A stretch of 64,000 nucleotides of DNA. Origin: Candidatus Altimarinota bacterium (GTDB lineage: Bacteria; Patescibacteriota; Gracilibacteria; BD1-5; UBA6164). The notes below the pieces were generated by a model. It worked only from the letters and a program-made list of their open reading frames with translations. It was not told where the DNA came from and ran no database searches. The stretch spans positions 1-64,000 of the forward strand of contig JAUXPL010000017.1 of the NCBI GenBank assembly GCA_030683605.1. The letters are read 5' to 3'. A program made the position numbers and the translations under genes. Shown piece after piece: positions 1 to 64,000 of the stretch; within the stretch, counting starts at the first letter, position 1, and each line of letters starts with the position of its first letter.

Positions 1-2
1 TT

Positions 3-89
3 ATTGAAACTATGAAAAAACAGAATAGAAATATTTTACTATCATTAAAACAAGCTATAAAATGAAAATTCTTTTTCTGTTTAAATTAA
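3..89 (+). CDS. C-terminal tail of an unidentified gene (partial)
   Basis: A plus-strand frame enters from the left edge and runs to TAA at 87-89, with one in-frame TGA read as glycine. The last residues are mostly basic and polar (MKKQNRNILLSLKQ, then GKFFFCLN). It is directly followed by a good terminator, which supports a real gene end. A competing frame stops at 46-48. Too little is present to name it. Confidence 0.35.
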
Positions 90-123
90 AAAAAATCATA
101 CTAAATTTTAGTATGATTTTTTT
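88..123 (+). terminator. Rho-independent terminator
   Basis: Stem AAAATCATACT / AGTATGATTTT around a short AATTTT loop, followed by a T run. It lies immediately after the stop codon of the gene entering from the left. Confidence 0.75.
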
Positions 124-163
124 CGTTACTGAGTAGTTACAAATATTTTTTGAGTTAAATCAT

Positions 164-460
164 AACTCTATCCTGAATTCAGGGGCTACAGACCACCCCC
201 TAACCCCAATACCATTAACTTAAGGAATTAATTAAATTTCTCCCTTTTTTATTGAAATGTATCCTTTAGGACAAAGGGAGTACCCGCAGGGGGAGGGATT
301 AGAAACAAAGTACAAAATTATCCTTAACTTAATGGCATTGCCCTAACCCCCTCCTTAGTAAGGAGGGGGAATAATCACAATTCCGAATCCTGACTATGTT
401 TTCATAACTCTATCCTGAATCCTTTCTCGCACGCCAGAGAAAGGAGCTACAAAATACCCA
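164..460. repeat. Nested palindromic repeat patch
   Basis: A GC-rich patch in an AT-rich intergenic region. CCATTAACTTAAGGA (about 212-226) is answered by TCCTTAACTTAATGG (about 320-334). Inside this sits CTCCC...AAAGGGAG with the core ATTGAAATGTATCCTTTAGG (251-270). A CCCCCTCCTTAGTAAGGAGGGGG hairpin spans about 347-369. The phrase TCATAACTCTATCCTGAAT occurs twice (about 163 and 402), and each copy is followed by a hairpin ending in a GCTACA tag. The same parts recur elsewhere in the window. I see no gene between 123 and 704. Confidence 0.75.
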
Positions 461-704
461 TCCAGAATCCTTCCATCTTAAAAAAAAAGGACTGGACTAC
501 AAGTTAGACTAAAATATCTATAGTTTCAAATTGTTTTTCTCGAGAAATTTATCAAATCATTCTTTCATAATATCTAAGATTAGATTATAAGAACTTTTTC
601 ACACCTTCCATAATTAAATAAAAAGTGGAATGGTTTATTTATTTTCCATTCCACTTTTGCAGTGATAATAATTATCTAAAGTTATTTTTTAATTATCTAG
701 AATT

Positions 705-1346
705 TTAATCCAAATGATAACTAACTCTAAATCTTCCTTTTTTTTCTTTTGCAGAATCAATTATTAATAAACCGATATCTTTTAGTTGTTTTACATGAGT
801 ACCACCACAAGGTATAGAATTAAATCCTCCAATTTTTACTTTTCTCGATGAAAATGGATCTCCTTGAACTTCCACAACTAAATTTGATTCAAATTCCTCA
901 TTTATTAATGTCTGTACAATTTCTAATGATAAATCCTTAGGTACATTACCTTCAAATTCAACCCTTGCTTCACCTGGCCATTGATGCCCAGCCAAAGCAG
1001 TTAACTCTGAAAATTTATTTTCTATAACACTAGCTATCAAATGACCAGCAGTATGATACCTTGTTTGTAAATTACGATGATCTTGATTGATTTCAAAATC
1101 ATAATTATTTCCAATTTTTAATCCATCTGACTTATCAACAATATGATCAACAAAGTTTTCACTATGCATAACTTTAATAACATTAACGTTACCAATAGTA
1201 CCTATGTCTGATTTTTGCCCACCTCCTTGTGGATAAAAAAAAGTTTCACTTAAACGAATAACAATATTTTCACCTTCAATAATATCAGTAATCGTACAAT
1301 TTCCTGATAAAATAGATGAATCCATTAGATAAGATTTTTTTGTCAT
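705..1346 (-). CDS. alaX: AlaX-type alanyl-tRNA editing protein
   Basis: A 213-residue free-standing editing domain related to the AlaRS editing domain. It would hydrolyse tRNA-Ala mischarged with serine or glycine in the cytoplasm. Zinc-site motifs are visible: HTAGH at residues 98-102 and CGGTH at 180-184, with PQGGGQ near residue 40. It lies 9 nt after the 2OG oxygenase gene on the same strand, so the two form one unit. By my count all 20 glycines use GGN codons (GGA, GGT and GGG in the PQGGGQ stretch) and none uses TGA, unlike ordinary neighbouring genes. That argues for recent acquisition from a standard-code donor. Family assignment is firm; origin is inference. Confidence 0.92.
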   Translation of the reverse strand: MTKKSYLMDSSILSGNCTITDIIEGENIVIRLSETFFYPQGGGQKSDIGTIGNVNVIKVMHSENFVDHIVDKSDGLKIGNNYDFEINQDHRNLQTRYHTAGHLIASVIENKFSELTALAGHQWPGEARVEFEGNVPKDLSLEIVQTLINEEFESNLVVEVQGDPFSSRKVKIGGFNSIPCGGTHVKQLKDIGLLIIDSAKEKKGRFRVSYHLD

Positions 1347-1355
1347 AATTTTACA

Positions 1356-2132
1356 TTAACTCCAAATAATAAGAGGTTTATCATTGCCTGAAAAACCTAC
1401 AAAAGATGACCAAGCAACATGTTCTCCATCATCTACTGTTGACAAAGCATGTGTTTTATGAGATGAGAACAAAATTAATTCTCCAATCCTTGGCCTTAAT
1501 TGTATGGCAGTTTTTTTGATACTAGAATCTAAATTTATACCATAACTACCATCAATTCTATTTTTCTCATAATCTTTTTTAGATAATGATTGGTCATAAA
1601 TTATTATCTCACCTCCATATTTTGGTAGTTTTAAAAATACATTACATGCAATTTGATTTTTTAAATCATAATCACTATTATTTGTATCCCATTCCAAATG
1701 ATCTTGGTGAGCTTCAGCATATGAACCAGTAGAAAATTTTCTAACTAAACCAACAAACATTTTCTTATCGTTTATTGTAGCTAAATTTACACCATGTATC
1801 CATGCTTCATCTAAAACTAATCTTAATAAATCAATAGGAGTAATAAGTGGTGAGCAATTTTTTCTAATTTCCTTAATCCATAGAGTGGCAGACTCAAAAT
1901 AATCTGATTGCTCTTTAGGGTTATTAATAGTTTCATAAAATGCTCTACCTATTCTTTTAATCAAAGGTGCATTTTTATATCTCCCTAAAAGATTACAATT
2001 TTCTAATTTTTTAAGTAGTTCTTGACAACTATTATCTGAAAAAAAATTTATTATTCTAAGAACCTGAATTTCATCATTCATTAAAAGACTTAAATCGTAT
2101 TCATGCAGTTCATTACGTGTAACTACTTTCAT
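1356..2132 (-). CDS. 2OG-Fe(II) oxygenase family protein
   Basis: A 258-residue protein with the features of a prolyl-4-hydroxylase-like Fe(II)/2-oxoglutarate dioxygenase. HxD-type metal ligands lie in AHQDHLEWD (residues 141-149). A distal histidine lies in SSHKTHALSTV (about 224-233), followed by the usual late beta strand. The substrate is unknown. A clear Shine-Dalgarno sequence (GGAGA) sits about 7 nt before ATG, whereas most genes in this window lack one. All 13 glycines use GGN, none TGA. With alaX it forms a two-gene unit that looks imported. Confidence 0.85.
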   Translation of the reverse strand: MKVVTRNELHEYDLSLLMNDEIQVLRIINFFSDNSCQELLKKLENCNLLGRYKNAPLIKRIGRAFYETINNPKEQSDYFESATLWIKEIRKNCSPLITPIDLLRLVLDEAWIHGVNLATINDKKMFVGLVRKFSTGSYAEAHQDHLEWDTNNSDYDLKNQIACNVFLKLPKYGGEIIIYDQSLSKKDYEKNRIDGSYGINLDSSIKKTAIQLRPRIGELILFSSHKTHALSTVDDGEHVAWSSFVGFSGNDKPLIIWS

Positions 2133-2229
2133 ATTAGTTCTCCGTGTTTATTTTTGTTTGAAACATAATTAAAATTAAATTATGACTCGTAAAAATATTC
2201 GAGTAACTATACTTTATTTATTTATTTAT

Positions 2230-2774
2230 TTATTTATGTCAAGTCCTATTTTTGCAATCAATTGTATAATCACATATTCAAAAATTTTGAAATATTGCAT
2301 ATTCAAAAGGTTCTCTTACTCATGCATTTATATCAGCTTGAGCTAAATGAATATTATACTTCTTCATTTCATCTCTTAAATGCATTCTTTTACCATCTTC
2401 TAACAATTGTTCATTTAACTCTTGTTTTCTAGTTTGGATAGCAAAATAAGTTTGTCATAATGCAACTATCTCCTTTGAAGGGTCTGCATTTTGAATAATT
2501 AAATAACAAGCATAACGAGATAACTTATAATCATCTAATATTTGTCATTTTATTTCTCAATATTGATTATACGATTTTTGGGGTTCGCTCACATGAGCGA
2601 GATGCTCTTCTATTGATTGCATAGAGTTTTTACATGCTTCTTTTGCTCTATTTATAACAGGTAAAAACTTACCATATTCAGTATATTCTAGTATTTTATA
2701 TAATTCCCTAGCACTCCAATATTCATTCCATATATATTTATATGCTTTATCTCTTCGAAAATATTATTTGTCAT
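2230..2774 (-). pseudogene. dinD: dinD-like gene, frameshifted and 3'-truncated
   Basis: The translation matches the DinD (DNA-damage-inducible protein D) family: YWSARELYKILEYTEYGKF, LPVINRAKEAC, DYKLSRYACYLIIQN and GQTYFAIQTRKQEL are all recognisable. The family start (MTNNIFEEIKHIN) lies in a different frame from YWSAREL, so there is a frameshift near residue 15 (about 2728-2738). The protein stops soon after AIFQN, where the family normally continues for about 80-100 residues, and the stop falls in a TTTA microsatellite (2213-2236). TGA encodes glycine here (NQYGEI), so it decayed in, or passed through, a code-25 genome. Probably not functional. Confidence 0.8.
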
Positions 2775-2885
2775 AGTATGTAATTATTTCTAAATATATA
2801 TTTTATTATATACTTTTTATACACTAGTCAAGTAAATTAAAAATTCAACCTATAATTTACATCATAAGTTGAATTAATATCAAGA

Positions 2886-2975
2886 TAATTGTGTTATTGA
2901 TTATTTTCTCCCTTTTTATCAGAAGGTGTATCCTTTACCTGCATGGTTTATGGTAATACTATTAAGTTATTCTTT
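2886..2975. repeat. Degenerate copy of the palindromic repeat
   Basis: TCTCCCTTTTTATCAGAAGGTGTATCCTTTA is close to the core of the repeat at 239-270 and to the reverse complement at 62770-62812. It is followed by a GGTAAT..ATTAAGTTAT stretch that echoes the CCATTAACTTAAGG arm. It reads as a decayed element between the dinD remnant and the AAA ATPase gene. Confidence 0.5.
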
Positions 2976-4220
2976 CTAATACAAAAATCAGAATAACCGA
3001 AGAGGTATTATACTATTTCACATTTCTGATATATCATCTTTTACTAAAAATGAATTAGCTATTCATTGTATTTGTTTATTAGTTTTATTCTTTCATCATA
3101 CTTCTAAAATATATTTACTATTTTTAAGTGTAATTACAAAATCTCATTTATCACTGTATTTTATTGAATTTGTTCTTATTCATGACTTTAATATATAATT
3201 AACATTTTTTACTAAAAAAGTCTCTCTAATTCTTCATACATTATTTGAGTTAATATAACTTTCTGAATAGTTTAAATTATTTATCATAAAGTATATTTTT
3301 TTTGATTTCCTGATTTCTTGTGAAATATTTCATTCAAAACTTATAAGTTCTATTAATCATATTTCTTTTAAGATTTCTATGTAGGATTTAAGTGTTTCTC
3401 ATGAAATACTTAAATATTTTGATAATGAATTATAACTAAATAGTCAAGGTTCAGAATTTATTATAAAATATATAATTTCTTTAAATATAAACAAATTTTG
3501 TGTTTTCAATTGATAAAAACTAGCTATATCTTCATAAATAATTTTATTTATTATATTTTCTATTTTAAAAGAATAATTTATCTGATCAATTCATATAAAA
3601 AATGGAAATTCTCAATTAATTAAATACTCCCTAAATTCTTTCAAGATAGCTAAATCATATTTTAAAAAATCTTTATAAATATCAATTGGATTGTTAAATA
3701 TTTCATCAATAGAATATTTTTTTAGATCAAGTTTATATTTTAGATTTAGATATTCTCTAAATGATAAATTAGGTAATTTATACAATAAAACTCTTCTAGA
3801 TAAATCATAAGTTCATTTAATTATATCTACACTTGAACTTCAAGAAAATAATATATTTACTCCTGGAAAACTATCATAAATATTTTTTAGTTCCTGATTC
3901 CAATTTTTATATTTATGTATTTCATCTATATAAAAATATGTGTATCAAAAATTTGTATACATTTCATCCACTAAATTAAACAATCAATTTAATGAAACCT
4001 TAGGATTATCTAAAGAAAAGTAAATAGATTTATCAAAGTCCTTATTTTCTTTAAGCTTTTGTAGTAAAATAGTTGTTTTTCAAACTCATCTCAATCAAAC
4101 AATTCAAACTAATCTCTCATTATTTGGTATATCATCATATAAAAATCTTTTTTTATTTAATGAAATACTTTTTAGTAAATTATTTTGATATTTTAATAAT
4201 GATTGAATTAAATTATTCAT
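2976..4220 (-). CDS. AAA+ ATPase with DUF4143 domain
   Basis: A 414-residue ATPase. Walker A is GLRGVGKTT (about residues 43-51), Walker B is YFYIDEIHKY, and sensor-like FSGSS follows. The C-terminal half ends in the DUF4143 signature LEVGGKNKTNKQI...FLVKDD, with PLRLFGFLY at the very end. Proteins of this AAA/DUF4143 family are common in accessory regions of bacteria and archaea, and their role is poorly defined. Many glycines are TGA, including those in the Walker A loop. A perfect 22-bp palindrome lies just upstream of its start. It is downstream of jetD on the same strand and may or may not belong to the Wadjet unit. Confidence 0.85.
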
Positions 4221-4245
4221 AGTGTATTTGTAATTATATTCTAAT

Positions 4246-4267
4246 TATTACAAGTATACTTGTAATA
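4246..4267. promoter_or_regulatory. 22-bp perfect palindrome, candidate operator
   Basis: The centre TTACAAGTATACTTGTAA (4248-4265) extends by two more paired bases on each side. It lies 26 nt upstream of the AAA/DUF4143 ATPase start and 52 nt after the jetD stop. No T run follows, so it reads as a protein-binding site rather than a terminator. A related half (TTACAAGTATACTT) occurs near 31579. Confidence 0.4.
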
Positions 4268-4318
4268 TTCTAATAATCAAGTTTATATAAAATAATTCAA
4301 TAGAAATACAAAGATTAT

Positions 4319-5461
4319 TTAATTACCTTGCTTCAATATATTGCTTTCTATATACTCTTGTCTTATATTTTCCTGTTCCAGTCTTAAATTATTTTCATTT
4401 ATATATTTTAATAATTTAAATTCTTCTTTTTCTAAATATTGTTCTAGTTTTATGATTTCATCCTCTCACAATTTTTTTCATTCTCATATAAAATCACTAT
4501 ATAAGTCAAATACCTCATTATTCATAAATATACTTTTTGTCGCAGGAAAATATTTTCTACATTGAGCTAATATTTTAAATCAATGACTATCTAAATCTCA
4601 AAAGTAATATATTTCTTTTTCATTAAGCCATTTTATATATTTAAAACTTGATATATGGAATCATTTTCACCATATTATAATTGCATCATTTATTTTTGGA
4701 AAAGTTAGATAATTTATCTCATTTTCAACTATAAAAACCTTTTTAAAAATACAATTTATAGTACTAAAATCATCTATTTTAAGATAAATATCATCTATTT
4801 TTGTTCATAAAAAATTATTATTAATATTATTATCCAAAAATCTAAATCTTATAAAATACGGCTTTGTTTTTAATCAAAATATTTCTTCAAATTTATCTCA
4901 TACAAACCCAAATGTCTCATCATGTTGTTTATCTATAAAAACAAGTAATTCTTCTATAATTTTTTTATTTTGTTCTATAAATTTAGTATCTACATCTATT
5001 TCAAGCTCTCTTATATATAGATTTCTTTTAGGATTAGTCAAAAAATATTTTACTACTTTTAATATATTTTTCCATTTTCAAGTATAGTTGTTTATTATAC
5101 TATAATTTAACTTTATCCAGTTATCAAGAAATTTTATATTTTTAATTATCTCTATATTTTCACAAAATACATCAAAATCTTGTGTTTTTCATATAAACTT
5201 TAGGTAAGAAAAATTATCATCAAACTGTATACTATCTACAATAGTTCACTTAATTGTTTGTATTGTATTTAGTTTTAATCAAACATACTTTTCTGTCAGT
5301 TTTCTTAATTTAGATTGAAAATCATTTATCTTATTTTCATTTCATTTTATAGATATTTTTGGTACAACAAAAACAAGAGGCATCTTTTTTCATAAAATAT
5401 ATGCCTCTAAAAATTCTAAATAACTATTTTCTATTTTTTTGATAAGTTTTTGTGTTTGCAT
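4319..5461 (-). CDS. jetD: Wadjet protein JetD (Toprim-type nuclease subunit)
   Basis: A 380-residue protein with the DUF3322 then DUF2220 layout of JetD. The N-terminal part carries LYIRELEIDVDTKFIEQNKKI, a DUF3322 hallmark. The C-terminal part has NEINYLTFP, IIWGKGFHISSFKYIKWL and YYFGDLDSHGFKIL (about residues 285-297), where the acidic DLDSHG forms the topoisomerase VI-like metal site. In characterised Wadjet systems JetD is the nuclease that cuts plasmid DNA after the JetABC loop extruder stalls. It is the last core gene, 3 nt after the unknown 352-residue protein. The glycine of YYFGD is TGA. Confidence 0.9.
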
Positions 5462-5464
5462 TGG

Positions 5465-6523
5465 TTATATAAAATTATCATAATCTATTTCTCTATAATT
5501 TTCACTTATGATATCTTCTAGTAAAGTATTATATAGTTTTTCTTCTAAAGATTTATTATCAAAAAAACCCACCATACTTTCATTAAAATGTTGCTTAAAT
5601 TTTTCTCTTTTAATATCATTACTTTTTCATTTTAATTCATCAAATAATGATTTATGTCAAAATGAAATTATTTTAAAATGTAGATTATTTATTTCAGCTT
5701 CAGTAAAATTATTATGCACCATATAAGCAAATAATAATTTATTTATTTCTTTATAAAACTTTTCTTCTAGATTAATTTTTAATACATATTTAATAAATTC
5801 AAAACAGTTTTCAGTATCAAAATTTTTTAAAAAAGAAGTTGCAGTTTTTAGTTCTTTTTTTGTTAAGTACTTTTTTAAAACATTAACAACTCTTTTATAA
5901 TAATTAATAGTACTAATTTCTTCATAATCTCAAAATAAAATATAATTTATTATTAATTCTAAATCATACAAATTTATAGTTTTTTCTTTAAAAAAATCTA
6001 TTACATTATTAATATTATGATCATTTTGATAATAATAATAATAATTTTTTAATAAAAACCATTTAGAATCATATTTTATAAGTCTAGAGGCAATAATTCT
6101 TCATAATTCTAAGTCATTTAACGAGAAATCACTACCATCAAATTCTCATTCAATTTTTAAATCTGTATTATTTATCAAATCTTTTAAAATAACATATTCT
6201 CATCATTTTCAATGTTCAATTACTTCAAATATTGAGAGAATATTTTGATCCATAGCTTCTTTGAAGTTTTTATCAATTTTGATTATTCACAATAAACTTG
6301 GTTCATAATCAAATAGAAAATAATGTGTTATTCTCATATTTACCTCAATAATTCAATATTTATCAGTTTCTACATCTATATTTTGATTTTTTATTATTAT
6401 ATCAAATAAATTATTATCAATATTATTTATCTCTCCAATTTGTGATGATATATATTTTCATAAAGAATTAAACATATTCATCAAAGGTAAAAATTCTTTA
6501 CTTGAAAATCATATTTTTTTCAT
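5465..6523 (-). CDS. Unknown protein inserted between jetC and jetD
   Basis: A 352-residue soluble protein that I do not recognise. It begins MKKIGFSSKEFLPLMNMFNSLG and has no membrane segment, no Walker motif and no cysteine cluster. The middle contains a pentatyrosine run (NYYYYYQND) and long helix-like acidic/lysine-rich stretches. The conventional type I Wadjet order is jetA-B-C-D, so a gene here is extra. Its stop is only 3 nt from the jetD start, which implies co-translation with jetD. It could be a Wadjet accessory or regulatory subunit or an unrelated passenger; the tight spacing favours the former. Confidence 0.8.
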
Positions 6524-6666
6524 ATTTATTAGTTAATAATTATTTAATATTTTAATTATACTAGAATTATATAGATATCTTAATATATCAAATAGCTAAA
6601 GCCATCTGTTCACTAAATGTATTCTTAAGATTATAAAGTAATTTTAGTATATATGAATAATATTAT

Positions 6667-9600
6667 TTATACCCCTCAAAACATCTCCTGTTTAATACTT
6701 TCCAAGTCCATTTTTCTTTCATCATCTTTTTTTAAGTACTCTAATTCTTGTTTAGATTGTGGTTTATATTGTATTTTTTCTAATATCTTTGTTCTTGATT
6801 TTATATCTATTTTATTTTTAAAAGATTTTGCTCCGTCAATATTTGCTATAAAATAAATAGTATTTACATAATCCTCAAGTACATTTATAGTATTTGTTGG
6901 AGTTATGATAAATAATTGTAGCTCTAGTTTTTTAAATAAATCAAGCACATATCTTGAATTATCTATATCTAGTTTCGCAAAAACTTCGTCAATAACAACA
7001 AGTCTAAATGATTTTGAAAATACATTTGTTATTAGGTTTTCATTTTCTTCTTTTATACCATACTGATAAAGTAGAGCTGAAGCCAAAACAGAATAAGCTA
7101 GTTTTATGGTTTGTCATCATGATTTTCAGCTTGATGATTCATAAATATCTTTTAGAGTTTCATCACTTCTATAAAGCTCTTTTATATTAAACAAAAACCA
7201 ATTTCTAACATCTATCATATTATTTCTCCATTTTTCATTACTTTTATCAAGCATTTTTTCCATAAGTGATTTAATATCTTCAAATGCTTTTATCTTATCA
7301 GTCATATCAAGTTCTTTTTTGTAAATGACTTTTTCCCTAAAATCTTTTTTAAAATCATCTATTCAATCTCATAATTTAGAATTATTTTTTAGATTTACTT
7401 CTATAAAAGTATCTTTTGAGTAATTTATAGTTTTTAGAGTCTTATTTATAGTTTCTATTTTATTCTTTATTTTATCTGCTTCATTTTCTAAACTATTGTA
7501 AAAATCAGTTAATCTAATAAACAAAGTATCTCTAAATTCTTTTTCAAATTTTTCTTTATATTTATATAATTCTTCATCATTTATTTTATGATATTGTGAT
7601 TCTAAATATTTCCATAATTCATCAGTTGTTAAATTATTTCATAGCTCATTTTTTTCAGCAACTGACAATTTATACTCTCTATATGATGAAGCAAATCAAT
7701 GTAATCTATTTGAAATTGTCTTTAATTCTTCTATTAATTTATCCTTTTTATTTGTTATTTTCATCTGTAGTTCATCTTTTATTTGAAATATATTTTCAAG
7801 TGTTAAATCTTTTGTAAAGCTATATTTTGTAGCTTCAAACTTTTGTTTTATCTCAAAAATATTTATATTTTTTATAATTTGTTCTATATAAGTAAATCTA
7901 GTTTCAAGTTTTTTGATTTCTGATTCTAAAATTCTTATTTTTCATATTTTATCATCTCTTTTTATATTAAATTCTTGTAATATTTTTTTTAATTGTTCTA
8001 GTTTTTCTCTATATATTCTTAATTCACTATCATTTTCTTTTAATGATTTTATTTCAATTTCTTTATTTTTTATCTCATTTTTTATAGATAAATAATCAAT
8101 TTGAGTAAATGTTTTTATATCTTCTAATTTACTATAATTTTTTACAAACAAATCAAACTCTGATTTTTCTTTGTTTATTTTTGATATTTTTTCATCTAAT
8201 TCTTTTATCTTTTTATTTAATAAATTTACTTCTTTTTCTAATAAAATAATTTTATTTTTATTATCCCATCAAAGAATATAATCATTTTCTAAAAAAGATC
8301 TATCATCTTTTATATATGAATTTTTATTTTTTATAAGTCATGAAATAGTTAAAACAAGAGGAAAACTATTATAATTATTATCTCATACATTTTCTAAACA
8401 AGCATAATTAAACTGTTTTAAAATTTTATCTTTAAGCCAATTATGAAATTCTGTTTGATGCTTTATTTCTAATTTTGAATACAAATTATTTTCAAAATCA
8501 TCATATGTAGAAAGTGTAAAATCTGATTTTATTTTATTGTACTTTAGCTTTCATTTTAAATTATTTTTGTCTACATATTGATTAACTATGTGCAATAATT
8601 CTTCAGGAACTAAAAGCTCTTGTCAAAAAGAATGAAGTAGTTTTTCTATCGGCATTAACCAACTTTTTTCTTCTTCTTTTACCCTTACAAGCTCACAAAC
8701 AAATTTTAACTTTTCTTCATCTATTCATAAATTCTTTGATATTTTTTGTCTTATAATTGACAATCTTTCAGGTAATAAATTTTCTCTTTTTTTAAAATAT
8801 TCTAACTCCTTTTCTTTTATATTTTTATCGTTTTCAAGCTCTTTTTTTGTTGTTAAATAATTTATCTTTTGTTCTTCATTTTTATCATTTGCTTTTGATA
8901 ATTCTATTTTTTTATCATTTATCAAATCTATATTTTTTGTAAAATTATCAATTGTATTATCAAAATTAAATCATAAAATATTTATAAAATTTTCATAATT
9001 TTTATAGTTTGTTTCTCTTGATAATTCATCTTTTTGTAAAAGTAATATACTTTGTTCTATTTCTCTAATTCTCTTTGTTGTATCACTATTTTCTAAAAAT
9101 TTTTCCACTTGTTTTATTTCTAAATTTTGCATTGATACAGTATTTTCTATATCTTTTTTATCTATTTCTAAAATTTCTAAATAATAATTATCGTCTTTTA
9201 TTTTATTTTGTAATAATGATAATTCAATAGAAAAACTATAATTTTTTAAGTTTTGTTCTAGATAAGTTATTTCATCTTTACTTATATTTTTTTGTTCAAA
9301 TTCCTTTTTATTTTCCATAAAAGGCTCTAAGATCTTTAATTTTTCATGAGAATCAATTATTTTTTCATATATATCTTTTACTCAAATATAATTTTTTTCA
9401 CATTCTTCAAATTCACTTAAAATTAATGGATTTTCATCAAGCATATTTTCTCTAAAAAAACTATTTAAATCTTTAATTTCTTTTAGTGAAACAACTTTAT
9501 TAAATAAATCAATTGCATTTTGTCTAAGTCAAAAAATAGAACTATAATCTTCTTTATATTCAATAAATTTTGTATAAATTCTTGTATTTAATCTTGATTT

Positions 9601-10119
9601 TAAGTTTATTTTTAGCTTTGAAATAGGATTTGTTATATTTTGATTATTAAGCAAATTCAAAAAATCTTCTTTTAGATAAAGTTCTATTTCACTCACTATA
9701 AAAAATTTTTCTATACCATTTGTAGTTACTCTAAAAAAAGTAGCTAAAGTAACTTCTTTTCAAGAACCATCTCTAAAATATCAAAGTAAAACTGAAAATG
9801 TAGATTCTCATGATTTATTTCATCTCAAAAAATCAGTTTGAACTCAATCATCTGTTTCTTTGTTTTTATAAGCTCATCTTATATAAGTTAGCTCATTCCT
9901 TGTTTTTTTATTGTTTCAATCAGTTGCTGAAAGATTATATTTTCTATCTTTTCAAGGTACAAGTAAAGAAACCAAAGCATCAACTACAGTAGATTTTCAA
10001 CTTCAGTTATCTCAAGATACAACGGTTATATCTTCATTTAAATAAAAAGTTTCAATCTCAGAGTCAAAAGTTCACCAATTAAATATTTCAAACTTTTTTA
10101 GTATAAATCATTCTTTCAT
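6667..10119 (-). CDS. jetC: Wadjet protein JetC (SMC-like ATPase)
   Basis: A 1150-residue SMC/MukB-like ATPase. FNWGTFDSEI then Walker A GDNGSGKST (about residues 36-44) form the N-terminal head. A very long Lys/Glu/Asn-rich coiled coil occupies about residues 250-900. The signature SSGKSGGQTIKLAYSVLASA (about 995) and Walker B RLVVIDEVFAKLD (about 1040) form the C-terminal head, followed by the switch region LQLFIITP. In Wadjet, JetC dimers extrude DNA loops with JetA and JetB. The frame uses TGA for the key Walker A and signature glycines. The gene ends with two glycines and valine just before TAA. Confidence 0.94.
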
Positions 10120-10134
10120 TATATATCCTGTTAT

Positions 10135-10365
10135 TTATAATACTTCTCAATCCTGAACCTTAAAATGTTTTGCTTGTCAATTTACTAGTTCATAACAAAT
10201 ATATGATTCTATATCTCAACTATATCATATATAATCACTTTCTTTTAATAAACTGTCAAATGCTTTTTTACTATTTTCTCACTCAACTATAGCAACTCAT
10301 GATGTAGATTCTAAATCAAATTTAGCATTTTCATCAAAATGTGTCAAAAATAAATATTTTTTCAT
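10135..10365 (-). CDS. Small unknown protein between jetB and jetC
   Basis: A 76-residue acidic protein beginning MKKYLFLTHFDENAKFDLES and ending KHFKVQDGEVL. In-frame TGA glycines (TSGVAIVEGEN, YIGYSGD) support real coding in code 25. It lies 15 nt before jetC on the same strand. I see no catalytic motif or membrane segment. It may be a small partner of the neighbouring 179-residue protein or of Wadjet. Confidence 0.65.
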
Positions 10366-10420
10366 AATAAAAATTTTAAAATATAATATAATTCTTTCAG
10401 ACCTTCCTTAATATTATTTA

Positions 10421-10960
10421 TTATTTTTTTTGTTTTTTTACCATTTTTTTCCTATTCCTTTCTTTTTCTTGTTTTCTAGTTAATTTAGGTTTTTCAATTA
10501 AATTATATTTTTTTTTATCATCATCAATATCATCAATAAAAATAATATTATCTTGAATTATATCATCTTTTTTATACTTCATCATTTTATAATGTACTTT
10601 TAATCTTTCTATATAAAACTTATCAGTAAGAATTTTTTCCTTTAATATATCAAAAATATCATCAGTATATATTGAGTTCTTATCAGCTCATATTGAATTA
10701 CTACCTCTGAATACTGAAACTCATAATCTATCACTGATACATAATTTATTTGTATCCAATGAATAATCAAACCCTGAAACTTTATCATCTGGAGAAATTA
10801 CAACAAGAAAAACATCAAGACAATCACATTTAGTATTACTACAGTAACTTTCAAGTATAATATATCTTCACTCAATAAGAACATCTCTATTTTCTGAAAG
10901 ATAAAATATTTTAGTTTCTAATTCAGCAAAATCAGGAAATACTTCATTAAAAAATTTCAT
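10421..10960 (-). CDS. Unknown protein with CxxxxCxC motif between jetB and jetC
   Basis: A 179-residue protein. The N-terminal half carries ILESYCSNTKCDCLDVFLVVIS (about residues 37-58, a CxxxxCxC cluster), which resembles a small metal-binding or beta-strand motif. The C-terminal 40 residues are extremely basic (KPKLTRKQEKERNRKKM then a lysine tail), suggesting nucleic-acid binding. Spacing to jetB is 29 nt and to the 76-residue gene 55 nt, all on the minus strand. I do not recognise the family. Its place inside a Wadjet operon suggests a system-linked role, but that is inference. Confidence 0.7.
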
Positions 10961-10989
10961 AGAAATATATCATTAAAATTATAAATTAA

Positions 10990-11565
10990 TTATCCAATTT
11001 TAAACTGCCCTTTTATCAAATCTAGTACTTTTTCCATATCATCAGTACTCATTTTTGCTTTTATCATCTTATTTATCTTATACTCTTTGTCTTTTAATTC
11101 AGATAAAATTCAAAGCTCTTCTGTTTTATTTATTATAGTTTTAATCTCGTTTGTTATTTTTTTATCATCATTTTCAAACTTTTCTCTTAAATATATAGCT
11201 AAATTTTCTTTGATATATTCATGACTTATTCTATAAGCATCAGTAAATAGATCTTCAGCTTCTTTTTTATAAATATATTCTCTAAGTATAACAAGTAAAA
11301 GTGTAACTCAAAAAGAGATTTTTTGTTTTTTAGATAGACTTTCTACTTCTGAACTTTCCATCTCTTCTACATAAGCAAATCAATTATCATTATCAATTTT
11401 TAAATCATATTGTAATACTTCAAAATATGTTTGTAATTCAGAAAAATACTTATTTATATTTTTCCAATCTTTTTCATTTTCAGTAGTAATAGCTTTATTC
11501 TTCAAAATCATATTAGCTAGATATCACCATTCTGATGCATTTTTTAGATCTATTTTATCTTGCAT
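10990..11565 (-). CDS. jetB: Wadjet protein JetB (DUF4194-like)
   Basis: A 191-residue, mainly helical protein beginning MQDKIDLKNASEWGYLANMIL. Size, position directly after jetA (3-nt gap) and the segment KKQKISFGVTLLLVILREYIYKKEA fit the DUF4194 (JetB, MukE-like) subunit that bridges the JetC ATPase and the JetA kleisin. The C-terminus is a lysine-rich winged-helix-like stretch ending GQFKIG. TGA glycines occur throughout. Assignment rests on context plus weak motif similarity. Confidence 0.82.
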
Positions 11566-11568
11566 AGT

Positions 11569-13008
11569 TTATTTTTTAAATTTTATTCTAGGACTTTCTA
11601 TTTCTAGATCATTATGTATTCATTTTATTGCATAATAACTAGTATTTAATTCTGATACTTCATGACTATCATATATAGCAACTTTAAAATATGACATAAA
11701 TTCATCAATTGAATATTTTATAGGAAATGATTCTAGAACATCTTCTAGGTAAGCTTCATTTTTTTCCTTTAAAACCTCTCCAATATTATCTATTACTTGT
11801 TTTTCTGAAATACTTGTATATCTGAAAATATTTTCTACATCTATTTCTCTTTCAACTTTATCTATACTTTCATAATTGGATAACTTCATTCAAGAGCTAG
11901 GTTCCCATAAATTTTTTCACATAAATAAATCAACTTCTAGTCAAGAATTTATCTCAAAAAAATCCTTTTTAAAATCAAGTCTAGATTGATTATCAATTAC
12001 TATTTTTTTAATTTGTTTTATTAAATCCACTCATTTTTTCCTTTCTTTTAGATTTTCTTCGTTAAATATCTCTCTCAGTTTTGAAACTAGAAATGTTTTT
12101 TTATTGTAAGCTCTTTTTTTAGCTTTTAATAAATCTATATTTATCATAGATTTTATAGATTTTTGACTTTCTAGTATTTGTATTTTTTCAAACTTTTCAA
12201 ATACTTTTTCAAGTGAATCAAAAAAATCATTAGTTTTATCTCTATAAAATTTTTCGAATCAATCAAAACTTTTTCATTGAGGTGAATTATTTATTTTTTC
12301 CTCTATTTCATCAAGTATTTCTCAGAGTATTTGTCATCTATTTAAATCTGTTTCATTTGATTTTTTTTGTAAACTTCTATAAATACCTTCAAATACACTT
12401 TCAACTCTTCTAAACTCTATTGGCATCTTTTTAAGCAAATCTTTTGCTGAATTGTATTTATCATAAACTTCTTCTTCAAAAACACTTAGGTCTCAAATTT
12501 TTATTAGATTTTTCTTTTTTTCTAGGTCTTTTATCTGTTTATCTATTTCCTCTATATTTTGCTTTTTATAACTTTCTGATGAAAAAGCTATAAACTTTAA
12601 ATTATTTAGAATATTTTCAAAGTTTGATTTTACAGAAGCATGAAGTAAATCTTCATCAAGTCAAAGATTATCAACAAAATTCATCACTTGTAAACTATCT
12701 TCAGTTAATTCTATATCATAATCATCTCCAAACTCATTTACTTCAATTCTTCTTAAAAATCTTGATTTTATCCATGTTTCTATATATTTTGATGCATTTT
12801 CTTCATTTTTTTCCTCCACTAATTCAAAATTATAATCTTTGATAAAAGTTTTTAACTCTTTTTCTAGTTTTGATTGTCTAATAACATCTATTTGTTTATC
12901 TGTATTTCTAAAAACAAAATAAAAAAAAGAAAGAATAAAATCTAAATTTTCACTTCTAAATAATTTTATAACGGGTGATGAAAATTTCTCTTTTAAGATC
13001 ATTCACAT
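11569..13008 (-). CDS. jetA: Wadjet protein JetA (DUF3375, kleisin-like)
   Basis: A 479-residue protein. The N-terminus has the DUF3375 look: SSPVIKLFRSENLDFILSFF, then SKYIETWIKSRFLRRIE and YDIELTEDSLQVMNF, as in JetA proteins that begin with a winged-helix region. The C-terminal part is acidic and helical (VENIFRYTSISEKQVIDNI). JetA is the kleisin-like link of the Wadjet complex. ATG at 13008 is followed by a TGA glycine and a second ATG at 13002, so either start is possible. It is first in the jet unit, 112 nt after the SNF2 helicase gene. Confidence 0.87.
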
Positions 13009-13120
13009 AGATATTTTTTAATTACTATTCTTTACTTTTCTATTATATATTTTTTAATATTTTTTGCAATACAATAAATGAGTTTAATTTTCAGAATATT
13101 CTTCATCACTTAAACCTTTC

Positions 13121-16100
13121 CTACTCAAATATATATTTTATATCATTCTCGCTCAAATTACCTGTAAAATTACCACTAAACACATCATCTATCAATTTTT
13201 TTTTCTTCTCTTGAAGTGTTAATATCTTTTCTTCTATACTTCATGAAACTATTAGTTTTTGTACAAAAACTGTTTTTTCTTGTCACATACGATGAGCTCT
13301 ATCTGTAGCTTGACTCTCTACTGCTGGATTCCACCATGGATCTAGATGAATTACATAATCAGCACTAGTTAGATTTAATCAAGTACCTCATGCTTTTAAA
13401 CTAATAATAAATACATTTACATCTCATGAATTGAAACTATCAACTAGTTTTTTTCTGTCCAACTTATTTGTCTGTCCATCTAAATAATTGTATTTTATTC
13501 CTTTTTTGTCTAATACTACTTGTACATATTTCAAAAAACCAGTGAATTGACTAAAAATAAGTAGGTTGTGTCATTTTCAAATCATGTCATCAATATTTTC
13601 CTCTATATACTTGATTTTGATTGATTCTGTTAATTTATTTCATTCCATATTTACTAGTTCTGGCATCAAACATGCTTGCCTAAGTTTCAATAGCGAATCA
13701 AGTACTTGAAATCTAGCTTTATTTAATCAATTTTCTGCTAACTCTTTAGTTATTTGAAGTCTAAAAGTAGTTTTTAATTTATCATAAAATGCTTTTTGTT
13801 TTTCTCACATTTCTAGCTTTATTATTTCTTCTACTTTTGGTGGTAATTCTGTCAATACTTCTTCTTTTGTTCTTCTTAAAATGAATGGTTTAACTTTTGA
13901 TGATAGAGTTTTTATATTTCATTCTTCTGTAATATACTTATGTTTAAATGAACTTAGATTTCATAAAAATCAAGGCATTAGAAAATTGAAAATACTCCAT
14001 AATTCCATCAAATTATTTTCAATAGGAGTTCATGAAAGCGCCAAACGATATTTAGCCTGTATTTTTCATATAGATTTTGTTCTTATAGCTATGGGATTTT
14101 TGATATTTTGTGCTTCGTCTAGTACTAAATAATGAAATTTTTTATTAAATCAGTGACTAACTACTAGATTTGCCATCATTCAATATGATACAATTACTAA
14201 TTGTGTATCTTTTTTTAATTCATTAAATCATGATACTCAATTTTTTATATATTCCACTTTCAGATTTGGTGTAAATTTCGCTGCCTCATCCATCCAATTT
14301 AATACTAGAGAAGTAGGACATACAATCAATGACAATGTTTTTAAAGATTTAGTATCATACTCTTTTTGTAAAATAGACAATGTTTGAAGTGTTTTTCATA
14401 ATCACATATCATCAGCTAGTATTCATGAAAAATGATACTTAGATAAAAAATTCAACCACTCATATCATAATACTTGATATTCTCTTAGATTTGCTTTTAC
14501 ATTTTTTGATAGAGCAATTTTTGTTATTCACTTAAAACTGCCAAGTGAATTTTTTAGTTTCAATATTTCTTTATCAAGTGTAAAATCTATCAAATCTCAT
14601 TTTCTCTTTTTATCTTTTAGTAATCAAATATTATACTTAGATATTTTTATATTTTCATCTATATTTTTCTCATTGATTCATAGCTCCTCTAACTCTTTAA
14701 GTGATGATTTAAGCTTGTCTTTTAATAATATAGTCATTCAATTTTTCAAAGTAATTCTATTTTTTCATTGTTTAAGTGCCAAAATAATATCACTCGCATT
14801 ATTTATAGCATCATCTCATAAGGTCATAGATACTTTTGCATCAAACCAATCTTCTCAAGAAACAATATTCACACTAGCTCATATCTCTTTGTTTGTAATT
14901 CTTTTTGTTAATTGTTTATATTCTACGACTACTCAACTCTCTATCAATTTTTCAATCTCATCAAAAAAATCATCTATATTATCATCAACATATTTAGTAT
15001 AAACAGAATTTTCTTCTTTTTCGTCAAATAAATTAATAATATTTGTTAAATCTTTTTTTATTTCCATTTCTTTCTCGAAATCTCTCTTTAATACTATTCA
15101 TTCATCAAAAATAGATGTCTTGTATTTATCTGCTGCTGAAATATTTTTATCTCAATAAAAATATAAATGCTCTACTTTTACATAATCAAAAGAATTAGTA
15201 ATTTCTATTAACAATTTATTTTTTGGCACTCAAATATTATAATCTATTCACATTTCATCAATACTAACAGTATTTTCTAATAGATTCTCAAAAAATGGTC
15301 ATTTTTTAAATTCTAGAAATTGTTCATCTGATAATGTAAGAATACTATCTCAAATAGAACTTACAAAATTTTTAGACAAATCTGTTTTTCAAAAAATAAC
15401 ATTATATTTTTTGCTTAAACAAAGGAAATCATTAGGTGAATTATACAAAAAAAACTTACAATCTTTTATTCTTAATTCAGTATCTTTACAACAAATAACT
15501 AAATATATTTCATATCAAGCTTCTTTTAATTTTTTAGTTTTTATTTTTAATTTTCATTGTTCTTTTTCAATAGAAATCTCTTTATTATGTTTATCATAAA
15601 TAGGTGAAAAATCTTTTATGAGATTCATAAACATTTCTGGCGAATCTTTAAAAGTCATCTGTTCAGGAACACTTGACCAGTAACTATTAGTTCATTTGCT
15701 TTCTAAAAATGTTTTTAATTTTCTATATTTAAAGGGAAATGATTCTATATCATTAGCATAAACTTTTGTTCAAGCTGATAATTCTCAGTTTTTTAAAATT
15801 TTTCATTTATATAATCATACATAAATATTTCACCTTGCTTTACTGAACTCCAATTTAATTTTGTATAAATTTTCGTACTTATCTACATCATCTATTTGAT
15901 TAATAAAACCTAATGAGTTCAAAATACTTAGATTTTTAGTTTTTAACTCTTCTTCTTTTTTAGAGAGTATAGTCAAATCATCGTTCACGATATAATCTTT
16001 ATCTATTTGGCAAGCTAAAGCTCATAAATGTTTACATTTTTTATTATCTTTAAATGAAATACAACTACATCAAAATATTAAATTATTATTAGTTTTTGAT

Positions 16101-16279
16101 AATCATAAAGCCACATCATAAAAATCATAGCTTCATTCTATAGTAGAAAAAAACATTATTGATTCTTCAGTATCTTTAATATCAATATTATTAACTGCTC
16201 AATTAAAAAAATAGCTTTTTCATCTTTCCCAAAATATTTGTCATATATATTTTTTAGTTATAGAACTTAAGTCATACAT
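13121..16279 (-). CDS. SWIM zinc-finger SNF2-family helicase
   Basis: A 1052-residue Swi2/Snf2 DNA translocase. A SWIM-type zinc finger CSC...KKCKHLG lies near residues 70-85. A long middle region follows, then the two-lobe motor: GILADDMGLGKTLQ (about 620-633), [24 protein letters not shown] (about 720), [32 protein letters not shown], and motif VI TDRAHRMGQ (about 993-1001). It acts on DNA and probably remodels protein-DNA complexes. It is the first gene of the minus-strand run that continues into jetA. I checked that the frame stays open in code 25 from start to stop; many motif glycines are TGA. Confidence 0.93.
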
Positions 16280-16338
16280 AAAATTTAATCATTTATATAA
16301 ATAATTTTATAAAATATATATATTTTTTGTAAAGACAC

Positions 16339-16370
16339 AAAAAATAAATCCAAACTTTTGTTTGGATCTT
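16339..16370 (-). terminator. Rho-independent terminator
   Basis: Hairpin ATCCAAAC / GTTTGGAT with a TTTTG loop; on the minus strand it is followed by TTTATTTTTTG. It lies just after the stop of the gene at 16377-17219. Confidence 0.75.
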
Positions 16371-16376
16371 TAAAAA

Positions 16377-17219
16377 TTACTTGTTATTACCATACTTTTC
16401 TACCAATAAATCAAATACATCCTCTCTATAAATTGATAATAAATCATTTGCAGCATTTATAATAAAATCGTCATTAAAAGTATAATTTACTTCATCCTCC
16501 AAATATATTATTGTATCATCAATAATATTTGCTTCTAATAACATTTGAACATATATTTTATTTGTCACTTCGTAGTATTTTTTTCTTATAAGTGGCGTAT
16601 CTAATTGATTGATACTAACTAAATAATCTGATATTCAATTATTTATTATATTTTCTATTAATTTATCGAATTCTAGTTGTAACTCATCATTATCATCATT
16701 CATTGATTCTGCTTCTTCATTTTCATCATTGTTATAATACATCTCATTTGATACTACTTCTTCATTATCATTTTTATCAACATACTTTTTCATCAGTATT
16801 TCAAAAACCTCATCTCTATAAACACTCAATATGTCTCATATAGCATTAAGAATAAACTTTCATTCAAAATAAACATCCAATGCATTTTCTAAATAATCTA
16901 TAGTATAATCAATAATTATTGCATGCTTATTCATTAAATCAAATAATTTATTAGTATCTTTGTTAAGTTTTTTTATATTCTTTTGTGTATTTGATTGATG
17001 TGTTGTATCCAAATAATCTACTACTCAATTATCAATAATGGTTTTTATTACTATAATTATTTGATTTTGAAACTCATCTATTTCTTTTTCCAAGCTATCC
17101 GATATATTCATAAAAGTAGGTATTTGAGTCACGTTTTTCGGTAATTCAAGACCTAAACTAGTCTCATGATTTCTTTTTTTGTATTCAACAAAATTTCAAA
17201 ATTCTATTACATTTGTCAT
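16377..17219 (-). CDS. Unknown protein with an internal duplication
   Basis: A 280-residue acidic protein. Two halves are clearly related: NNGISDYLVSINQLDTP and LLSIYREDVFDLLVEKYGN near the C-terminus match DNGVVDYLDTTHQSN and ILSVYRDEVFEILMKKYVD in the middle, giving units of about 88 residues. Each unit has the pattern IIDYTIDYLENALD / IIDDTIIYLEDEVN then an ILxA segment. A low-complexity acidic linker (NDNEEVV, NDENEEAES) joins them. I do not recognise the family. It is followed by its own terminator and preceded by the large repeat protein 22 nt away. Confidence 0.75.
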
Positions 17220-17241
17220 ATATTTATTTTATTTATTAATT

Positions 17242-18840
17242 CTAATCACTTTTAACTCTTAATCACATTATTTTAAACATGTTAATTAATTCATTTTTAT
17301 TCAAAATAACTCATTTTTGATTTCATATTCAGTTATCTCTATTGAATTCTGCATTAGGAAAATTAATTAAATATTTCCAAGTACTAGCTCACCTCGCATT
17401 GCTAAAATCCCATATGCCTTCTGATTCTACTATATTTGATTCAATCTCTAATTTTTCTTTATAAGAACTTATTATATTTCACCATCTAATTTTTTCTTCT
17501 AGGTCACTAGCTACTCTCAATCAAAGTACAGTAAATAAATTCTTTAATTCTTTAATATTTTTAATAGCTCATTTTTCTGTTCAAATATTATTATTTTTAT
17601 TAAATATAGAATTAGGAAAATTTATCAAATATCTCCATTTATTATTTCATCATCAGTCTCAAAAATACCAAATCCCGTCTATTTCATATATATTTGCATC
17701 TTTTTCTAGACTATATTTATATGATTCCAATATATTTTTCCATCTATTTTTTTCTTGTTGCTCAGTTGCTACTTCAAATCATAATACATTAAATAATTGC
17801 TTAAGTCATTGAGAATTTTCTATTATACCTTCAGTATTTCATATTCAATTAGATCTATTAAATCATGAATTTGGAAAACTTCTTAAATATAACCAGTTTT
17901 TTGAACTTTTAGTATCTCAAAAATACCATATTCAATCAATTTCATATATTTTAGCTTCTGTTGCTAACTGTTCTTTTTTAGAAAGTATGAAATTTTGCAA
18001 TTCTAATAATGTTTTTAGTTTATTTGATGATTTTATATCACTTACATTATTCAATAAATATTCATTATGATTTTTATTCTCAGCATCAAATAAATATTGT
18101 TCCAAATTTTCTAGATAATTAATTCAAAATATTATCTTTTTAACAGACAATCAATCAATAATTTCTCATTTTTTTAAATCTCTAAATTTTTCTATTTTTA
18201 TTAATCAATCATATATATATGTAGCATCTCCTATTATATCTGAAATAACTATAGTTTTTTGTATTTTATCTTGTGATATATAGATTATTTTATATTGACC
18301 TTTTCTTATTCTTCTAATATTTTGTTTTTCCTCATGTACAATTATTTCTGATAAATTTATTCATTTGCTTACTAATAATTTCAAAAATAATTTATACTTT
18401 TCTACTGATTTTCATTTTTTATCATATATTCAATTTCATTTTTTAATTGTTTCTGGATTTGCAGGGGGGTAAATATCAAAATCTAATCTAATAGTTTCTA
18501 TGGATAAAACTTCTAAAATACCTAATAAATACATTTCCAATAGCTCGTCTATATCTTTTATATTATCTGACTTTTGAAACAATCTCTCATATCTCTTTAA
18601 TATTTTTAGACCATATTCAGAATTATTAACTCATTTACTTTTTAAAATTACTTTGTTACTTAATTCTAAAATACTTAATACTTTTGATAAAAACTCGTTT
18701 TCAAAATAACTTATTGACTTGTTTTTTATCTCCAAAATTAATGCAATTTCCTTTTGAATTTTTAGTATTTCAGAAATATAAGATACTATCTCATTTTCTA
18801 TATATGATTTATTCAATTCATTTAAGCTATATATACACAT
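17242..18840 (-). CDS. Unknown protein with three C-terminal tandem repeats
   Basis: A 532-residue protein. The first 300 residues are helical and unfamiliar (KIQKEIALILEIKNKSISYF; later QDKIQKTIVISDIIGDATYIYD). The C-terminal 230 residues are three copies of a roughly 75-residue repeat. Each copy has a core IYEIDGIWYFGD...KWRYLINFPNS.FN...NGIG and ends ELK.LF.VLGL.VAS. ATG at 18838-18840 is chosen; an in-frame TTG lies 15 nt upstream at 18855. Tryptophan- and glycine-rich repeats of this kind often bind ligands or proteins, but no function can be stated. It is transcribed towards 16377-17219. Confidence 0.75.
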
Positions 18841-19038
18841 AAAAATAATTTTCAATTAAAAAACTTTACTTTTGTAATATATGTTTTTTAATTAATATTG
18901 CAAATAATAATATACAAATTAGTAAGCAAAATAATTTATATTTACATAATATATTTCTCTTATTTGAAACATTTTTTTGATTTATAATAAAAAATAATAT
19001 AATACTAGTATAAAATGTTATTTTCTAATATTAATGAT

Positions 19039-19305
19039 ATGAAAACTACAATGACAATAAGTGTAGATAAGGAATTGAAAGATGCATTTAGTAATTTTTC
19101 CAAACAAATATGAACAAATCCAACTAATTTAATAAATATGTTGATGGTTAATACTATATCTACTAGACAAGTAAATTTTTGAAGTAAAAATGACGATAAA
19201 TTTGAAATAGAGGCTTTTAGCGAAGAAGAAATGAATAGTTTAATGAATAATAAAAGTATTCAGAAAAACTATGATAAGCTAAAAAAAATACTAATTAATG
19301 TATAA
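19039..19305 (+). CDS. RelB/DinJ-like antitoxin
   Basis: An 88-residue protein starting MKTTMTISVDKELKDAFSNF, the usual beta strand then helix of a ribbon-helix-helix antitoxin (TISVDKELK..F..FSKQIGTNPTNLINML). The acidic C-terminal tail (FEIEAFSEEEMNSLM) would wrap the toxin. The gene ends TAATAA and the toxin ATG follows at once. An in-frame upstream ATG at 19015 is possible. It should repress its own promoter upstream of 19015. Confidence 0.82.
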
Positions 19306-19308
19306 TAA

Positions 19309-19650
19309 ATGAAAGTATTAATAACAAAAAGGTTTGAAAAAGAATATTTAAAAAAATTAACTAAATACTTAAGTAAAAATGATTTAGTAAAAATTCTAAA
19401 TAATAAAAGTCATATATTAATATCATTACACGACCCTTTTTTTAAATTTAAAAACAAAATAAATTTAGTAGATTTTAGATGAGTTATTGCTATCATAGAA
19501 AATGAAGTAATAGTACCACTATATGTTTACTTAAAAAAAGGTAAGAAAAATGGAGAAAATGTATCTTGGAAAAATCAACAAGATTTAATTGAAATAGAAT
19601 TTGATTTAAATACAAAAGATATTGAAAACTGAAATTATGAAATATATTAA
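19309..19650 (+). CDS. RelE-like toxin
   Basis: A 113-residue basic protein following the antitoxin by 3 nt. It has the RelE/YoeB-like order: a basic helix (TKRFEKEYLKKLTKYLSKND), HDPFFKFKNKINLVDFRG, then IIENEVIVPLYVYLKKGKK, and a C-terminal helix. Such toxins usually cut mRNA in the ribosome. The sequence is divergent, so the catalytic residues cannot be picked with certainty. Confidence 0.75.
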
Positions 19651-19670
19651 AAACTTAATAAAATAATAAA

Positions 19671-20738
<1,068 letters not shown>

Positions 20739-20741
20739 TAT

Positions 20742-20993
20742 ATGAAAACATGAATTTATAAACATTATAAAAATAAATTGTATGAAGTAATATGCACATG
20801 AATACATACAGAAACAAATGAAACACTAGTTATTTATAAAGCATTATATGATACTCTTGAGCTTACTAAAGAATATTGAAAAGATTTTTGTTTTGTTAGA
20901 CCAGAGTCTATGTTTTTTGAAAATATAGAAATTGATTGAGTATTAAAACCTAGATTTGAATATGTATGAGACAAAAAATACAATGAAATGTAA
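20742..20993 (+). CDS. DUF1653 domain protein
   Basis: An 83-residue protein matching DUF1653: GIYKHYKNKLYEVI, HTETNETLVIYKALYD, FCFVRPESMFFE and the ending LKPRFEYVGD. The biochemical role of this small domain is not established. It starts 3 nt after pheS and is followed by a terminator, so pheS and this gene likely share a transcript. Confidence 0.85.
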
Positions 20994-21024
20994 TAAAAGC
21001 CCCTATAAATAGGGGCTTTTATAC
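20994..21024 (+). terminator. Rho-independent terminator
   Basis: AAAAGCCCCTA / TAGGGGCTTTT stem with an AAAT loop, directly after the DUF1653 gene; strong GC stem and T-rich end. Confidence 0.85.
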
Positions 21025-21067
21025 TTATATTATGACAATCTAAATAGACATCATAACATATTGTAAA

Positions 21068-21307
21068 CTAATTTTGTAATTGACAATTTTCACAATCACA
21101 TAAATATTTGTTTCTAAATGCAGTAATCCAACTATTTGTTACATTACCTCCATTTTGGTTTTTTACTTCTTGGATATAATTATCCACAGCAGTAAGAACA
21201 CCAGCTTCACAGAATGGAATATGTTCCATATCAGATTTTTGGATAGCAGCATCAATAGTATTTTGAGCTAATTCCAAATTATTTACATGTAAAGTACCAT
21301 CACTCAT
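21068..21307 (-). CDS. Small unknown protein with Shine-Dalgarno start
   Basis: A 79-residue protein beginning MSDGTLHVNNLELAQNTIDA and ending with a cysteine-rich tail (LCDCENCQLQN). The start is set by GAGGAG six nt before ATG, one of the few good Shine-Dalgarno sites in the window. All four glycines use GGN. These traits resemble the alaX/oxygenase pair, so it may also be a newcomer, though four codons are weak evidence. Family not recognised. Confidence 0.7.
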   Translation of the reverse strand: MSDGTLHVNNLELAQNTIDAAIQKSDMEHIPFCEAGVLTAVDNYIQEVKNQNGGNVTNSWITAFRNKYLCDCENCQLQN

Positions 21308-21444
21308 AATATTCTCCTCTAGTTGAAAAATTAGTTTACTATTAAATAATATCACTTATAATATATTTAATCAAATATTATTATAAATACTTGAAAAATA
21401 ATCAGATAACATTAACATATAAAAGATATAATTAAATAAATAAA

Positions 21445-22122
21445 ATGAACATACTACTAAAAGAACTAAAATCATTCTCAAAAGAAAACTGGTGGATATT
21501 CTTATTACTTATTATCTCTCTAGTAACAGTATACGTAACTTGAAAGTGAAATATTATTGAGATTTCACTATTATTTCTAGCAAATTTCTTGTGAAATATA
21601 TTCATAATGGTAATGCAAAGTAATTATACAAATGGTAATAATAAACAATGATCAATAAATCAAATAACTTCAAACTTAATATTTACATTTGTATCTCTAT
21701 ACTGACTAATCTATTTAGGACAATCTCAATATCTAATATGGCAAATAGCTTATATATTAGCATCTGTAAAAAACCTAGTATATTTTAATTTTAATAATGA
21801 ATTAAAATATTTATCTGAAAAAACATTTATACCATTAAATATAGTACTATTTATGATATTTATTAATTTTTTTAGTTTTGAGTTATACTCTATTTTACAA
21901 GCAATATGATTTTGTTTAATTACAACTTGACTTGTAAGTATAATTGATAAAAATAGATACTGGTTAAATGTAATTTGAATTTGATTACTAACTCTATGAT
22001 CGTTAATATGAGTTATAAATAGTTTTAATCTATGAAATCTAGACGGAATAGCATTTTGATACTTTACATTAACATGAACAGTATTTATATACTATTTAAA
22101 ATTAATTAAAAAATATATATAA
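21445..22122 (+). CDS. Integral membrane protein, possibly PnuC-like
   Basis: A 225-residue protein with about seven hydrophobic segments, starting MNILLKELKSFSKENWWIF. SLYGLIYLGQSQYLIWQI in the middle and GIAFGYFTLTGTVFIYYLKL at the end recall the layout of PnuC-type vitamin transporters, but no decisive motif is visible. It lies 2 nt before the WecA/MraY-type gene, so the two are probably co-transcribed. Function is open. Confidence 0.7.
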
Positions 22123-22124
22123 TT

Positions 22125-23195
22125 ATGATTATACAATACTTAACTATTTTTATAATATCAATATTTACTTCGCTTGTAATAATACTAGGATTTAAAAAAT
22201 TGTTTTATAAACTTAATATTTTAGATAATCCAAAAAAATATTGAAAAAAAAGAGAGCCAATTCCTTATTCAATGTGAATAGTATTTTTTATAGCATTCTT
22301 TATACTAACTAGTATATTTGTTGATTTCAACTACAAACTATGACTTATATGGATATTTTGACTATTTATCACTTGAATCAGTTTTATAGATGATATGTTA
22401 AATGTAAGTGCTAAAATAAGACTACTTTTTCAAATAATAATTTGAGCAGTAATATGAATAACATCAATCAAAATATGATATATTAGTAATATATTTTGAT
22501 GAATATCGAACCTAGAAACTTACTATTTTGTAGCATTTGATTATACTATTTATTATGTACCAATATTTTTTACTATTATGTGGTATGTATTTATATTTAA
22601 TGCACTTAACTGGACTGATTGAATCCAGTGAAATACATCATGACTATCAATTATTTCATTTCTAATATTATTCTTTTTATGATTAATATTATTCTATCAA
22701 GATGATTATGAATGATGAATAAGAAATGCAGAATTTATAATGTGAATAAGTGTTGTACTTGTATGAATAATTATACCATTTTGGTGGTTTGATGTGAAAG
22801 AAAAGATATTAATGTGAGACTCTGGTACTATGTTTTTGTGATTTATGCTAGCAACACTTGCTATAATAGCATGATGAAAAGTTGCTACTGTATTAGTAGT
22901 ATTTGGAATATATTCAGTTGATGCTGTATATGTAATAATCAGAAGATTAATAAATAAAAAGAATCCTTTAAATTGAGATTTTACACACTTGCATCATAGG
23001 TTGCAGGAAATATGATTAACAAGGGAGCAAGTATTGTGATTAGTTTACTCATTATCATTTTTATTCTGACTTACAGCTTTGTTTTTGGATAAAACAGGTA
23101 AAATCATAGTTTTTTGAGTGATTATTGTAGTAGTAATATTTATAAATAAAATAGCTGAAAAATTATTAAAAGGAAAAAAATGAAAAAAATATTAA
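22125..23195 (+). CDS. WecA/TagO-type polyprenyl-phosphate sugar-1-phosphate transferase
   Basis: A 356-residue MraY/WecA superfamily enzyme with about ten membrane segments. Hallmarks: ISFIDDMLNV (Mg-binding DD), FIFNALNWTDGIQG, ILMGDSGTMFLGFM and DFTHLHHRLQE (cytoplasmic HxHH loop), which favours the GlcNAc-1-P (WecA/TagO) branch over MraY. It would start a cell-surface glycan on a lipid carrier at the membrane. Its end overlaps the next gene by 16 nt. Confidence 0.9.
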
Positions 23196-23938
23196 AAGCC
23201 ACAGCTAAAGCTGGACCAATCAAGTTGGCATTTACATATATCGAATTGATAGTTGTTATTACTATTATTACTCTTTTGTCATCGACTTGAGTATTTTATT
23301 TCAATGACTTCGTAAAGAATCAGGAATTGACATTAAAAGTAAACACAATAGAGGATAACTTAAAAGATCTAGATAAAAAAATAAAAAATAATGAAATATT
23401 TGATTATGAAATACAATTAAATACTTCAACATGAAGTAAATGATATGTCACTTATGTAAATAATTTTGATATACCTTATAATCAAAAAATAGATTTTAAT
23501 TCAGTAAATTGAAGTGGTACATTATCGACAAATTGAAACTCTAGTCTAACATGAAGTCTAAAATTATACAAAAAACATAAATTATATACAAGTGCAGTTA
23601 GACAATGAAACACAAATCAGGATTTTAGTCTATTAGATGAACCATTTTATAAAATAGTCTGAACATTAACATGAGAAGTATTAAATGATATATATATTAA
23701 TTATTTTGATGAAGATAATATATTTCTAGAAAAAAATAACTTATTAATACTTATTGCTATAAATTCAGAATCAGATAAAACATGAACTTGAATAAACAGT
23801 ATAGTAATTAAAAATATTTGATGAACTAAAACTATATTATGAGACTGAAATAATTATAATGAGTTATATTTATTTTTTGAAAATAATTGAAAAGAAAAAT
23901 TTATAAGAATTAAAACCTCACCTCAATCCTCTCCTTAG
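23180..23938 (+). CDS. Type IV pilin-like protein
   Basis: A 252-residue protein with a prepilin-type N-terminus: a basic leader, then GPIKLAFTYIELIVVITIITLLSS, where E sits at position +5 of the cleaved form and the hydrophobic helix follows. The rest is a hydrophilic, Asn/Ser/Thr-rich globular part with no cysteines. The last codons run into a palindromic repeat, and the TAG stop lies inside it (23936-23938), so the original C-terminus may have been replaced. It may work in adhesion or DNA uptake with ComEC and ComF. Confidence 0.82.
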
Positions 23939-24017
23939 AGGAGAGGACGCATAAGGAATAATTATTAAATAATCCTTTTATCCCCTCTCCTCTAAGGAGA
24001 GGGTTAGGGTGAGGTTG
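23916..24017. repeat. Long palindromic repeat element
   Basis: AACCTCACCTCAATCCTCT... on the left is the inverse of ...AGAGGGTTAGGGTGAGGTT on the right, each arm carrying its own CTCTCCT/AGGAGAG hairpin, with an AT-rich centre (GGAATAATTATTAAATAATCC). The whole element is about 100 bp. It overlaps the end of the pilin-like gene and lies 51 nt before fmt. Confidence 0.85.
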
Positions 24018-24068
24018 CATTATGTAAAATAGGAATAGAATGAGTATTTAATAAATAAAGAAATAATA

Positions 24069-25007
24069 ATGAAAATAGCATTTTTTTGAACATGAGAATT
24101 CTCAAAAAATATTCTAGATTGAATATTAAAAAATTGAAATATAGATGTACAATTGGTAGTATCACAACCTGATAAACCAGTGTGAAGAAATAAAGTAATA
24201 GAAGAAACTCCTATTAAACAACTAGCAAAACTACATAATATAAAAGTATTACAACCAGAGAGATTTAAAAATAATACTGAATTTTTCAGTGAACTTGAAA
24301 GTCTAGATTTAGATTTCATTGTAGTAGTTGCTTATGGTAAAATAGTTCCATCTCAAGTTTTGGACAATCCTAAATATGGATGTATTAATATTCATGGTTC
24401 CATATTACCAAAATATAGATGAGCAAGTCCAATTCAAGAAGCGGTAAAAAATTGAGATAAAGAGACATGATTGACAATAATGTATATGTCTAAATGAATG
24501 GATAAGTGAGATATAATAGCCATTAAAAAGATAGATATAGACAAGTTGGACACAACTCAAGACATATTTAATAAATTTGAAATGATATGACCAGGATTAC
24601 TTATTAATACTCTTAATTGAGTTATGGATTGAAGTATTAAATGAGTAAAACAAGATGATTCAAAAGCGACATATTGTAGTAAAATATCTAAAGAAGAAGG
24701 TGAAATAAATTTCATTAATGACTCATGAATAAATATTTTTAACAAGTATAGAGCATATCACACTTGGCCATGAATTTACACATACTATAATAACAAAAAA
24801 CTAGATATTGAAGATTGTGAACTAATAAAATTTGATTGAATTGAAAATGCTTGAAAAGTGCTTAAAATAGACAAAAAAACTATATGAATAGTTTGCAAAG
24901 ATAAAAAAATACTCATTTTAAAGCAAATAAAACTTGAATGAAAGAAAAGTATGGATATACTCTCATTTGCAAATTGAAATAAAGACTTTTTAGAATATAA
25001 TTTTTAA
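24069..25007 (+). CDS. fmt: Methionyl-tRNA formyltransferase
   Basis: A 312-residue enzyme that formylates initiator Met-tRNA. The start is MKIAFFGTGEFSKNIL, followed by VVSQPDKPVGRN. The catalytic core is CINIHGSILPKYRGASPIQEA (Asn-His-Ser of the folate site), then TGLTIMYMSKGMDKGDI with the catalytic Asp. The C-terminal OB-like domain includes YRAYHTWPGIYTYYNNKKLDI. The gene starts without a Shine-Dalgarno and uses many TGA glycines (for example in FFGTGEF). Confidence 0.95.
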
Positions 25008-25010
25008 CAT

Positions 25011-25190
25011 ATGAGATATAGATTATGAGATAAAATGTGAGTAATAATAAAATGAGCTGAAGTTATTTCTAATAATTGAAATCATCATAGATTACTTCAT
25101 AAAAAACCAATGTGATTCTATAAATCAGTTCATGAATTTTGTTCATTAGTAACAAATAAAACTAGTCAAATTTTAAAAAATAATAAATAA
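25011..25190 (+). CDS. Small unknown protein
   Basis: A 59-residue basic protein (MRYRLGDKMGVIIKGAEVIS then NHHRLLHKKPMGFYKSVHEF). TGA glycines fit the frame. It lies between fmt and a permease with 3-nt gaps on both sides, so it is likely part of the same transcript. No family recognised. Confidence 0.6.
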
Positions 25191-25193
25191 AAA

Positions 25194-25955
25194 ATGATTA
25201 ATATAGCATTAAACACATTTAAAGAAATAGTTAGAAACAAATTTTTATACTTGATTCTATTTTTTGCTTTTGTATTCATAGTTTTTTCTATGGCATTAGG
25301 TAAACTGACTATTTGAGATGATACTAAAATAATAGTTGATTTTTGATTAGCTATGATTGAAATATTTTGATTAGTATGAGTACTTTTTGTTTGATCACAA
25401 CTATTATTCAAAGAAATAGAATGAAAAACTATATTTTTGATACTTAGTAAACCTATTCAAAGATATGAATTTATTTTAGGTAAATTCTTCTGATTTTCTG
25501 CTACTATATTTTTGATAATATTTTTACAGTCTATACTTTTTTTAATTGTATTATTAATAAAAGATATAGAAATAACTAAATTAATTGCATTTTCATTACT
25601 ATTCACATTTTTTAAATTAGAAATATTACTTTGACTAGTATTTTTCTTCTCTACTTTTATGTCGAATATTCTTACTATTCTTGTATCTCTGATGATATAT
25701 TTTTTAAGTCATAGTTTTAGTATATTACAAGATATTGCATATAAAACTTGAAATGTAGTTGCTGTATATTTCACAAAATGATTACAATTATTATTCCCTC
25801 CATTTGAAGCATTGAATATAAAAGATATTATATGAAGTTTTGAAAATTTTCATTTAAATTTCTTTTTATTTAACTCTGCATACTCAATTGTATATTTAAC
25901 TATTATATTATTCTTTACTATTCAAATATTTAATAGAAAGAAATTTGAGAATTAA
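25194..25955 (+). CDS. ABC-2 type transport system permease-like membrane protein
   Basis: A 253-residue protein with six hydrophobic segments, starting INIALNTFKEIVRNKFLYLIL. KEIEGKTIFLILSKPIQRYEFILGKFFG is the typical cytoplasmic loop of ABC-2 permeases of the NosY/gliding-motility kind. No ATPase partner is adjacent in the window. Its substrate cannot be read from sequence. Confidence 0.82.
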
Positions 25956-26050
25956 CCCCACCACACTAGCCAATCTTATCTCTAAAACCCCTCTCAATTC
26001 TCCCCTTCCAGCTAAAGACTGGACACGTATCAGGGGAGATGAGGCTACAA
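25953..26050. repeat. Palindromic repeat between permease and prmC
   Basis: A GC-rich patch: AACCCCACCACACTAGCC, then ACCCCTCTCAATTCTCCCC...GGGGAGATGAGGCTACAAAT. The CTCCCC/GGGGAG arms enclose CTTCCAGCTAAAGACTGGACACG, a second small hairpin (CCAG..CTGG). It ends in the GCTACAAAT tag shared by other copies. It starts at the permease stop codon and ends just before the prmC start. Confidence 0.75.
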
Positions 26051-26053
26051 ATA

Positions 26054-26965
26054 ATGAAAAAAAATGAAATATATAAAATCTGAAAAGATTTATGAATAAA
26101 TGATAATAAAATAGAAAAAATAATATTAAAAATAACTGACCTTAGTAAAAGTCAGTTATTTTTATGTGATGATATTGATGATAAATTTATAGAAAACATT
26201 AAAAATAGTTTTTTTAGATTAAATAATTGAGAACCAATAGAATACATTATTAATAATGCTGAGTTTTTTTGACTAGATTTTTATGTAGATAATAGAGTAC
26301 TTATTCCTAGAAATGATACTGAAGTTATGGTCGAAAAAGCTATTGAAGAGATAGATTGATTAACCCATCCCCCTTCGGGGACTTCCCTTGAAAAGGGAAG
26401 AAATTATCAAGATATTACATTAATAGATGTGTGAACTTGAAGTAGTTGTATAGCTATTTCTATATTGAAAAATATTAATAAAATCGAAAATGCATTTCTA
26501 GTAGATATTTCAAAAGATGCTTTAGAAATAAGTAAAATAAATATAAAATTACATAAACTAGAAAATCAAATAAATCAAATAAAATGAGATTTATTAAAAC
26601 CCCTCCTACCCTCCCCTTATCAAGGGAGGAATAGCTACAAAATAGGAAAGAACTTAATCATAACAGCTAATTTACCATATATAAAAAATGGTGATTTTGA
26701 AAATATGGATAATGAAACTATTAATTTTGAACCAGATATAGCGCTTTATGGATGAGAAAATACATGATTTGAATTATATGAAAAATTGATTTTACAATGT
26801 ATAGAATTGAAAAAACAAAATTATTTAGAAAATATGATTTTATTTATAGAAATATGATTTGACCAAAAAGAAGTATGTGAAAAATTTCTAAATACTTTGT
26901 GAATAAGTTATGAAATATTCAATGATAATTCATGAATAGAAAGATGTGTAAAAATAAGTATATAG
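26054..26965 (+). CDS. prmC: PrmC/HemK release-factor glutamine methyltransferase with in-frame repeat insertions
   Basis: A 303-residue SAM-dependent enzyme that methylates the GGQ glutamine of release factors. Family motifs: LFYV-like N-domain (FFGLDFYVDNRVLIPRNDTE), LIDVGTGSSCIAISIL (SAM site), LVDISKDALEISKIN and ITANLPYI in place of the usual NPPY (here NLPY). Two palindromic repeats are translated in frame: LTHPPSGTSLEKGRN before the SAM motif and KPLLPSPYQGRNSYK before NLPY. Both fall in variable loops. A working PrmC matters in this organism, where only UAA and UAG terminate. Confidence 0.9.
26355..26405. repeat. Palindromic repeat inside prmC (first)
   Basis: AACCCATCCCCCTTCGGGGACTTCCCTTGAAAAGGGAAGAA contains two hairpins (CCCC TT CGGGG, and CTTCCCTT/AAGGGAAG). 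It is GC-rich within an AT-rich gene, keeps the frame open, and adds about 15 residues between the PRNDTE and DVGTG motifs. Confidence 0.8.
26592..26645. repeat. Palindromic repeat inside prmC (second)
   Basis: AACCCCTCCTACCCTCCCCTTATCAAGGGAGGAATAGCTACAAAATAGG: CCTCCC-type arm paired with GGGAGG, then the GCTACAAAAT tag. It is read in frame and adds about 15 residues just before the NLPY motif. Confidence 0.8.
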
Positions 26966-26967
26966 CA

Positions 26968-27678
26968 ATGAATGAAAATATAATAAACAATACTTTTGAT
27001 ATAAGTATTACTCCAGGTTATGGAGTGGATATAGAAACGTGAGAAAGTAAAATCATAGATATAAAACAATGTAACTGACTAACAAGAGAAAAAGTATTAG
27101 AAATAGTAGACAATCCATATTCTAATGCTGTGAAAAAAGTGACTTCAAATATGGCAGAAGATATAGCATGTAGATTATTATGATGCAAAAAAATAAACAA
27201 AACAAATAATAAATGATTTGATGCTATACTAAGCACTTGAGAGCAATTAGAAATAAAAGTAGGTAGAATATGAAATGCAGCAGTAATAAGGAAAAATCAA
27301 TTAGAAACACTTGAAAATAATTGATATTATGCACTAATATTTTATAGGACTATAAATAATGTACCTCCTACTCATATATTAGAAAAAGCAATTTTAGAAA
27401 ATATGCTTATAACTCCAGAAGTATATTTAAAGAGAAATATACTGATAGAATCTGTTTTTGTCTTACCTAGGTCATACATAGTTTACTACTATAATAGCCA
27501 CTATGTAAAAGAAAGACTTATAAAATCTGATTTGAGAAAAATAAAACCCATTTGTCAGACTAATGCTCTTCACTTATACAATGAAGTAGAAATTTGAAAT
27601 CATAAGAAGTCATTTAAACAAGTAAAAAAGTGAAAAAACAATATAAATGTTTATTCTATATGAATAGAGATAAGTTAA
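26968..27678 (+). CDS. Unknown protein, possible PD-(D/E)XK-type nuclease
   Basis: A 236-residue protein. The central stretch KGFDAILSTGEQLEIKVGRIGNAAVIRKNQL has the D...ExK spacing of the PD-(D/E)XK nuclease fold (about residues 88-118), followed by a Lys/Gln helix start. The N-terminal region (REKVLEIVDNPYSNAVKKVT) and the cysteine-containing ACRLLGCKKIN resemble VRR-NUC or restriction-like proteins in layout, but I cannot name a family. It starts 2 nt after prmC. Confidence 0.65.
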
Positions 27679-27744
27679 ATTTTGTTTTATATAAAAAATA
27701 TGCTATTATAATATTGTATTAAAAATAATTAATATTTTAAAAAT

Positions 27745-28413
27745 ATGTGATTAGAAGATTATTCTCCAGAAATAGAATCATCTCAATGACTATGACAATC
27801 AGCAGAAGCCTCAAAAGAATCTAGTGAAAAGTACAAAGAAAGTACAAAAAAAGCTTGAGCTAAAGTTGCAAAAGTCGGAAAAGATGAAAAAAAAGCTAAA
27901 AAATATGATTTTTTATTAGCTTGATTTTTGGTGAAGATAATTGTAGATAAAAAATATGATTCAATATTAGATAATTTGTTTGCTTCTATTCATCTATGAT
28001 ATGCTTCAAATTTTGTATTATGAATATTATCTCTAATTAACATAGAAATTAGCCACGAAATAAGATCAACATCTAATAAAAAAGATATAATTTTTGATTA
28101 TGAAAAATCATCTGAAGCAAATGAATTTGATGATAGTAATATTAATTCTAAAATAAAAGATAGGATTAATTATTGGATTGAAGATATTATAGACAGTGTA
28201 ACTATTGAATATTCTAGTTTGCAAACAGAAAAAATAAAAGAACTAATTAAAACTGATGAAACTGTACTTCAAGCATATACTTCGAAAATATTTACATTTT
28301 TCTTAAATGAAATAAATATAAGTATAAAAGCTGAACAATCTGATAATATATCACAATTTATCATCTCTGAAATATCTAAATATATAGATAAATTAGAAGT
28401 TGAAGAGATCTAA
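27745..28413 (+). CDS. Unknown acidic/helical protein
   Basis: A 222-residue protein. ATG is followed at once by a TGA glycine. The first 50 residues are Ser/Lys/Glu-rich and likely disordered (SAEASKESSEKYKESTKKAG), then a mildly hydrophobic stretch (DFLLAGFLVKIIVDKKYDSIL, HLGYASNFVLGILSLINIEI) that could touch the membrane, then a helical acidic C-terminus. No family recognised. A terminator follows. Confidence 0.65.
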
Positions 28414-28437
28414 GACTATTAATATAGTCTTTTTTTT
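28410..28437 (+). terminator. Rho-independent terminator
   Basis: AAGACTAT / ATAGTCTT stem and eight Ts right after the stop of the 222-residue protein gene. Confidence 0.8.
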
Positions 28438-28528
28438 GCAAAATATTAATCTAAAATATTTTTATTAAATAATAATTTAATGATTAAATCATAGCTTTTC
28501 ATATAGCGAATTTAGCTATAAAAAACAT

Positions 28529-28556
28529 TTGACTTATATGAACATTTGAGTAAAAT
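28529..28556 (+). promoter_or_regulatory. Candidate fusA promoter
   Basis: TTGACT and TAAAAT separated by 16 nt, 116 nt upstream of the EF-G start. The leader after it is unusually GC-rich for this window (CCCGGCAC) and holds no open frame. No other strong site is visible between the terminator and fusA. Confidence 0.45.
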
Positions 28557-28671
28557 CCCGGCACAAAATAGAGTTAAATCCGTCAAAATTATTACTTTTT
28601 ATAAAGAAATAAATATAGATGGATTATCTTTGTATTTTTAAAATATTTTTAAATTTTAATAATTATTACAA

Positions 28672-30816
28672 ATGAGTAAAGTTACTCCTTTAGATAAGAT
28701 AAGAAATATAGGTATTATTGCCCATATTGATGCAGGTAAAACTACGTGTACAGAAAGAATTTTATTCTATACTGGTAGAATTCATAAAATTGGTGAAACT
28801 CATGATGGACAAGGTACAATGGATTGGATGGAACAAGAAAAAGAGAGAGGTATTACTATTACTTCTGCTGCTACTACTTGTTTTTGGAAAGATCATCAAA
28901 TAAATATTATTGATACTCCTTGACATGTTGATTTTACTATCGAAGTAGAAAGATCACTTAGAGTTCTTGATGGTTGAGTTGCTGTATTTGATGCATCACA
29001 ATGAGTTGAGCCACAGTCTGAAACAGTTTGGAAACAAGCAGATAAATATTCAGTACCTAGAATCGCTTTTGTAAACAAAATGGATAAAATGGGTGGTGAT
29101 TTCGAAATGTCTATTGATACAATCAAAAAGAGATTAGCTTGAGATAAAGTTGTAGCTATTCAATACCCTATTGGTGCTGCTGAAACATTTATTGGTATAG
29201 TTGATCTTATTGAAATGAAAGCTTACCATTTTGAAGGTAATTCAGGTGAAGTTATAAAAGAAATTGCTATTCCTGACGATATATTAGCTAGATGTAAAGA
29301 ATTAAGAGAAGATATGGTTGAAAAAGTTGCATCTCAAGATGATGAACTTATGGATAAATATTTTGAAAATGGTGATTTAGAAGTTGCTGATATCAAAAAA
29401 GGTTTAAGAAAAGCTGTTAGTAATAATCTATTATATGCTGTAGTTTGTGGTTCTGCATTACAAAATATCGGTGTACAAATGGTTATAGATGCTGCTGTTG
29501 AATATTTACCATCACCCGTGGATGTAAATAATGCAATGATTGATTGTAAAGATTTGGACACTAAAGAAACATTTAAACAAATTCCTGTTTCAAATGATTC
29601 AACTTTAGCTGCTATAGCATTCAAAATTGCTACTGACCCATTCGTAGGTAGATTAACATTTACTAGAGTTTATGCTGGAACTTTAAAATCAGGTACTTAT
29701 ATTTATAATGCTACTTCTGGTGAAAAAGAAAGGGTAGGTAGACTTGTTCAAATGCATGCTAATGAGAGAGTAGAAATACAAGAAATTACTGCTTGAAACA
29801 TAGGTGCAATTATTGGTTTAAAAGCAACTAAAACTGGTGATACTTTATGTGATATCAATGATAAATTCTTAGTTGAATCTATTGAATTTCCTCAACCAGT
29901 TATTTCTATATCAGTTGAACCAAAAACTAAAGCTGATCAAGAAAAAATGGGTATGGCATTATCAAAATTAGCTGAAGAAGATCCTTCATTCAAAGTTCAT
30001 ACTGATGAAGAAACTTCTCAAACTATTATATCTGGTATGGGTGAATTACACTTGGATATCATTGTTGATAGAATGAAAAGAGAATTCAAAGTTGAATGTA
30101 ATGTTGGTGCTCCTCAAGTATCATACAGAGAAACAATAAAAAATATTGCTAAAGATGTAGAACATAAATACTCTAAACAAACATGAGGTAGAGGTCAATA
30201 TGGTCACGTAGTAATCACTTTCGAACCATATAGAGAAATGGATGAAGATGATAAAAAAGCTGAATTAAAAGAAAAACCAACTAATAAATTCGTAAATAAA
30301 ATTATTGGTGGTACAATTCCTAAGGAATATATTCCTGGTGTACAAAAAGGTCTAGATCAAGCATATAGTAGAGGTTTTGTTGCTGGTTATCCAATGGTAG
30401 ATATCAAAGCTACTTTGACATTTGGTTCATTCCATGAAGTAGATTCTTCTGAATTATCATTTAAATTAGCTGCTTCTAAAGCATTCAAAGAAGCATGTAG
30501 AAAAGCTCAAGCTTCTCTATTAGAACCAATCATGAAAGTAGAAGTTAACACTCCTGAAGAATATATGGGTGATGTTATCGGACAACTTAACTCAAAAAGA
30601 GGTAGAATTGAAGAAATGGGTAACAGAGGTATGGCTAAAATCATTACTGCTTATGTTCCATTATCTGAAATGTTTGGTTACATGACTGATTTAAGATCTG
30701 CTTCTCAAGGAAGAGCTACATATGCAATGGAATTCGATCATTATGAAGAAGTTCCAACTAATGTTGCTACTAAAGTTAGAGAAGATAGAGGTTTCGTTCT
30801 ATCTGATGAAGATTAA
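28672..30816 (+). CDS. fusA: Elongation factor G
   Basis: A 714-residue translocation GTPase. G1 is [17 protein letters not shown], switch I is [12 protein letters not shown]3 is IIDTPGHVDF, G4 is [12 protein letters not shown], and domain IV includes [10 protein letters not shown]. The glycine of DTPGH and the first glycine of TGRGQY are TGA, proof of code 25 within an invariant motif. Only about six of its many glycines are TGA; GGT dominates, unlike ordinary genes here, which suggests codon selection in a highly expressed gene. It is monocistronic between its own promoter and terminator. Confidence 0.98.
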
Positions 30817-30822
30817 TACTCA

Positions 30823-30867
30823 TATACAAACACAAGATTATATAATTTTGTGTTTGTATTTTTTTAA
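30823..30867 (+). terminator. fusA terminator
   Basis: ATACAAACACAA / TTGTGTTTGTAT stem with a GATTATATAATT loop and a T7 run, 7 nt after the fusA stop. Confidence 0.85.
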
Positions 30868-30951
30868 TATCAATTATTTGCAATATTTATTATATTTATA
30901 TAATTTATTTATATATTAGTGTTATTTTTATTTACTATTTAATAAAATAAT

Positions 30952-31479
30952 ATGAAAGCAAAAATGAAATCTACTTTCAATACTGCACTAAATAAAATAT
31001 TCAAAGACAAAAATAATCTAGAAACAGTAATAATTCAAAATAATCTAGCACGGAAATTATTATATAAAAACTCAAATGAATATATAAAACAATTTTGAGT
31101 AACAGAAAAAAATGATATATGACATATATCATTAACTAATAAAGTAGATTATGACTATTGATATAAAAATCAATGTGTATGATTTGTAAAAGCTGTTACT
31201 GATTTATGAACTACTTCAACATGGATAAAATGAGAACAAGTTACAGATACAAAATTACCTGCTAGATGAGATGTTATAGCTACTTTTTGAGCAAATTGAA
31301 AATACAATAACAAACATGTAGCAATTGTATTATCTACTAGTAAAACTCATATTTATGTAATAGACCAAAACTGGGAATGAACATGAAATAATAGTGTGTG
31401 AAGAATTATAGTACATGCGCTTAAATTTACATGAAATTGAGTAAATAATGTTAATAATTATTATATAGTGAAAAAATAA
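30952..31479 (+). CDS. CHAP/NlpC-like (BPSL0067-type) protein
   Basis: A 175-residue protein. NQCVGFVKAVTDLGTTSTWIKG gives a catalytic-type Cys (about residue 75). LPARGDVIATFGANGKYNNKHVAIVLS gives the His (about 122), and YVIDQNWEG follows, the order seen in CHAP-like and BPSL0067 family proteins that act as amidases or effectors on peptidoglycan. No signal peptide is evident. It stands alone between two terminators. Confidence 0.72.
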
Positions 31480-31494
31480 TAATATTTACATTTT

Positions 31495-31532
31495 AAAAAA
31501 ACTATTTCTAATTCTGAAATAGTTTTTTTTAT
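31495..31532 (+). terminator. Rho-independent terminator
   Basis: AAAAAACTATTTC / GAAATAGTTTTTTTT stem around TAATTCT, 15 nt after the CHAP-like gene. The following 345 nt up to rny are AT-rich; I see only a TTACTTGTAAAA..TTTTACAAG inverted repeat at about 31563-31587 and a 24-codon frame at 31754 that I do not call. Confidence 0.8.
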
Positions 31533-31879
31533 TGCTTTATTTAAAAAATAAGTACTATATTATTACTTGTAAAATATTTTTACAAGTATACTTAAATAAA
31601 ATTTAAAAGTATAAACCGAAATAAAAATTGAGTCTTTAAAAATCAATCAAATAATATTAATTATTTTAAAAGAATAAAAAATAAATAAAAAACAAGTTTT
31701 ATATTCACTAAAATATCACTATAAAATATAATAGATAAATGTAATTAAATATATGGATAATATGCATTGACAAAGAATGTATAGATATTTCATATATTAT
31801 AAATTACATGATTTTTGAAGAAACTAATTTTATAATAAAAGTTCTTAAATGAACATATTATAACTTAACATCTTAAAAA

Positions 31880-33364
31880 ATGACATATATAATGTTAATC
31901 GTTTGAGTTGTTGTATGAATTGCACTTTCAGTAGTAGTGCATTACATATGGCAAAATAAAAAAGCTGCAAAAGCACAAGATAAAGCAGAAAAAATAATAA
32001 AAGAAGCAGAGCATAAAAGAGAAAATATATTAGAAAAAGCAAAGAAAGAAAGCTTGGATATAATCCAAAAAGCAGAGAAAATAGAAGAAAGAATAATAGA
32101 AAGAGAAGAAAAAATAGAAAATAAATTGGAAATAATTCAAGAAAAACAAGATAAAATAATTCAAAGAGAAGATGAATTGAGAGAGAAAAAAGATGAGTTA
32201 GAATTAATGAAACAAGAACTAGATGGTAAATTGTCAGAAATGGCTAAATTAACTGAGCAACAAGCTAGAGAATTATTCTTGAATGATATAAAAGAAAAAT
32301 TTGAAAAAGATTGAATAAATATAATTACAAAATACAAGAAAAAAATAGAAGATGATAAGAAAGAAATAGCAAAAGATATAATTTTAAAATCTATTCAACA
32401 ATATGCTTGAGATGTGACAAGTGAAGTTACTACAACTCTAATACCAATACCTTCTGATGACATTAAATGAAAACTAATAGGAAAAGAAGGTAGAAATATC
32501 ACAACTTTCGAAAGAGCAGCATGAGTATCGTTAATTATTGATGATACACCAGACACTGTATTTATTTCTGCATTTGATTTATATAGAAGATATATAGCAA
32601 AAAAATCATTAGAAAAATTAATAGAAGATGGTAGAATACAACCTGCTAGAATAGAAGAAATTGTTGCTAAAACTGAAGAAGAAGCTGATATGTTATTAAA
32701 AGAATTAGGAAACAAAGTAGTAGATGAATTGTGAATAAGAAACTTACCTGATGAAATTATTCCTATTATTGGAAAATTAAGATTTAGAACTAGTTATGGT
32801 CAAAATATATTAAAACATTCAAAAGAAGTTGCTATTATAGCTGAAAATATTGCAAAAGAATTATGAGCTGATACAAATTTAGTAAAAATTGGTTGATTAT
32901 TACATGATATAGGTAAAGCTCTTGATCAAGAATATGAAGGAACTCATCCAGAAATTGGTTGAATACTTGGTAGAAAGTATAAATTAAATGCTAAAGTTGT
33001 TGATATGATAGAAAATCATCATGGTGAACAATTCAATATTTCACTTGAAGCAGCTATAGTACAAGTAGCTGATGCAATTTCATCTGTAAGACCATGAGCT
33101 AGAAGAGAAGTAATTGAAGATTATTTAAAAAGAGTTCAAGAAATGGAAGCATTAGTGCAAAGTTTTTCTGGTGTAAATAAAGCTTATGCTCTATCAGCAG
33201 GTAGAGAAATAAGAGTATTTGTAGATGCTAAAACAGTTTCTGATATAGATGCATTTGAAATGGCTAAAAAAATTGCTGATAATATTCAAGAAAAATTATC
33301 ATATCCTTGAGAAGTTAGAGTAAATCTTATAAGAGAAATGAGAGTTATAGAAATAGCAAAATAA
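31880..33364 (+). CDS. rny: Ribonuclease Y
   Basis: A 494-residue membrane-tethered endoribonuclease for mRNA decay. Order: N-terminal membrane helix (MLIVGVVVGIALSVVVHYIW), charged coiled coil (about residues 30-150), KH domain (GKLIGKEGRNITTFERAAG), HD domain (LVKIGGLLHDIGKALD, then ENHHGE) and the C-terminal region DAISSVRPGARREVIEDYLKR. Length is typical for the family. Confidence 0.96.
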
Positions 33365-33509
33365 TGAAAAATGAATAAATTATAATGAATGATTGTTAAT
33401 TTTATATACATTTATAAAAAATATTGTATAAATAAAAATAATCTATATAATTCTTGTAATAATGTATTACAATTATTCATTATTACCAATTAATTTTTAA
33501 TTTAAAAAA

Positions 33510-34067
33510 ATGTACAATGCTAGCGATTTAAAGATATGAAAGAAATTTTTAATGGATGAACAACCTTATGAAGTTGTTGCTTATTCTCAAAAAGTAGTTT
33601 GAAGATGAGGTTCAATTATTAACATAAAAGCAAAAAATCTATTAACATGATCAAATGTACCAAAAACATTCTCTGATAAAGATAATTTCGCTCCAGCTGA
33701 CATAACTACTAATAGTTATGATTACTTATATAATGATGGTGAAAACTATTATTTTATGAATCAAGAAACTTATGAACAAGTAAGTATACTTAGAAAAAGT
33801 TTAGATTGAGCAGAGTTATTTTTACAAGAATGAGATAAAGTAATGCTTCAAGAGTTTAATTGAGAACCAATAAATATCAATTTAGAACCTACTTGTATAC
33901 TAGAAGTAATAGAAACTCCACCTGGTGAAAAATGAGATACTGCAACATGATGAAAAAAACCAGCTACAATGAGTACTTGATTAGTTATTCCTGTACCACT
34001 TTTCATAAATGTATGAGATAAATTGATTATAGATACTAGAACAAAAGAATATAGAAGTAGAGCATAA
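33510..34067 (+). CDS. efp: Elongation factor P
   Basis: A 185-residue translation factor that relieves stalling at polyproline. Domain I has the loop KVVGRGGSIINIKAKNLLTG, with arginine rather than lysine at the tip where EF-P is modified. Domains II and III follow ([41 protein letters not shown], the last part the family signature). The ending TRTKEYRSRA is also typical. The start is ATG at 33510 without Shine-Dalgarno. Confidence 0.95.
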
Positions 34068-34252
34068 AAATAAATGAATAATTAATAATGAATAATTTTG
34101 AATTATTCAAAAAACTCTTATAATTTCATTGTTCTTTTTTATATATGAATAGAAATTATCAAAAATTATTGATAATTCTGAATAAAGTTTAAAAATGTAA
34201 CTTAAAAAATCATTATTATTTATTCATTATTATTTATTCATTATTAATTACC

Positions 34253-35050
34253 ATGTTTCCATTATTTGAGCCTATAAAATGATTTATTTTATATACATTT
34301 TGATTAACATTAGCTCTTTGTTTTTTCCTATTTATTTGGATGTTAAAAAAATTATCTATAAAATTTTGATTTGACTATGTGATTTTCAAAAAGAATATAT
34401 TATGGTACTTTCTTTCTGTATTTTTCTTTTCTAGATTATTTTATGTTTTATGAAAATGGCATGACTTAAAATATATAAAAAATACATATGAGTTTTTTAT
34501 TATGAATGACTATAATTTTTCTCTTGCATGAGCAATAATATGATTCTTTTTAGTAATGTATATTACAATAAGAATTAGAAAAGAAAAACTAGATAATTTT
34601 ATAGATTGATTGACTATTTCATTACTATTTATACTTTCAATAGGTTTCATTTGAGCATTTCTATGAGGTCAAGTATATGGTAGAGAAACTTCAATATGAA
34701 TAGAAATTCTATATACACATCCATTTACTCCTATTCCATTTCAAGTTCCGATATTCCCTCTTCCTATTATATATTCTATATTATTTTTTATATTATTTTC
34801 TTTATCATACATTAGTTCTATGTATATACATATTAAGTGATTAATTTGATATGTATGACTAGTTTCTATGGCTTCATTATTCTTAATATTTGAATTTTTT
34901 AGCTGAAAATATGACATATTTAAAGATTCAATTTGAATAAATTTAACACAATCATTATCTATAATATTAATATGATTTGCATGATATAGATTATTAAAAA
35001 TATTAAAATTTAATGAAGGTAAAGATAAAGAAAAAATTATACTAAATTAA
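34253..35050 (+). CDS. lgt: Prolipoprotein diacylglyceryl transferase-like protein
   Basis: A 265-residue membrane protein with about seven helices. FFFSRLFYVLGKWHDL, SLAGAIIGFFLVMY and FIGAFLGGQVYGRETS correspond to the Lgt signature region with its conserved Arg and Gly residues, although it is divergent. It would attach diacylglycerol to the cysteine of prelipoproteins. It lies 5 nt before comEC. The 185-nt stretch before it is AT-rich with short TATTCATTATTAT direct repeats and no gene. Confidence 0.78.
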
Positions 35051-35055
35051 ATAAA

Positions 35056-36540
35056 ATGATAACAAAAAATTTATTATTTATATATAGTTCAATATTTTTC
35101 CTACTAGGTGTATATATAAATAATACAACTGAAGATGCCTCTAAATCAATGATAGTACTACTTATATTGGTAGTGCTTTTTTTATGATATTATATATTAA
35201 CAAGAAAATATCATAAAATATTAATAATTAGTATTTTATGATTTATAATATGAATACTTATATCAAGTTATAATATATATAAAATAAATTTAATAGAAAA
35301 TAGTTTAAAGCAATATTTTAATTGAAAAAATTATGAAATAGTAGTAGAAATAGATGAATTAAACAAAATAAATGAGTACAAAAAAGAATATATAGCAAAA
35401 TTACTAAAAATAGGAGACATAAAAAATAATGAAACAATAAATGTAGTATTATCATTAGACAAAAATTATGATTTATCAAAATGAGACATAATAAAAACAA
35501 AAACTCGTTTTATTATTTTTGAGGATTTCAATGATTTTTCATACAAAAACTATATGTTAGCAAAAAATTTGTATTTTAAGTCTAATGTTTATAATTTTGA
35601 TATAGTATGAAAAAAAGAAATTAATATAGTTGAAAAAAGAATAATAGAATTAAGAAAATTCTTTTTAGATACAATATACAAAATATATCCTAAAGAAGAG
35701 GCTATATTTCTATGATGAATATTATTATGAGCTAGGGAGTCACTACCAGAAGAGTTAAAGCAAAATTTTAACAACTCTTGACTTACACACTTTATAGCTG
35801 TTTCTTGATTCAATATAACTATTATTATTTTATTTTTAACATATATAGTTAGATATTTACCAACAACTTTAAGAGTCATAATTATTACCTTGTGAATTAT
35901 TTTTTTTACTATTCTAGTATGAGATACTGCTCCTGTAATAAGAGCTTCAATTATGGGACTTATTTGATATTATATACTACTATCAGGTAGAAAATGAAAT
36001 ATATTATCTATAATATTACTTACACTATCTATAATGGTATTTATATCACCATATAGTTTAAATTATGATGTATCACTTCATTTAAGTTTTTTAGCAGTTA
36101 TTTGAATAATATATACACAAAAATTCTTTGAAAAAGTATTTTTTTTCTTACCTGACTTCTTAGAAATAAAAACAGCATTTACTCTTACCTTAGCAGCAAT
36201 GACTACAACATTGCCAATTATGATATTTAATTTTGGCCAATTGTCCATATTGTCACCATTGGCTAATATAGCAGTAACTTGGACTATACCAATAGCAATG
36301 ATTTTTGGTTTTCTATCTATAATTGTCTATTTTGTCTATCCTTTTGCATGAATCATAGTCTGATATATAACTTGGATATTCTTAAAATGGGATATCATGG
36401 TTGTACATTTTTTTTGAAAAATGGACTTTGCAATTATTAAGTTTGACTTTTGAATATATAAAAATTATATAGAATTATTATATTTTATGATTATTCTATT
36501 TTTAATAATATGGTTTAGAAAAAAAGAAGAAAAAATATAA
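35056..36540 (+). CDS. comEC: ComEC/Rec2 competence channel protein
   Basis: A 494-residue polytopic membrane protein. An N-terminal region with two helices and an OB-like part (KTKTRFIIFEDFNDFSYKNY) leads to the ComEC hallmark FLGGILLGARESLPEELK...SGLTHFIAVSGFNITII and about ten more helices (GDTAPVIRASIMGLIGYY). It ends at residue 494 without the beta-lactamase-like domain many ComEC proteins carry. It imports single-stranded DNA in transformation. Overlaps nothing; transcribed with lgt. Confidence 0.93.
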
Positions 36541-36554
36541 TTTTCTTCTTTTTT
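36520..36554. terminator. Bidirectional terminator between convergent genes
   Basis: AAAAAAGAAGAAAA / TTTTCTTCTTTTTT stem around ATATAA. It overlaps the end of comEC and reaches the stop of the convergent gene at 36553. Confidence 0.5.
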
Positions 36555-37773
36555 ATACATTTTTTGAAATCTGAGGAGATTTATCAGATACTTTGTCAAT
36601 TTTTCATCATTCAAATACTTCTCAAGATGATTTATCTTTATCTATAGATATTATTTGTTCTTGAATTTCTTTAATTTTTTTATTATCTCATTTATTTTTT
36701 GCTTCGATTAATTCTGAATTCATTTTAGCTAATTCTCAGTCTAGTTCTTCCTGATTAGTAAATTCGTCATCTAAAGAATTTTCGCTATATGATTCATTTC
36801 TCTCTCACTTTATTCACTCAGATGTATTTACCAAATTATGTATGTATCATAATGCATTGTATCTAGTCTCTAAATCTCAATTTTTAACATCTTTCATAAC
36901 TAAATCAAACACATCATTTCTAGGAAAATTTTTTCATTCTATTAACTTATTTGCTGTTATTTCAAATGTTGTTAAAATATCTTTATTAAAATTTGGCTCT
37001 CAATTTTGTGTATCAGGTAACTTTGTATGATTTTTTATTAATAATTGTACAATATCATCATTTTCTCTATTTAATACTTGGTTATTCTTGAATTCTTCAG
37101 GTAATGCTAATTTTTCATCTCATCAATCATTTTTTGACTCCTTTTTATCTTTATTTAAATAAATAATTTTATCAAGATATTTTCATAAAAAAATCATAGT
37201 ATTAGAGTTTTTAAAATCTATTTTTGATAAGTTATTTTTAAGATACTTCAAAGGATCTTCTGATTCATTTTGATTTAATACTTTTGAAATTCAAAGTAAG
37301 TCCTTATCTGTTAAATATGTAGAATCTAATATTTTTCAATCATTTCATTGTATTTTTGTAAATCTTTCAAGAATTGGATAATTTGGATCTTCCTTAAATT
37401 TACTCAAATCTGCTTTTTCTTGTTCTTTAAAATCTAATACTTTGGAATCATTACTTATCATTTCATTATTTCATAATTTTTCATTATTTATATCTTGATT
37501 TTGTAATTCAGAATTATTTTTATCTTTATTATCTAACGAATCTGACAAATTTGAAGAATCGAAAATTAATTCAGTATTGTTTGAGTTATCAATAGGTTTT
37601 TCATAATTATTAGGTTTAAATGATCAGTATAAAGACTCAGCTAATCTAGATTTTTGTTCTTGAAAAGATACTTTTAATGGTTCATTATACTCTTTATCTT
37701 TTTTTTCTTCTTCTGCAGTTCTTTGTATATCTATTCACTTTCATTGCTTAAATTGAGCTAGTTGATCTATCAT
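36553..37773 (-). CDS. Unknown Asn/Lys/Glu-rich protein
   Basis: A 406-residue hydrophilic protein with no signal peptide or membrane segment. The first 130 residues look disordered (NSNNTELIFDSSNLSDSLDN). The middle is helical and may form small repeats (DKDLLGISKVLNQNESEDPL, NDVFDLVMKDVKNGDLETRY). The end is acidic (MNSELIEAKNKGDNKKIKEI). Many glycines are TGA. It follows the subtilase gene on the same strand after a hairpin. I recognise no family. Confidence 0.75.
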
Positions 37774-37791
37774 AGTTTTTTATAATAAAAA

Positions 37792-37822
37792 TAATCACTA
37801 ATATTATAACATATTAGTGATT
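37792..37822 (-). terminator. Terminator after the subtilase gene
   Basis: AATCACTAATAT / ATATTAGTGATT hairpin; on the minus strand it is followed by ATTTTTATTAT. Confidence 0.65.
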
Positions 37823-37850
37823 GTATTGTCAAAATAGCGATGATAAATAA

Positions 37851-40800
37851 TTATTTTTTAGCTAATTTCTTTGATTGTAGTATAAATTCTTTATAAGTAT
37901 TTATTGTATCTGCTCTAATAATTTGAATTTCTTCTTTTGTTAATACTTTATTAGTCAATAATTCATTTAAATTATAAGTTACTTTATTAGCTAATCTATA
38001 TATATATGTATTTGCTTGTTTTTTATTTATTCTTTTAAATAAATCACTTTGCATTTTATTTATTCTAGTATTTTTATACTTTAAATAGTATATTTTGTCT
38101 AATCATACTTGTACAAAACTAATATTTAAATCAGTTTTATAATTATTTAAACTAGTATTAATTGATAAGAACTTTTTATATTCTTCTTGATATGCTTTAG
38201 CATCCTTTTTAGATAATAAGTCATCTAGTTTTTTTGCACTTTCTACCAATTTAGTATATAGGGTTCTATATTCTTCCCTATAATTATCCATACCAGATGA
38301 TAAATAAACAATATTAGATAAATCGTCATCTATTTTTATTAAATTTAAACTTTTTTGTTTAAAAATTTTTTCAATAGCTTTTGACTTAAAAATATATCAT
38401 TCTAATAAATCTTTAACTGGTTTATGTTTTTTAATATTATAATTAGATTTTAAAGGGCTTTGTGTAATATTATCTATACTACAAACTTTTCATAGATTTC
38501 ATCATTCACATGTTACTCATTCTTTTTTGTACCATTTATTAGTATTTCATGTACCTGTTGTAATAGTTCTACATTCTAATTGTGTATCAATACAAGTACT
38601 AATAGAAGACATTGTTCATCAAAGAGAAGTTCATCATATAGAATTTGAACTAGAGTTACTTGATGAGCTAGAACTACTAGAAGAACCAGAAGTAGCTAAT
38701 GTAAATAATGAAAATTTGTCTGTATAAAAACTACATATTCCAGAACTTACTAAACAAGTAGTTAATAAACTATAACTTACTCAATTATTTGTAGATCTAA
38801 AAATTGAAAGGGTTCTTCAATTTTGACTAGTACCTACAAATAAATTTACTTGTGCAGTGGTTCATGTAAGATTCAACTCTGTATTATGGCTTCATATATC
38901 AAAAGTAAGAGAAGGTATATGTGTATATCATGAATTATTAAATGTTCCACTAAAACTTATTTGAGAAGGAGGATTAAATATTCCATCCCAAGAACTTGAA
39001 GTAATAGTTAATCAACTTAAACTTAGTACAACTCTATGGCTTCAAGTAGAACTGTTTATAGTAATACTACCTGTTGAGTTAAATATAGTTCAAGTAGATG
39101 ATGTATTATTACCTAAGAATAGAAGAGAACCTGTATTATTAGTATTTCAAGTATTGTTATCTACATTGTAGGTTTGATATACTATATTTATTGAACCAGT
39201 AGATACATTTCCAGCTAAATCAGTAGCTTGATAAGTAATGGTATTATTTCATGGAACTAAACTTATATTTTTTGAAAATGTAGATCATGATAGAGTTACT
39301 CATGTTCAATTTATAAGTAAACTTGATACTCAATTAGCCTCAGAAATAGATCAAATTAAAGTAATAGTAGATAGTCATACTTGTTGATTATTAGTATGTG
39401 ATGATATATTTACTACTGGACTTGTCTTATCTAATATGATATTTCATGTATAAGTTTGACTTTGTGTATATCATGATTTAGTTAATACTAGATTTATATT
39501 TTTTACTCCATCTCATGATGTAAGTCATAGATTTATTGATCAAGTATTATTTAAAGTACCTGTTTGAGTATTCAATAAATCTCCTGTTATTTGATAATCT
39601 ACTGGATAAACTGAACTAGTAACATTTAATATTGTTCATGTACTATTAGTATAAGCTCCACTTGCAAAACTTAGTGATCAAGTAATTGTTGTTTGTTGTC
39701 ATACATAATTAAATGATAAATTATTCAAAAATATACTATCTAAAACTTTTAATGTAATTCCTGTAGAAATTCAATTTGATAAGTCTCATTTTTTATATAC
39801 ATACGCTGATAATCCTCATGTAAAGCTATTATTTATAGGCACTGGTATATCTGTAGATAAAGCTCAACTATAAAGTAATCAATAATTTTCTCAATGTAAT
39901 TCAAGATTATAATCACCTATTTTTGTTCATGTATATGTTATTATAAGTGAATTTCAACTAGTAGTTCAACTATTAGATAATAATAATCCTGTAGAACTTT
40001 TTGCTATTATTGAGAAATCATTTGAAGTACTTAAAATATTATTTCAATTATTATAAATACTTTTTCAAATTCAAATATTAAAATCTGATTCTCAAAGTAT
40101 AGATGATCAACTCAAACTTATAATTGTTCATGTTGAATTAAAATTAATCACTGAAGAATTAAAAGTAACATTTTTTCAATTTAAATTTATATATGGTAAT
40201 GTTAATATATTTCAACTTATTTCTCAATTTTTTGTTATTCAATATCTTGAAATAAGTTCATTTATAGATTTTTGTGCATTAATTTTTCAAGTAGTAGCAA
40301 CTTTTCAAGTTAGAGATGGTATTGTATCTTTACTAGTAAGTATAATATCCTTTACTTGACTATATGTAAGATCAGGTTTATAACTCCATAACATAGCAGC
40401 TAATCATGTAACTAATGGTGTAGCCATACTTGTTCATTGAAGAATTGCATATGAATTTGAATTTGTATTATATTTTTCTACTTTTATATTATCAATTGTA
40501 CATCATCAATAATTATTTAAATCTCCTATGATTCATTGTACTCAATCATTATTTGAATTAAATCTTATTTTTAATTCTGAATCTGATGTATATAGATTTG
40601 ATGGTATAGGTAATTCAACATCAATATAGTTAAATACTACTGCTCTTTCATAAGTCCAATTATTTTGAGAAGTTCATATTACTTGGTCGTTTACTAATAC
40701 TTCTAAATTGTCTCCTGCTGATAATTCACACTCAATATATCAATTAAATTTAGCAAACTTTGCACCTGATAAGTCAAATTTTTGATTAAATACCAATGTT

Positions 40801-42143
40801 TTATCTTCACTTCAAGTATATGTAGAATTCCATAAAAATGCTCAAGACTGGGTTTCTATAGCTAATCAACTATAAATATTCCAATTCAATCAAGTTCATG
40901 TCAATGTTATTCAAGAAAAACTATTCATATCATGAGAAAAAATCTCAGTTATATTAGGGTAAGTTGCTAATATTCAAGTATCTTGTACTCATATATCTCA
41001 TCCAGGTGCTGCTATATCTACAGTATTTGCTCAATAATTAGAATAACTTGCTAATTGGTCATTTCATCATACTGATGCAACTGATATTATATTATCTAGA
41101 TCATAACTAGCTGGATAAAATGGTGATACTCAATCATTATTTGTTCCGCTATTTCATGCTGCTGCAATTACTAAAACACCAGCATTTTTTGCAACATTTA
41201 TTGCATCATATTCTGCTTGACTAAAATTTATTCATCCATAACTTGCATTTACAACTTTTGCTCAGTTTTGAATTGCAAAATTTAATGCTCTAATTGTATT
41301 TGAAACATAAAATAATGCATAATTTTTATGATATGAGTATATTCTAGAACCAAATACTTCAGAATTTTGTGTTACTCATACTATTCCTCTTCAATTATTT
41401 TTTACAGCTCATATAATTCATGATACATGTGTACCGTGTCAGTTTATATCATAAATATCATTTTCAGCTAAAACTGAAGTAACAGGATTATATGATCAAC
41501 TTCATTCAAAATTCCATCAATTATTTGGACATCAAGATACTATAATATTTCATGTATCATCTTTACAATTAGATGAAAGATTTTTTAATGTTCAAGTAAT
41601 ATCTAAATGAGTGTAATCTATACCTGAATCATTTACTGATACTATAGTTTTATTTTCTGTATCATTATACATTTTCCATGCTTCAGATGCATTTATAGAA
41701 TCCAAATACCATTGTTGATTACTAAATGTATCTGTAGTTGCAACACCTGTATAAGATAGATTTCTGACATAGTCTGGTTCTACATATTCTACATTATTTA
41801 AACTTTTTAATGTAGAAACAACTTTATTTAGATCTTTTATAGGTTTATCAAAATGTACTAATCAAACATTTATATTATCTAACATTTCTATATTAGACTT
41901 TCAAAATGATGATAAAGTATTTGTAATACTACTAGTATTAAGCCTAGATTTAGTATTTTTAAATTTTACTATCAGTGTATCAGTAGAATAATTCTTATAA
42001 TCACTAGAATTATAAGTTTTATTCGATGGTTGAGTTAATTTCAAATCATTATTTGCAAATGATTGATCTACAAGAAAAATAGTGTAAATAGAATTAAACA
42101 AAATTATATAAATTCACACATATGAAAGGATTTTTTTAAGCAT
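37851..42143 (-). CDS. Cell-surface subtilisin-like serine protease with inserted and repeated domains
   Basis: A 1430-residue secreted S8 protease. It has an N-terminal signal segment (LSYVGIYIILFNSIYTIFLV), an inhibitor-like propeptide (TDTLIVKFKNTKSRL...NVEYVEPDY), then catalytic Asp in VSVNDSGIDYTHLD (about 170), His in GHGTHVSGII (about 236) and Ser in GTSMATPLVTG (about 570). About 330 residues separate His and Ser; an extra jelly-roll-like domain (FNQKFDLSGAKFAKFNWYIE ... CTIDNIKVE) is inserted just before the Ser motif. After it come Ig-like repeats (about 650-1130), a serine-rich linker (about 1145-1165), a Cys/Trp region and a helical, lysine-rich C-terminus. Likely surface-bound and possibly used against host cells. 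Confidence 0.92.
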
Positions 42144-42177
42144 AGCTATATAAATGTTAATATTTTTAAAAAACTAA

Positions 42178-43632
42178 TTAATCTTCATAACCAGATGGAA
42201 TATTTTTAGCAAAATTAGTTGCTTGTTCATAAACATATGCAATTTCTAGCAATTTTTCTTCTTCCAATCTAGGAGTAAGAATTTGTATTCATACAGGTAA
42301 TAATTCCTTTTCATTATCCTCAGATTCTGCAAATCAGCAAGGTACTGATATTCCTGGCAATCAAGCTAATGAAGCTGGTATAGTGTAAGCATCAGATAAA
42401 TACATTTTGATTGGATCATCCATTTTATCTCATATTTTCCATGCTACACTTGGTGCAACTGGTGATATAATAGCATCTACTTGTTTAAAAGCTTTATTGA
42501 AATCTTCAATTATTAAGGTTCTTATTTGAGTAGCTTTTTTGAAATATGCATCATAATATCAAGCTGATAATACATAACTTCATAATACTATTCTTCTTTT
42601 TGCTTCATCTCAGAATCACTCTTCCCTATTATGCATAAATAATTCATCCGTCGTTCAATATAACTCATTAGAATTATGTCAAAATCTTATTCAATCATAT
42701 CTAGATAGATTAGTTGATACTTCAGCTGGCATTATTATATAATATGTAGCTATAGCATATTTAGTCATTGGTAGGCTAATTTCTACTATTTCAGCTCATA
42801 ATTCTTTCATTTTTTGCACTGCTTCAGATATTCTAGATTTTACTCACTCATCTAATCATTCCTCAAAATATTCTTTTGGAACTCAAATTTTAATTCATTT
42901 TAAATCTTTTGATTCCCATATTTTAGGATTTATTTGGTCTTTTCATGGAAGAGAAGTATTTTCTTTTGGATCATATCAATTCATGATATCATAAAGTAGT
43001 GCTGAGTCTTTTACAGTTTTTGTAAGAGTACCAGGACAATCCAAACTAGATGCCATAGCCATTACTCAGTATCTAGAATTTCTACCATAACTTGGTTTAA
43101 ATCATACTATTCCGCACATAGATGCAGGTTGTCTAATACTTCATCATGTATCTGTTCAAAGAGCTGCTGGTGCCAGTCAAGCTGCAACAGCTGCTGCAGA
43201 TCATCCACTAGAACCTCATGGTATTCTGTTTGTTCACCATGGATTTACTGTAGTATTTAGTGCTGAACTTTCACTTGTAGATCACATTGCAAACTCATCC
43301 ATATTTACTTTTCATAGAGAACTCATACCTTCATCTACTAGTTTTTGTATAACTGTTGAATTATAAGGTGGTTTGAAATCTCTAAGCATATTTGATGCAC
43401 ATGTTGTAACTACTCAAGTTTCACAAAAAATATCTTTTACAGCAATAGGAGCTCAGTATAAAATTCACTCATTATTATTTAATCAATCTTTATTTACAAA
43501 ATTGAATGATTTAATTTTTGGATCGTATTTCTCTATTCTTTTTTGAAAATAATCAAATACTTCTTTTCTAGATGTTTTACCCATTTTTATATCATCAATA
43601 ATTTGTTCTAAACTTAAGTCTTTAAATATCAT
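42178..43632 (-). CDS. gatA: Glu-tRNA(Gln) amidotransferase subunit A
   Basis: A 484-residue amidase-signature enzyme. Catalytic Lys lies in [11 protein letters not shown] (about residue 75). The Ser pair lies in GSSGGSAAAVAAGLAPAALG followed by [20 protein letters not shown] (about 145-185). [22 protein letters not shown], which is typical of GatA, and the ending [19 protein letters not shown] agree. With GatB and GatC (not in this window) it makes Gln-tRNA. The glycines of GGS motifs are mostly TGA. Confidence 0.94.
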
Positions 43633-43682
43633 ATCTTTCTAAGTAATAATAAAATAATGTCAAATGGAGTATAATCAAAAAC

Positions 43683-43863
43683 AAAAAAAATAAAAGAAAA
43701 AATCCTTCAAAAATGAAGGATTTTTTCTTTTATTTAGAAAATTAGTTAACTTCTCTAAGTCTAGCAGCTTTACCTGTAAGATCTCTAATAAATTTAATAG
43801 ATTTTCTTCTAACTTTAAATTGTCTAATAATTTCTATTTTTTGAATATTTGATGAGTGAATAG
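43683..43863. repeat. Long direct repeat, left copy (3' end of rplS)
   Basis: About 180 bp nearly identical to 46188-46366 (I see about four differences, for example CCTGT versus CCAGT). It holds the terminator and the last 39 codons of rplS. It ends exactly where the endonuclease stop codon begins (43864). Confidence 0.93.
43742..43863 (-). pseudogene. rplS: 3' fragment of rplS left by the R-M insertion
   Basis: It encodes only the C-terminal IHSSNIQKIEIIRQFKVRRK...LTGKAARLREVN of ribosomal protein L19, then stop at 43742, and retains its terminator (about 43693-43732). It has no start and cannot be a working gene; the intact rplS lies at 46245-46598. Confidence 0.93.
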
Positions 43864-44790
43864 TTATGTTCTCTTATTAAATTGTAATCAATGAAAAGCT
43901 TCTCATTTTCAACTTCATTTCATTTGTACTGTTATATCTCAAATATGAAAACTTCATTGACTAGTTTCCTTATATGGTTTTATACAACTTTTTTCTATTA
44001 CTTTATCCATATTTTGTATACTAATATCAACTAATTTAGTGTTTGAATATTCATTATTATTATATAAATAATAATCTGCAAAATAAAATTCTTCTGAATA
44101 TCATTCTTTTAAAACTATTTCAGTAATCTTTTTTTGGTTAATTGTAAAGAAATTTTTTATTTCTAATCTTTCATCATTTGTAAGTTCATTTATTAACCAT
44201 CTATTTCTCCTTCATTGTTCTAAATTAAATAAATTATTGATACAATCTATAGATTCTGTATCTTTTTCGGATATTTTTGTATTAAGTTCTAAATTTATTA
44301 AACAATTTAGTTCTTTTGTAGATAATTTACTAAAATCTCATATTAATAATTTTGAAGGCTTATAATCTCAAAATCAACAAAATTTTGACAATCATACTTC
44401 CAAAGAAGATGAAAATACTATTCAATTTTTTATAAGTATTTCTTTAAAGTTTTTGACATTAGTAATTTGTACTTGAATACTTCAATTTGAAGACTTTATT
44501 GATATTCATTTTTTTATTAATTCATCTCCTTTTTTAAAAACAATATGAATATCAGATTTAGGAGGCTTTTTTTGTCATCAAAATCTATTTTTAACATTTT
44601 TTGGTGCTTTTTCTCAATATATTTCATATGTAGCAAAATCTAATATTCATAAATCATTTGCTATAAACGAAACTATTTTAAATCATTGCTCATTAGTATT
44701 ATAATTATTAATTAATTCTAAAATAACATCTTCAAAATCATATCAATAATATCTTCCGTTTTCTCATGCATATACCAAATCTGTAACCAT
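43864..44790 (-). CDS. Type II restriction endonuclease
   Basis: A 308-residue protein starting MVTDLVYAGENGRYYGYDFE. KPPKSDIHIVFKKGDELIKKGISIKSSNGS (about residues 78-107) fits a D...(x)IK catalytic core of restriction enzymes, and the same phrase is common in enzymes paired with C5 methyltransferases. TGA glycines occur in and around this site. It ends exactly at the junction with the duplicated rplS sequence. It is co-directional with the controller gene (14 nt apart) and divergent from the methyltransferase. The recognition site cannot be told from sequence. Confidence 0.82.
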
Positions 44791-44804
44791 AATGAAATAA
44801 ATTA

Positions 44805-45005
44805 CTAAAATAAATCTTTAAGTTCTACACCTAAAGCTATTGCTATTTTCTCAATATTCTCTATTGAAACATTTTTTAATCACCTTTCTATGGATGATAA
44901 ATAGGTTCTATGTAATTTTGATTTAAAACCTAATTGTTCTTGAGAAATATTATTTTTAACTCTTATTTCTTTAATTTTATTACCAAGTTTAATTTTTATA
45001 TCCAT
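44805..45005 (-). CDS. XRE-family controller (C) protein
   Basis: A 66-residue helix-turn-helix protein: KIKEIRVKNNISQEQLGFKSKLHRTYLSSIERGLKNVSIENIEKIAIALGVELKDLF, the classic Xre fold. Its size and position before the endonuclease and divergent from the methyltransferase match R-M controller proteins, which delay endonuclease expression after entry into a new host. Confidence 0.9.
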
Positions 45006-45042
45006 TATATAATTTTAAAAATAATTAATATTATAATAGTAA

Positions 45043-45067
45043 TTGTAGTCAATAAATCTACACTCAA
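45043..45067. promoter_or_regulatory. Candidate C-box operator
   Basis: In the 142-nt divergent region between the controller and methyltransferase genes, TTGTAGTC and TCTACACTCAA form an imperfect inverted repeat (TGTAG-N9-CTACA). Controller proteins typically bind such paired sites beside their own promoter. Confidence 0.4.
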
Positions 45068-45147
45068 TAAATTACATTTAAATTTGTAATTTTATAAAAG
45101 AATAATATAATATTATAAAATAATATTATAATTTAATTTAAAAGTTG

Positions 45148-46197
45148 ATGATAAAATGATTGTCTTTATTTGCTAATGTTGGTATTGCAGAATTTTATTT
45201 AAATGAAATAGGAATTGAGATATTAGTTGCAAATGAATTATTAGATAAAAGAGCTAATCTATATAAATATTTTCATCCAAATAGTAATATAATTTGTTGA
45301 GATATTACTGAAAAAAGTATATTTAATAAAGTAATAGAAGAATCTAAAAAATTATGATGTGATTTTGTAATGGCAACTCCCCCATGTCAATGAATGAGTA
45401 TTGCATGAAAAATGGATGAAAATGATTCGAGAAATAATTTAATTATTAAAGCAGTTGAAATTATAAAGAAGTTAAAACCTAAATATTGATTAATAGAAAA
45501 TGTACCTTGATTTTTAACTACATATATAAAATTAAATTGAGAAAAAATACTTATTCCTGAATATATAAAAAATGAACTTTGAGATTTTTATAATATAAAA
45601 TTTGAAATATTAAATTCAGCTAATCATTGAACTCCACAGGTAAGAAAGAGAGCATTTGTATTAATATCTAGTAAGAAAGTATGAAAAGAACTAAATTTTC
45701 CAAATAAACAAAAAGAAATTACAGTTAAAGAAGCAATATGACATTTACCAATTTTAGAAAGTTGAGAAAAATCAAACATAAAATATCATGAAGCAAAAAC
45801 ACATAATAAAAATCACATATTATGGATGAAAAATACGCCTAGTTGAAAAACAGCATTTGAAAATTTAATTCATTATCCTAAGAAAAATAATTGAGAAAAA
45901 ATAAAATGATTTAGTACTACATACAAAAGAATAAATTGGGATAAACCAGCGCCTACGATCACTATGTCAAGTTGAGCTATTTCATCACAAAATAATGTTC
46001 ATCCATGAAGAAAACTAGAAAATTGAAATTATAGTGATGCTAGAGTTTTAACATTAAAAGAACTTTTTATATTAACATGATTACCAGAAAATATAGAATT
46101 TCCTGACTGGTGTAGTGATAATTTTATTAGGCAAGTTATTTGAGAATGAGTACCTCCATTACTTATAAAAGAAATACTTAAAGATATAAAAAAATAA
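45148..46197 (+). CDS. DNA (cytosine-5) methyltransferase
   Basis: A 349-residue M.HhaI-class enzyme. Motif I is unusual but readable (LSLFANVGIAEFYLNEIG), motif IV is MATPPCQGMSIAGK (Cys catalytic, about residue 79), motif VI is LIENVPGFL (about 118), motif VIII is TPQVRKRAFVL, and motifs IX-X are KPAPTITMS and RQVIGEGVPPLL. The glycine of PPCQG is TGA. The stop codon TAA (46195-46197) lies at the edge of the right rplS repeat. Confidence 0.94.
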
Positions 46198-46366
46198 AAG
46201 AAAAAATCCTTCAAAAATGAAGGATTTTACTTTTATTTAAAAAATTAGTTAACTTCTCTAAGTCTAGCAGCTTTACCAGTAAGATCTCTAATAAATTTAA
46301 TAGATTTTCTTCTAACTTTAAATTGTCTAATAATTTCTATTTTTTGAATATTTGATGAGTGAATAG
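46188..46366. repeat. Long direct repeat, right copy (3' end of the intact rplS)
   Basis: Partner of 43683-43863; offset about 2503 bp. It contains the end of the working rplS gene and its terminator (46197-46234, AAATCCTTCA / TGAAGGATTT). Confidence 0.93.
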
Positions 46367-46598
46367 GAAATACTTTTTCAACACCAAATGCTCCAATTTT
46401 TCTTCTAACTGTAATGTTTTTTTCTAATTCAGATTTACCAGAAGTTTTAATTACTAAACCTTTGTATTTTTGAATTCTTTCTTTACCAGCTTCTTTAATA
46501 ATTTGGTAAACCTCTACTTCCATACCAGTTTTAATTTGTTCTCTACCTTCTTGTAAAAAAGAAGATTGTATCTTTTTAATTAATTCAGAATTTGTCAT
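46245..46598 (-). CDS. rplS: Ribosomal protein L19
   Basis: A 117-residue large-subunit protein: GREQIKTGMEVEVYQIIKE, IQKYKGLVIKTSG, ITVRRKIGAFGVEKVFPIHS, and the ending RRKSIKFIRDLTGKAARLREVN. All its glycines use GGN, as expected for a highly expressed gene. No Shine-Dalgarno precedes the ATG. The R-M cassette inserted inside its coding part but the gene is whole, because the 3' portion is present in two copies. Confidence 0.97.
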   Translation of the reverse strand: MTNSELIKKIQSSFLQEGREQIKTGMEVEVYQIIKEAGKERIQKYKGLVIKTSGKSELEKNITVRRKIGAFGVEKVFPIHSSNIQKIEIIRQFKVRRKSIKFIRDLTGKAARLREVN

Positions 46599-46721
46599 AT
46601 TTGTTATTATTAATAATTAATTTCGCATATCATATAAAAAAAAATAAATAAATCAAATCTTTTTGCAAAAAAAATACAATTATGTTAAAATTTCTATATA
46701 TTTATATAATATTTACAAAAA

Positions 46722-47513
46722 ATGAATTTCAACGACTTAAAAGAAAAAGCTTTAAAATTAAAAGAACAAGCTACTGAAAAATTTATATCTATAAAAAACA
46801 AATCTGAAGAAATAGCTAAAAATGCTACAAACAAAGCAAGTGAATTAAAAAATAAAACTATTGAATCAAAGGAAAAAACTATAGAAATGAAAGATAATCT
46901 AGTAGATAAAGCTACTAATATAAAAGAAAAAGCAGAAAATATAAAACAAGAAACCACAGATAAAACTAATGAAATAAAAGATAAGGCTATAGAAACTAAA
47001 GATAAAGCAATAGAAATGAAGTATATGGCTACTGAAAAAGTAACAGATTTAAAACAAGAAGCAACAGAAAAAAAAGATGAAACTATAAAATATGCAAAAG
47101 AAAAATCATATTGATTTAAAACTGTAATTAGTTCAAAAGAAGAATTTGAATTCATAATTAAAAAATCTGCTACTATAGTTTTCACAAATCAAGAAACAGG
47201 GGAAGAAAAATTATATAAACATAAATCAATTATAATATTTGCTGAAGAATGATCAGAATTTCTGAAAAAAACTATATATGTAATGCCAATACTTATTACT
47301 AAGGCATTTTCACAAAATATAGTAGTTAGATTAGTTAAAACTCAAATAGAATGAATTAATCTTGCAGATTATAATCTAAAAGTAGAAAATCTTCCGAGTA
47401 TGCTAATATTTGAGGAAGAAAAAGTTTTAAAAGTAATTGAATGACAAGAAAATATACTAAAACTTGTAAAATCATTTGATTTAGATATAAATAAATTAAT
47501 TGAAGAAGCTTAA
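46722..47513 (+). CDS. Coiled-coil (LEA-like) protein with possible thioredoxin-like C-terminus
   Basis: A 263-residue protein. Residues 1-130 are an almost glycine-free helical repeat of roughly 11 residues rich in Lys, Glu, Ala and Thr (KATNIKEKAENIKQETTDKT), like LEA proteins or apolipoproteins. Residues 130-263 change character: IIKKSATIVFTNQ, then MLIFEEEKVLKVIEGQENIL, whose strand-turn-strand pattern recalls the end of a thioredoxin fold, but there is no CxxC. No signal peptide. Followed by a small membrane protein gene. Confidence 0.75.
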
Positions 47514-47529
47514 TAAATAATAAAAATAT

Positions 47530-47757
47530 ATGACTACTTTAACAATTTTAGAAATACTATATATTGTACTTATAATATTTATTTCCATTATTTGAACACT
47601 TTTAACTATAGTATTAGTAAAAGTTTTAAAAATACTATGACCAGTTACTGAAGTAGTTGATATGTATAATAAAATAAAAAATATACTTCAAGCATATGCA
47701 AATATTCCAGAAATGATTAAAGAAAAAGTAAAAGATACAATTAAAAGTAAAAAATAA
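47530..47757 (+). CDS. Small single-pass membrane protein
   Basis: A 75-residue protein: a hydrophobic N-terminal helix (ILYIVLIIFISIIGTLLTIV), then an amphipathic tail (YNKIKNILQAYANIPEMIKE) and a lysine-rich end. It lies 16 nt after the LEA-like protein and may anchor or partner it. Family not recognised. Confidence 0.65.
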
Positions 47758-47787
47758 CACAAAATCTCCTATATAGGAGATTTTTTC
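47758..47787 (+). terminator. Rho-independent terminator
   Basis: AAAATCTCCTA / TAGGAGATTTT stem and a T run after the small membrane protein gene. Confidence 0.85.
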
Positions 47788-47844
47788 TTGCCCTTTTTGA
47801 GTAATTACATAAAATTATGCAATAAATATTTTTTAACAAAATTT

Positions 47845-49749
47845 ATGTCAAAAATTATAAAACTTGATAAAAACTTAGCTAACCAGATAGCAGCTTGAGA
47901 AGTAGTAGAGAGACCAGCATCTGTAGTAAAAGAATTAGTAGAAAATAGTATTGATGCATGAGCAACATATATAAAAATAGAAATAGAAAATTGATGAATA
48001 GATAAGATTATAATAACAGATAACTGAGAATGAATTGATAAAGACGATTTACCTCTAGTAATAGAGAAATATTCTACATCAAAAATCAAAAATCTAGAAG
48101 ATTTATATAATATAATGACTTTTTGATTCAGATGAGAAGCTGTAGCCTCTATATCATCTGTATCTGATTTACAAATAATATCAAAATATATTTCAAATGA
48201 TTTCTGATACTCTCTACAAGTTATTGCATGAGATATGTGAGAAATAATTAAATCAGCTAGTGAAAATGGTACTAAAATAATAGTAGAAAAATTATTTTAT
48301 AATACACCTGCCAGATTAAATTATATAAAAAAACCTAGAACAGAGTATTGATATATATACTCATTTATTCAAGATATAGCATTATCTTATCCAAATATCT
48401 GATTTGAATTCATATCAGATTCTAAGCAAGTTTTTAGATATTCTGCATGAGAAAACTTAAAAACAAGGATTTATAATATATATTGAATAGATTTTTCAGA
48501 AAATTTGCTAGAACTAAATTTTTCAATGAACTGAATAAACATTACTGGATATATATCCGATCCAAAAGTAAGTTTCGCTAACAAAAACAAACAATCACTT
48601 TTTGTAAATAAGAGAGTGATTAAATCGAGTCTGGTATTTAAAGCCATAAATGATGCATATAACAGATTTATACCTCATTCTATGTCCCCTGCTTTTGTAC
48701 TAAATATAGATGTAGATCCTACTCAAGTAGACGTAAATGTGCATCCTAGAAAATTGGAAGTGAGATTTGCATCTGAACAAAATATTTTTAGAGCTGTATA
48801 TCACTCTATTCAAGATAAACTAGAGAAAGTTACACTTAAGCCATTAAGTGAAGATTCACAAATCTTCACACAATCTTCACATAACACAAATTACCCAGCT
48901 TTCAGCCACCCTATTAATAAAGTGGGCGAAATCTTCACACAATCTTCACATAAGAATGAAAATTACTGATATACATGATCAGGTACAAAGTTCAAATCTT
49001 ATTCACCATATACAGATAAATCTCCAAATATAAATCAAACAAAAATAAGTGATGCTTTAAATTTTTCAAAAGAATTATTAAATCTTCACACAAATAAATG
49101 AAATGATGAATGTGAAGATTTATGTGAAGATGAGAAATGTGAAGAAATTTTTGAAAAATCTAACGATCTTCACATAACTAGTTTGTGAAGAATTATTGGT
49201 CAAGCACATAATTCTTATATCATATTGGAAACAAAAGATTGAATAAAATTCTTGGATCAACATGCTTTAGCTGAAAGAATTATCTATGAAAAATTGGTAA
49301 ATAGTGATTATGGACATAATGTACAATGACTACTTATATGAGAAAGTATGGCTTTAAATCCTAAAGAATTAGATGTCTTAAATGACAATATTGACACATT
49401 TGTAGACATGTGATTTGACTTTGAAATACTTCCTGGAAATATTGTAATAATAAATTGAATTCCAGATTTCATAAAAAAAGAAAATATTTCAAATATATTT
49501 ATTTGAATTATCCAAGATATATGAAATCATAATTTTACTAAATCAAAAACAATTGAAGAAGTAAAAAATAAGATACGGGCATATACTGCATGTAGGTCTG
49601 CTATTAAATTCTGACATAAACTAAATTTATTTGAAATGAATAAACTAGTAAATGATTCAGTATTAAATTATTCTTCTACTTGTCCTCATTGAAGACCAGT
49701 TGTGTTTGATATTAGCTTAAATGAGCTAAAAAATAAATATGAAAGATAA
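47845..49749 (+). CDS. mutL: DNA mismatch repair protein MutL
   Basis: A 634-residue GHKL ATPase. The N-terminal ATPase has [28 protein letters not shown] and YSTSKI, FGFRGEAVASI, then [12 protein letters not shown] and [13 protein letters not shown] (end about residue 320). The linker (about 330-440) contains repeated [18 protein letters not shown] and CEDLCEDE phrases made from a DNA repeat. The C-terminal dimerisation domain carries [15 protein letters not shown] and ends [10 protein letters not shown]...CPHGRPVVFDI. It lacks an obvious DMHAAHER but has DQHALAER at that place, and CPHGRP near the end, as in endonuclease-type MutL. Confidence 0.96.
48861..49174. repeat. AATCTTCACA repeats inside the mutL linker
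   Basis: AATCTTCACACAATCTTCACA occurs at 48861-48881 and again at about 48930-48950. Single units occur at 49081 and 49165, and inverted units (TGTGAAGATTTATGTGAAGA) at 49111-49130. The same unit repeats three times downstream of the pseudouridine synthase gene (63579-63612). The repeats are translated as FTQSSH or CEDLCED. Confidence 0.8.
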
Positions 49750-49778
49750 AAAAACACCCTAATGGGTGTATTTTTAAC
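49750..49778 (+). terminator. mutL terminator
   Basis: AAAACACCC / GGGTGTATTTTT hairpin one nt after the mutL stop; the tRNA on the other strand follows. Confidence 0.75.
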
Positions 49779-49784
49779 TTTTAC

Positions 49785-49859
49785 TGGTATCCCCAGCAGG
49801 AATCGAACCTACATCTAGCCCTTAGGAGGGGCTTATTCTATCCGTTGAACTATGAGGAC
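49785..49859 (-). tRNA. tRNA-Arg (anticodon CCU)
   Basis: Full cloverleaf on the minus strand. The acceptor GTCCTCA pairs with TGGGGAT (one G-T at each of two positions). Anticodon stem AGCCC / GGGCT encloses loop CTCCTAA with anticodon CCT. The T arm is GTAGG-TTCGATT-CCTGC. Discriminator A is followed by an encoded CCA (49785-49787). It reads AGG codons. It is the only tRNA in the window; the UGA-reading tRNA-Gly(UCA) must lie elsewhere. Confidence 0.93.
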
Positions 49860-49860
49860 T

Positions 49861-49899
49861 AAAAAAGTTCCTAAATTGTAATAATTTTTAGGAACTTTA
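49861..49899 (-). terminator. Terminator after the HTH gene
   Basis: On the minus strand AAGTTCCTAAA...TTTAGGAACTT followed by TTTT, between the stop at 49904 and the tRNA-Arg start. Confidence 0.75.
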
Positions 49900-49903
49900 C
49901 AAA

Positions 49904-50488
49904 TTATATTTTCATAAACCAAATTGTTCATGCTATAGCTAACAATATAACTACAAAAATTATTAACAATATATTAGATGTTTTTTCATACTTTAACTCT
50001 TTTGCTAGTATTTCTTTATCTTTTTCTAATTGAGAAAGCTCTTTGTCTAAATGTTCTTTTGATTCTTCTAATAAATATTGAGACTTTTTAAAATCAATTA
50101 ATGAAACAGAATTTTTTGCTACTTCTTCAGCTTGTCAAACCCTCATAGCAAGATTTTGTATTAACTGGTCTTTTTTTTGAATCTCTTCTTTCAAATCTTT
50201 ATATATTGTTTGAAGAGTTCAAGTAACATTATCATCTGGTAATGATACAGTTTTTACCTCATCTTTATTATCAAAAGAAGCATTAGAATAATTATTTACT
50301 TTTTTTTCTACTATTACCTCTTGTTGATATTCTCAAGAACCTGCTAGATTTTCAATATCATCTGTATTAACATATACGACTTTTCAATCTTTTTTTGATC
50401 TCAATTTTCAGGATTTAATATACCTATCAATAGAACGAGTAGAAATATTTAATTTATCAGCAGCATCTTGTCTAGTTAAATTGTACAT
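49904..50488 (-). CDS. Membrane-anchored helix-turn-helix protein
   Basis: A 194-residue protein. The N-terminus is a MerR/excisionase-like DNA-binding helix-turn-helix (TRQDAADKLNISTRSIDRYI, then KSGKLRSKKDGKVVYVNTDD). The middle is an acidic linker and a coiled coil (SQYLLEESKEHLDKELSQLE). The C-terminus is one membrane helix (SNILLIIFVVILLAIAGTIW). A DNA-binding domain tethered to the membrane may sense the cell envelope or place DNA. Repeated TTGTCTAT sites upstream may be its own operators. Confidence 0.8.
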
Positions 50489-50510
50489 ATAGACATAAGT
50501 TATTAAGTAA

Positions 50511-50610
50511 TTGTCTATAATGTATTTATTTTCTTTATTTAATCAAGTTTTTTAGTAATTTTATTTTTGACAATGTTAGACTTTTATTGTCTATTATGTC
50601 TTTTATCTGT
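50511..50610. promoter_or_regulatory. Repeated TTGTCTAT motifs upstream of the HTH gene
   Basis: TTGTCTATAATG at 50511 and TTGTCTATTATG at 50587 differ by one base. Further partial copies (AGACATAAG at 50491, TGTTAGAC at 50574, ATGTCTTTTATCTGTCTT at about 50597) crowd this 140-nt intergenic region. The spacing and strand mix suggest several binding sites, possibly autoregulatory. Confidence 0.35.
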
Positions 50611-50632
50611 CTTTAATACGATTATATACAAA

Positions 50633-50665
50633 TAAAAAAATATGCTGAAAATAGCATATTTTTTT
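50633..50665 (-). terminator. glyA terminator
   Basis: AAAATATGCT / AGCATATTTT hairpin flanked by A and T runs, directly after the glyA stop on the minus strand; could work in both directions. Confidence 0.7.
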
Positions 50666-51897
50666 TACTTATATATAGGAAAATTATTACATAATTGCAA
50701 TATTTCTTTTTTTAATTCTTTTAATTTTTCGTTATTATCTATATTTATAATTGTATCTTTAAATACTCTTGCTATTAATTTCATTTCTTCCTCTTTCATT
50801 CATCTAGTTGTAACAGCTGGAGTACCTATTCTTATTCCAGAAGGGTCAAGTGGTTTTCTGGTATCATATGGTATCATATTTTTATTTGTTGATAATCAAA
50901 CAGTTTCTAATGCTATTTCAGCTTCTTTTCAAGTAACTCAAAAACTTCAAAATACATCAACCAAAATTAAGTGATTATCAGTTCATCAAGATACAACATT
51001 AAATCAATGATTTATTAATTCTGATGCCATAGATTTTGCATTATCTATAACCTGTTTAGCATAAATTTTAAATTCTGGTTGTAATGCTTCTTTAAAAGCA
51101 ACAGCTTTTGCTGCAATTAAATTTTCGTGTGGTCATCATTGTACTCATGGAAATACTGCTCTAGCTATACTTGAAGCATATTTTTCTTTTGACATAATAA
51201 TAGCTCATCTAGGTCATCTAAGTGTTTTATGAGTAGTAGTTGTTACTATATCACAATATGGAATAGGATTTTCTAATACTCATCATGCTATTAGTCAAGC
51301 TATATGAGCTATATCTGCCATAAGTATAGCTCAAACTTTATCAGCTATTTCCCTAAATCTTTTCCAATCCAAATTTCTAGAATAAGCAGAAAATCAAGCT
51401 AAAATCATTTTTGGCTTTTCTCTAACTGCTATTTTTTCTACTTCATCCATATCAATTATTCAAGTTTCTTTATTCAAAAAATAAGGAATAATATTGTATA
51501 ATAATCATGAAAAATTAAGAGGATGACCATGACTTAAATGACCTCATTGATCCAAACTTAATCATAAAACTTTGTCTCATGGATTTAAAACTCACAAATA
51601 AACAGCCAAATTAGCTGGACTTCAACTAAGTGGTTGTACATTTACATATTCTGCTCAAAATAATTCTTTTGCTCTATCTATAGCTAATTGTTCTATTTTA
51701 TCAATATATTCTTGACCTGCATAGTATCTCTTTCATGGATATCACTCTGAATATTTATTCGTTAATATACTTCCTGCTGCCTCCATTACATCAAGTGAAG
51801 CATAATTTTCTGATGCTATCAATTCTATTTCAGTTTCTTGTCTATTAGCTTCCATATTTATTAATTCAAATATGATTTTATCATTTTTTTCTAACAT
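50665..51897 (-). CDS. glyA: Serine hydroxymethyltransferase
   Basis: A 410-residue PLP enzyme that makes glycine and methylene-tetrahydrofolate from serine. Motifs: [61 protein letters not shown] and the PLP lysine in [16 protein letters not shown]. The end [20 protein letters not shown] is typical. The start is ATG at 51897, in [13 protein letters not shown]. Glycine supply is of some note in an organism that spends an extra codon on glycine. Confidence 0.96.
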
Positions 51898-51950
51898 TTT
51901 ATAATAATAAAAAATAAATATTAACAATATAATATATAATAAAAAATAAT

Positions 51951-51978
51951 AAAAAAGCTAGATAATCTAGCTTTTTTA
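51951..51978 (-). terminator. Terminator after the S41 peptidase gene
   Basis: AAAAAAGCTAGAT / ATCTAGCTTTTTT perfect hairpin with A and T flanks; on the minus strand it follows the gene at 52067-53395. Confidence 0.8.
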
Positions 51979-52066
51979 TGTTAAAAAACATCATAACATA
52001 TATATAATATAAATTATATAGGATATAATTATAAATTCATATAACTATGGTACTACAAATATATAA

Positions 52067-53395
52067 TTATTTAATATTTTTTATTGTTCAAGTAGAGTTT
52101 TTATTTATTATTCATGAAGATGTATGTTCTGATTTATATTTATCTATACTTAATTGGTAAGTATTAGTACTTATAAAAGTTTTTAATACTTCTTTAGCGG
52201 TTTCTAATTGTCTATCGTATGATTTTTCAAAATCTTCTTTTTCAAATCATACTTCTATATCTGGAGTTATTCATTCTTTATCAATATTTATATCATTTGG
52301 TGTAAACCATTTTGCAATAGTAAGTTTTAACATACTTCAATCTGATAAATCAAAAGGTTTTTGAACTGATCATTTACCATATGATTTTTTTCATACTAAT
52401 ATAGCTTTTTTATAATCTTTTAATGCTCCAGCTGTTATTTCAGATGCAGATGCAGAATTTTCATTTATTAGTACAACTATTTTTCACTTATATATATTTC
52501 AATCATTTATACTTGGATATTTTATATTTGAAAAAATATCTTTATACTTTGTTACAACTAAAGTTTTATCATTTTCAATTAATTCACTAAGTATAGTTAC
52601 AGCACTTTGTAAATATCATCATCAATTGTCTCTTAAATCAATTATTAATCAATTAGTATTCATATATTGTTTTAATAAATTTTGAAATTCTCTTGAAGTA
52701 TCATCTCAAAACATATTAATTGATATATAAGCGATCTTTCAGTCATCAAAAACTTCAGAATCTACAGATGGGATTTTTATTTTTTCTCTTAATACATCAA
52801 AATATAAGATATTTAATTCTCATTTTCTTAATACTTCTAGTTTTACATGTGTTCAAGCGGGTCATTTAATTTTGTCTACAGCATCATATAAAGGTAATCA
52901 TTCTAGTTTTACATCATTAGCTTTAATAATTATATCTCAGTTTTCTAATCAATATTTTTTAGCAGGAGATCATTTAATTAATCTATCTATAATTACTCAT
53001 AATTCATTAACCTCAACTACAGCTCATATTCATTCAAAATCTCATGATAATACTTCATTAAACTTTTTAGTATCCTCTTTATTGAAATATTCACTATTTT
53101 TATCTCATAATCATAATACTAGTCATTTTATAGTACTATCAACTAATTTTATTTTATCAACTGAATCAGAATCATAATTATTTGTTTTAATTAGATTATA
53201 GACTTCCCAATATTTAGTTAAATCTAAATCTTTATTACTAGTTATTGAAAAAATATCTGTTCATTCTTCACTTTTTAACAAATTATTATTGAAATCTATC
53301 CCTATAGTAAAGGAAAATACAATTCACAATATAAAACTTGTTAAAAAAATCACAATAAATTGTGCAAAATTATTTTTATTATCTATATTATTCAT
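52067..53395 (-). CDS. C-terminal processing peptidase (S41 family)
   Basis: A 442-residue envelope protease. It has an N-terminal membrane anchor (FIVIFLTSFILGIVFSFTIG), a Ctp lead (TKYWEVYNLIKTNNYDSDSV), a PDZ domain (VVEVNELGVIIDRLIKGSPA), and the peptidase core: WGYLQSAVTIL-like strand, LINENSASASEITAGALKDY (Ser) and LVGKKSYGKGSVQKPF (Lys). These proteases trim or degrade proteins outside the membrane. Start ATG at 53395; nothing follows on the same strand. Confidence 0.92.
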
Positions 53396-53755
53396 TTAAT
53401 ACTAATTTATTATAAAAAACATTTAACAAGTTAAAATATATGTTTTTAATAAAAAAAGACAAGTCAATTAAATAAAATTTTAATTGTTAAAAAAATGTTT
53501 AATATTATTTTTTGCTTTTAAATAAAGAAAAAAATAGTATATTTAATTTTAATAATTTATTTAATAAAAAAATAGTGGCTCTGTATAAACATTATATGTT
53601 TTTAACATTAGCTATTAATACTAATAATATATATAAATAATATAATAAATAACATATATAGAGTATGAATGTTTAAAATAATTATATAAATTTTGATTTT
53701 ATGAAATATATATGATATTATAATTAATATATAATTTAATTAATTAAATAAAATT
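53396..53755. other. 360-nt divergent intergenic region, no gene seen
   Basis: Extremely AT-rich spacer between divergent genes. AAACATTTAACA and TTAAAAAAATGTTTAA echo each other, and a GTGGCTCTGTATAAACATTATATG stretch at 53575-53598 is the only less AT-rich part. It must hold promoters for both sides; none stands out. Confidence 0.5.
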
Positions 53756-54067
53756 ATGATCTTTGATTTTTTAAAAAAACAAAAAGAAATAACTCAAAAA
53801 AGAAAAATAATAAAAGTTATGATAATTTCTTTGAATATTCCTGAAAAACAAAAAGAACTTTATTTAGAAGCTATAAGTATTTTAAGTGTAGATTGATTAG
53901 AAAGATTATATATTTCATTGTCTAATTTTACTAAACAATTAGAATTAGAGGAAATGGATAATATAAATAAACAAAATTACTCACAAATAGCCTGAATGAG
54001 AAAAAAAGAAGCAATAGAAAAACAAAAAGAGATAAATTCTTTTACTTTTTTAATTAATAATTTATAA
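53756..54067 (+). CDS. Unknown small helical protein
   Basis: A 103-residue protein (MIFDFLKKQKEITQKRKIIK; later KRKKEAIEKQKEINSFTFLI), helical, highly charged and with two TGA glycines. It is the first gene of a four-gene run with short gaps (4, 20 and 10 nt). No family recognised. Confidence 0.65.
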
Positions 54068-54071
54068 TATT

Positions 54072-54323
54072 ATGACAAATTTTGAAAATCAAGAATCAAG
54101 AGAAATATCTATGGATGAGTTATTTTCTAAATTAGAAAATTCAGAAAATTTAGCAAGTCATCAATTAGAGAAAATTGAATATTCATTTAATGAAGCTAGT
54201 CCAGAAAATATAGAATTATGTACTTCAATAATAAATGAAATATGTGCAAATGATGAATGAATTAAAGAAAAATGATGGGATTTTTTAAAAACATTAGAAA
54301 AAATTAAATTAGAAACAGTTTAG
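54072..54323 (+). CDS. Unknown small acidic protein
   Basis: An 83-residue acidic protein (MTNFENQESREISMDELFSK; ending WDFLKTLEKIKLETV), 4 nt after the previous gene. Composition suggests a binding or regulatory partner; no family recognised. Confidence 0.6.
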
Positions 54324-54343
54324 ATTAAATTAATACTTAAAAT

Positions 54344-55711
54344 ATGCAAAGTTATAAATTATCCGTTTCAAAAAACGGTAAAAAATATACGATTGTTTTC
54401 AAAGCCGAAAATGAATTAATGGCTAGAGAAAGAGTACATAAAGAATGATACTCTATTTTAGGTGTTGAAGAAGTTAAAAATAAAGAAATTATATGAAATA
54501 TATTTTACTTTAGTGCATATAATAACATTTGAGAGTTAAAAAACTGAAAAATAGCTTGAGATGATATATTTAAAATTTATGTAAAATTAAGAAAAAGTTT
54601 GGAATATAATGTTATTTCCCTATTTTCAGAATCAGATAAAGATTTATCACAAGAAGATAAAGATAAAATACTTAAAAATTTAGATGAAGAATATAATATA
54701 TATTATATCAATAATAAAGATCTTAAACTTGAAAAATTAAATGAAAAGTTAAACTTAGATAAACAAGAAAAAAATGATTGAGATAATTTTTATTTAAAAA
54801 AAGAATTAGAAGAAACTTATAAATTAATATCTCTTGTTTTATTAAAACTTCAAAAATTATTAACTTGAGATACTCAAATAGAAATAGATATCGAACAAAA
54901 AGAAAAACTAAAAAATATTTATAATTCAATTATAAAATTTAAAAAATCAACAAATGTTTCAAAATTAAAAGAAATATGAGAATTAGCTCTTTTAAAAATT
55001 TGAAAAATAGAACTAGAAGATATAGAAAAAAAACATAAAGATAGTAGTAAGATTTTGTTAAAAGAAACTAATTTATTATTAAAAAGATTGTGATCAAAAG
55101 AAGCATTTATTGAGAAAAATAAAGACATAATATATATTATTTCTACTTTTTTAAATAAAGTAAAATTATATATATCAGATATTAAAGTAAAAAAAGAAGA
55201 GTTAGAGATAGATAGACATTCTCATTCGTATATAAAAAATATTTTGTTTTTAAAAAAATATAAAGAAAAATTAAGAGAAAATGATATATTTATATTGAAA
55301 AATTTTCTTTTATTATTAATAAATAGTGAAAAAAGACAAGATACCTTTATTAGAAGAAAAGTAATTAAGCAAAATATTACATTATTTAAAGCAAAAGAAA
55401 AGTGAATTTGATTTTCTTATACATCAGTTAAAAAAGGCATATTTAAACTTATAGATTTTATATTAAGTTTTATAAAAAACTTTAGATCTTATTTGTTTAT
55501 TGTTATATTTATTTATACATTTTTGTTTTTATTATTCATAAATCTTAATTATTATTTTAGTTTTAGTAACTCAAATTATGATTGAATATTCTTTTTTATA
55601 ATATTATATTTAGTCTATTTAGTACTATATTTTGCAAGAAATTTATTATTATTAATTTTAAATTTTGCCATTTTATTTTTTATCATTATATTTTGAGTAG
55701 TTAACTTTTAA
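54344..55711 (+). CDS. Unknown membrane protein with GspF-like N-terminus
   Basis: A 455-residue protein. The N-terminus YKLSVSKNGKKYTIVFKAEN then LMARERVHKEGYSILGVEEV resembles the small N-terminal domain of GspF/PilC platform proteins. A long charged helical middle (about residues 90-350) follows. The C-terminus has three or four membrane helices (FIVIFIYTFLFLLFINLNYY, GIFFFIILYLVYLVLYFARN). The rest does not look like GspF, so the function is open. It heads a pair with the next membrane protein gene. Confidence 0.7.
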
Positions 55712-55721
55712 TTTTATAAAA

Positions 55722-56357
55722 ATGAAGTTTCTACTCTTTTTTGTTTCAATAGTTTTTTCTTATATATTTTATATTTTCTATAATTTAACAAAATGAAAAA
55801 ATTATTTTTGAAGCATTGCACAAAATCCTGTTAATTTTGATTCATTAAGTTGAAATTTATTAATTGAAAGCTTTTTATTTTTATTAATTTGAATATTTTT
55901 TTTGTTTTTATTTTCTAGTTTTAAACCTAACATAAAACAAAATAAGTGAATTTATAAGAATGAGATATTATATTTTGTTTATTATATATTTTTTATATTT
56001 TATATATATTTTTTTAATAAATGATTTGAAAGCATAACAATAATTATATTACTTTTTTTTGTTTTATCAGATGTTTTATTTAATCATATATCAAATATTA
56101 AAATATATTCTAATTACAAAATAAAGTTAAGATATATTTGATTGATATTAAATTATATCTCTACAATTTTTTCTTTTTATCACATATTTAATAATTGATT
56201 AAATATTATCTTGATATTTATATTAATTTTCAACTTATATTTTAATCTAGTAGTACATAAAAAATATATAAATTATATATCTTTTTTAATTTCAATTACA
56301 ATCATTTTAGTTTTTATATATAGTATTTATATGTATATTATTAAATTACTAATATAA
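55722..56357 (+). CDS. Unknown integral membrane protein
   Basis: A 211-residue protein with about six hydrophobic segments (FLLFFVSIVFSYIFYIFYNL; ISFLITITIILVFIYSIYMY-like end), aromatic- and Ile-rich, 10 nt after the preceding membrane protein gene. No motif recognised; possibly works with it. Confidence 0.65.
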
Positions 56358-56385
56358 GATTTTATTATTTAAATTTATTATAAAT

Positions 56386-57795
56386 ATGACTAATTTAGTT
56401 ACAAAACTTGATGAAATATTAGATTCTAACTTGGTTTTTTTTATAGAATCAAAAACTGATTTAAAATTATTAGATGAATTAAAATTAAACAGTAATATAA
56501 TAAATAAAATTAAGGAAATAATTAAAAATGATAAGAATAAACTAATTTCTTTTTATTTATGACATGAAAAATTTGAGTTTTTATTTTTGTTTTTTTATTC
56601 TAAGAATTCTACAAAAACAGTTATTGAGTTTTTATGAGAAGAAATTATTACTTTACCTGAAAAATTAACTTTAGTAACTTGAAATGAACAATTATTATTA
56701 AAATTGGTTGATGCTACATTTTTATCTAGATATAAATTTGATAAATACAAATCAGATAAAAAAGAGGATATAGTTAATATTCTTGTAAATAAACAAAATG
56801 AAAAACTTGTAAAAAATAGGTTAAAAACTATACAAAATATTATTTTAGCTAGAGATTTATGAGAAACTCCATCATCAGATTTGTATCCTGAGTCTTTTGC
56901 AAAATTAATAAAAAAGACAAAATTTAAAAATATAAAAGTAAAAATTTTCGATTCTAAGCAAGTAGAAAAACAATGATTATTACTATTGCATAATGTATGA
57001 AAATGAAGTGTTAAATGACCATATATGGTTATTCTAGAAAAGATTATAGACAAGTCTCTGCCAACAATTTGACTAGTTTGAAAGTGAATTACATTCGATA
57101 CTGGTTGAATTCAAGTAAAACCAGGTGATCATATGTACGAAATGAAATGAGATATGTGTTGAGCAGCATCAGTTTATGCAACAATTAAAGAATTAGATGA
57201 AAAAAATCTAAATGTAAATATTATTGCTTGTCTAGTATTAGCTGAAAATCATATATCTTGAAATTCATATAAACCATCTGATATAATTAAATCATATTCA
57301 TGAAAAACAGTTGATATTATTCATACTGATGCTGAATGAAGATTAGTTTTAGCTGATGGAGTAAGTTATATTTCTAAAAACTATAAGTTAGACAAAATAA
57401 TAACAGTGGCTACATTGACTTGAGCTGTTATGGTAGCATTATGATATAGGTATGCTTGAATAATGTGAAATGATAAAGAATTAATTAAAAAATTTATAGA
57501 TTATTCACAAGATAATTTTGAAAAATATATTCAACTTCCTTTTGATAACTATTTTATAGAAAAGACTAAAGATTCAAAAGTAGCAGACGTCGAAAACTTA
57601 AATAGATGAGTTTATGCTTGATCTTCTATGTGAGCAGCATTTTTATCTAATTTTGTTTTAAATGGTGAGAAATATACACACTTAGATATTGCATGAACAG
57701 CCTTAAATTGACTTGAACCATATTGATTATTTAATAAATGATCTACATGATTCTGAGTAGATAGTTTGAGTTCAATTTTAATTGATATAAAATAA
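56386..57795 (+). CDS. pepA: Leucyl aminopeptidase (M17)
   Basis: A 469-residue cytosolic metallopeptidase. The C-terminal catalytic domain shows VGKGITFDTGGIQVKPGDHM, MKGDMCGAASVYATIKEL and HTDAEGRLVLADGVSY (family signature NTDAEGRL, here HTDAEGRL), which carry the two-metal ligands and catalytic Arg, then VATLTGA and HLDIAGTALNG. The N-terminal domain is divergent. The reading frame depends on many TGA glycines. Confidence 0.95.
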
Positions 57796-57828
57796 ATTAA
57801 TCTTTTTTTCTTATAGTATTCTTAAATT

Positions 57829-58521
57829 ATGTTTAAATTTTTATTAGATATTTTTGCACCAAAAAAGTGTTATTCTTGTAATAAGGAATGAAACTTTTTA
57901 TGTGAAAAATGTTTGTCTAATATGTCTAACTTCTCCCCTATTTGTTATGTTTGTAAAGATAAAAGTAATAATTTTGAAGTACATAAAAATTGTCAACAAG
58001 ATGTCTATTATGATAAAATAATTTTATTGTCACATTATAAAAATATAGCTATATCAAAACTAATAAAAGATTTAAAATTTTATCAAAAAAGAGATATATC
58101 TGAGGATTTTTGATTATATTTATCTCGTTTGTTTTTGGATAACGAAATATATAAAAATACAGATGACTATATAATAGTTTTTCCACCTATGTGATTTATA
58201 AAAAAATTAAAAAGATGATATAATCATTCGGAACTTATGGCAAAAATTGTGTCTAAAGATCTTTGAATTAAAATTGAAAGTAAATTAATCAAAAAAGTAA
58301 AAAAAACTAGACAACAATCAAAACTTAACAAAGAAGAAAGAATGAATAACTTAAACGATAGTTTTATTTTAAATGATAAAAAAATTATAAATAAGCATAA
58401 CAAAATTGTTATTATTATAGATGATGTTATTTCTACATGATCTACTATTAATGAAATGTCCAAACTTTTTAAAAAATCATGATATAAAAAAATAATCTGA
58501 TTAATAATTGCATCAGATTAA
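57829..58521 (+). CDS. comF: ComF-family phosphoribosyltransferase-like protein
   Basis: A 230-residue protein. The N-terminal zinc finger is CYSCNKEG..LCEKCLSN then CYVCKD, and the C-terminal PRTase core has VFPPMGFIKKLKRGYNHSEL, KTRQQSKLNKEERMNNL and the PRPP loop IIIDDVISTGSTINEM. ComF is linked to natural transformation and DNA restart; ComEC and a pilin-like protein also lie in this window. Confidence 0.93.
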
Positions 58522-58567
58522 TTTGTATGTTAAAATTATTTTATAGTTTAAAATATAAAATAATTTT

Positions 58568-58861
58568 ATGATAAAAACATCTCCAGATATTGATAACACT
58601 TGATATTGTAGTAATTGTCCAGTTAATTATAGTTGTTTAAATTGTGAAGTAATGAATCAATTAGTTGATTCTAGATATAAGTTAATAAGTGTTATAGAAG
58701 AAGTACTGGACTATAATAAATCTAATAATATAAATCAAGTAAATATAAAAGAACAAAGTGATGCAAAAAATTATGTACCTATTTGCTGAAATTGTTGAAA
58801 AAAAATGAGAATTAGTAAAAATAAAAAATGAGCTAAATATTGGTGTAATTGTCGTAATTAA
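58568..58861 (+). CDS. Small zinc-ribbon protein
   Basis: A 97-residue protein with cysteine pairs GYCSNCPVNYSCLNCE near the N-terminus and PICGNCGKKMRISKNKKG...WCNCRN at the C-terminus, the latter a zinc-ribbon. The middle is a helical acidic link. It may bind nucleic acid. A terminator (58869-58913) follows. No family name can be given. Confidence 0.7.
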
Positions 58862-58868
58862 TATTATA

Positions 58869-58913
58869 ATAAAAGATATTTTAATTATTTATTTGAATAT
58901 CTTTTTTTTTGTA
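58869..58913 (+). terminator. Rho-independent terminator
   Basis: AAAAGATATT / AATATCTTTTTTTTT stem with an AT-rich loop, after the zinc-ribbon gene and before uvrA. Confidence 0.65.
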
Positions 58914-58949
58914 TAAAATAATGAGATAGTTTATTACTAATTTTTTTTT

Positions 58950-61787
58950 ATGTCTAAGTATTTGGAAGTCATTTGAGCTAAAACACATAATTTGAAGAAT
59001 ATCAATGTTAAAATACCAAAAAATAAGATGACAGTAATAACAGGTGTTTCTTGAAGTGGTAAATCTTCACTTGCATTTAATACTATTTATAATGTGTGAC
59101 AACAAAAATATCTAGAGAGTTTGTCTTCTTATGCACGTATGTTTATATGATGAATGAATGAAGAAGCAGATGTAACTGAAATCAATTGACTATCCCCTAC
59201 TATTTCAATTGATCAAAAAACTACTAGTAAAAATCCTAGATCTACAGTTTGAACTATTACAGAGATATATGATTATTATAAGTTGTTATTTCTAAATTTA
59301 TGAATTAGAAAATGTATTAAATGTTGAACAGTTGTTAAAAAGGATTCTATGTCAGATATTGTGACTTATTTATCAAAATTGGAGGATAATACTAAGTATA
59401 TTATTAAAGCACCTTTAAAATGAAAATTTAAGAGTTTTAATGATTTAAAAAAAGAAGTTTTAAATCTTTGATTTATAAGATTTTCTATATGAGAAGAAAT
59501 TTATACAGTAAATGATGAAATAGAAGTATCAGATTTATCAAGTGTATTTATTATTATAGATAGACTAGTAAAAAAAGATTATACTGATATAGAATCTTCA
59601 GACACAAAAAGATTGAAGGATTCACTTGAACTTTCTTATAAATTATGAAAATGACAATTATCAATTGATGTACTTTGAGAAAAAAGTATGTGATTTTCTA
59701 ATGTGTTCATTTGTTCTAATTGTTGACATATACCTACAGAGCTTAATATATCAAGTTTTTCATTTAATTCTCATTCTTGAGCTTGTCCTGAGTGTCATTG
59801 ATTATGAGTTAAAAAAGTATTTTTAGAAGAAAAAATAATAAATGAAAGATTAACTTTATTAGAATGAGCTGTTATTGCTCCATGATTTTGATGAGATTAC
59901 TTTTTCTCATTATTAGAAGTAGTGTGAAAAGCAAATAAAATAGATTTAAATACCAACTATTCCCTACTTTCACAAAGAGAAAAAGATTTAATACTAAAAT
60001 GAACTTGAAACAAAATGTATAGTGTTTCATTTATTAATGAATCTGGTATAAAAAATACTTATAATTCTAGATTTGAATGAGTAATAAATACTCTAACTAG
60101 AAGGTATTATGAATGATGAAATGAAAAAGGTATTTATGATGATTATATAATAGATATGGATTGTCATCTTTGTGATGGTAATAGATTGAACCAAGAAAGT
60201 CTAAGTGTACATATAAATGACTTAAATATATGAGAAATGTCTAACTTGAGTGTTACAAAATCAATAGATTTCATAAAAAGTATAAAAATGACAGAATCTC
60301 AAGAAAAGATAACAAAAAAGGTAATGAAAAATGCCGTAGAAAGGCTTGAATTTCTTGCTGGAGTATGATTGACATACATGACAATTTCTAGAAAAGCAGG
60401 TACATTATCATGATGAGAAGCTCAAAGAATAAGACTTGCTACTCAAATATGAACAAAACTAGAATGAATCATATATGTTCTAGACGAACCATCAATATGA
60501 CTTCATCCAAGAGACAATGATATGTTAATTGATAATTTAAAAAAATTAAGAGATATAGGTAATACTCTAATTATAGTTGAACATGATGAGGATATAATGA
60601 GAGAATGTGATCATATAATAGATATATGACCTTGAGCATGAGTACATTGATGAGAAATAGTTGCTGAAGGTACTATTCATGATATAATAGCCAATAGTGA
60701 TTCTGTTACTTGACCTTATTTAGATTGAACAAGAAATGTTATTGTAAAGAGATGATTTAGATCTAGTTTTAAAGATTTGAAGAAAAATTGAAAAGTCATA
60801 GAGATGATATGAGCTACACAATTTAATCTAAAGAATATTGATGTTACTATTCCATTATCTAGTTTTGTAGTAGTTACATGAGTATCATGAAGTGGTAAAT
60901 CTAGTTTGGTTAATGATATTTTAGCTAATTATTTAGCAAATGAATTAAATAGAGCAAAAAGAGATGTTTGAGCAATTAAAAAAATTACTTGATTAGAAAA
61001 TCTTGATAAAGTTGTTATTATTGATCAATCCCCTATTTGAAAAACTCCTAGAAGTAATCCAGCTACATATACATGAGTATTTACTTTTATAAGAGATGTA
61101 TTTGCCTTAAGTGAAGATGCACAACTTAGATGATATTGACCTGGTAGGTTTAGTTTTAATACTAAACAATGAAGATGTGATGAATGTGATTGAGATTGAG
61201 TTAAAAAAATTGAAATGCATTTCTTGCCACCTGTGTATGTAGAATGTGAAACATGTAATTGAAAGAGGTATAATTCTGAAACTCTACAAATAAAGTATAA
61301 ATGAAAGTCTATTGCTGATATATTAGATATGACTGTAGAAGAATGACTTGACTTTTTTTCAAAACATTCTAAAATAAAGAAGATATTAAAAGTATTAGAT
61401 GAAGTATGATTAGGTTATATTAAGTTATGACAATCAAGTGTTACATTATCATGATGAGAAGCTCAAAGAATTAAACTTGCTACAGAATTATCTAAGAGAT
61501 CAACAGGGAAGACATTTTATATCCTAGATGAGCCTACAACATGATTACATTTCCAAGATGTAGATAAATTATTAAATATACTACATTCATTAGTTGATAT
61601 ATGAAATTCAGTATTAGTTATTGAGCATAATATGGATGTAATAATGAATGCAGATCATATAATTGATATTTGACCAGATTGATGAGATAAAGGAGGGGAA
61701 TTATTAGTAGCTTGAACTGTAGAAGAAGTAAAAAATTGTAATAAAAGTTTTACATGAAAAGCTATAGAAAAATATATGAATAAATAA
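58950..61787 (+). CDS. uvrA: Excinuclease ABC subunit A
   Basis: A 945-residue nucleotide-excision-repair ATPase with two ABC domains. First Walker A is [15 protein letters not shown]; zinc fingers are CIKCG, CSNCGH...CPECHGLG and CDECDGDG...CETCNGK; both signatures read TLSGGEAQRI and are encoded with TGATGA for the two glycines. Walker B copies are [14 protein letters not shown] and [14 protein letters not shown]. Second Walker A is [13 protein letters not shown]. It scans DNA for bulky damage with UvrB. The stop codon abuts a palindromic repeat. Confidence 0.97.
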
Positions 61788-61827
61788 CCCACCCTAACCC
61801 TCCCTAATATTAGGGAAGGGATAGAAT
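61785..61827. repeat. Palindromic repeat after uvrA
   Basis: AACCCACCCTAACCCTCCCTAATATTAGGGAAGGGATAG: a CCCTAA..TTAGGG hairpin after a CCACCCTAACCC arm, the same family as at 24000 and 350. It begins at the uvrA stop and ends 15 nt before murB. Confidence 0.75.
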
Positions 61828-61842
61828 ATAATAATATTGATT

Positions 61843-62733
61843 ATGAAATTAAATGTATTAGATTATTTAAAAAAAGACATAGATATAAGTAGTTTATCAA
61901 ACTTTAAAACACAAGCTAAAACAAAGTATTATTATGAAATACATAATAGACAAGACTTAGACAAGTTGTTAGAAATATATAATTTTTCAATGGAACATAA
62001 ACTAAAGATATTGCTTATTTGATGAGGAACTAACTTATTATTTGCCTTTGATTTATTTGACTGAATAATTGTAAAGAATTGTCTAAAATGATACAAGTAT
62101 GATGATAATTCAAAAATTTTAGAAGTTTATACTAGTGAATTTATATCTGATGTTTCTAAAGAATTATATGAAAAATGACAGATATTATGGAAGAGATTTA
62201 TTTGACTACCTTGAAGTTTTTGATGAGCCATATATTGAAATGCATGATGTTTTTGACTTGAAACTGAGAGTAATTTTGTCTCATGTGAAGTTTTTGATTT
62301 CAGTCAATGAAGTATTGATACTTTTAGCAAAGATGAAATGAATTTTGAATATAGATCAAGCAAAATTAAAAATACGAATAATTATTTTATTATAAGTGCA
62401 TTATTTGATTTAAGTACATTAAAAGAAAAATACTCTTCAGATGTGGATAATATCTATTTTAGAGAACATAAACAACCAAAAGGTAATAGTTGTGGTAGTT
62501 TCTTTAAAAATCCTTCTAAAGAGAATTCAGCATGAAAATTAATAGAACAAGTATGACTTAAGTGAAGAAAAATATGATGAGCATATTTTTCAGAATTACA
62601 TGCAAATTTTTTAATAAGTGATTGAACAGCTACTTATTCAGATTTATTAGAACTTATAAAATTAGCTAAAAATGAAGTTTATAATAAATACGATATAGAA
62701 TTGATACCTGAAGTTAGAATAATTACAAATTAA
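61843..62733 (+). CDS. murB: UDP-N-acetylenolpyruvoylglucosamine reductase
   Basis: A 296-residue FAD enzyme of peptidoglycan precursor synthesis. FAD motifs KILLIGGGTNLLFA and IGLPGSFGGAIYGNAGCFG, then FEYRSSKIK, the catalytic Ser region KGNSCGSFFKNP, and the final catalytic Glu in LIPEVRIIT. Compact type without the extra loop. ATG at 61843 is used; an in-frame TTG six nt upstream is possible. It implies a peptidoglycan cell wall. Confidence 0.95.
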
Positions 62734-62736
62734 AAT

Positions 62737-62816
62737 TAATCCCTCCATCTTCATTGCATTACGATTACTCCCTTTGTCCTAAAGGATACATTTCAATAAA
62801 AAAGGGAGAAAATTAA
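62737..62816. repeat. Palindromic repeat between murB and the pseudouridine synthase gene
   Basis: ACTCCCTTTGTCCTAAAGGATACATTTCAATAAAAAAGGGAGAAA is the reverse complement of the core at 239-280, with arms CTCCCTTT / AAAGGGAG. Flanks TCCCTCCATCTTC and AATTAAGG echo the longer element. Confidence 0.8.
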
Positions 62817-62844
62817 GGAAAAATTTATATAATATAAAATTTAA

Positions 62845-63558
62845 ATGGAAAATATTAGAATTCAAAAATATCTATCACAAGCATGAATATGTAGTCGTAG
62901 AAAAGCTGAAGAATATATAGAAAGATGATTAGTAAAAGTAAATGGACAAGTGGCGAAGATAGGGGAGTCTATATGTCCATGAATAGATGAAGTAATACTA
63001 TTAAACAAGGCAATAGAAGAGCAAAAAAAACTTGTCTATTATAAATTAAATAAACCTAGAGGTATAGAAACTACCTGTGCACAACACAATGAAAAAAATA
63101 TTATTGATATTATGGATGTGAAGGAAAGAGTTTTTCCAATTTGAAGATTGGATAAAGAAACTACTTGATTAATTTTGATGACAAATGATTGAAGATTAGC
63201 AAATTATTTAATGCATCCAAAATATGAACATCAAAAAGAATATTTAGTAGAAACATTTTGACCAATTGATGATAAACAGTTAGATGATATGAGAAATTGA
63301 TTGTTTATATTGTGAAGTTATACTAAAACAGCTGATATAAAGAGAATTTCATCTGGTAAGTTTACTATTACTATTACTGAGTGAAGAAATAGGCAAATTA
63401 GAAGAATGGTAGAAAAAGTATGATCAAGAGTAAAAAATCTAAAAAGAATAAGAATAGAAAATATAGAATTGTGAAGTTTGGATTATTGAGAATATAAAAA
63501 TTTATCAAGTAGGGAACTAGAAGGGTTATTTGATAGATTATGATTAAAAAAAGACTAG
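62845..63558 (+). CDS. RsuA/RluB-family pseudouridine synthase
   Basis: A 237-residue RNA-modifying enzyme. An S4 domain (IRIQKYLSQAGICSRRKAEEYI) leads to the synthase core YYKLNKPRGIETTC, then the catalytic motif [22 protein letters not shown] (Asp in GRLD) and TEGRNRQIRRMVEKVGSRVKNLKRIRI. RluB, RluE, RluF and RsuA cannot be separated by eye. A strong terminator follows at once. Confidence 0.93.
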
Positions 63559-63579
63559 AATTAATTCTAGTCTTTTTTG
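63546..63579 (+). terminator. Rho-independent terminator
   Basis: AAAAAAGACTAGAATT / AATTCTAGTCTTTTTT stem, overlapping the stop codon of the pseudouridine synthase gene. Confidence 0.85.
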
Positions 63580-63617
63580 TGTGAAGATTGTGTGAAGATT
63601 GTGTGAAGATTTCTTCA
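63579..63617. repeat. Triple TGTGTGAAGATTG repeat
   Basis: GTGTGAAGATT occurs three times in tandem at 11-12-nt spacing, then TTCTTCAC closes a small hairpin. It is the inverse of the AATCTTCACAC repeats in the mutL linker (48861-49174). Confidence 0.8.
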
Positions 63618-63992
63618 CTAACGTAAAGTTTCATTCATATAATTAATTTCACTTTTTATATTCTTGAGTATTTGAATAAATTCATCTCTCATTTCTTTTT
63701 CACTTTTGAAATCCATATTTCAAAAGTTTTTTAATTTTTGGCTTTCTCTTGTTAATATTATTAAGTTATTTTTAATTTCTAATTCTTTCAAACTTAATCA
63801 ATTTTCTTGTTTTATTATATTTTTGGCAATTTTTAGGTTTATATTATAGATTTTATCTGTTATTTTTATTCATAACTTTTGATAATTTTGTTTTTTTAAA
63901 TTTAATTTTTCTTTGAATTTTTCTTTTTCTATTTTGAGTTTTGTTTTTAAATTTTCATTTACTATCTTTATTCTATCTAAAACAGCCTGCAT
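63618..63992 (-). CDS. Coiled-coil protein, possibly truncated by the window edge
   Basis: At least 124 residues, ATG at 63992 or further upstream beyond the window. Strongly helical and basic (RIKIVNENLKTKLKIEKEKF), with periodic Leu/Ile, and ending INYMNETLR. TGA glycines fit (KLGIKIT, NFGNMDF). No family recognised. Confidence 0.6.
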
Positions 63993-64000
63993 TATATCAT

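Follow-up and report, generated by a model that had tools for sequence, protein, structure and literature searches.

According to a common view, a change of the genetic code hinders gene flow. Transfer into Patescibacteria has been documented (PMC12455944), and for phages it has already been argued that TGA-free genes can work in hosts that use code 25 (PMC10746230). Like the code-11-compatible phages of Gracilibacteria in that work, the locus studied here consists of coding sequences without in-frame TGA in the context of a code-25 host; those are whole phage genomes, whereas here it is a chromosomal operon. If the reading preferred below is right, a standard-code operon of two genes has entered, intact, a chromosome in which UGA is glycine, and has kept donor-like glycine codons. 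What is new here is a chromosomal operon with native flanks, the association of such genes with Shine-Dalgarno (SD) motifs, the contrast with purC, and a recurrent gene module.

Both proteins of the operon also have described counterparts. AlaX-M of P. horikoshii (2E1B; NF040865) shares with the AlaX protein its length, an N-terminal AlaRS-like domain and the HxxxH and CxxxH metal motifs; the protein studied here differs in falling far below the NF040865 cut-off and in being recurrently paired with a 2OG oxygenase. That oxygenase shares its whole-length fold and Fe-ligand positions with the WelO5 family (PF22814) and with SadA, but carries HxD where halogenases of the WelO5 type have HxG and is therefore of hydroxylase type. 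HilA and the Hil/IDO operons also combine an amino-acid hydroxylase with an exporter, and sometimes with a LysR regulator (PMC3684760); the operons in that paper are without AlaX, and the oxygenase of this locus gives no match to NF041274 (HilA L-isoleucine dioxygenase) at E<=0.001, which its relatives match weakly. Stand-alone editing is known against canavanine. Canavanyl-tRNA deacylase (PMC10018355) and FthB (cited in PMC11295145) follow the same logic, a free-standing deacylase guarding translation against an amino-acid analogue, and act on other tRNAs than AlaX. An FthB-like identity for the AlaX protein was considered and dropped, as FthB is described as related to ProXp-ST1 and not to AlaX (PMC11295145). 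No description of an AlaX-oxygenase-LysE module was found in the literature searched, which is not proof that none exists.

The operon and its surroundings

The window covers the first 64 kb of C36, one of 57 contigs in a 1.54-Mb genome (assembly 96.6% complete). Codon and SD tallies were made on a 427-kb sample, which is 28% of the genome. A tRNA gene with the anticodon UCA is present (C6:56723-56801, labelled SeC by ARAGORN) and presumably encodes the tRNA-Gly(UCA) behind the code change; together with the TGA positions of PheS, which as judged by eye fall largely on conserved glycines, it fits the reading of UGA as glycine. The features that matter are as follows.

1-140, plus strand: 3' end of an IS66-family transposase gene with terminator/end sequence, in code 25; the contig starts inside it, and four further sites in the genome match it at 99-100% identity
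185-369 and 399-453: dispersed repeats native to the genome, with repeat matches elsewhere in it
621-658, minus strand: candidate intrinsic terminator of the operon, a 13-bp hairpin followed by a T run; perfect inverted repeat AGTGGAATGG/CCATTCCACT, unique in the window; fold z = -3.5
705-1346, minus strand: AlaX-M-type stand-alone alanyl-tRNA editing protein, 213 aa, 20 Gly, 0 TGA
1356-2132, minus strand: WelO5-like Fe(II)/2OG oxygenase, 258 aa, 13 Gly, 0 TGA
2140-2143, minus strand: SD motif GGAG, seen in the sequence 7 nt before the oxygenase ATG
2230-2622, minus strand: native-coded remnant (6/7 Gly as TGA) with similarity to models of PDC-S13 and of type I specificity subunits; right boundary of the foreign segment
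4319-13008, minus strand: type I Wadjet locus in TGA-rich native coding, with JetD (4319-5461), JetC (6667-10119), JetB (10990-11565) and JetA (11569-13008) by PADLOC JetA1-D1 matches

The oxygenase gene comes first in the operon and is followed after a 9-nt gap by the AlaX gene. Both stops are TAA and there is no in-frame TGA, such that every codon of the two reading frames is identical in codes 11 and 25. The hairpin at 621-658 is likely to be the intrinsic terminator of the operon. To the left, the dispersed repeats at 185-453 show that the flank belongs to this genome; positions 1-700 give 68 matches across its contigs, and a full IS66 copy lies on contig C56 (PF03050 DDE_Tnp_IS66, E=1e-35, 19 TGA codons). 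Such dispersed repeats are abundant, and several contigs end in them or in an IS66 copy. To the right, the TGA-coded remnant is followed by an AAA-ATPase gene and the Wadjet locus, in which two extra ORFs (5465-6523 and 10421-10960) are without PADLOC matches. The Wadjet locus of one congener (G001) shows no empty site, as different genes follow JetD there.

A codon count confirmed what an earlier note on this DNA had claimed for the pair, namely that its 33 glycines are all GGN, GGG and GGA included. The AlaX gene has 10 GGT, 8 GGA and 2 GGG, and the oxygenase gene 8 GGT, 3 GGA, 1 GGG and 1 GGC, which gives GGT 18, GGA 11, GGG 3, GGC 1 and TGA 0. In bulk host genes of the sample, 80.3% of glycines are written TGA (binomial p = 5e-24 for 0/33), and ordinary neighbours do indeed use mostly TGA, as in prmC, with 13/19 (13 of 18 in the earlier count).

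Shine-Dalgarno motifs and other TGA-poor genes

Genes without TGA are rare in the sample. Six of the 277 with at least 8 glycines have none: those for AlaX and the oxygenase, L19, an L7/L12-looking gene, purC, and a gene for a secreted-looking protein. Zero TGA in L19 and the L7/L12-looking gene is expected, since highly expressed genes of this host (fusA, ribosomal proteins, pilin-like, S-layer) avoid TGA via a switch to GGT and have a codon profile of their own for the remaining amino acids as well; 16% of glycines in this class are TGA (6/54 in fusA, 0/8 in L19). At 13 or more glycines, only four genes have no TGA. The earlier note had named many low-expression genes without TGA as an observation that would speak against transfer; besides the pair, only purC and the secreted-looking protein were found.

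SD motifs give a second line of evidence. They precede, in SD-like form, only 12 of the 325 sampled genes, in agreement with the earlier remark that the oxygenase has a good one although the motif is rare in the window. A GGAG also stands 13 nt upstream of the AlaX gene, but carries little weight because it falls within codons for a conserved Trp-Ser of the oxygenase. When genes with 8 or more glycines are compared, SD motifs precede 6/9 of those that are poor in TGA but outside the highly expressed class, versus 4/268 others (p=3e-8); without AlaX the association still holds (5/8; p=5e-7), and none of 11 highly expressed genes has one. This supports the SD association as a sign of foreign origin that is independent of the TGA count. 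Missing TGA and SD motifs may thus allow foreign genes in code-25 lineages to be recognised by two independent features.

The gene purC (SAICAR synthetase, C2:46181-47143) has 22 glycines and no TGA, a conserved SD motif and atypical codons, and is itself likely to have been acquired; its identity with gammaproteobacterial homologues does not exceed 38%. It is also TGA-free in two congeners and adjoins the same DEAD-box helicase gene in three species of the genus, between which its identity is 84% and 72%. Between species, 7-12 of 20-21 shared glycine codons changed within GGN and none changed to TGA, whereas the switch rate of the neighbouring helicase predicts 3-7 TGA changes. A TGA-free state can therefore outlast a recent arrival, and purC raises the question of whether recoding proceeds by neutral drift or meets resistance. 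For the same reason, the use of the TGA count as a clock was dropped.

Two other genes were noticed in the sample. A PEP-CTERM-motif protein (C6:24139-24687; GC 37%, TGA in 1/18 glycines, a good SD motif), encoded near rplJ/rplL-looking genes, is probably another recent acquisition. The secreted-looking protein (C11:4831-5439; 202 aa, 19 Gly, 0 TGA) is encoded immediately downstream of a ThrRS-like gene, which likewise uses few TGA codons (18/47). When plasmids were searched with the TGA-free or TGA-poor genes other than the pair, one gene gave a single weak match and another none; for the C11 protein, the only plasmid match was a weak one, to a Roseomonas PEP-CTERM protein.

Origin and age of the operon

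We consider it well supported, with a probability of roughly 0.85, that the pair is an operon from an AT-rich, standard-code donor, set between IS66/dispersed repeats and the Wadjet island of a code-25 Gracilibacteria-type genome. On this reading, the source was a standard-code bacterium whose codon usage is AT-rich, and the operon, acquired as one unit, was inserted between an IS66 copy with dispersed repeats and the Wadjet defence island. Because it has TAA stops and lacks in-frame TGA, it would read the same in both codes and could have worked on arrival. Since then it would have gained no UGA-glycine codons.

The distribution of homologues points in the same direction. The oxygenase was found in none of 59 relatives, four congeners included, and in none of 379 genomes across the phylum, this genome aside. 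No AlaX orthologue was found in the 59 relatives, which gave three weak partial matches (28-29% identity, with 8-12 TGA each). Closest homologues in code-25 genomes at the same locus, which the earlier note had said would contradict transfer, were thus not seen among these relatives. All homologues found are in standard-code bacteria, with best identities of 40% (oxygenase) and 46-48% (AlaX); nothing closer than 40-48% to indicate the donor was present among them. Identities are 40% for the oxygenase and 47-48% for AlaX in Sorangium, and 33% and 44% on a Caballeronia plasmid; further values are 40% in a gammaproteobacterial genome, 39% in Alcaligenes and 41% on an Acinetobacter plasmid. A closer AT-rich donor was sought in the order of the RIFCSP gammaproteobacterium, and no nearer match was obtained. 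Every homologue found agrees with the expectation that the nearest relatives would be standard-code bacteria. Trees place the pair near Sorangium, Caballeronia and the genome G737 without firm support.

The age of the transfer is less clear. A competing account, and a rather improbable one, is that transfer took place long ago, that TGA was held off by selection or slow recoding, and that the other codons drifted to the host pattern. The non-glycine codons of the pair fit the host bulk (z -0.6, -0.7) and are no overall outlier (G=52.9; 15% of random bulk gene pairs score higher), and its GGN proportions equal those of the host; the donor was thus probably AT-rich, or the codons have drifted. 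This host-like usage allows an older entry, and purC, with its SD motif and atypical codons, is a precedent for a gene that stays TGA-free across three congeners. On the other hand, the pair is absent from all four congeners and prefers ATT to ATA and GTT to GTA, unlike the host, deviating at ATA/Ile (15/45 vs 60%, p=4e-4), GTA/Val and AGG+CGN/Arg. Each of its 11 GGA codons is one mutation from TGA, and none has changed. Absence from the congeners and the untouched GGA codons favour a recent entry. The earlier proposal of a recent transfer from a standard-code donor thus holds as to transfer, on the basis of standard-code homologues, absence in relatives, the SD association, the rejection of high expression and native flanks; that it was recent is unproven, as purC stayed TGA-free in three species with conserved synteny.

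Arrival on a code-11-compatible phage or plasmid, and not directly from a cell, appears still less probable. Spacers of Gracilibacteria have been reported to target TGA-free phages (PMC10746230), and plasmids of Acinetobacter, Caballeronia, Undibacterium and Photobacterium carry the pair. However, a search of phage and viral collections gave no match for the oxygenase, AlaX matches in phage records reach at most 29% identity, and no phage or plasmid genes were recognised beside the pair here. A chimeric contig end, with the first 2.2 kb coming from another organism, is very improbable: although the pair sits right at the beginning of contig C36 and has a GC content of 28-29% vs 23%, positions 1-140, 185-369 and 399-453 are repeats of this genome, including the code-25 IS66 sequence, so that a double chimera would be needed, and contamination is likewise unlikely because both flanks are native. 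Least probable of all is that the pair avoids TGA through high expression, since host genes that do so are GGT-dominated and have a profile that the pair rejects at its non-glycine codons (z -5.3, -4.2), 0/33 is improbable even at their TGA rate (p about 0.003), and they lack SD motifs, all of which upholds the earlier judgement that the pair is unlikely to belong to this class even though fusA and rplS avoid TGA.

The two proteins and their recurrent module

The AlaX protein matches PF07973 tRNA_SAD (27.6 bits vs a cut-off of 24) and P. horikoshii AlaX-M (2e1b, E=4e-21). Its HxxxH (98-102) and CxxxH (180-184) motifs are intact, and H98, H102, C180 and H184 are invariant in relatives. With NF040865 it scores 104 bits, below the cut-off of 300, so that it is AlaX-like and not a curated equivalog. 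The oxygenase matches PF22814 (45.1 bits vs a cut-off of 27), and its predicted model (mean pLDDT 88) superimposes on WelO5 (Z=27, rmsd 2.5, 251 residues aligned) and on SadA (3W20), an N-substituted amino-acid dioxygenase (Z 19.5). The Fe ligands H142, D144 and H228 are intact, the first two in the sequence H142-Q-D144. In this superfamily, an Arg anchors 2OG. This residue, ten positions after the distal His, is His238 here, while it is Arg in all 19 homologues compared and at the aligned position of WelO5; in addition, Tyr is found at position 166 in all homologues compared, and the window oxygenase alone has Phe (Y166F). Activity may therefore be lost or altered by R238H, and the oxygenase may be impaired.

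The two genes recur together and are carried on plasmids and genomic islands in other bacteria. As in the window, where they are adjacent on one strand, they are neighbours in ten other loci, with Alcaligenes (three species) counted once: on plasmids of Caballeronia, Undibacterium, Acinetobacter and Photobacterium, and in Sorangium, Alcaligenes, a Verrucomicrobia MAG and three gammaproteobacterial genomes. These loci thus include Proteobacteria, Myxococcota and Verrucomicrobia. An RhtC/LysE-type exporter, of the threonine/homoserine kind, is next to or near them in Acinetobacter, Alcaligenes, Photobacterium, Sorangium and the genome G704. No LysE-family exporter (PF01810) was found in the present genome, whose assembly is nearly complete. 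No AlaX gene lies in the flanks examined for the oxygenase homologues of cyanobacteria, Mesorhizobium, Streptomyces and Iodobacter.

Gene neighbourhood and fold suggest, with about even odds, that the module handles a toxic or misactivated amino acid, and the oxygenase-AlaX(-LysE) set offers a testable function. The oxygenase would hydroxylate a free or lightly modified amino acid, AlaX would clear tRNA(Ala), or a related tRNA, of a wrongly attached amino acid, and an RhtC/LysE-type pump, present in many donors, would export the amino acid. The steps have precedents in the hydroxylase operons with exporters (PMC3684760) and in the stand-alone editing against canavanine (PMC10018355). Here, AlaX activity may be what is kept, because the pump is absent and the oxygenase is without the 2OG-binding Arg. 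It is rather unlikely that the oxygenase of complete modules instead makes a toxic hydroxy-amino acid as a weapon, which the pump secretes and to which AlaX confers immunity, so that the module would not serve to disarm a toxin from outside. Hil/IDO operons of Pantoea and Bacillus, which pair amino-acid hydroxylases with exporters, have been proposed to make antimicrobials (PMC3684760), and the full three-gene set is listed as cargo of a 6.4-kb plasmid. But one Acinetobacter plasmid carries LysR, AlaX and LysE without the oxygenase, which points to resistance, and the present genome lacks the pump and has an oxygenase that seems impaired.

Returning to a role in handling a toxic amino acid, a wider proposal can be made only tentatively, and we regard it as doubtful in its entirety. 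SD relics and missing TGA would mark foreign genes in this code-25 genus, some acquired genes would have stayed unrecoded for genus-level time as recoding to UGA is selected against, and the oxygenase-AlaX-exporter cassette would be an undescribed mobile anti-toxic-amino-acid module that crosses the code boundary.

In Photobacterium sp. GJ3, the module is present on both pGJ3-2 and pGJ3-1 with broken oxygenase frames, and on pGJ3-2 the AlaX frame is broken too, suggesting duplication and decay, or an assembly error.

Follow-up and report, generated by a model that had tools for sequence, protein, structure and literature searches.

A type II restriction-modification cassette between two copies of the rplS 3' end in a TGA-glycine bacterium: a probable insertion with long target duplication

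The window analyzed here is a 64-kb stretch (64,000 nucleotides) from a Candidatus Altimarinota bacterium (G000, a 57-contig assembly) in which TGA encodes glycine (code 25). Between the coding end of rplS and gatA resides a type II restriction-modification (R-M) cassette of three genes, encoding a putative endonuclease (R) and a controller (C) on one strand and a methyltransferase (M) on the other. The features of the locus, with G004 denoting a genome of the same genus, are as follows:

42178-43632, minus strand: gatA, the native neighbour downstream of rplS (Pfam Amidase, E 1e-132)
43684-43863, minus strand: left copy of the duplicated target, 180 nt; the 3' part of rplS, lacking a start, and the terminator, with the native junction to gatA
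43688-43735, minus strand: predicted left-copy terminator with a perfect 22-bp stem (-25.8 kcal/mol, z -8.2), which would stop the C-R transcript
43864-46187: cassette core, 2324 bp, holding R, C and M only; not in G004
43864-44790, minus strand: R, putative type II restriction endonuclease of 308 aa, distant member of the HinP1I family (Pfam PF11463, E 1.4e-5)
44805-45005, minus strand: C, controller protein of 66 aa (Pfam HTH_3, E 6e-16; PADLOC Control_protein, E 2e-26)
45006-45147: divergent intergenic region between C-R and M, presumed regulatory from the ORF map
45148-46197, plus strand: M, cytosine-5 DNA methyltransferase, 349 aa from the ATG (PF00145, E 1.7e-51; PADLOC MTase_II, E 5e-141)
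46188-46366, minus strand: right copy of the duplicated target, 179 nt; ~40 codons from the end of rplS, the terminator, and also the end and stop of M
46203-46228, both strands: right-copy terminator, predicted for rplS (minus) and M (plus) at -19.4 and -18.2 kcal/mol
46245-46598, minus strand: rplS, ribosomal protein L19, whole, 117 aa (Pfam PF01245, E 4e-28; 97% identity to the L19 of G004)

The R, C and M genes are all intact. R is identified by a weak profile match alone (25.1 bits against the curated PF11463 cut-off of 25). Residues D80, K99 and Q106 of R, as well as its C-terminal QxxGxGxxxxxLQF motif, are conserved in (i) an R protein of the viral contig L105, (ii) a second R protein, L108, from the class and (iii) the true HinP1I homologue of G019. 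The L105 endonuclease, which aligns with R at 31%, is encoded on a standard-code contig beside a gene related to M (54%); thus, such an R/M combination is not unique to the window. A single-sequence structure prediction for R (pLDDT 33) is too poor for use. The likeness of R to the HinP1I/HhaI-type systems (which recognize GCGC) includes the PF11463 match just above cut-off and the conserved D, K and C-terminal motif; however, R is distant, whereas the true HinP1I homologue of G019 matches at E 1e-102, and M belongs to another group of C5 methyltransferases, with 49% identity to the LlaJI operon methyltransferase of pNP40. GCGC as the recognition motif would be a guess made from R. Avoidance of GCGC was considered as a clue and set aside, as it gives no signal (20 sites observed vs 24 expected in 403 kb, compared to 22 vs 36 in the cassette-free G004). 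M carries a PPCQG motif when TGA is read as G, and its start is more likely the ATG at 45148 than the TTG at 45145. No C-box in common with the C gene of G001 is seen.

The initial annotation placed the endonuclease, controller and methyltransferase between two rplS 3' ends and rplS itself was said to be whole; both statements agree with the gene content of the core and the complete L19 reading frame. The duplication reported from 43683 is likewise real, but the alignment starts the repeat at 43684. Each copy comprises the last ~40 codons of rplS and the rplS terminator. The two are 98% identical (E 8.5e-84): two substitutions separate them, along with one small indel/substitution event, and no other direct repeat in the 64-kb window reaches 100 nt. 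In the left-copy terminator, an imperfect palindrome has turned into a perfect 22-bp one, as hairpin-templated mutation would predict.

The empty allele that the initial annotation proposed to look for is found in G004, in which rplS, its terminator and gatA follow one another with one copy of the rplS end and without R-M genes. When the core and one copy are removed from the window, the joined flanks align to G004 without a break as a single 5006-bp block (88.7%), and the sequence beyond the left copy matches the region downstream of rplS in G004. A single rplS-end copy and no cassette are also observed in G001-G003, and the rplS-gatA gene order is the same in G001, G003, G004 and G009. G000 is the one genome among the order's 77 to possess a genuine second rplS end, and none of these relatives carries the rplS-end duplicate without R-M genes. 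The second rplS end of G038, examined as a parallel case, is an allele bubble in which contig ends overlap by 133-134 bp at 99-100% identity. In that genome (L082:1-908, L083:1-879), a GNAT-like acetyltransferase gene or a lipoprotein-like gene occurs as alternatives between rplS and dnaA, and G420, the sister of G038, has yet another lipoprotein-like gene in this position; the slot behind rplS looks variable in this other family of the order. R is absent from the other 76 genomes of the order apart from one weak distant match, and a search over the 353 genomes of the class gives two distant matches besides G000. No C5 methyltransferase is found in G002-G004. Searches for a donor of R give no match among plasmids and none by pattern among viral contigs, and no donor of the cassette is found; the nearest M homologues (68%) have another R partner and no flanking repeats.

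The outer genes of the cassette end at, or within, the duplicated sequence. As first described, R has its stop (43864-43866, minus strand) immediately next to the left copy, and it terminates as LQFN-KRT exactly at the copy boundary, whereas the R proteins of L105 and L108 continue after LQF and the N or K that follows it. M was thought to touch the right copy with its stop; the contact is confirmed, but it is more than touching, as the copy contains the TAA of M, the two Lys codons before it and the last base of the preceding Ile codon (46188-46197). The last codons and stop of M thus come from the target copy. M ends I-K-K-stop, while its relatives run about five residues longer (..MPREGK). 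No terminator of the cassette's own is detected, the terminator-like sites being found within the two copies alone. From these predictions, the doubled terminator would serve rplS, M and R.

Apart from one ambiguous SNP described below, the duplicated sequence traces to the target itself, since both copies share a G000-specific T where G004 has C and the left copy runs into the native gatA spacer. The compact cassette was probably inserted on the G000 lineage after the split from G004, duplicating ~180 bp of target without a dedicated recombinase. The incoming DNA, presumably from a code-25 relative, would have entered between the rplS coding end and gatA, with the target doubled in the same event. 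Joining may have involved staggered breaks or repair replication without site specificity, the breakpoints falling within the final codons of R and of M. Because duplication leaves rplS complete and followed by its terminator, the insertion would be tolerated; the same duplication would also supply terminators to both outer cassette genes and a stop to M. In R-M systems of this kind, R cuts unmethylated DNA, M protects the host and C times the expression of R. Cells that lose the cassette when the copies recombine would undergo post-segregational killing.

One polymorphism does not fit the simplest form of this history: an SNP gives ACA in the left copy and G004 but ACT in the right copy and the outgroups, which may reflect either a copy that was brought in or gene conversion. 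A brought-in copy would suit the main rival. In this alternative, an R-C-M circle with one rplS end, formed by excision from the same site in a conspecific cell, was joined to rplS by RecA in a Campbell-type homologous integration. Such an entry yields exactly the observed structure, and two copies would allow the cassette in and out. The ACA/ACT difference suits it, yet it is much the less favoured account: the G000-specific T is common to both copies (vs C in G004), a search with one exact pattern reveals neither such a circle nor a viral contig with an rplS end, and an initial insertion with target duplication would still be required elsewhere. A bolder extension, rather unlikely on the present evidence, is that TGA-glycine bacteria exchange an R-M cassette that has no transposase, with an excised circle carrying one rplS end that re-enters rplS elsewhere, such that the target copy is a working part of the cassette by providing terminators, a stop codon and a landing site.

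Site-specific integration is a poorer match to the locus. Integrative elements classically use the 3' ends of conserved genes as attB sites, and the copies could be read as the attL and attR of a degenerate integrative or cis-mobilizable element whose integrase was lost or acts in trans; the target and the restoration of rplS by the element would suit this reading. However, the cassette holds R, C and M with no integrase or resolvase, the one PF00589 match of G000 is a 307-aa Xer-like tyrosine recombinase on another contig, and no resolvase (PF00239) is found by genome search. These findings speak against integrase action; the phage-type integrase or resolvase that might have explained the repeat is thus not found in G000. 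In addition, core sites tend to be shorter than 180 bp, both ends of the cassette fall within the final codons of R and M, and none of the other genomes of the order (77 in all) has a second rplS end, which together make site-specific integration highly improbable. An assembly artefact or strain mixture is the least credible explanation. While such joins occur in the order, as in G038 where an rplS end is common to two contigs through overlaps of 133-134 bp, both junctions here lie within one 79-kb contig, the copies are non-identical and the joined flanks fit the empty site seamlessly.

Insertion with target duplication thus remains the preferred reading, and codon usage and copy divergence provide a relative age for it. 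TGA accounts for 44 of the 48 glycine codons of R and M, as the initial annotation had indicated by noting TGA glycine in the cassette, similarly to gatA and mutL (62 of 78 glycines; p 0.08). Between the dead rplS fragment and the live gene, 1 position in about 119 nt is different, whereas 4-fold sites differ by 35-40% between G000 and G004. Assuming no gene conversion, the age of the insertion comes to some 2% of that of the G000/G004 split, with an upper bound near 12%; gene conversion that keeps the copies alike could make the insertion look younger than it is. The cassette was probably already code-adapted on arrival, since TGA saturation would need far longer than the copy divergence allows, and would therefore have moved among recoded relatives. 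Two histories had been offered at the outset, movement within recoded relatives or adaptation since the insertion; the former is favoured by the ~98% identity of the copies, the saturation with TGA and the occurrence, in two further genera of the family, of M homologues (68%) that are rich in TGA and partnered with a different R. The grouping of these homologues with M of the window is weak (69/91), and standard-code relatives reach 66%.

Insertion of R-M systems with long target duplication has reportedly been described by Nobusato in 2000 and Furuta in 2010 (as cited through PMC3874152, PMC3031569, PMC1643837 and PMC4978471). The resemblance of the locus to this pattern, pointed out in the initial annotation, holds in its long repeats, empty allele and lack of linkage to a mobile element. 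According to published work (PMC3874152; also PMC3031569, PMC1643837), R-M units go in independently of mobile elements and duplicate a long target of variable length, on the order of 100 bp. Common to those systems and the window are an R-M unit between direct repeats of this order, a single copy in the empty relative and the absence of a linked mobile element. The locus is a real, well-supported further case of this already described R-M spread, while the joining chemistry is a proposal both in the published pattern and in the window. What sets it apart is its target, an essential ribosomal gene's end and terminator in a bacterium that reads TGA as glycine, together with a target copy that would provide the M stop and both terminators. 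Integrative elements at gene 3' ends (IME, CIME, ICE) similarly restore the 3' end of the gene entered, but here an integrase is absent, the repeat is long and the ends lie inside cargo genes. The new details are the lack of an own terminator, the outer genes ending in duplicated rplS terminators, the M stop from the target and the code adaptation. With this case, self-mobile R-M insertion seems to reach code-25 bacteria as well; the case can also be dated, the insertion being young and the cassette old and adapted to the code. A duplicated terminator and stop that serve the newcomer may provide a simple reason for the survival of such insertions at gene ends. The locus also suggests that defence genes travel inside the recoded clade, besides standard-code imports such as the HaeIII-type system of G000.

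This second R-M system (L102:7352-9417, contig C4; PF09556, E 1e-98) has TGA at only 2 of 33 glycine codons (p 1e-15 vs R and M) among TGA-rich neighbours and is likely a recent import from a standard-code donor. No long flanking repeats are detected at this locus or at the other R-M or methyltransferase loci inspected (G010, G432 and two in G001). The TGA-rich M homologues of G010 (L164:7490-9545) and G432 (L165:7376-9458) each adjoin an R-like gene, of which the G010 copy matches no Pfam or PADLOC model; by eye, an R-like gene of this kind also adjoins M in contigs of Lachnospiraceae, Bacilli and Elusimicrobia. In G001 (L100:5972-8699, contig C52), an Alw26I-type R, a cytosine methyltransferase and a C gene, all TGA-rich, reside beside phage-like genes, and the C protein of this set has 68% identity to C of the window.
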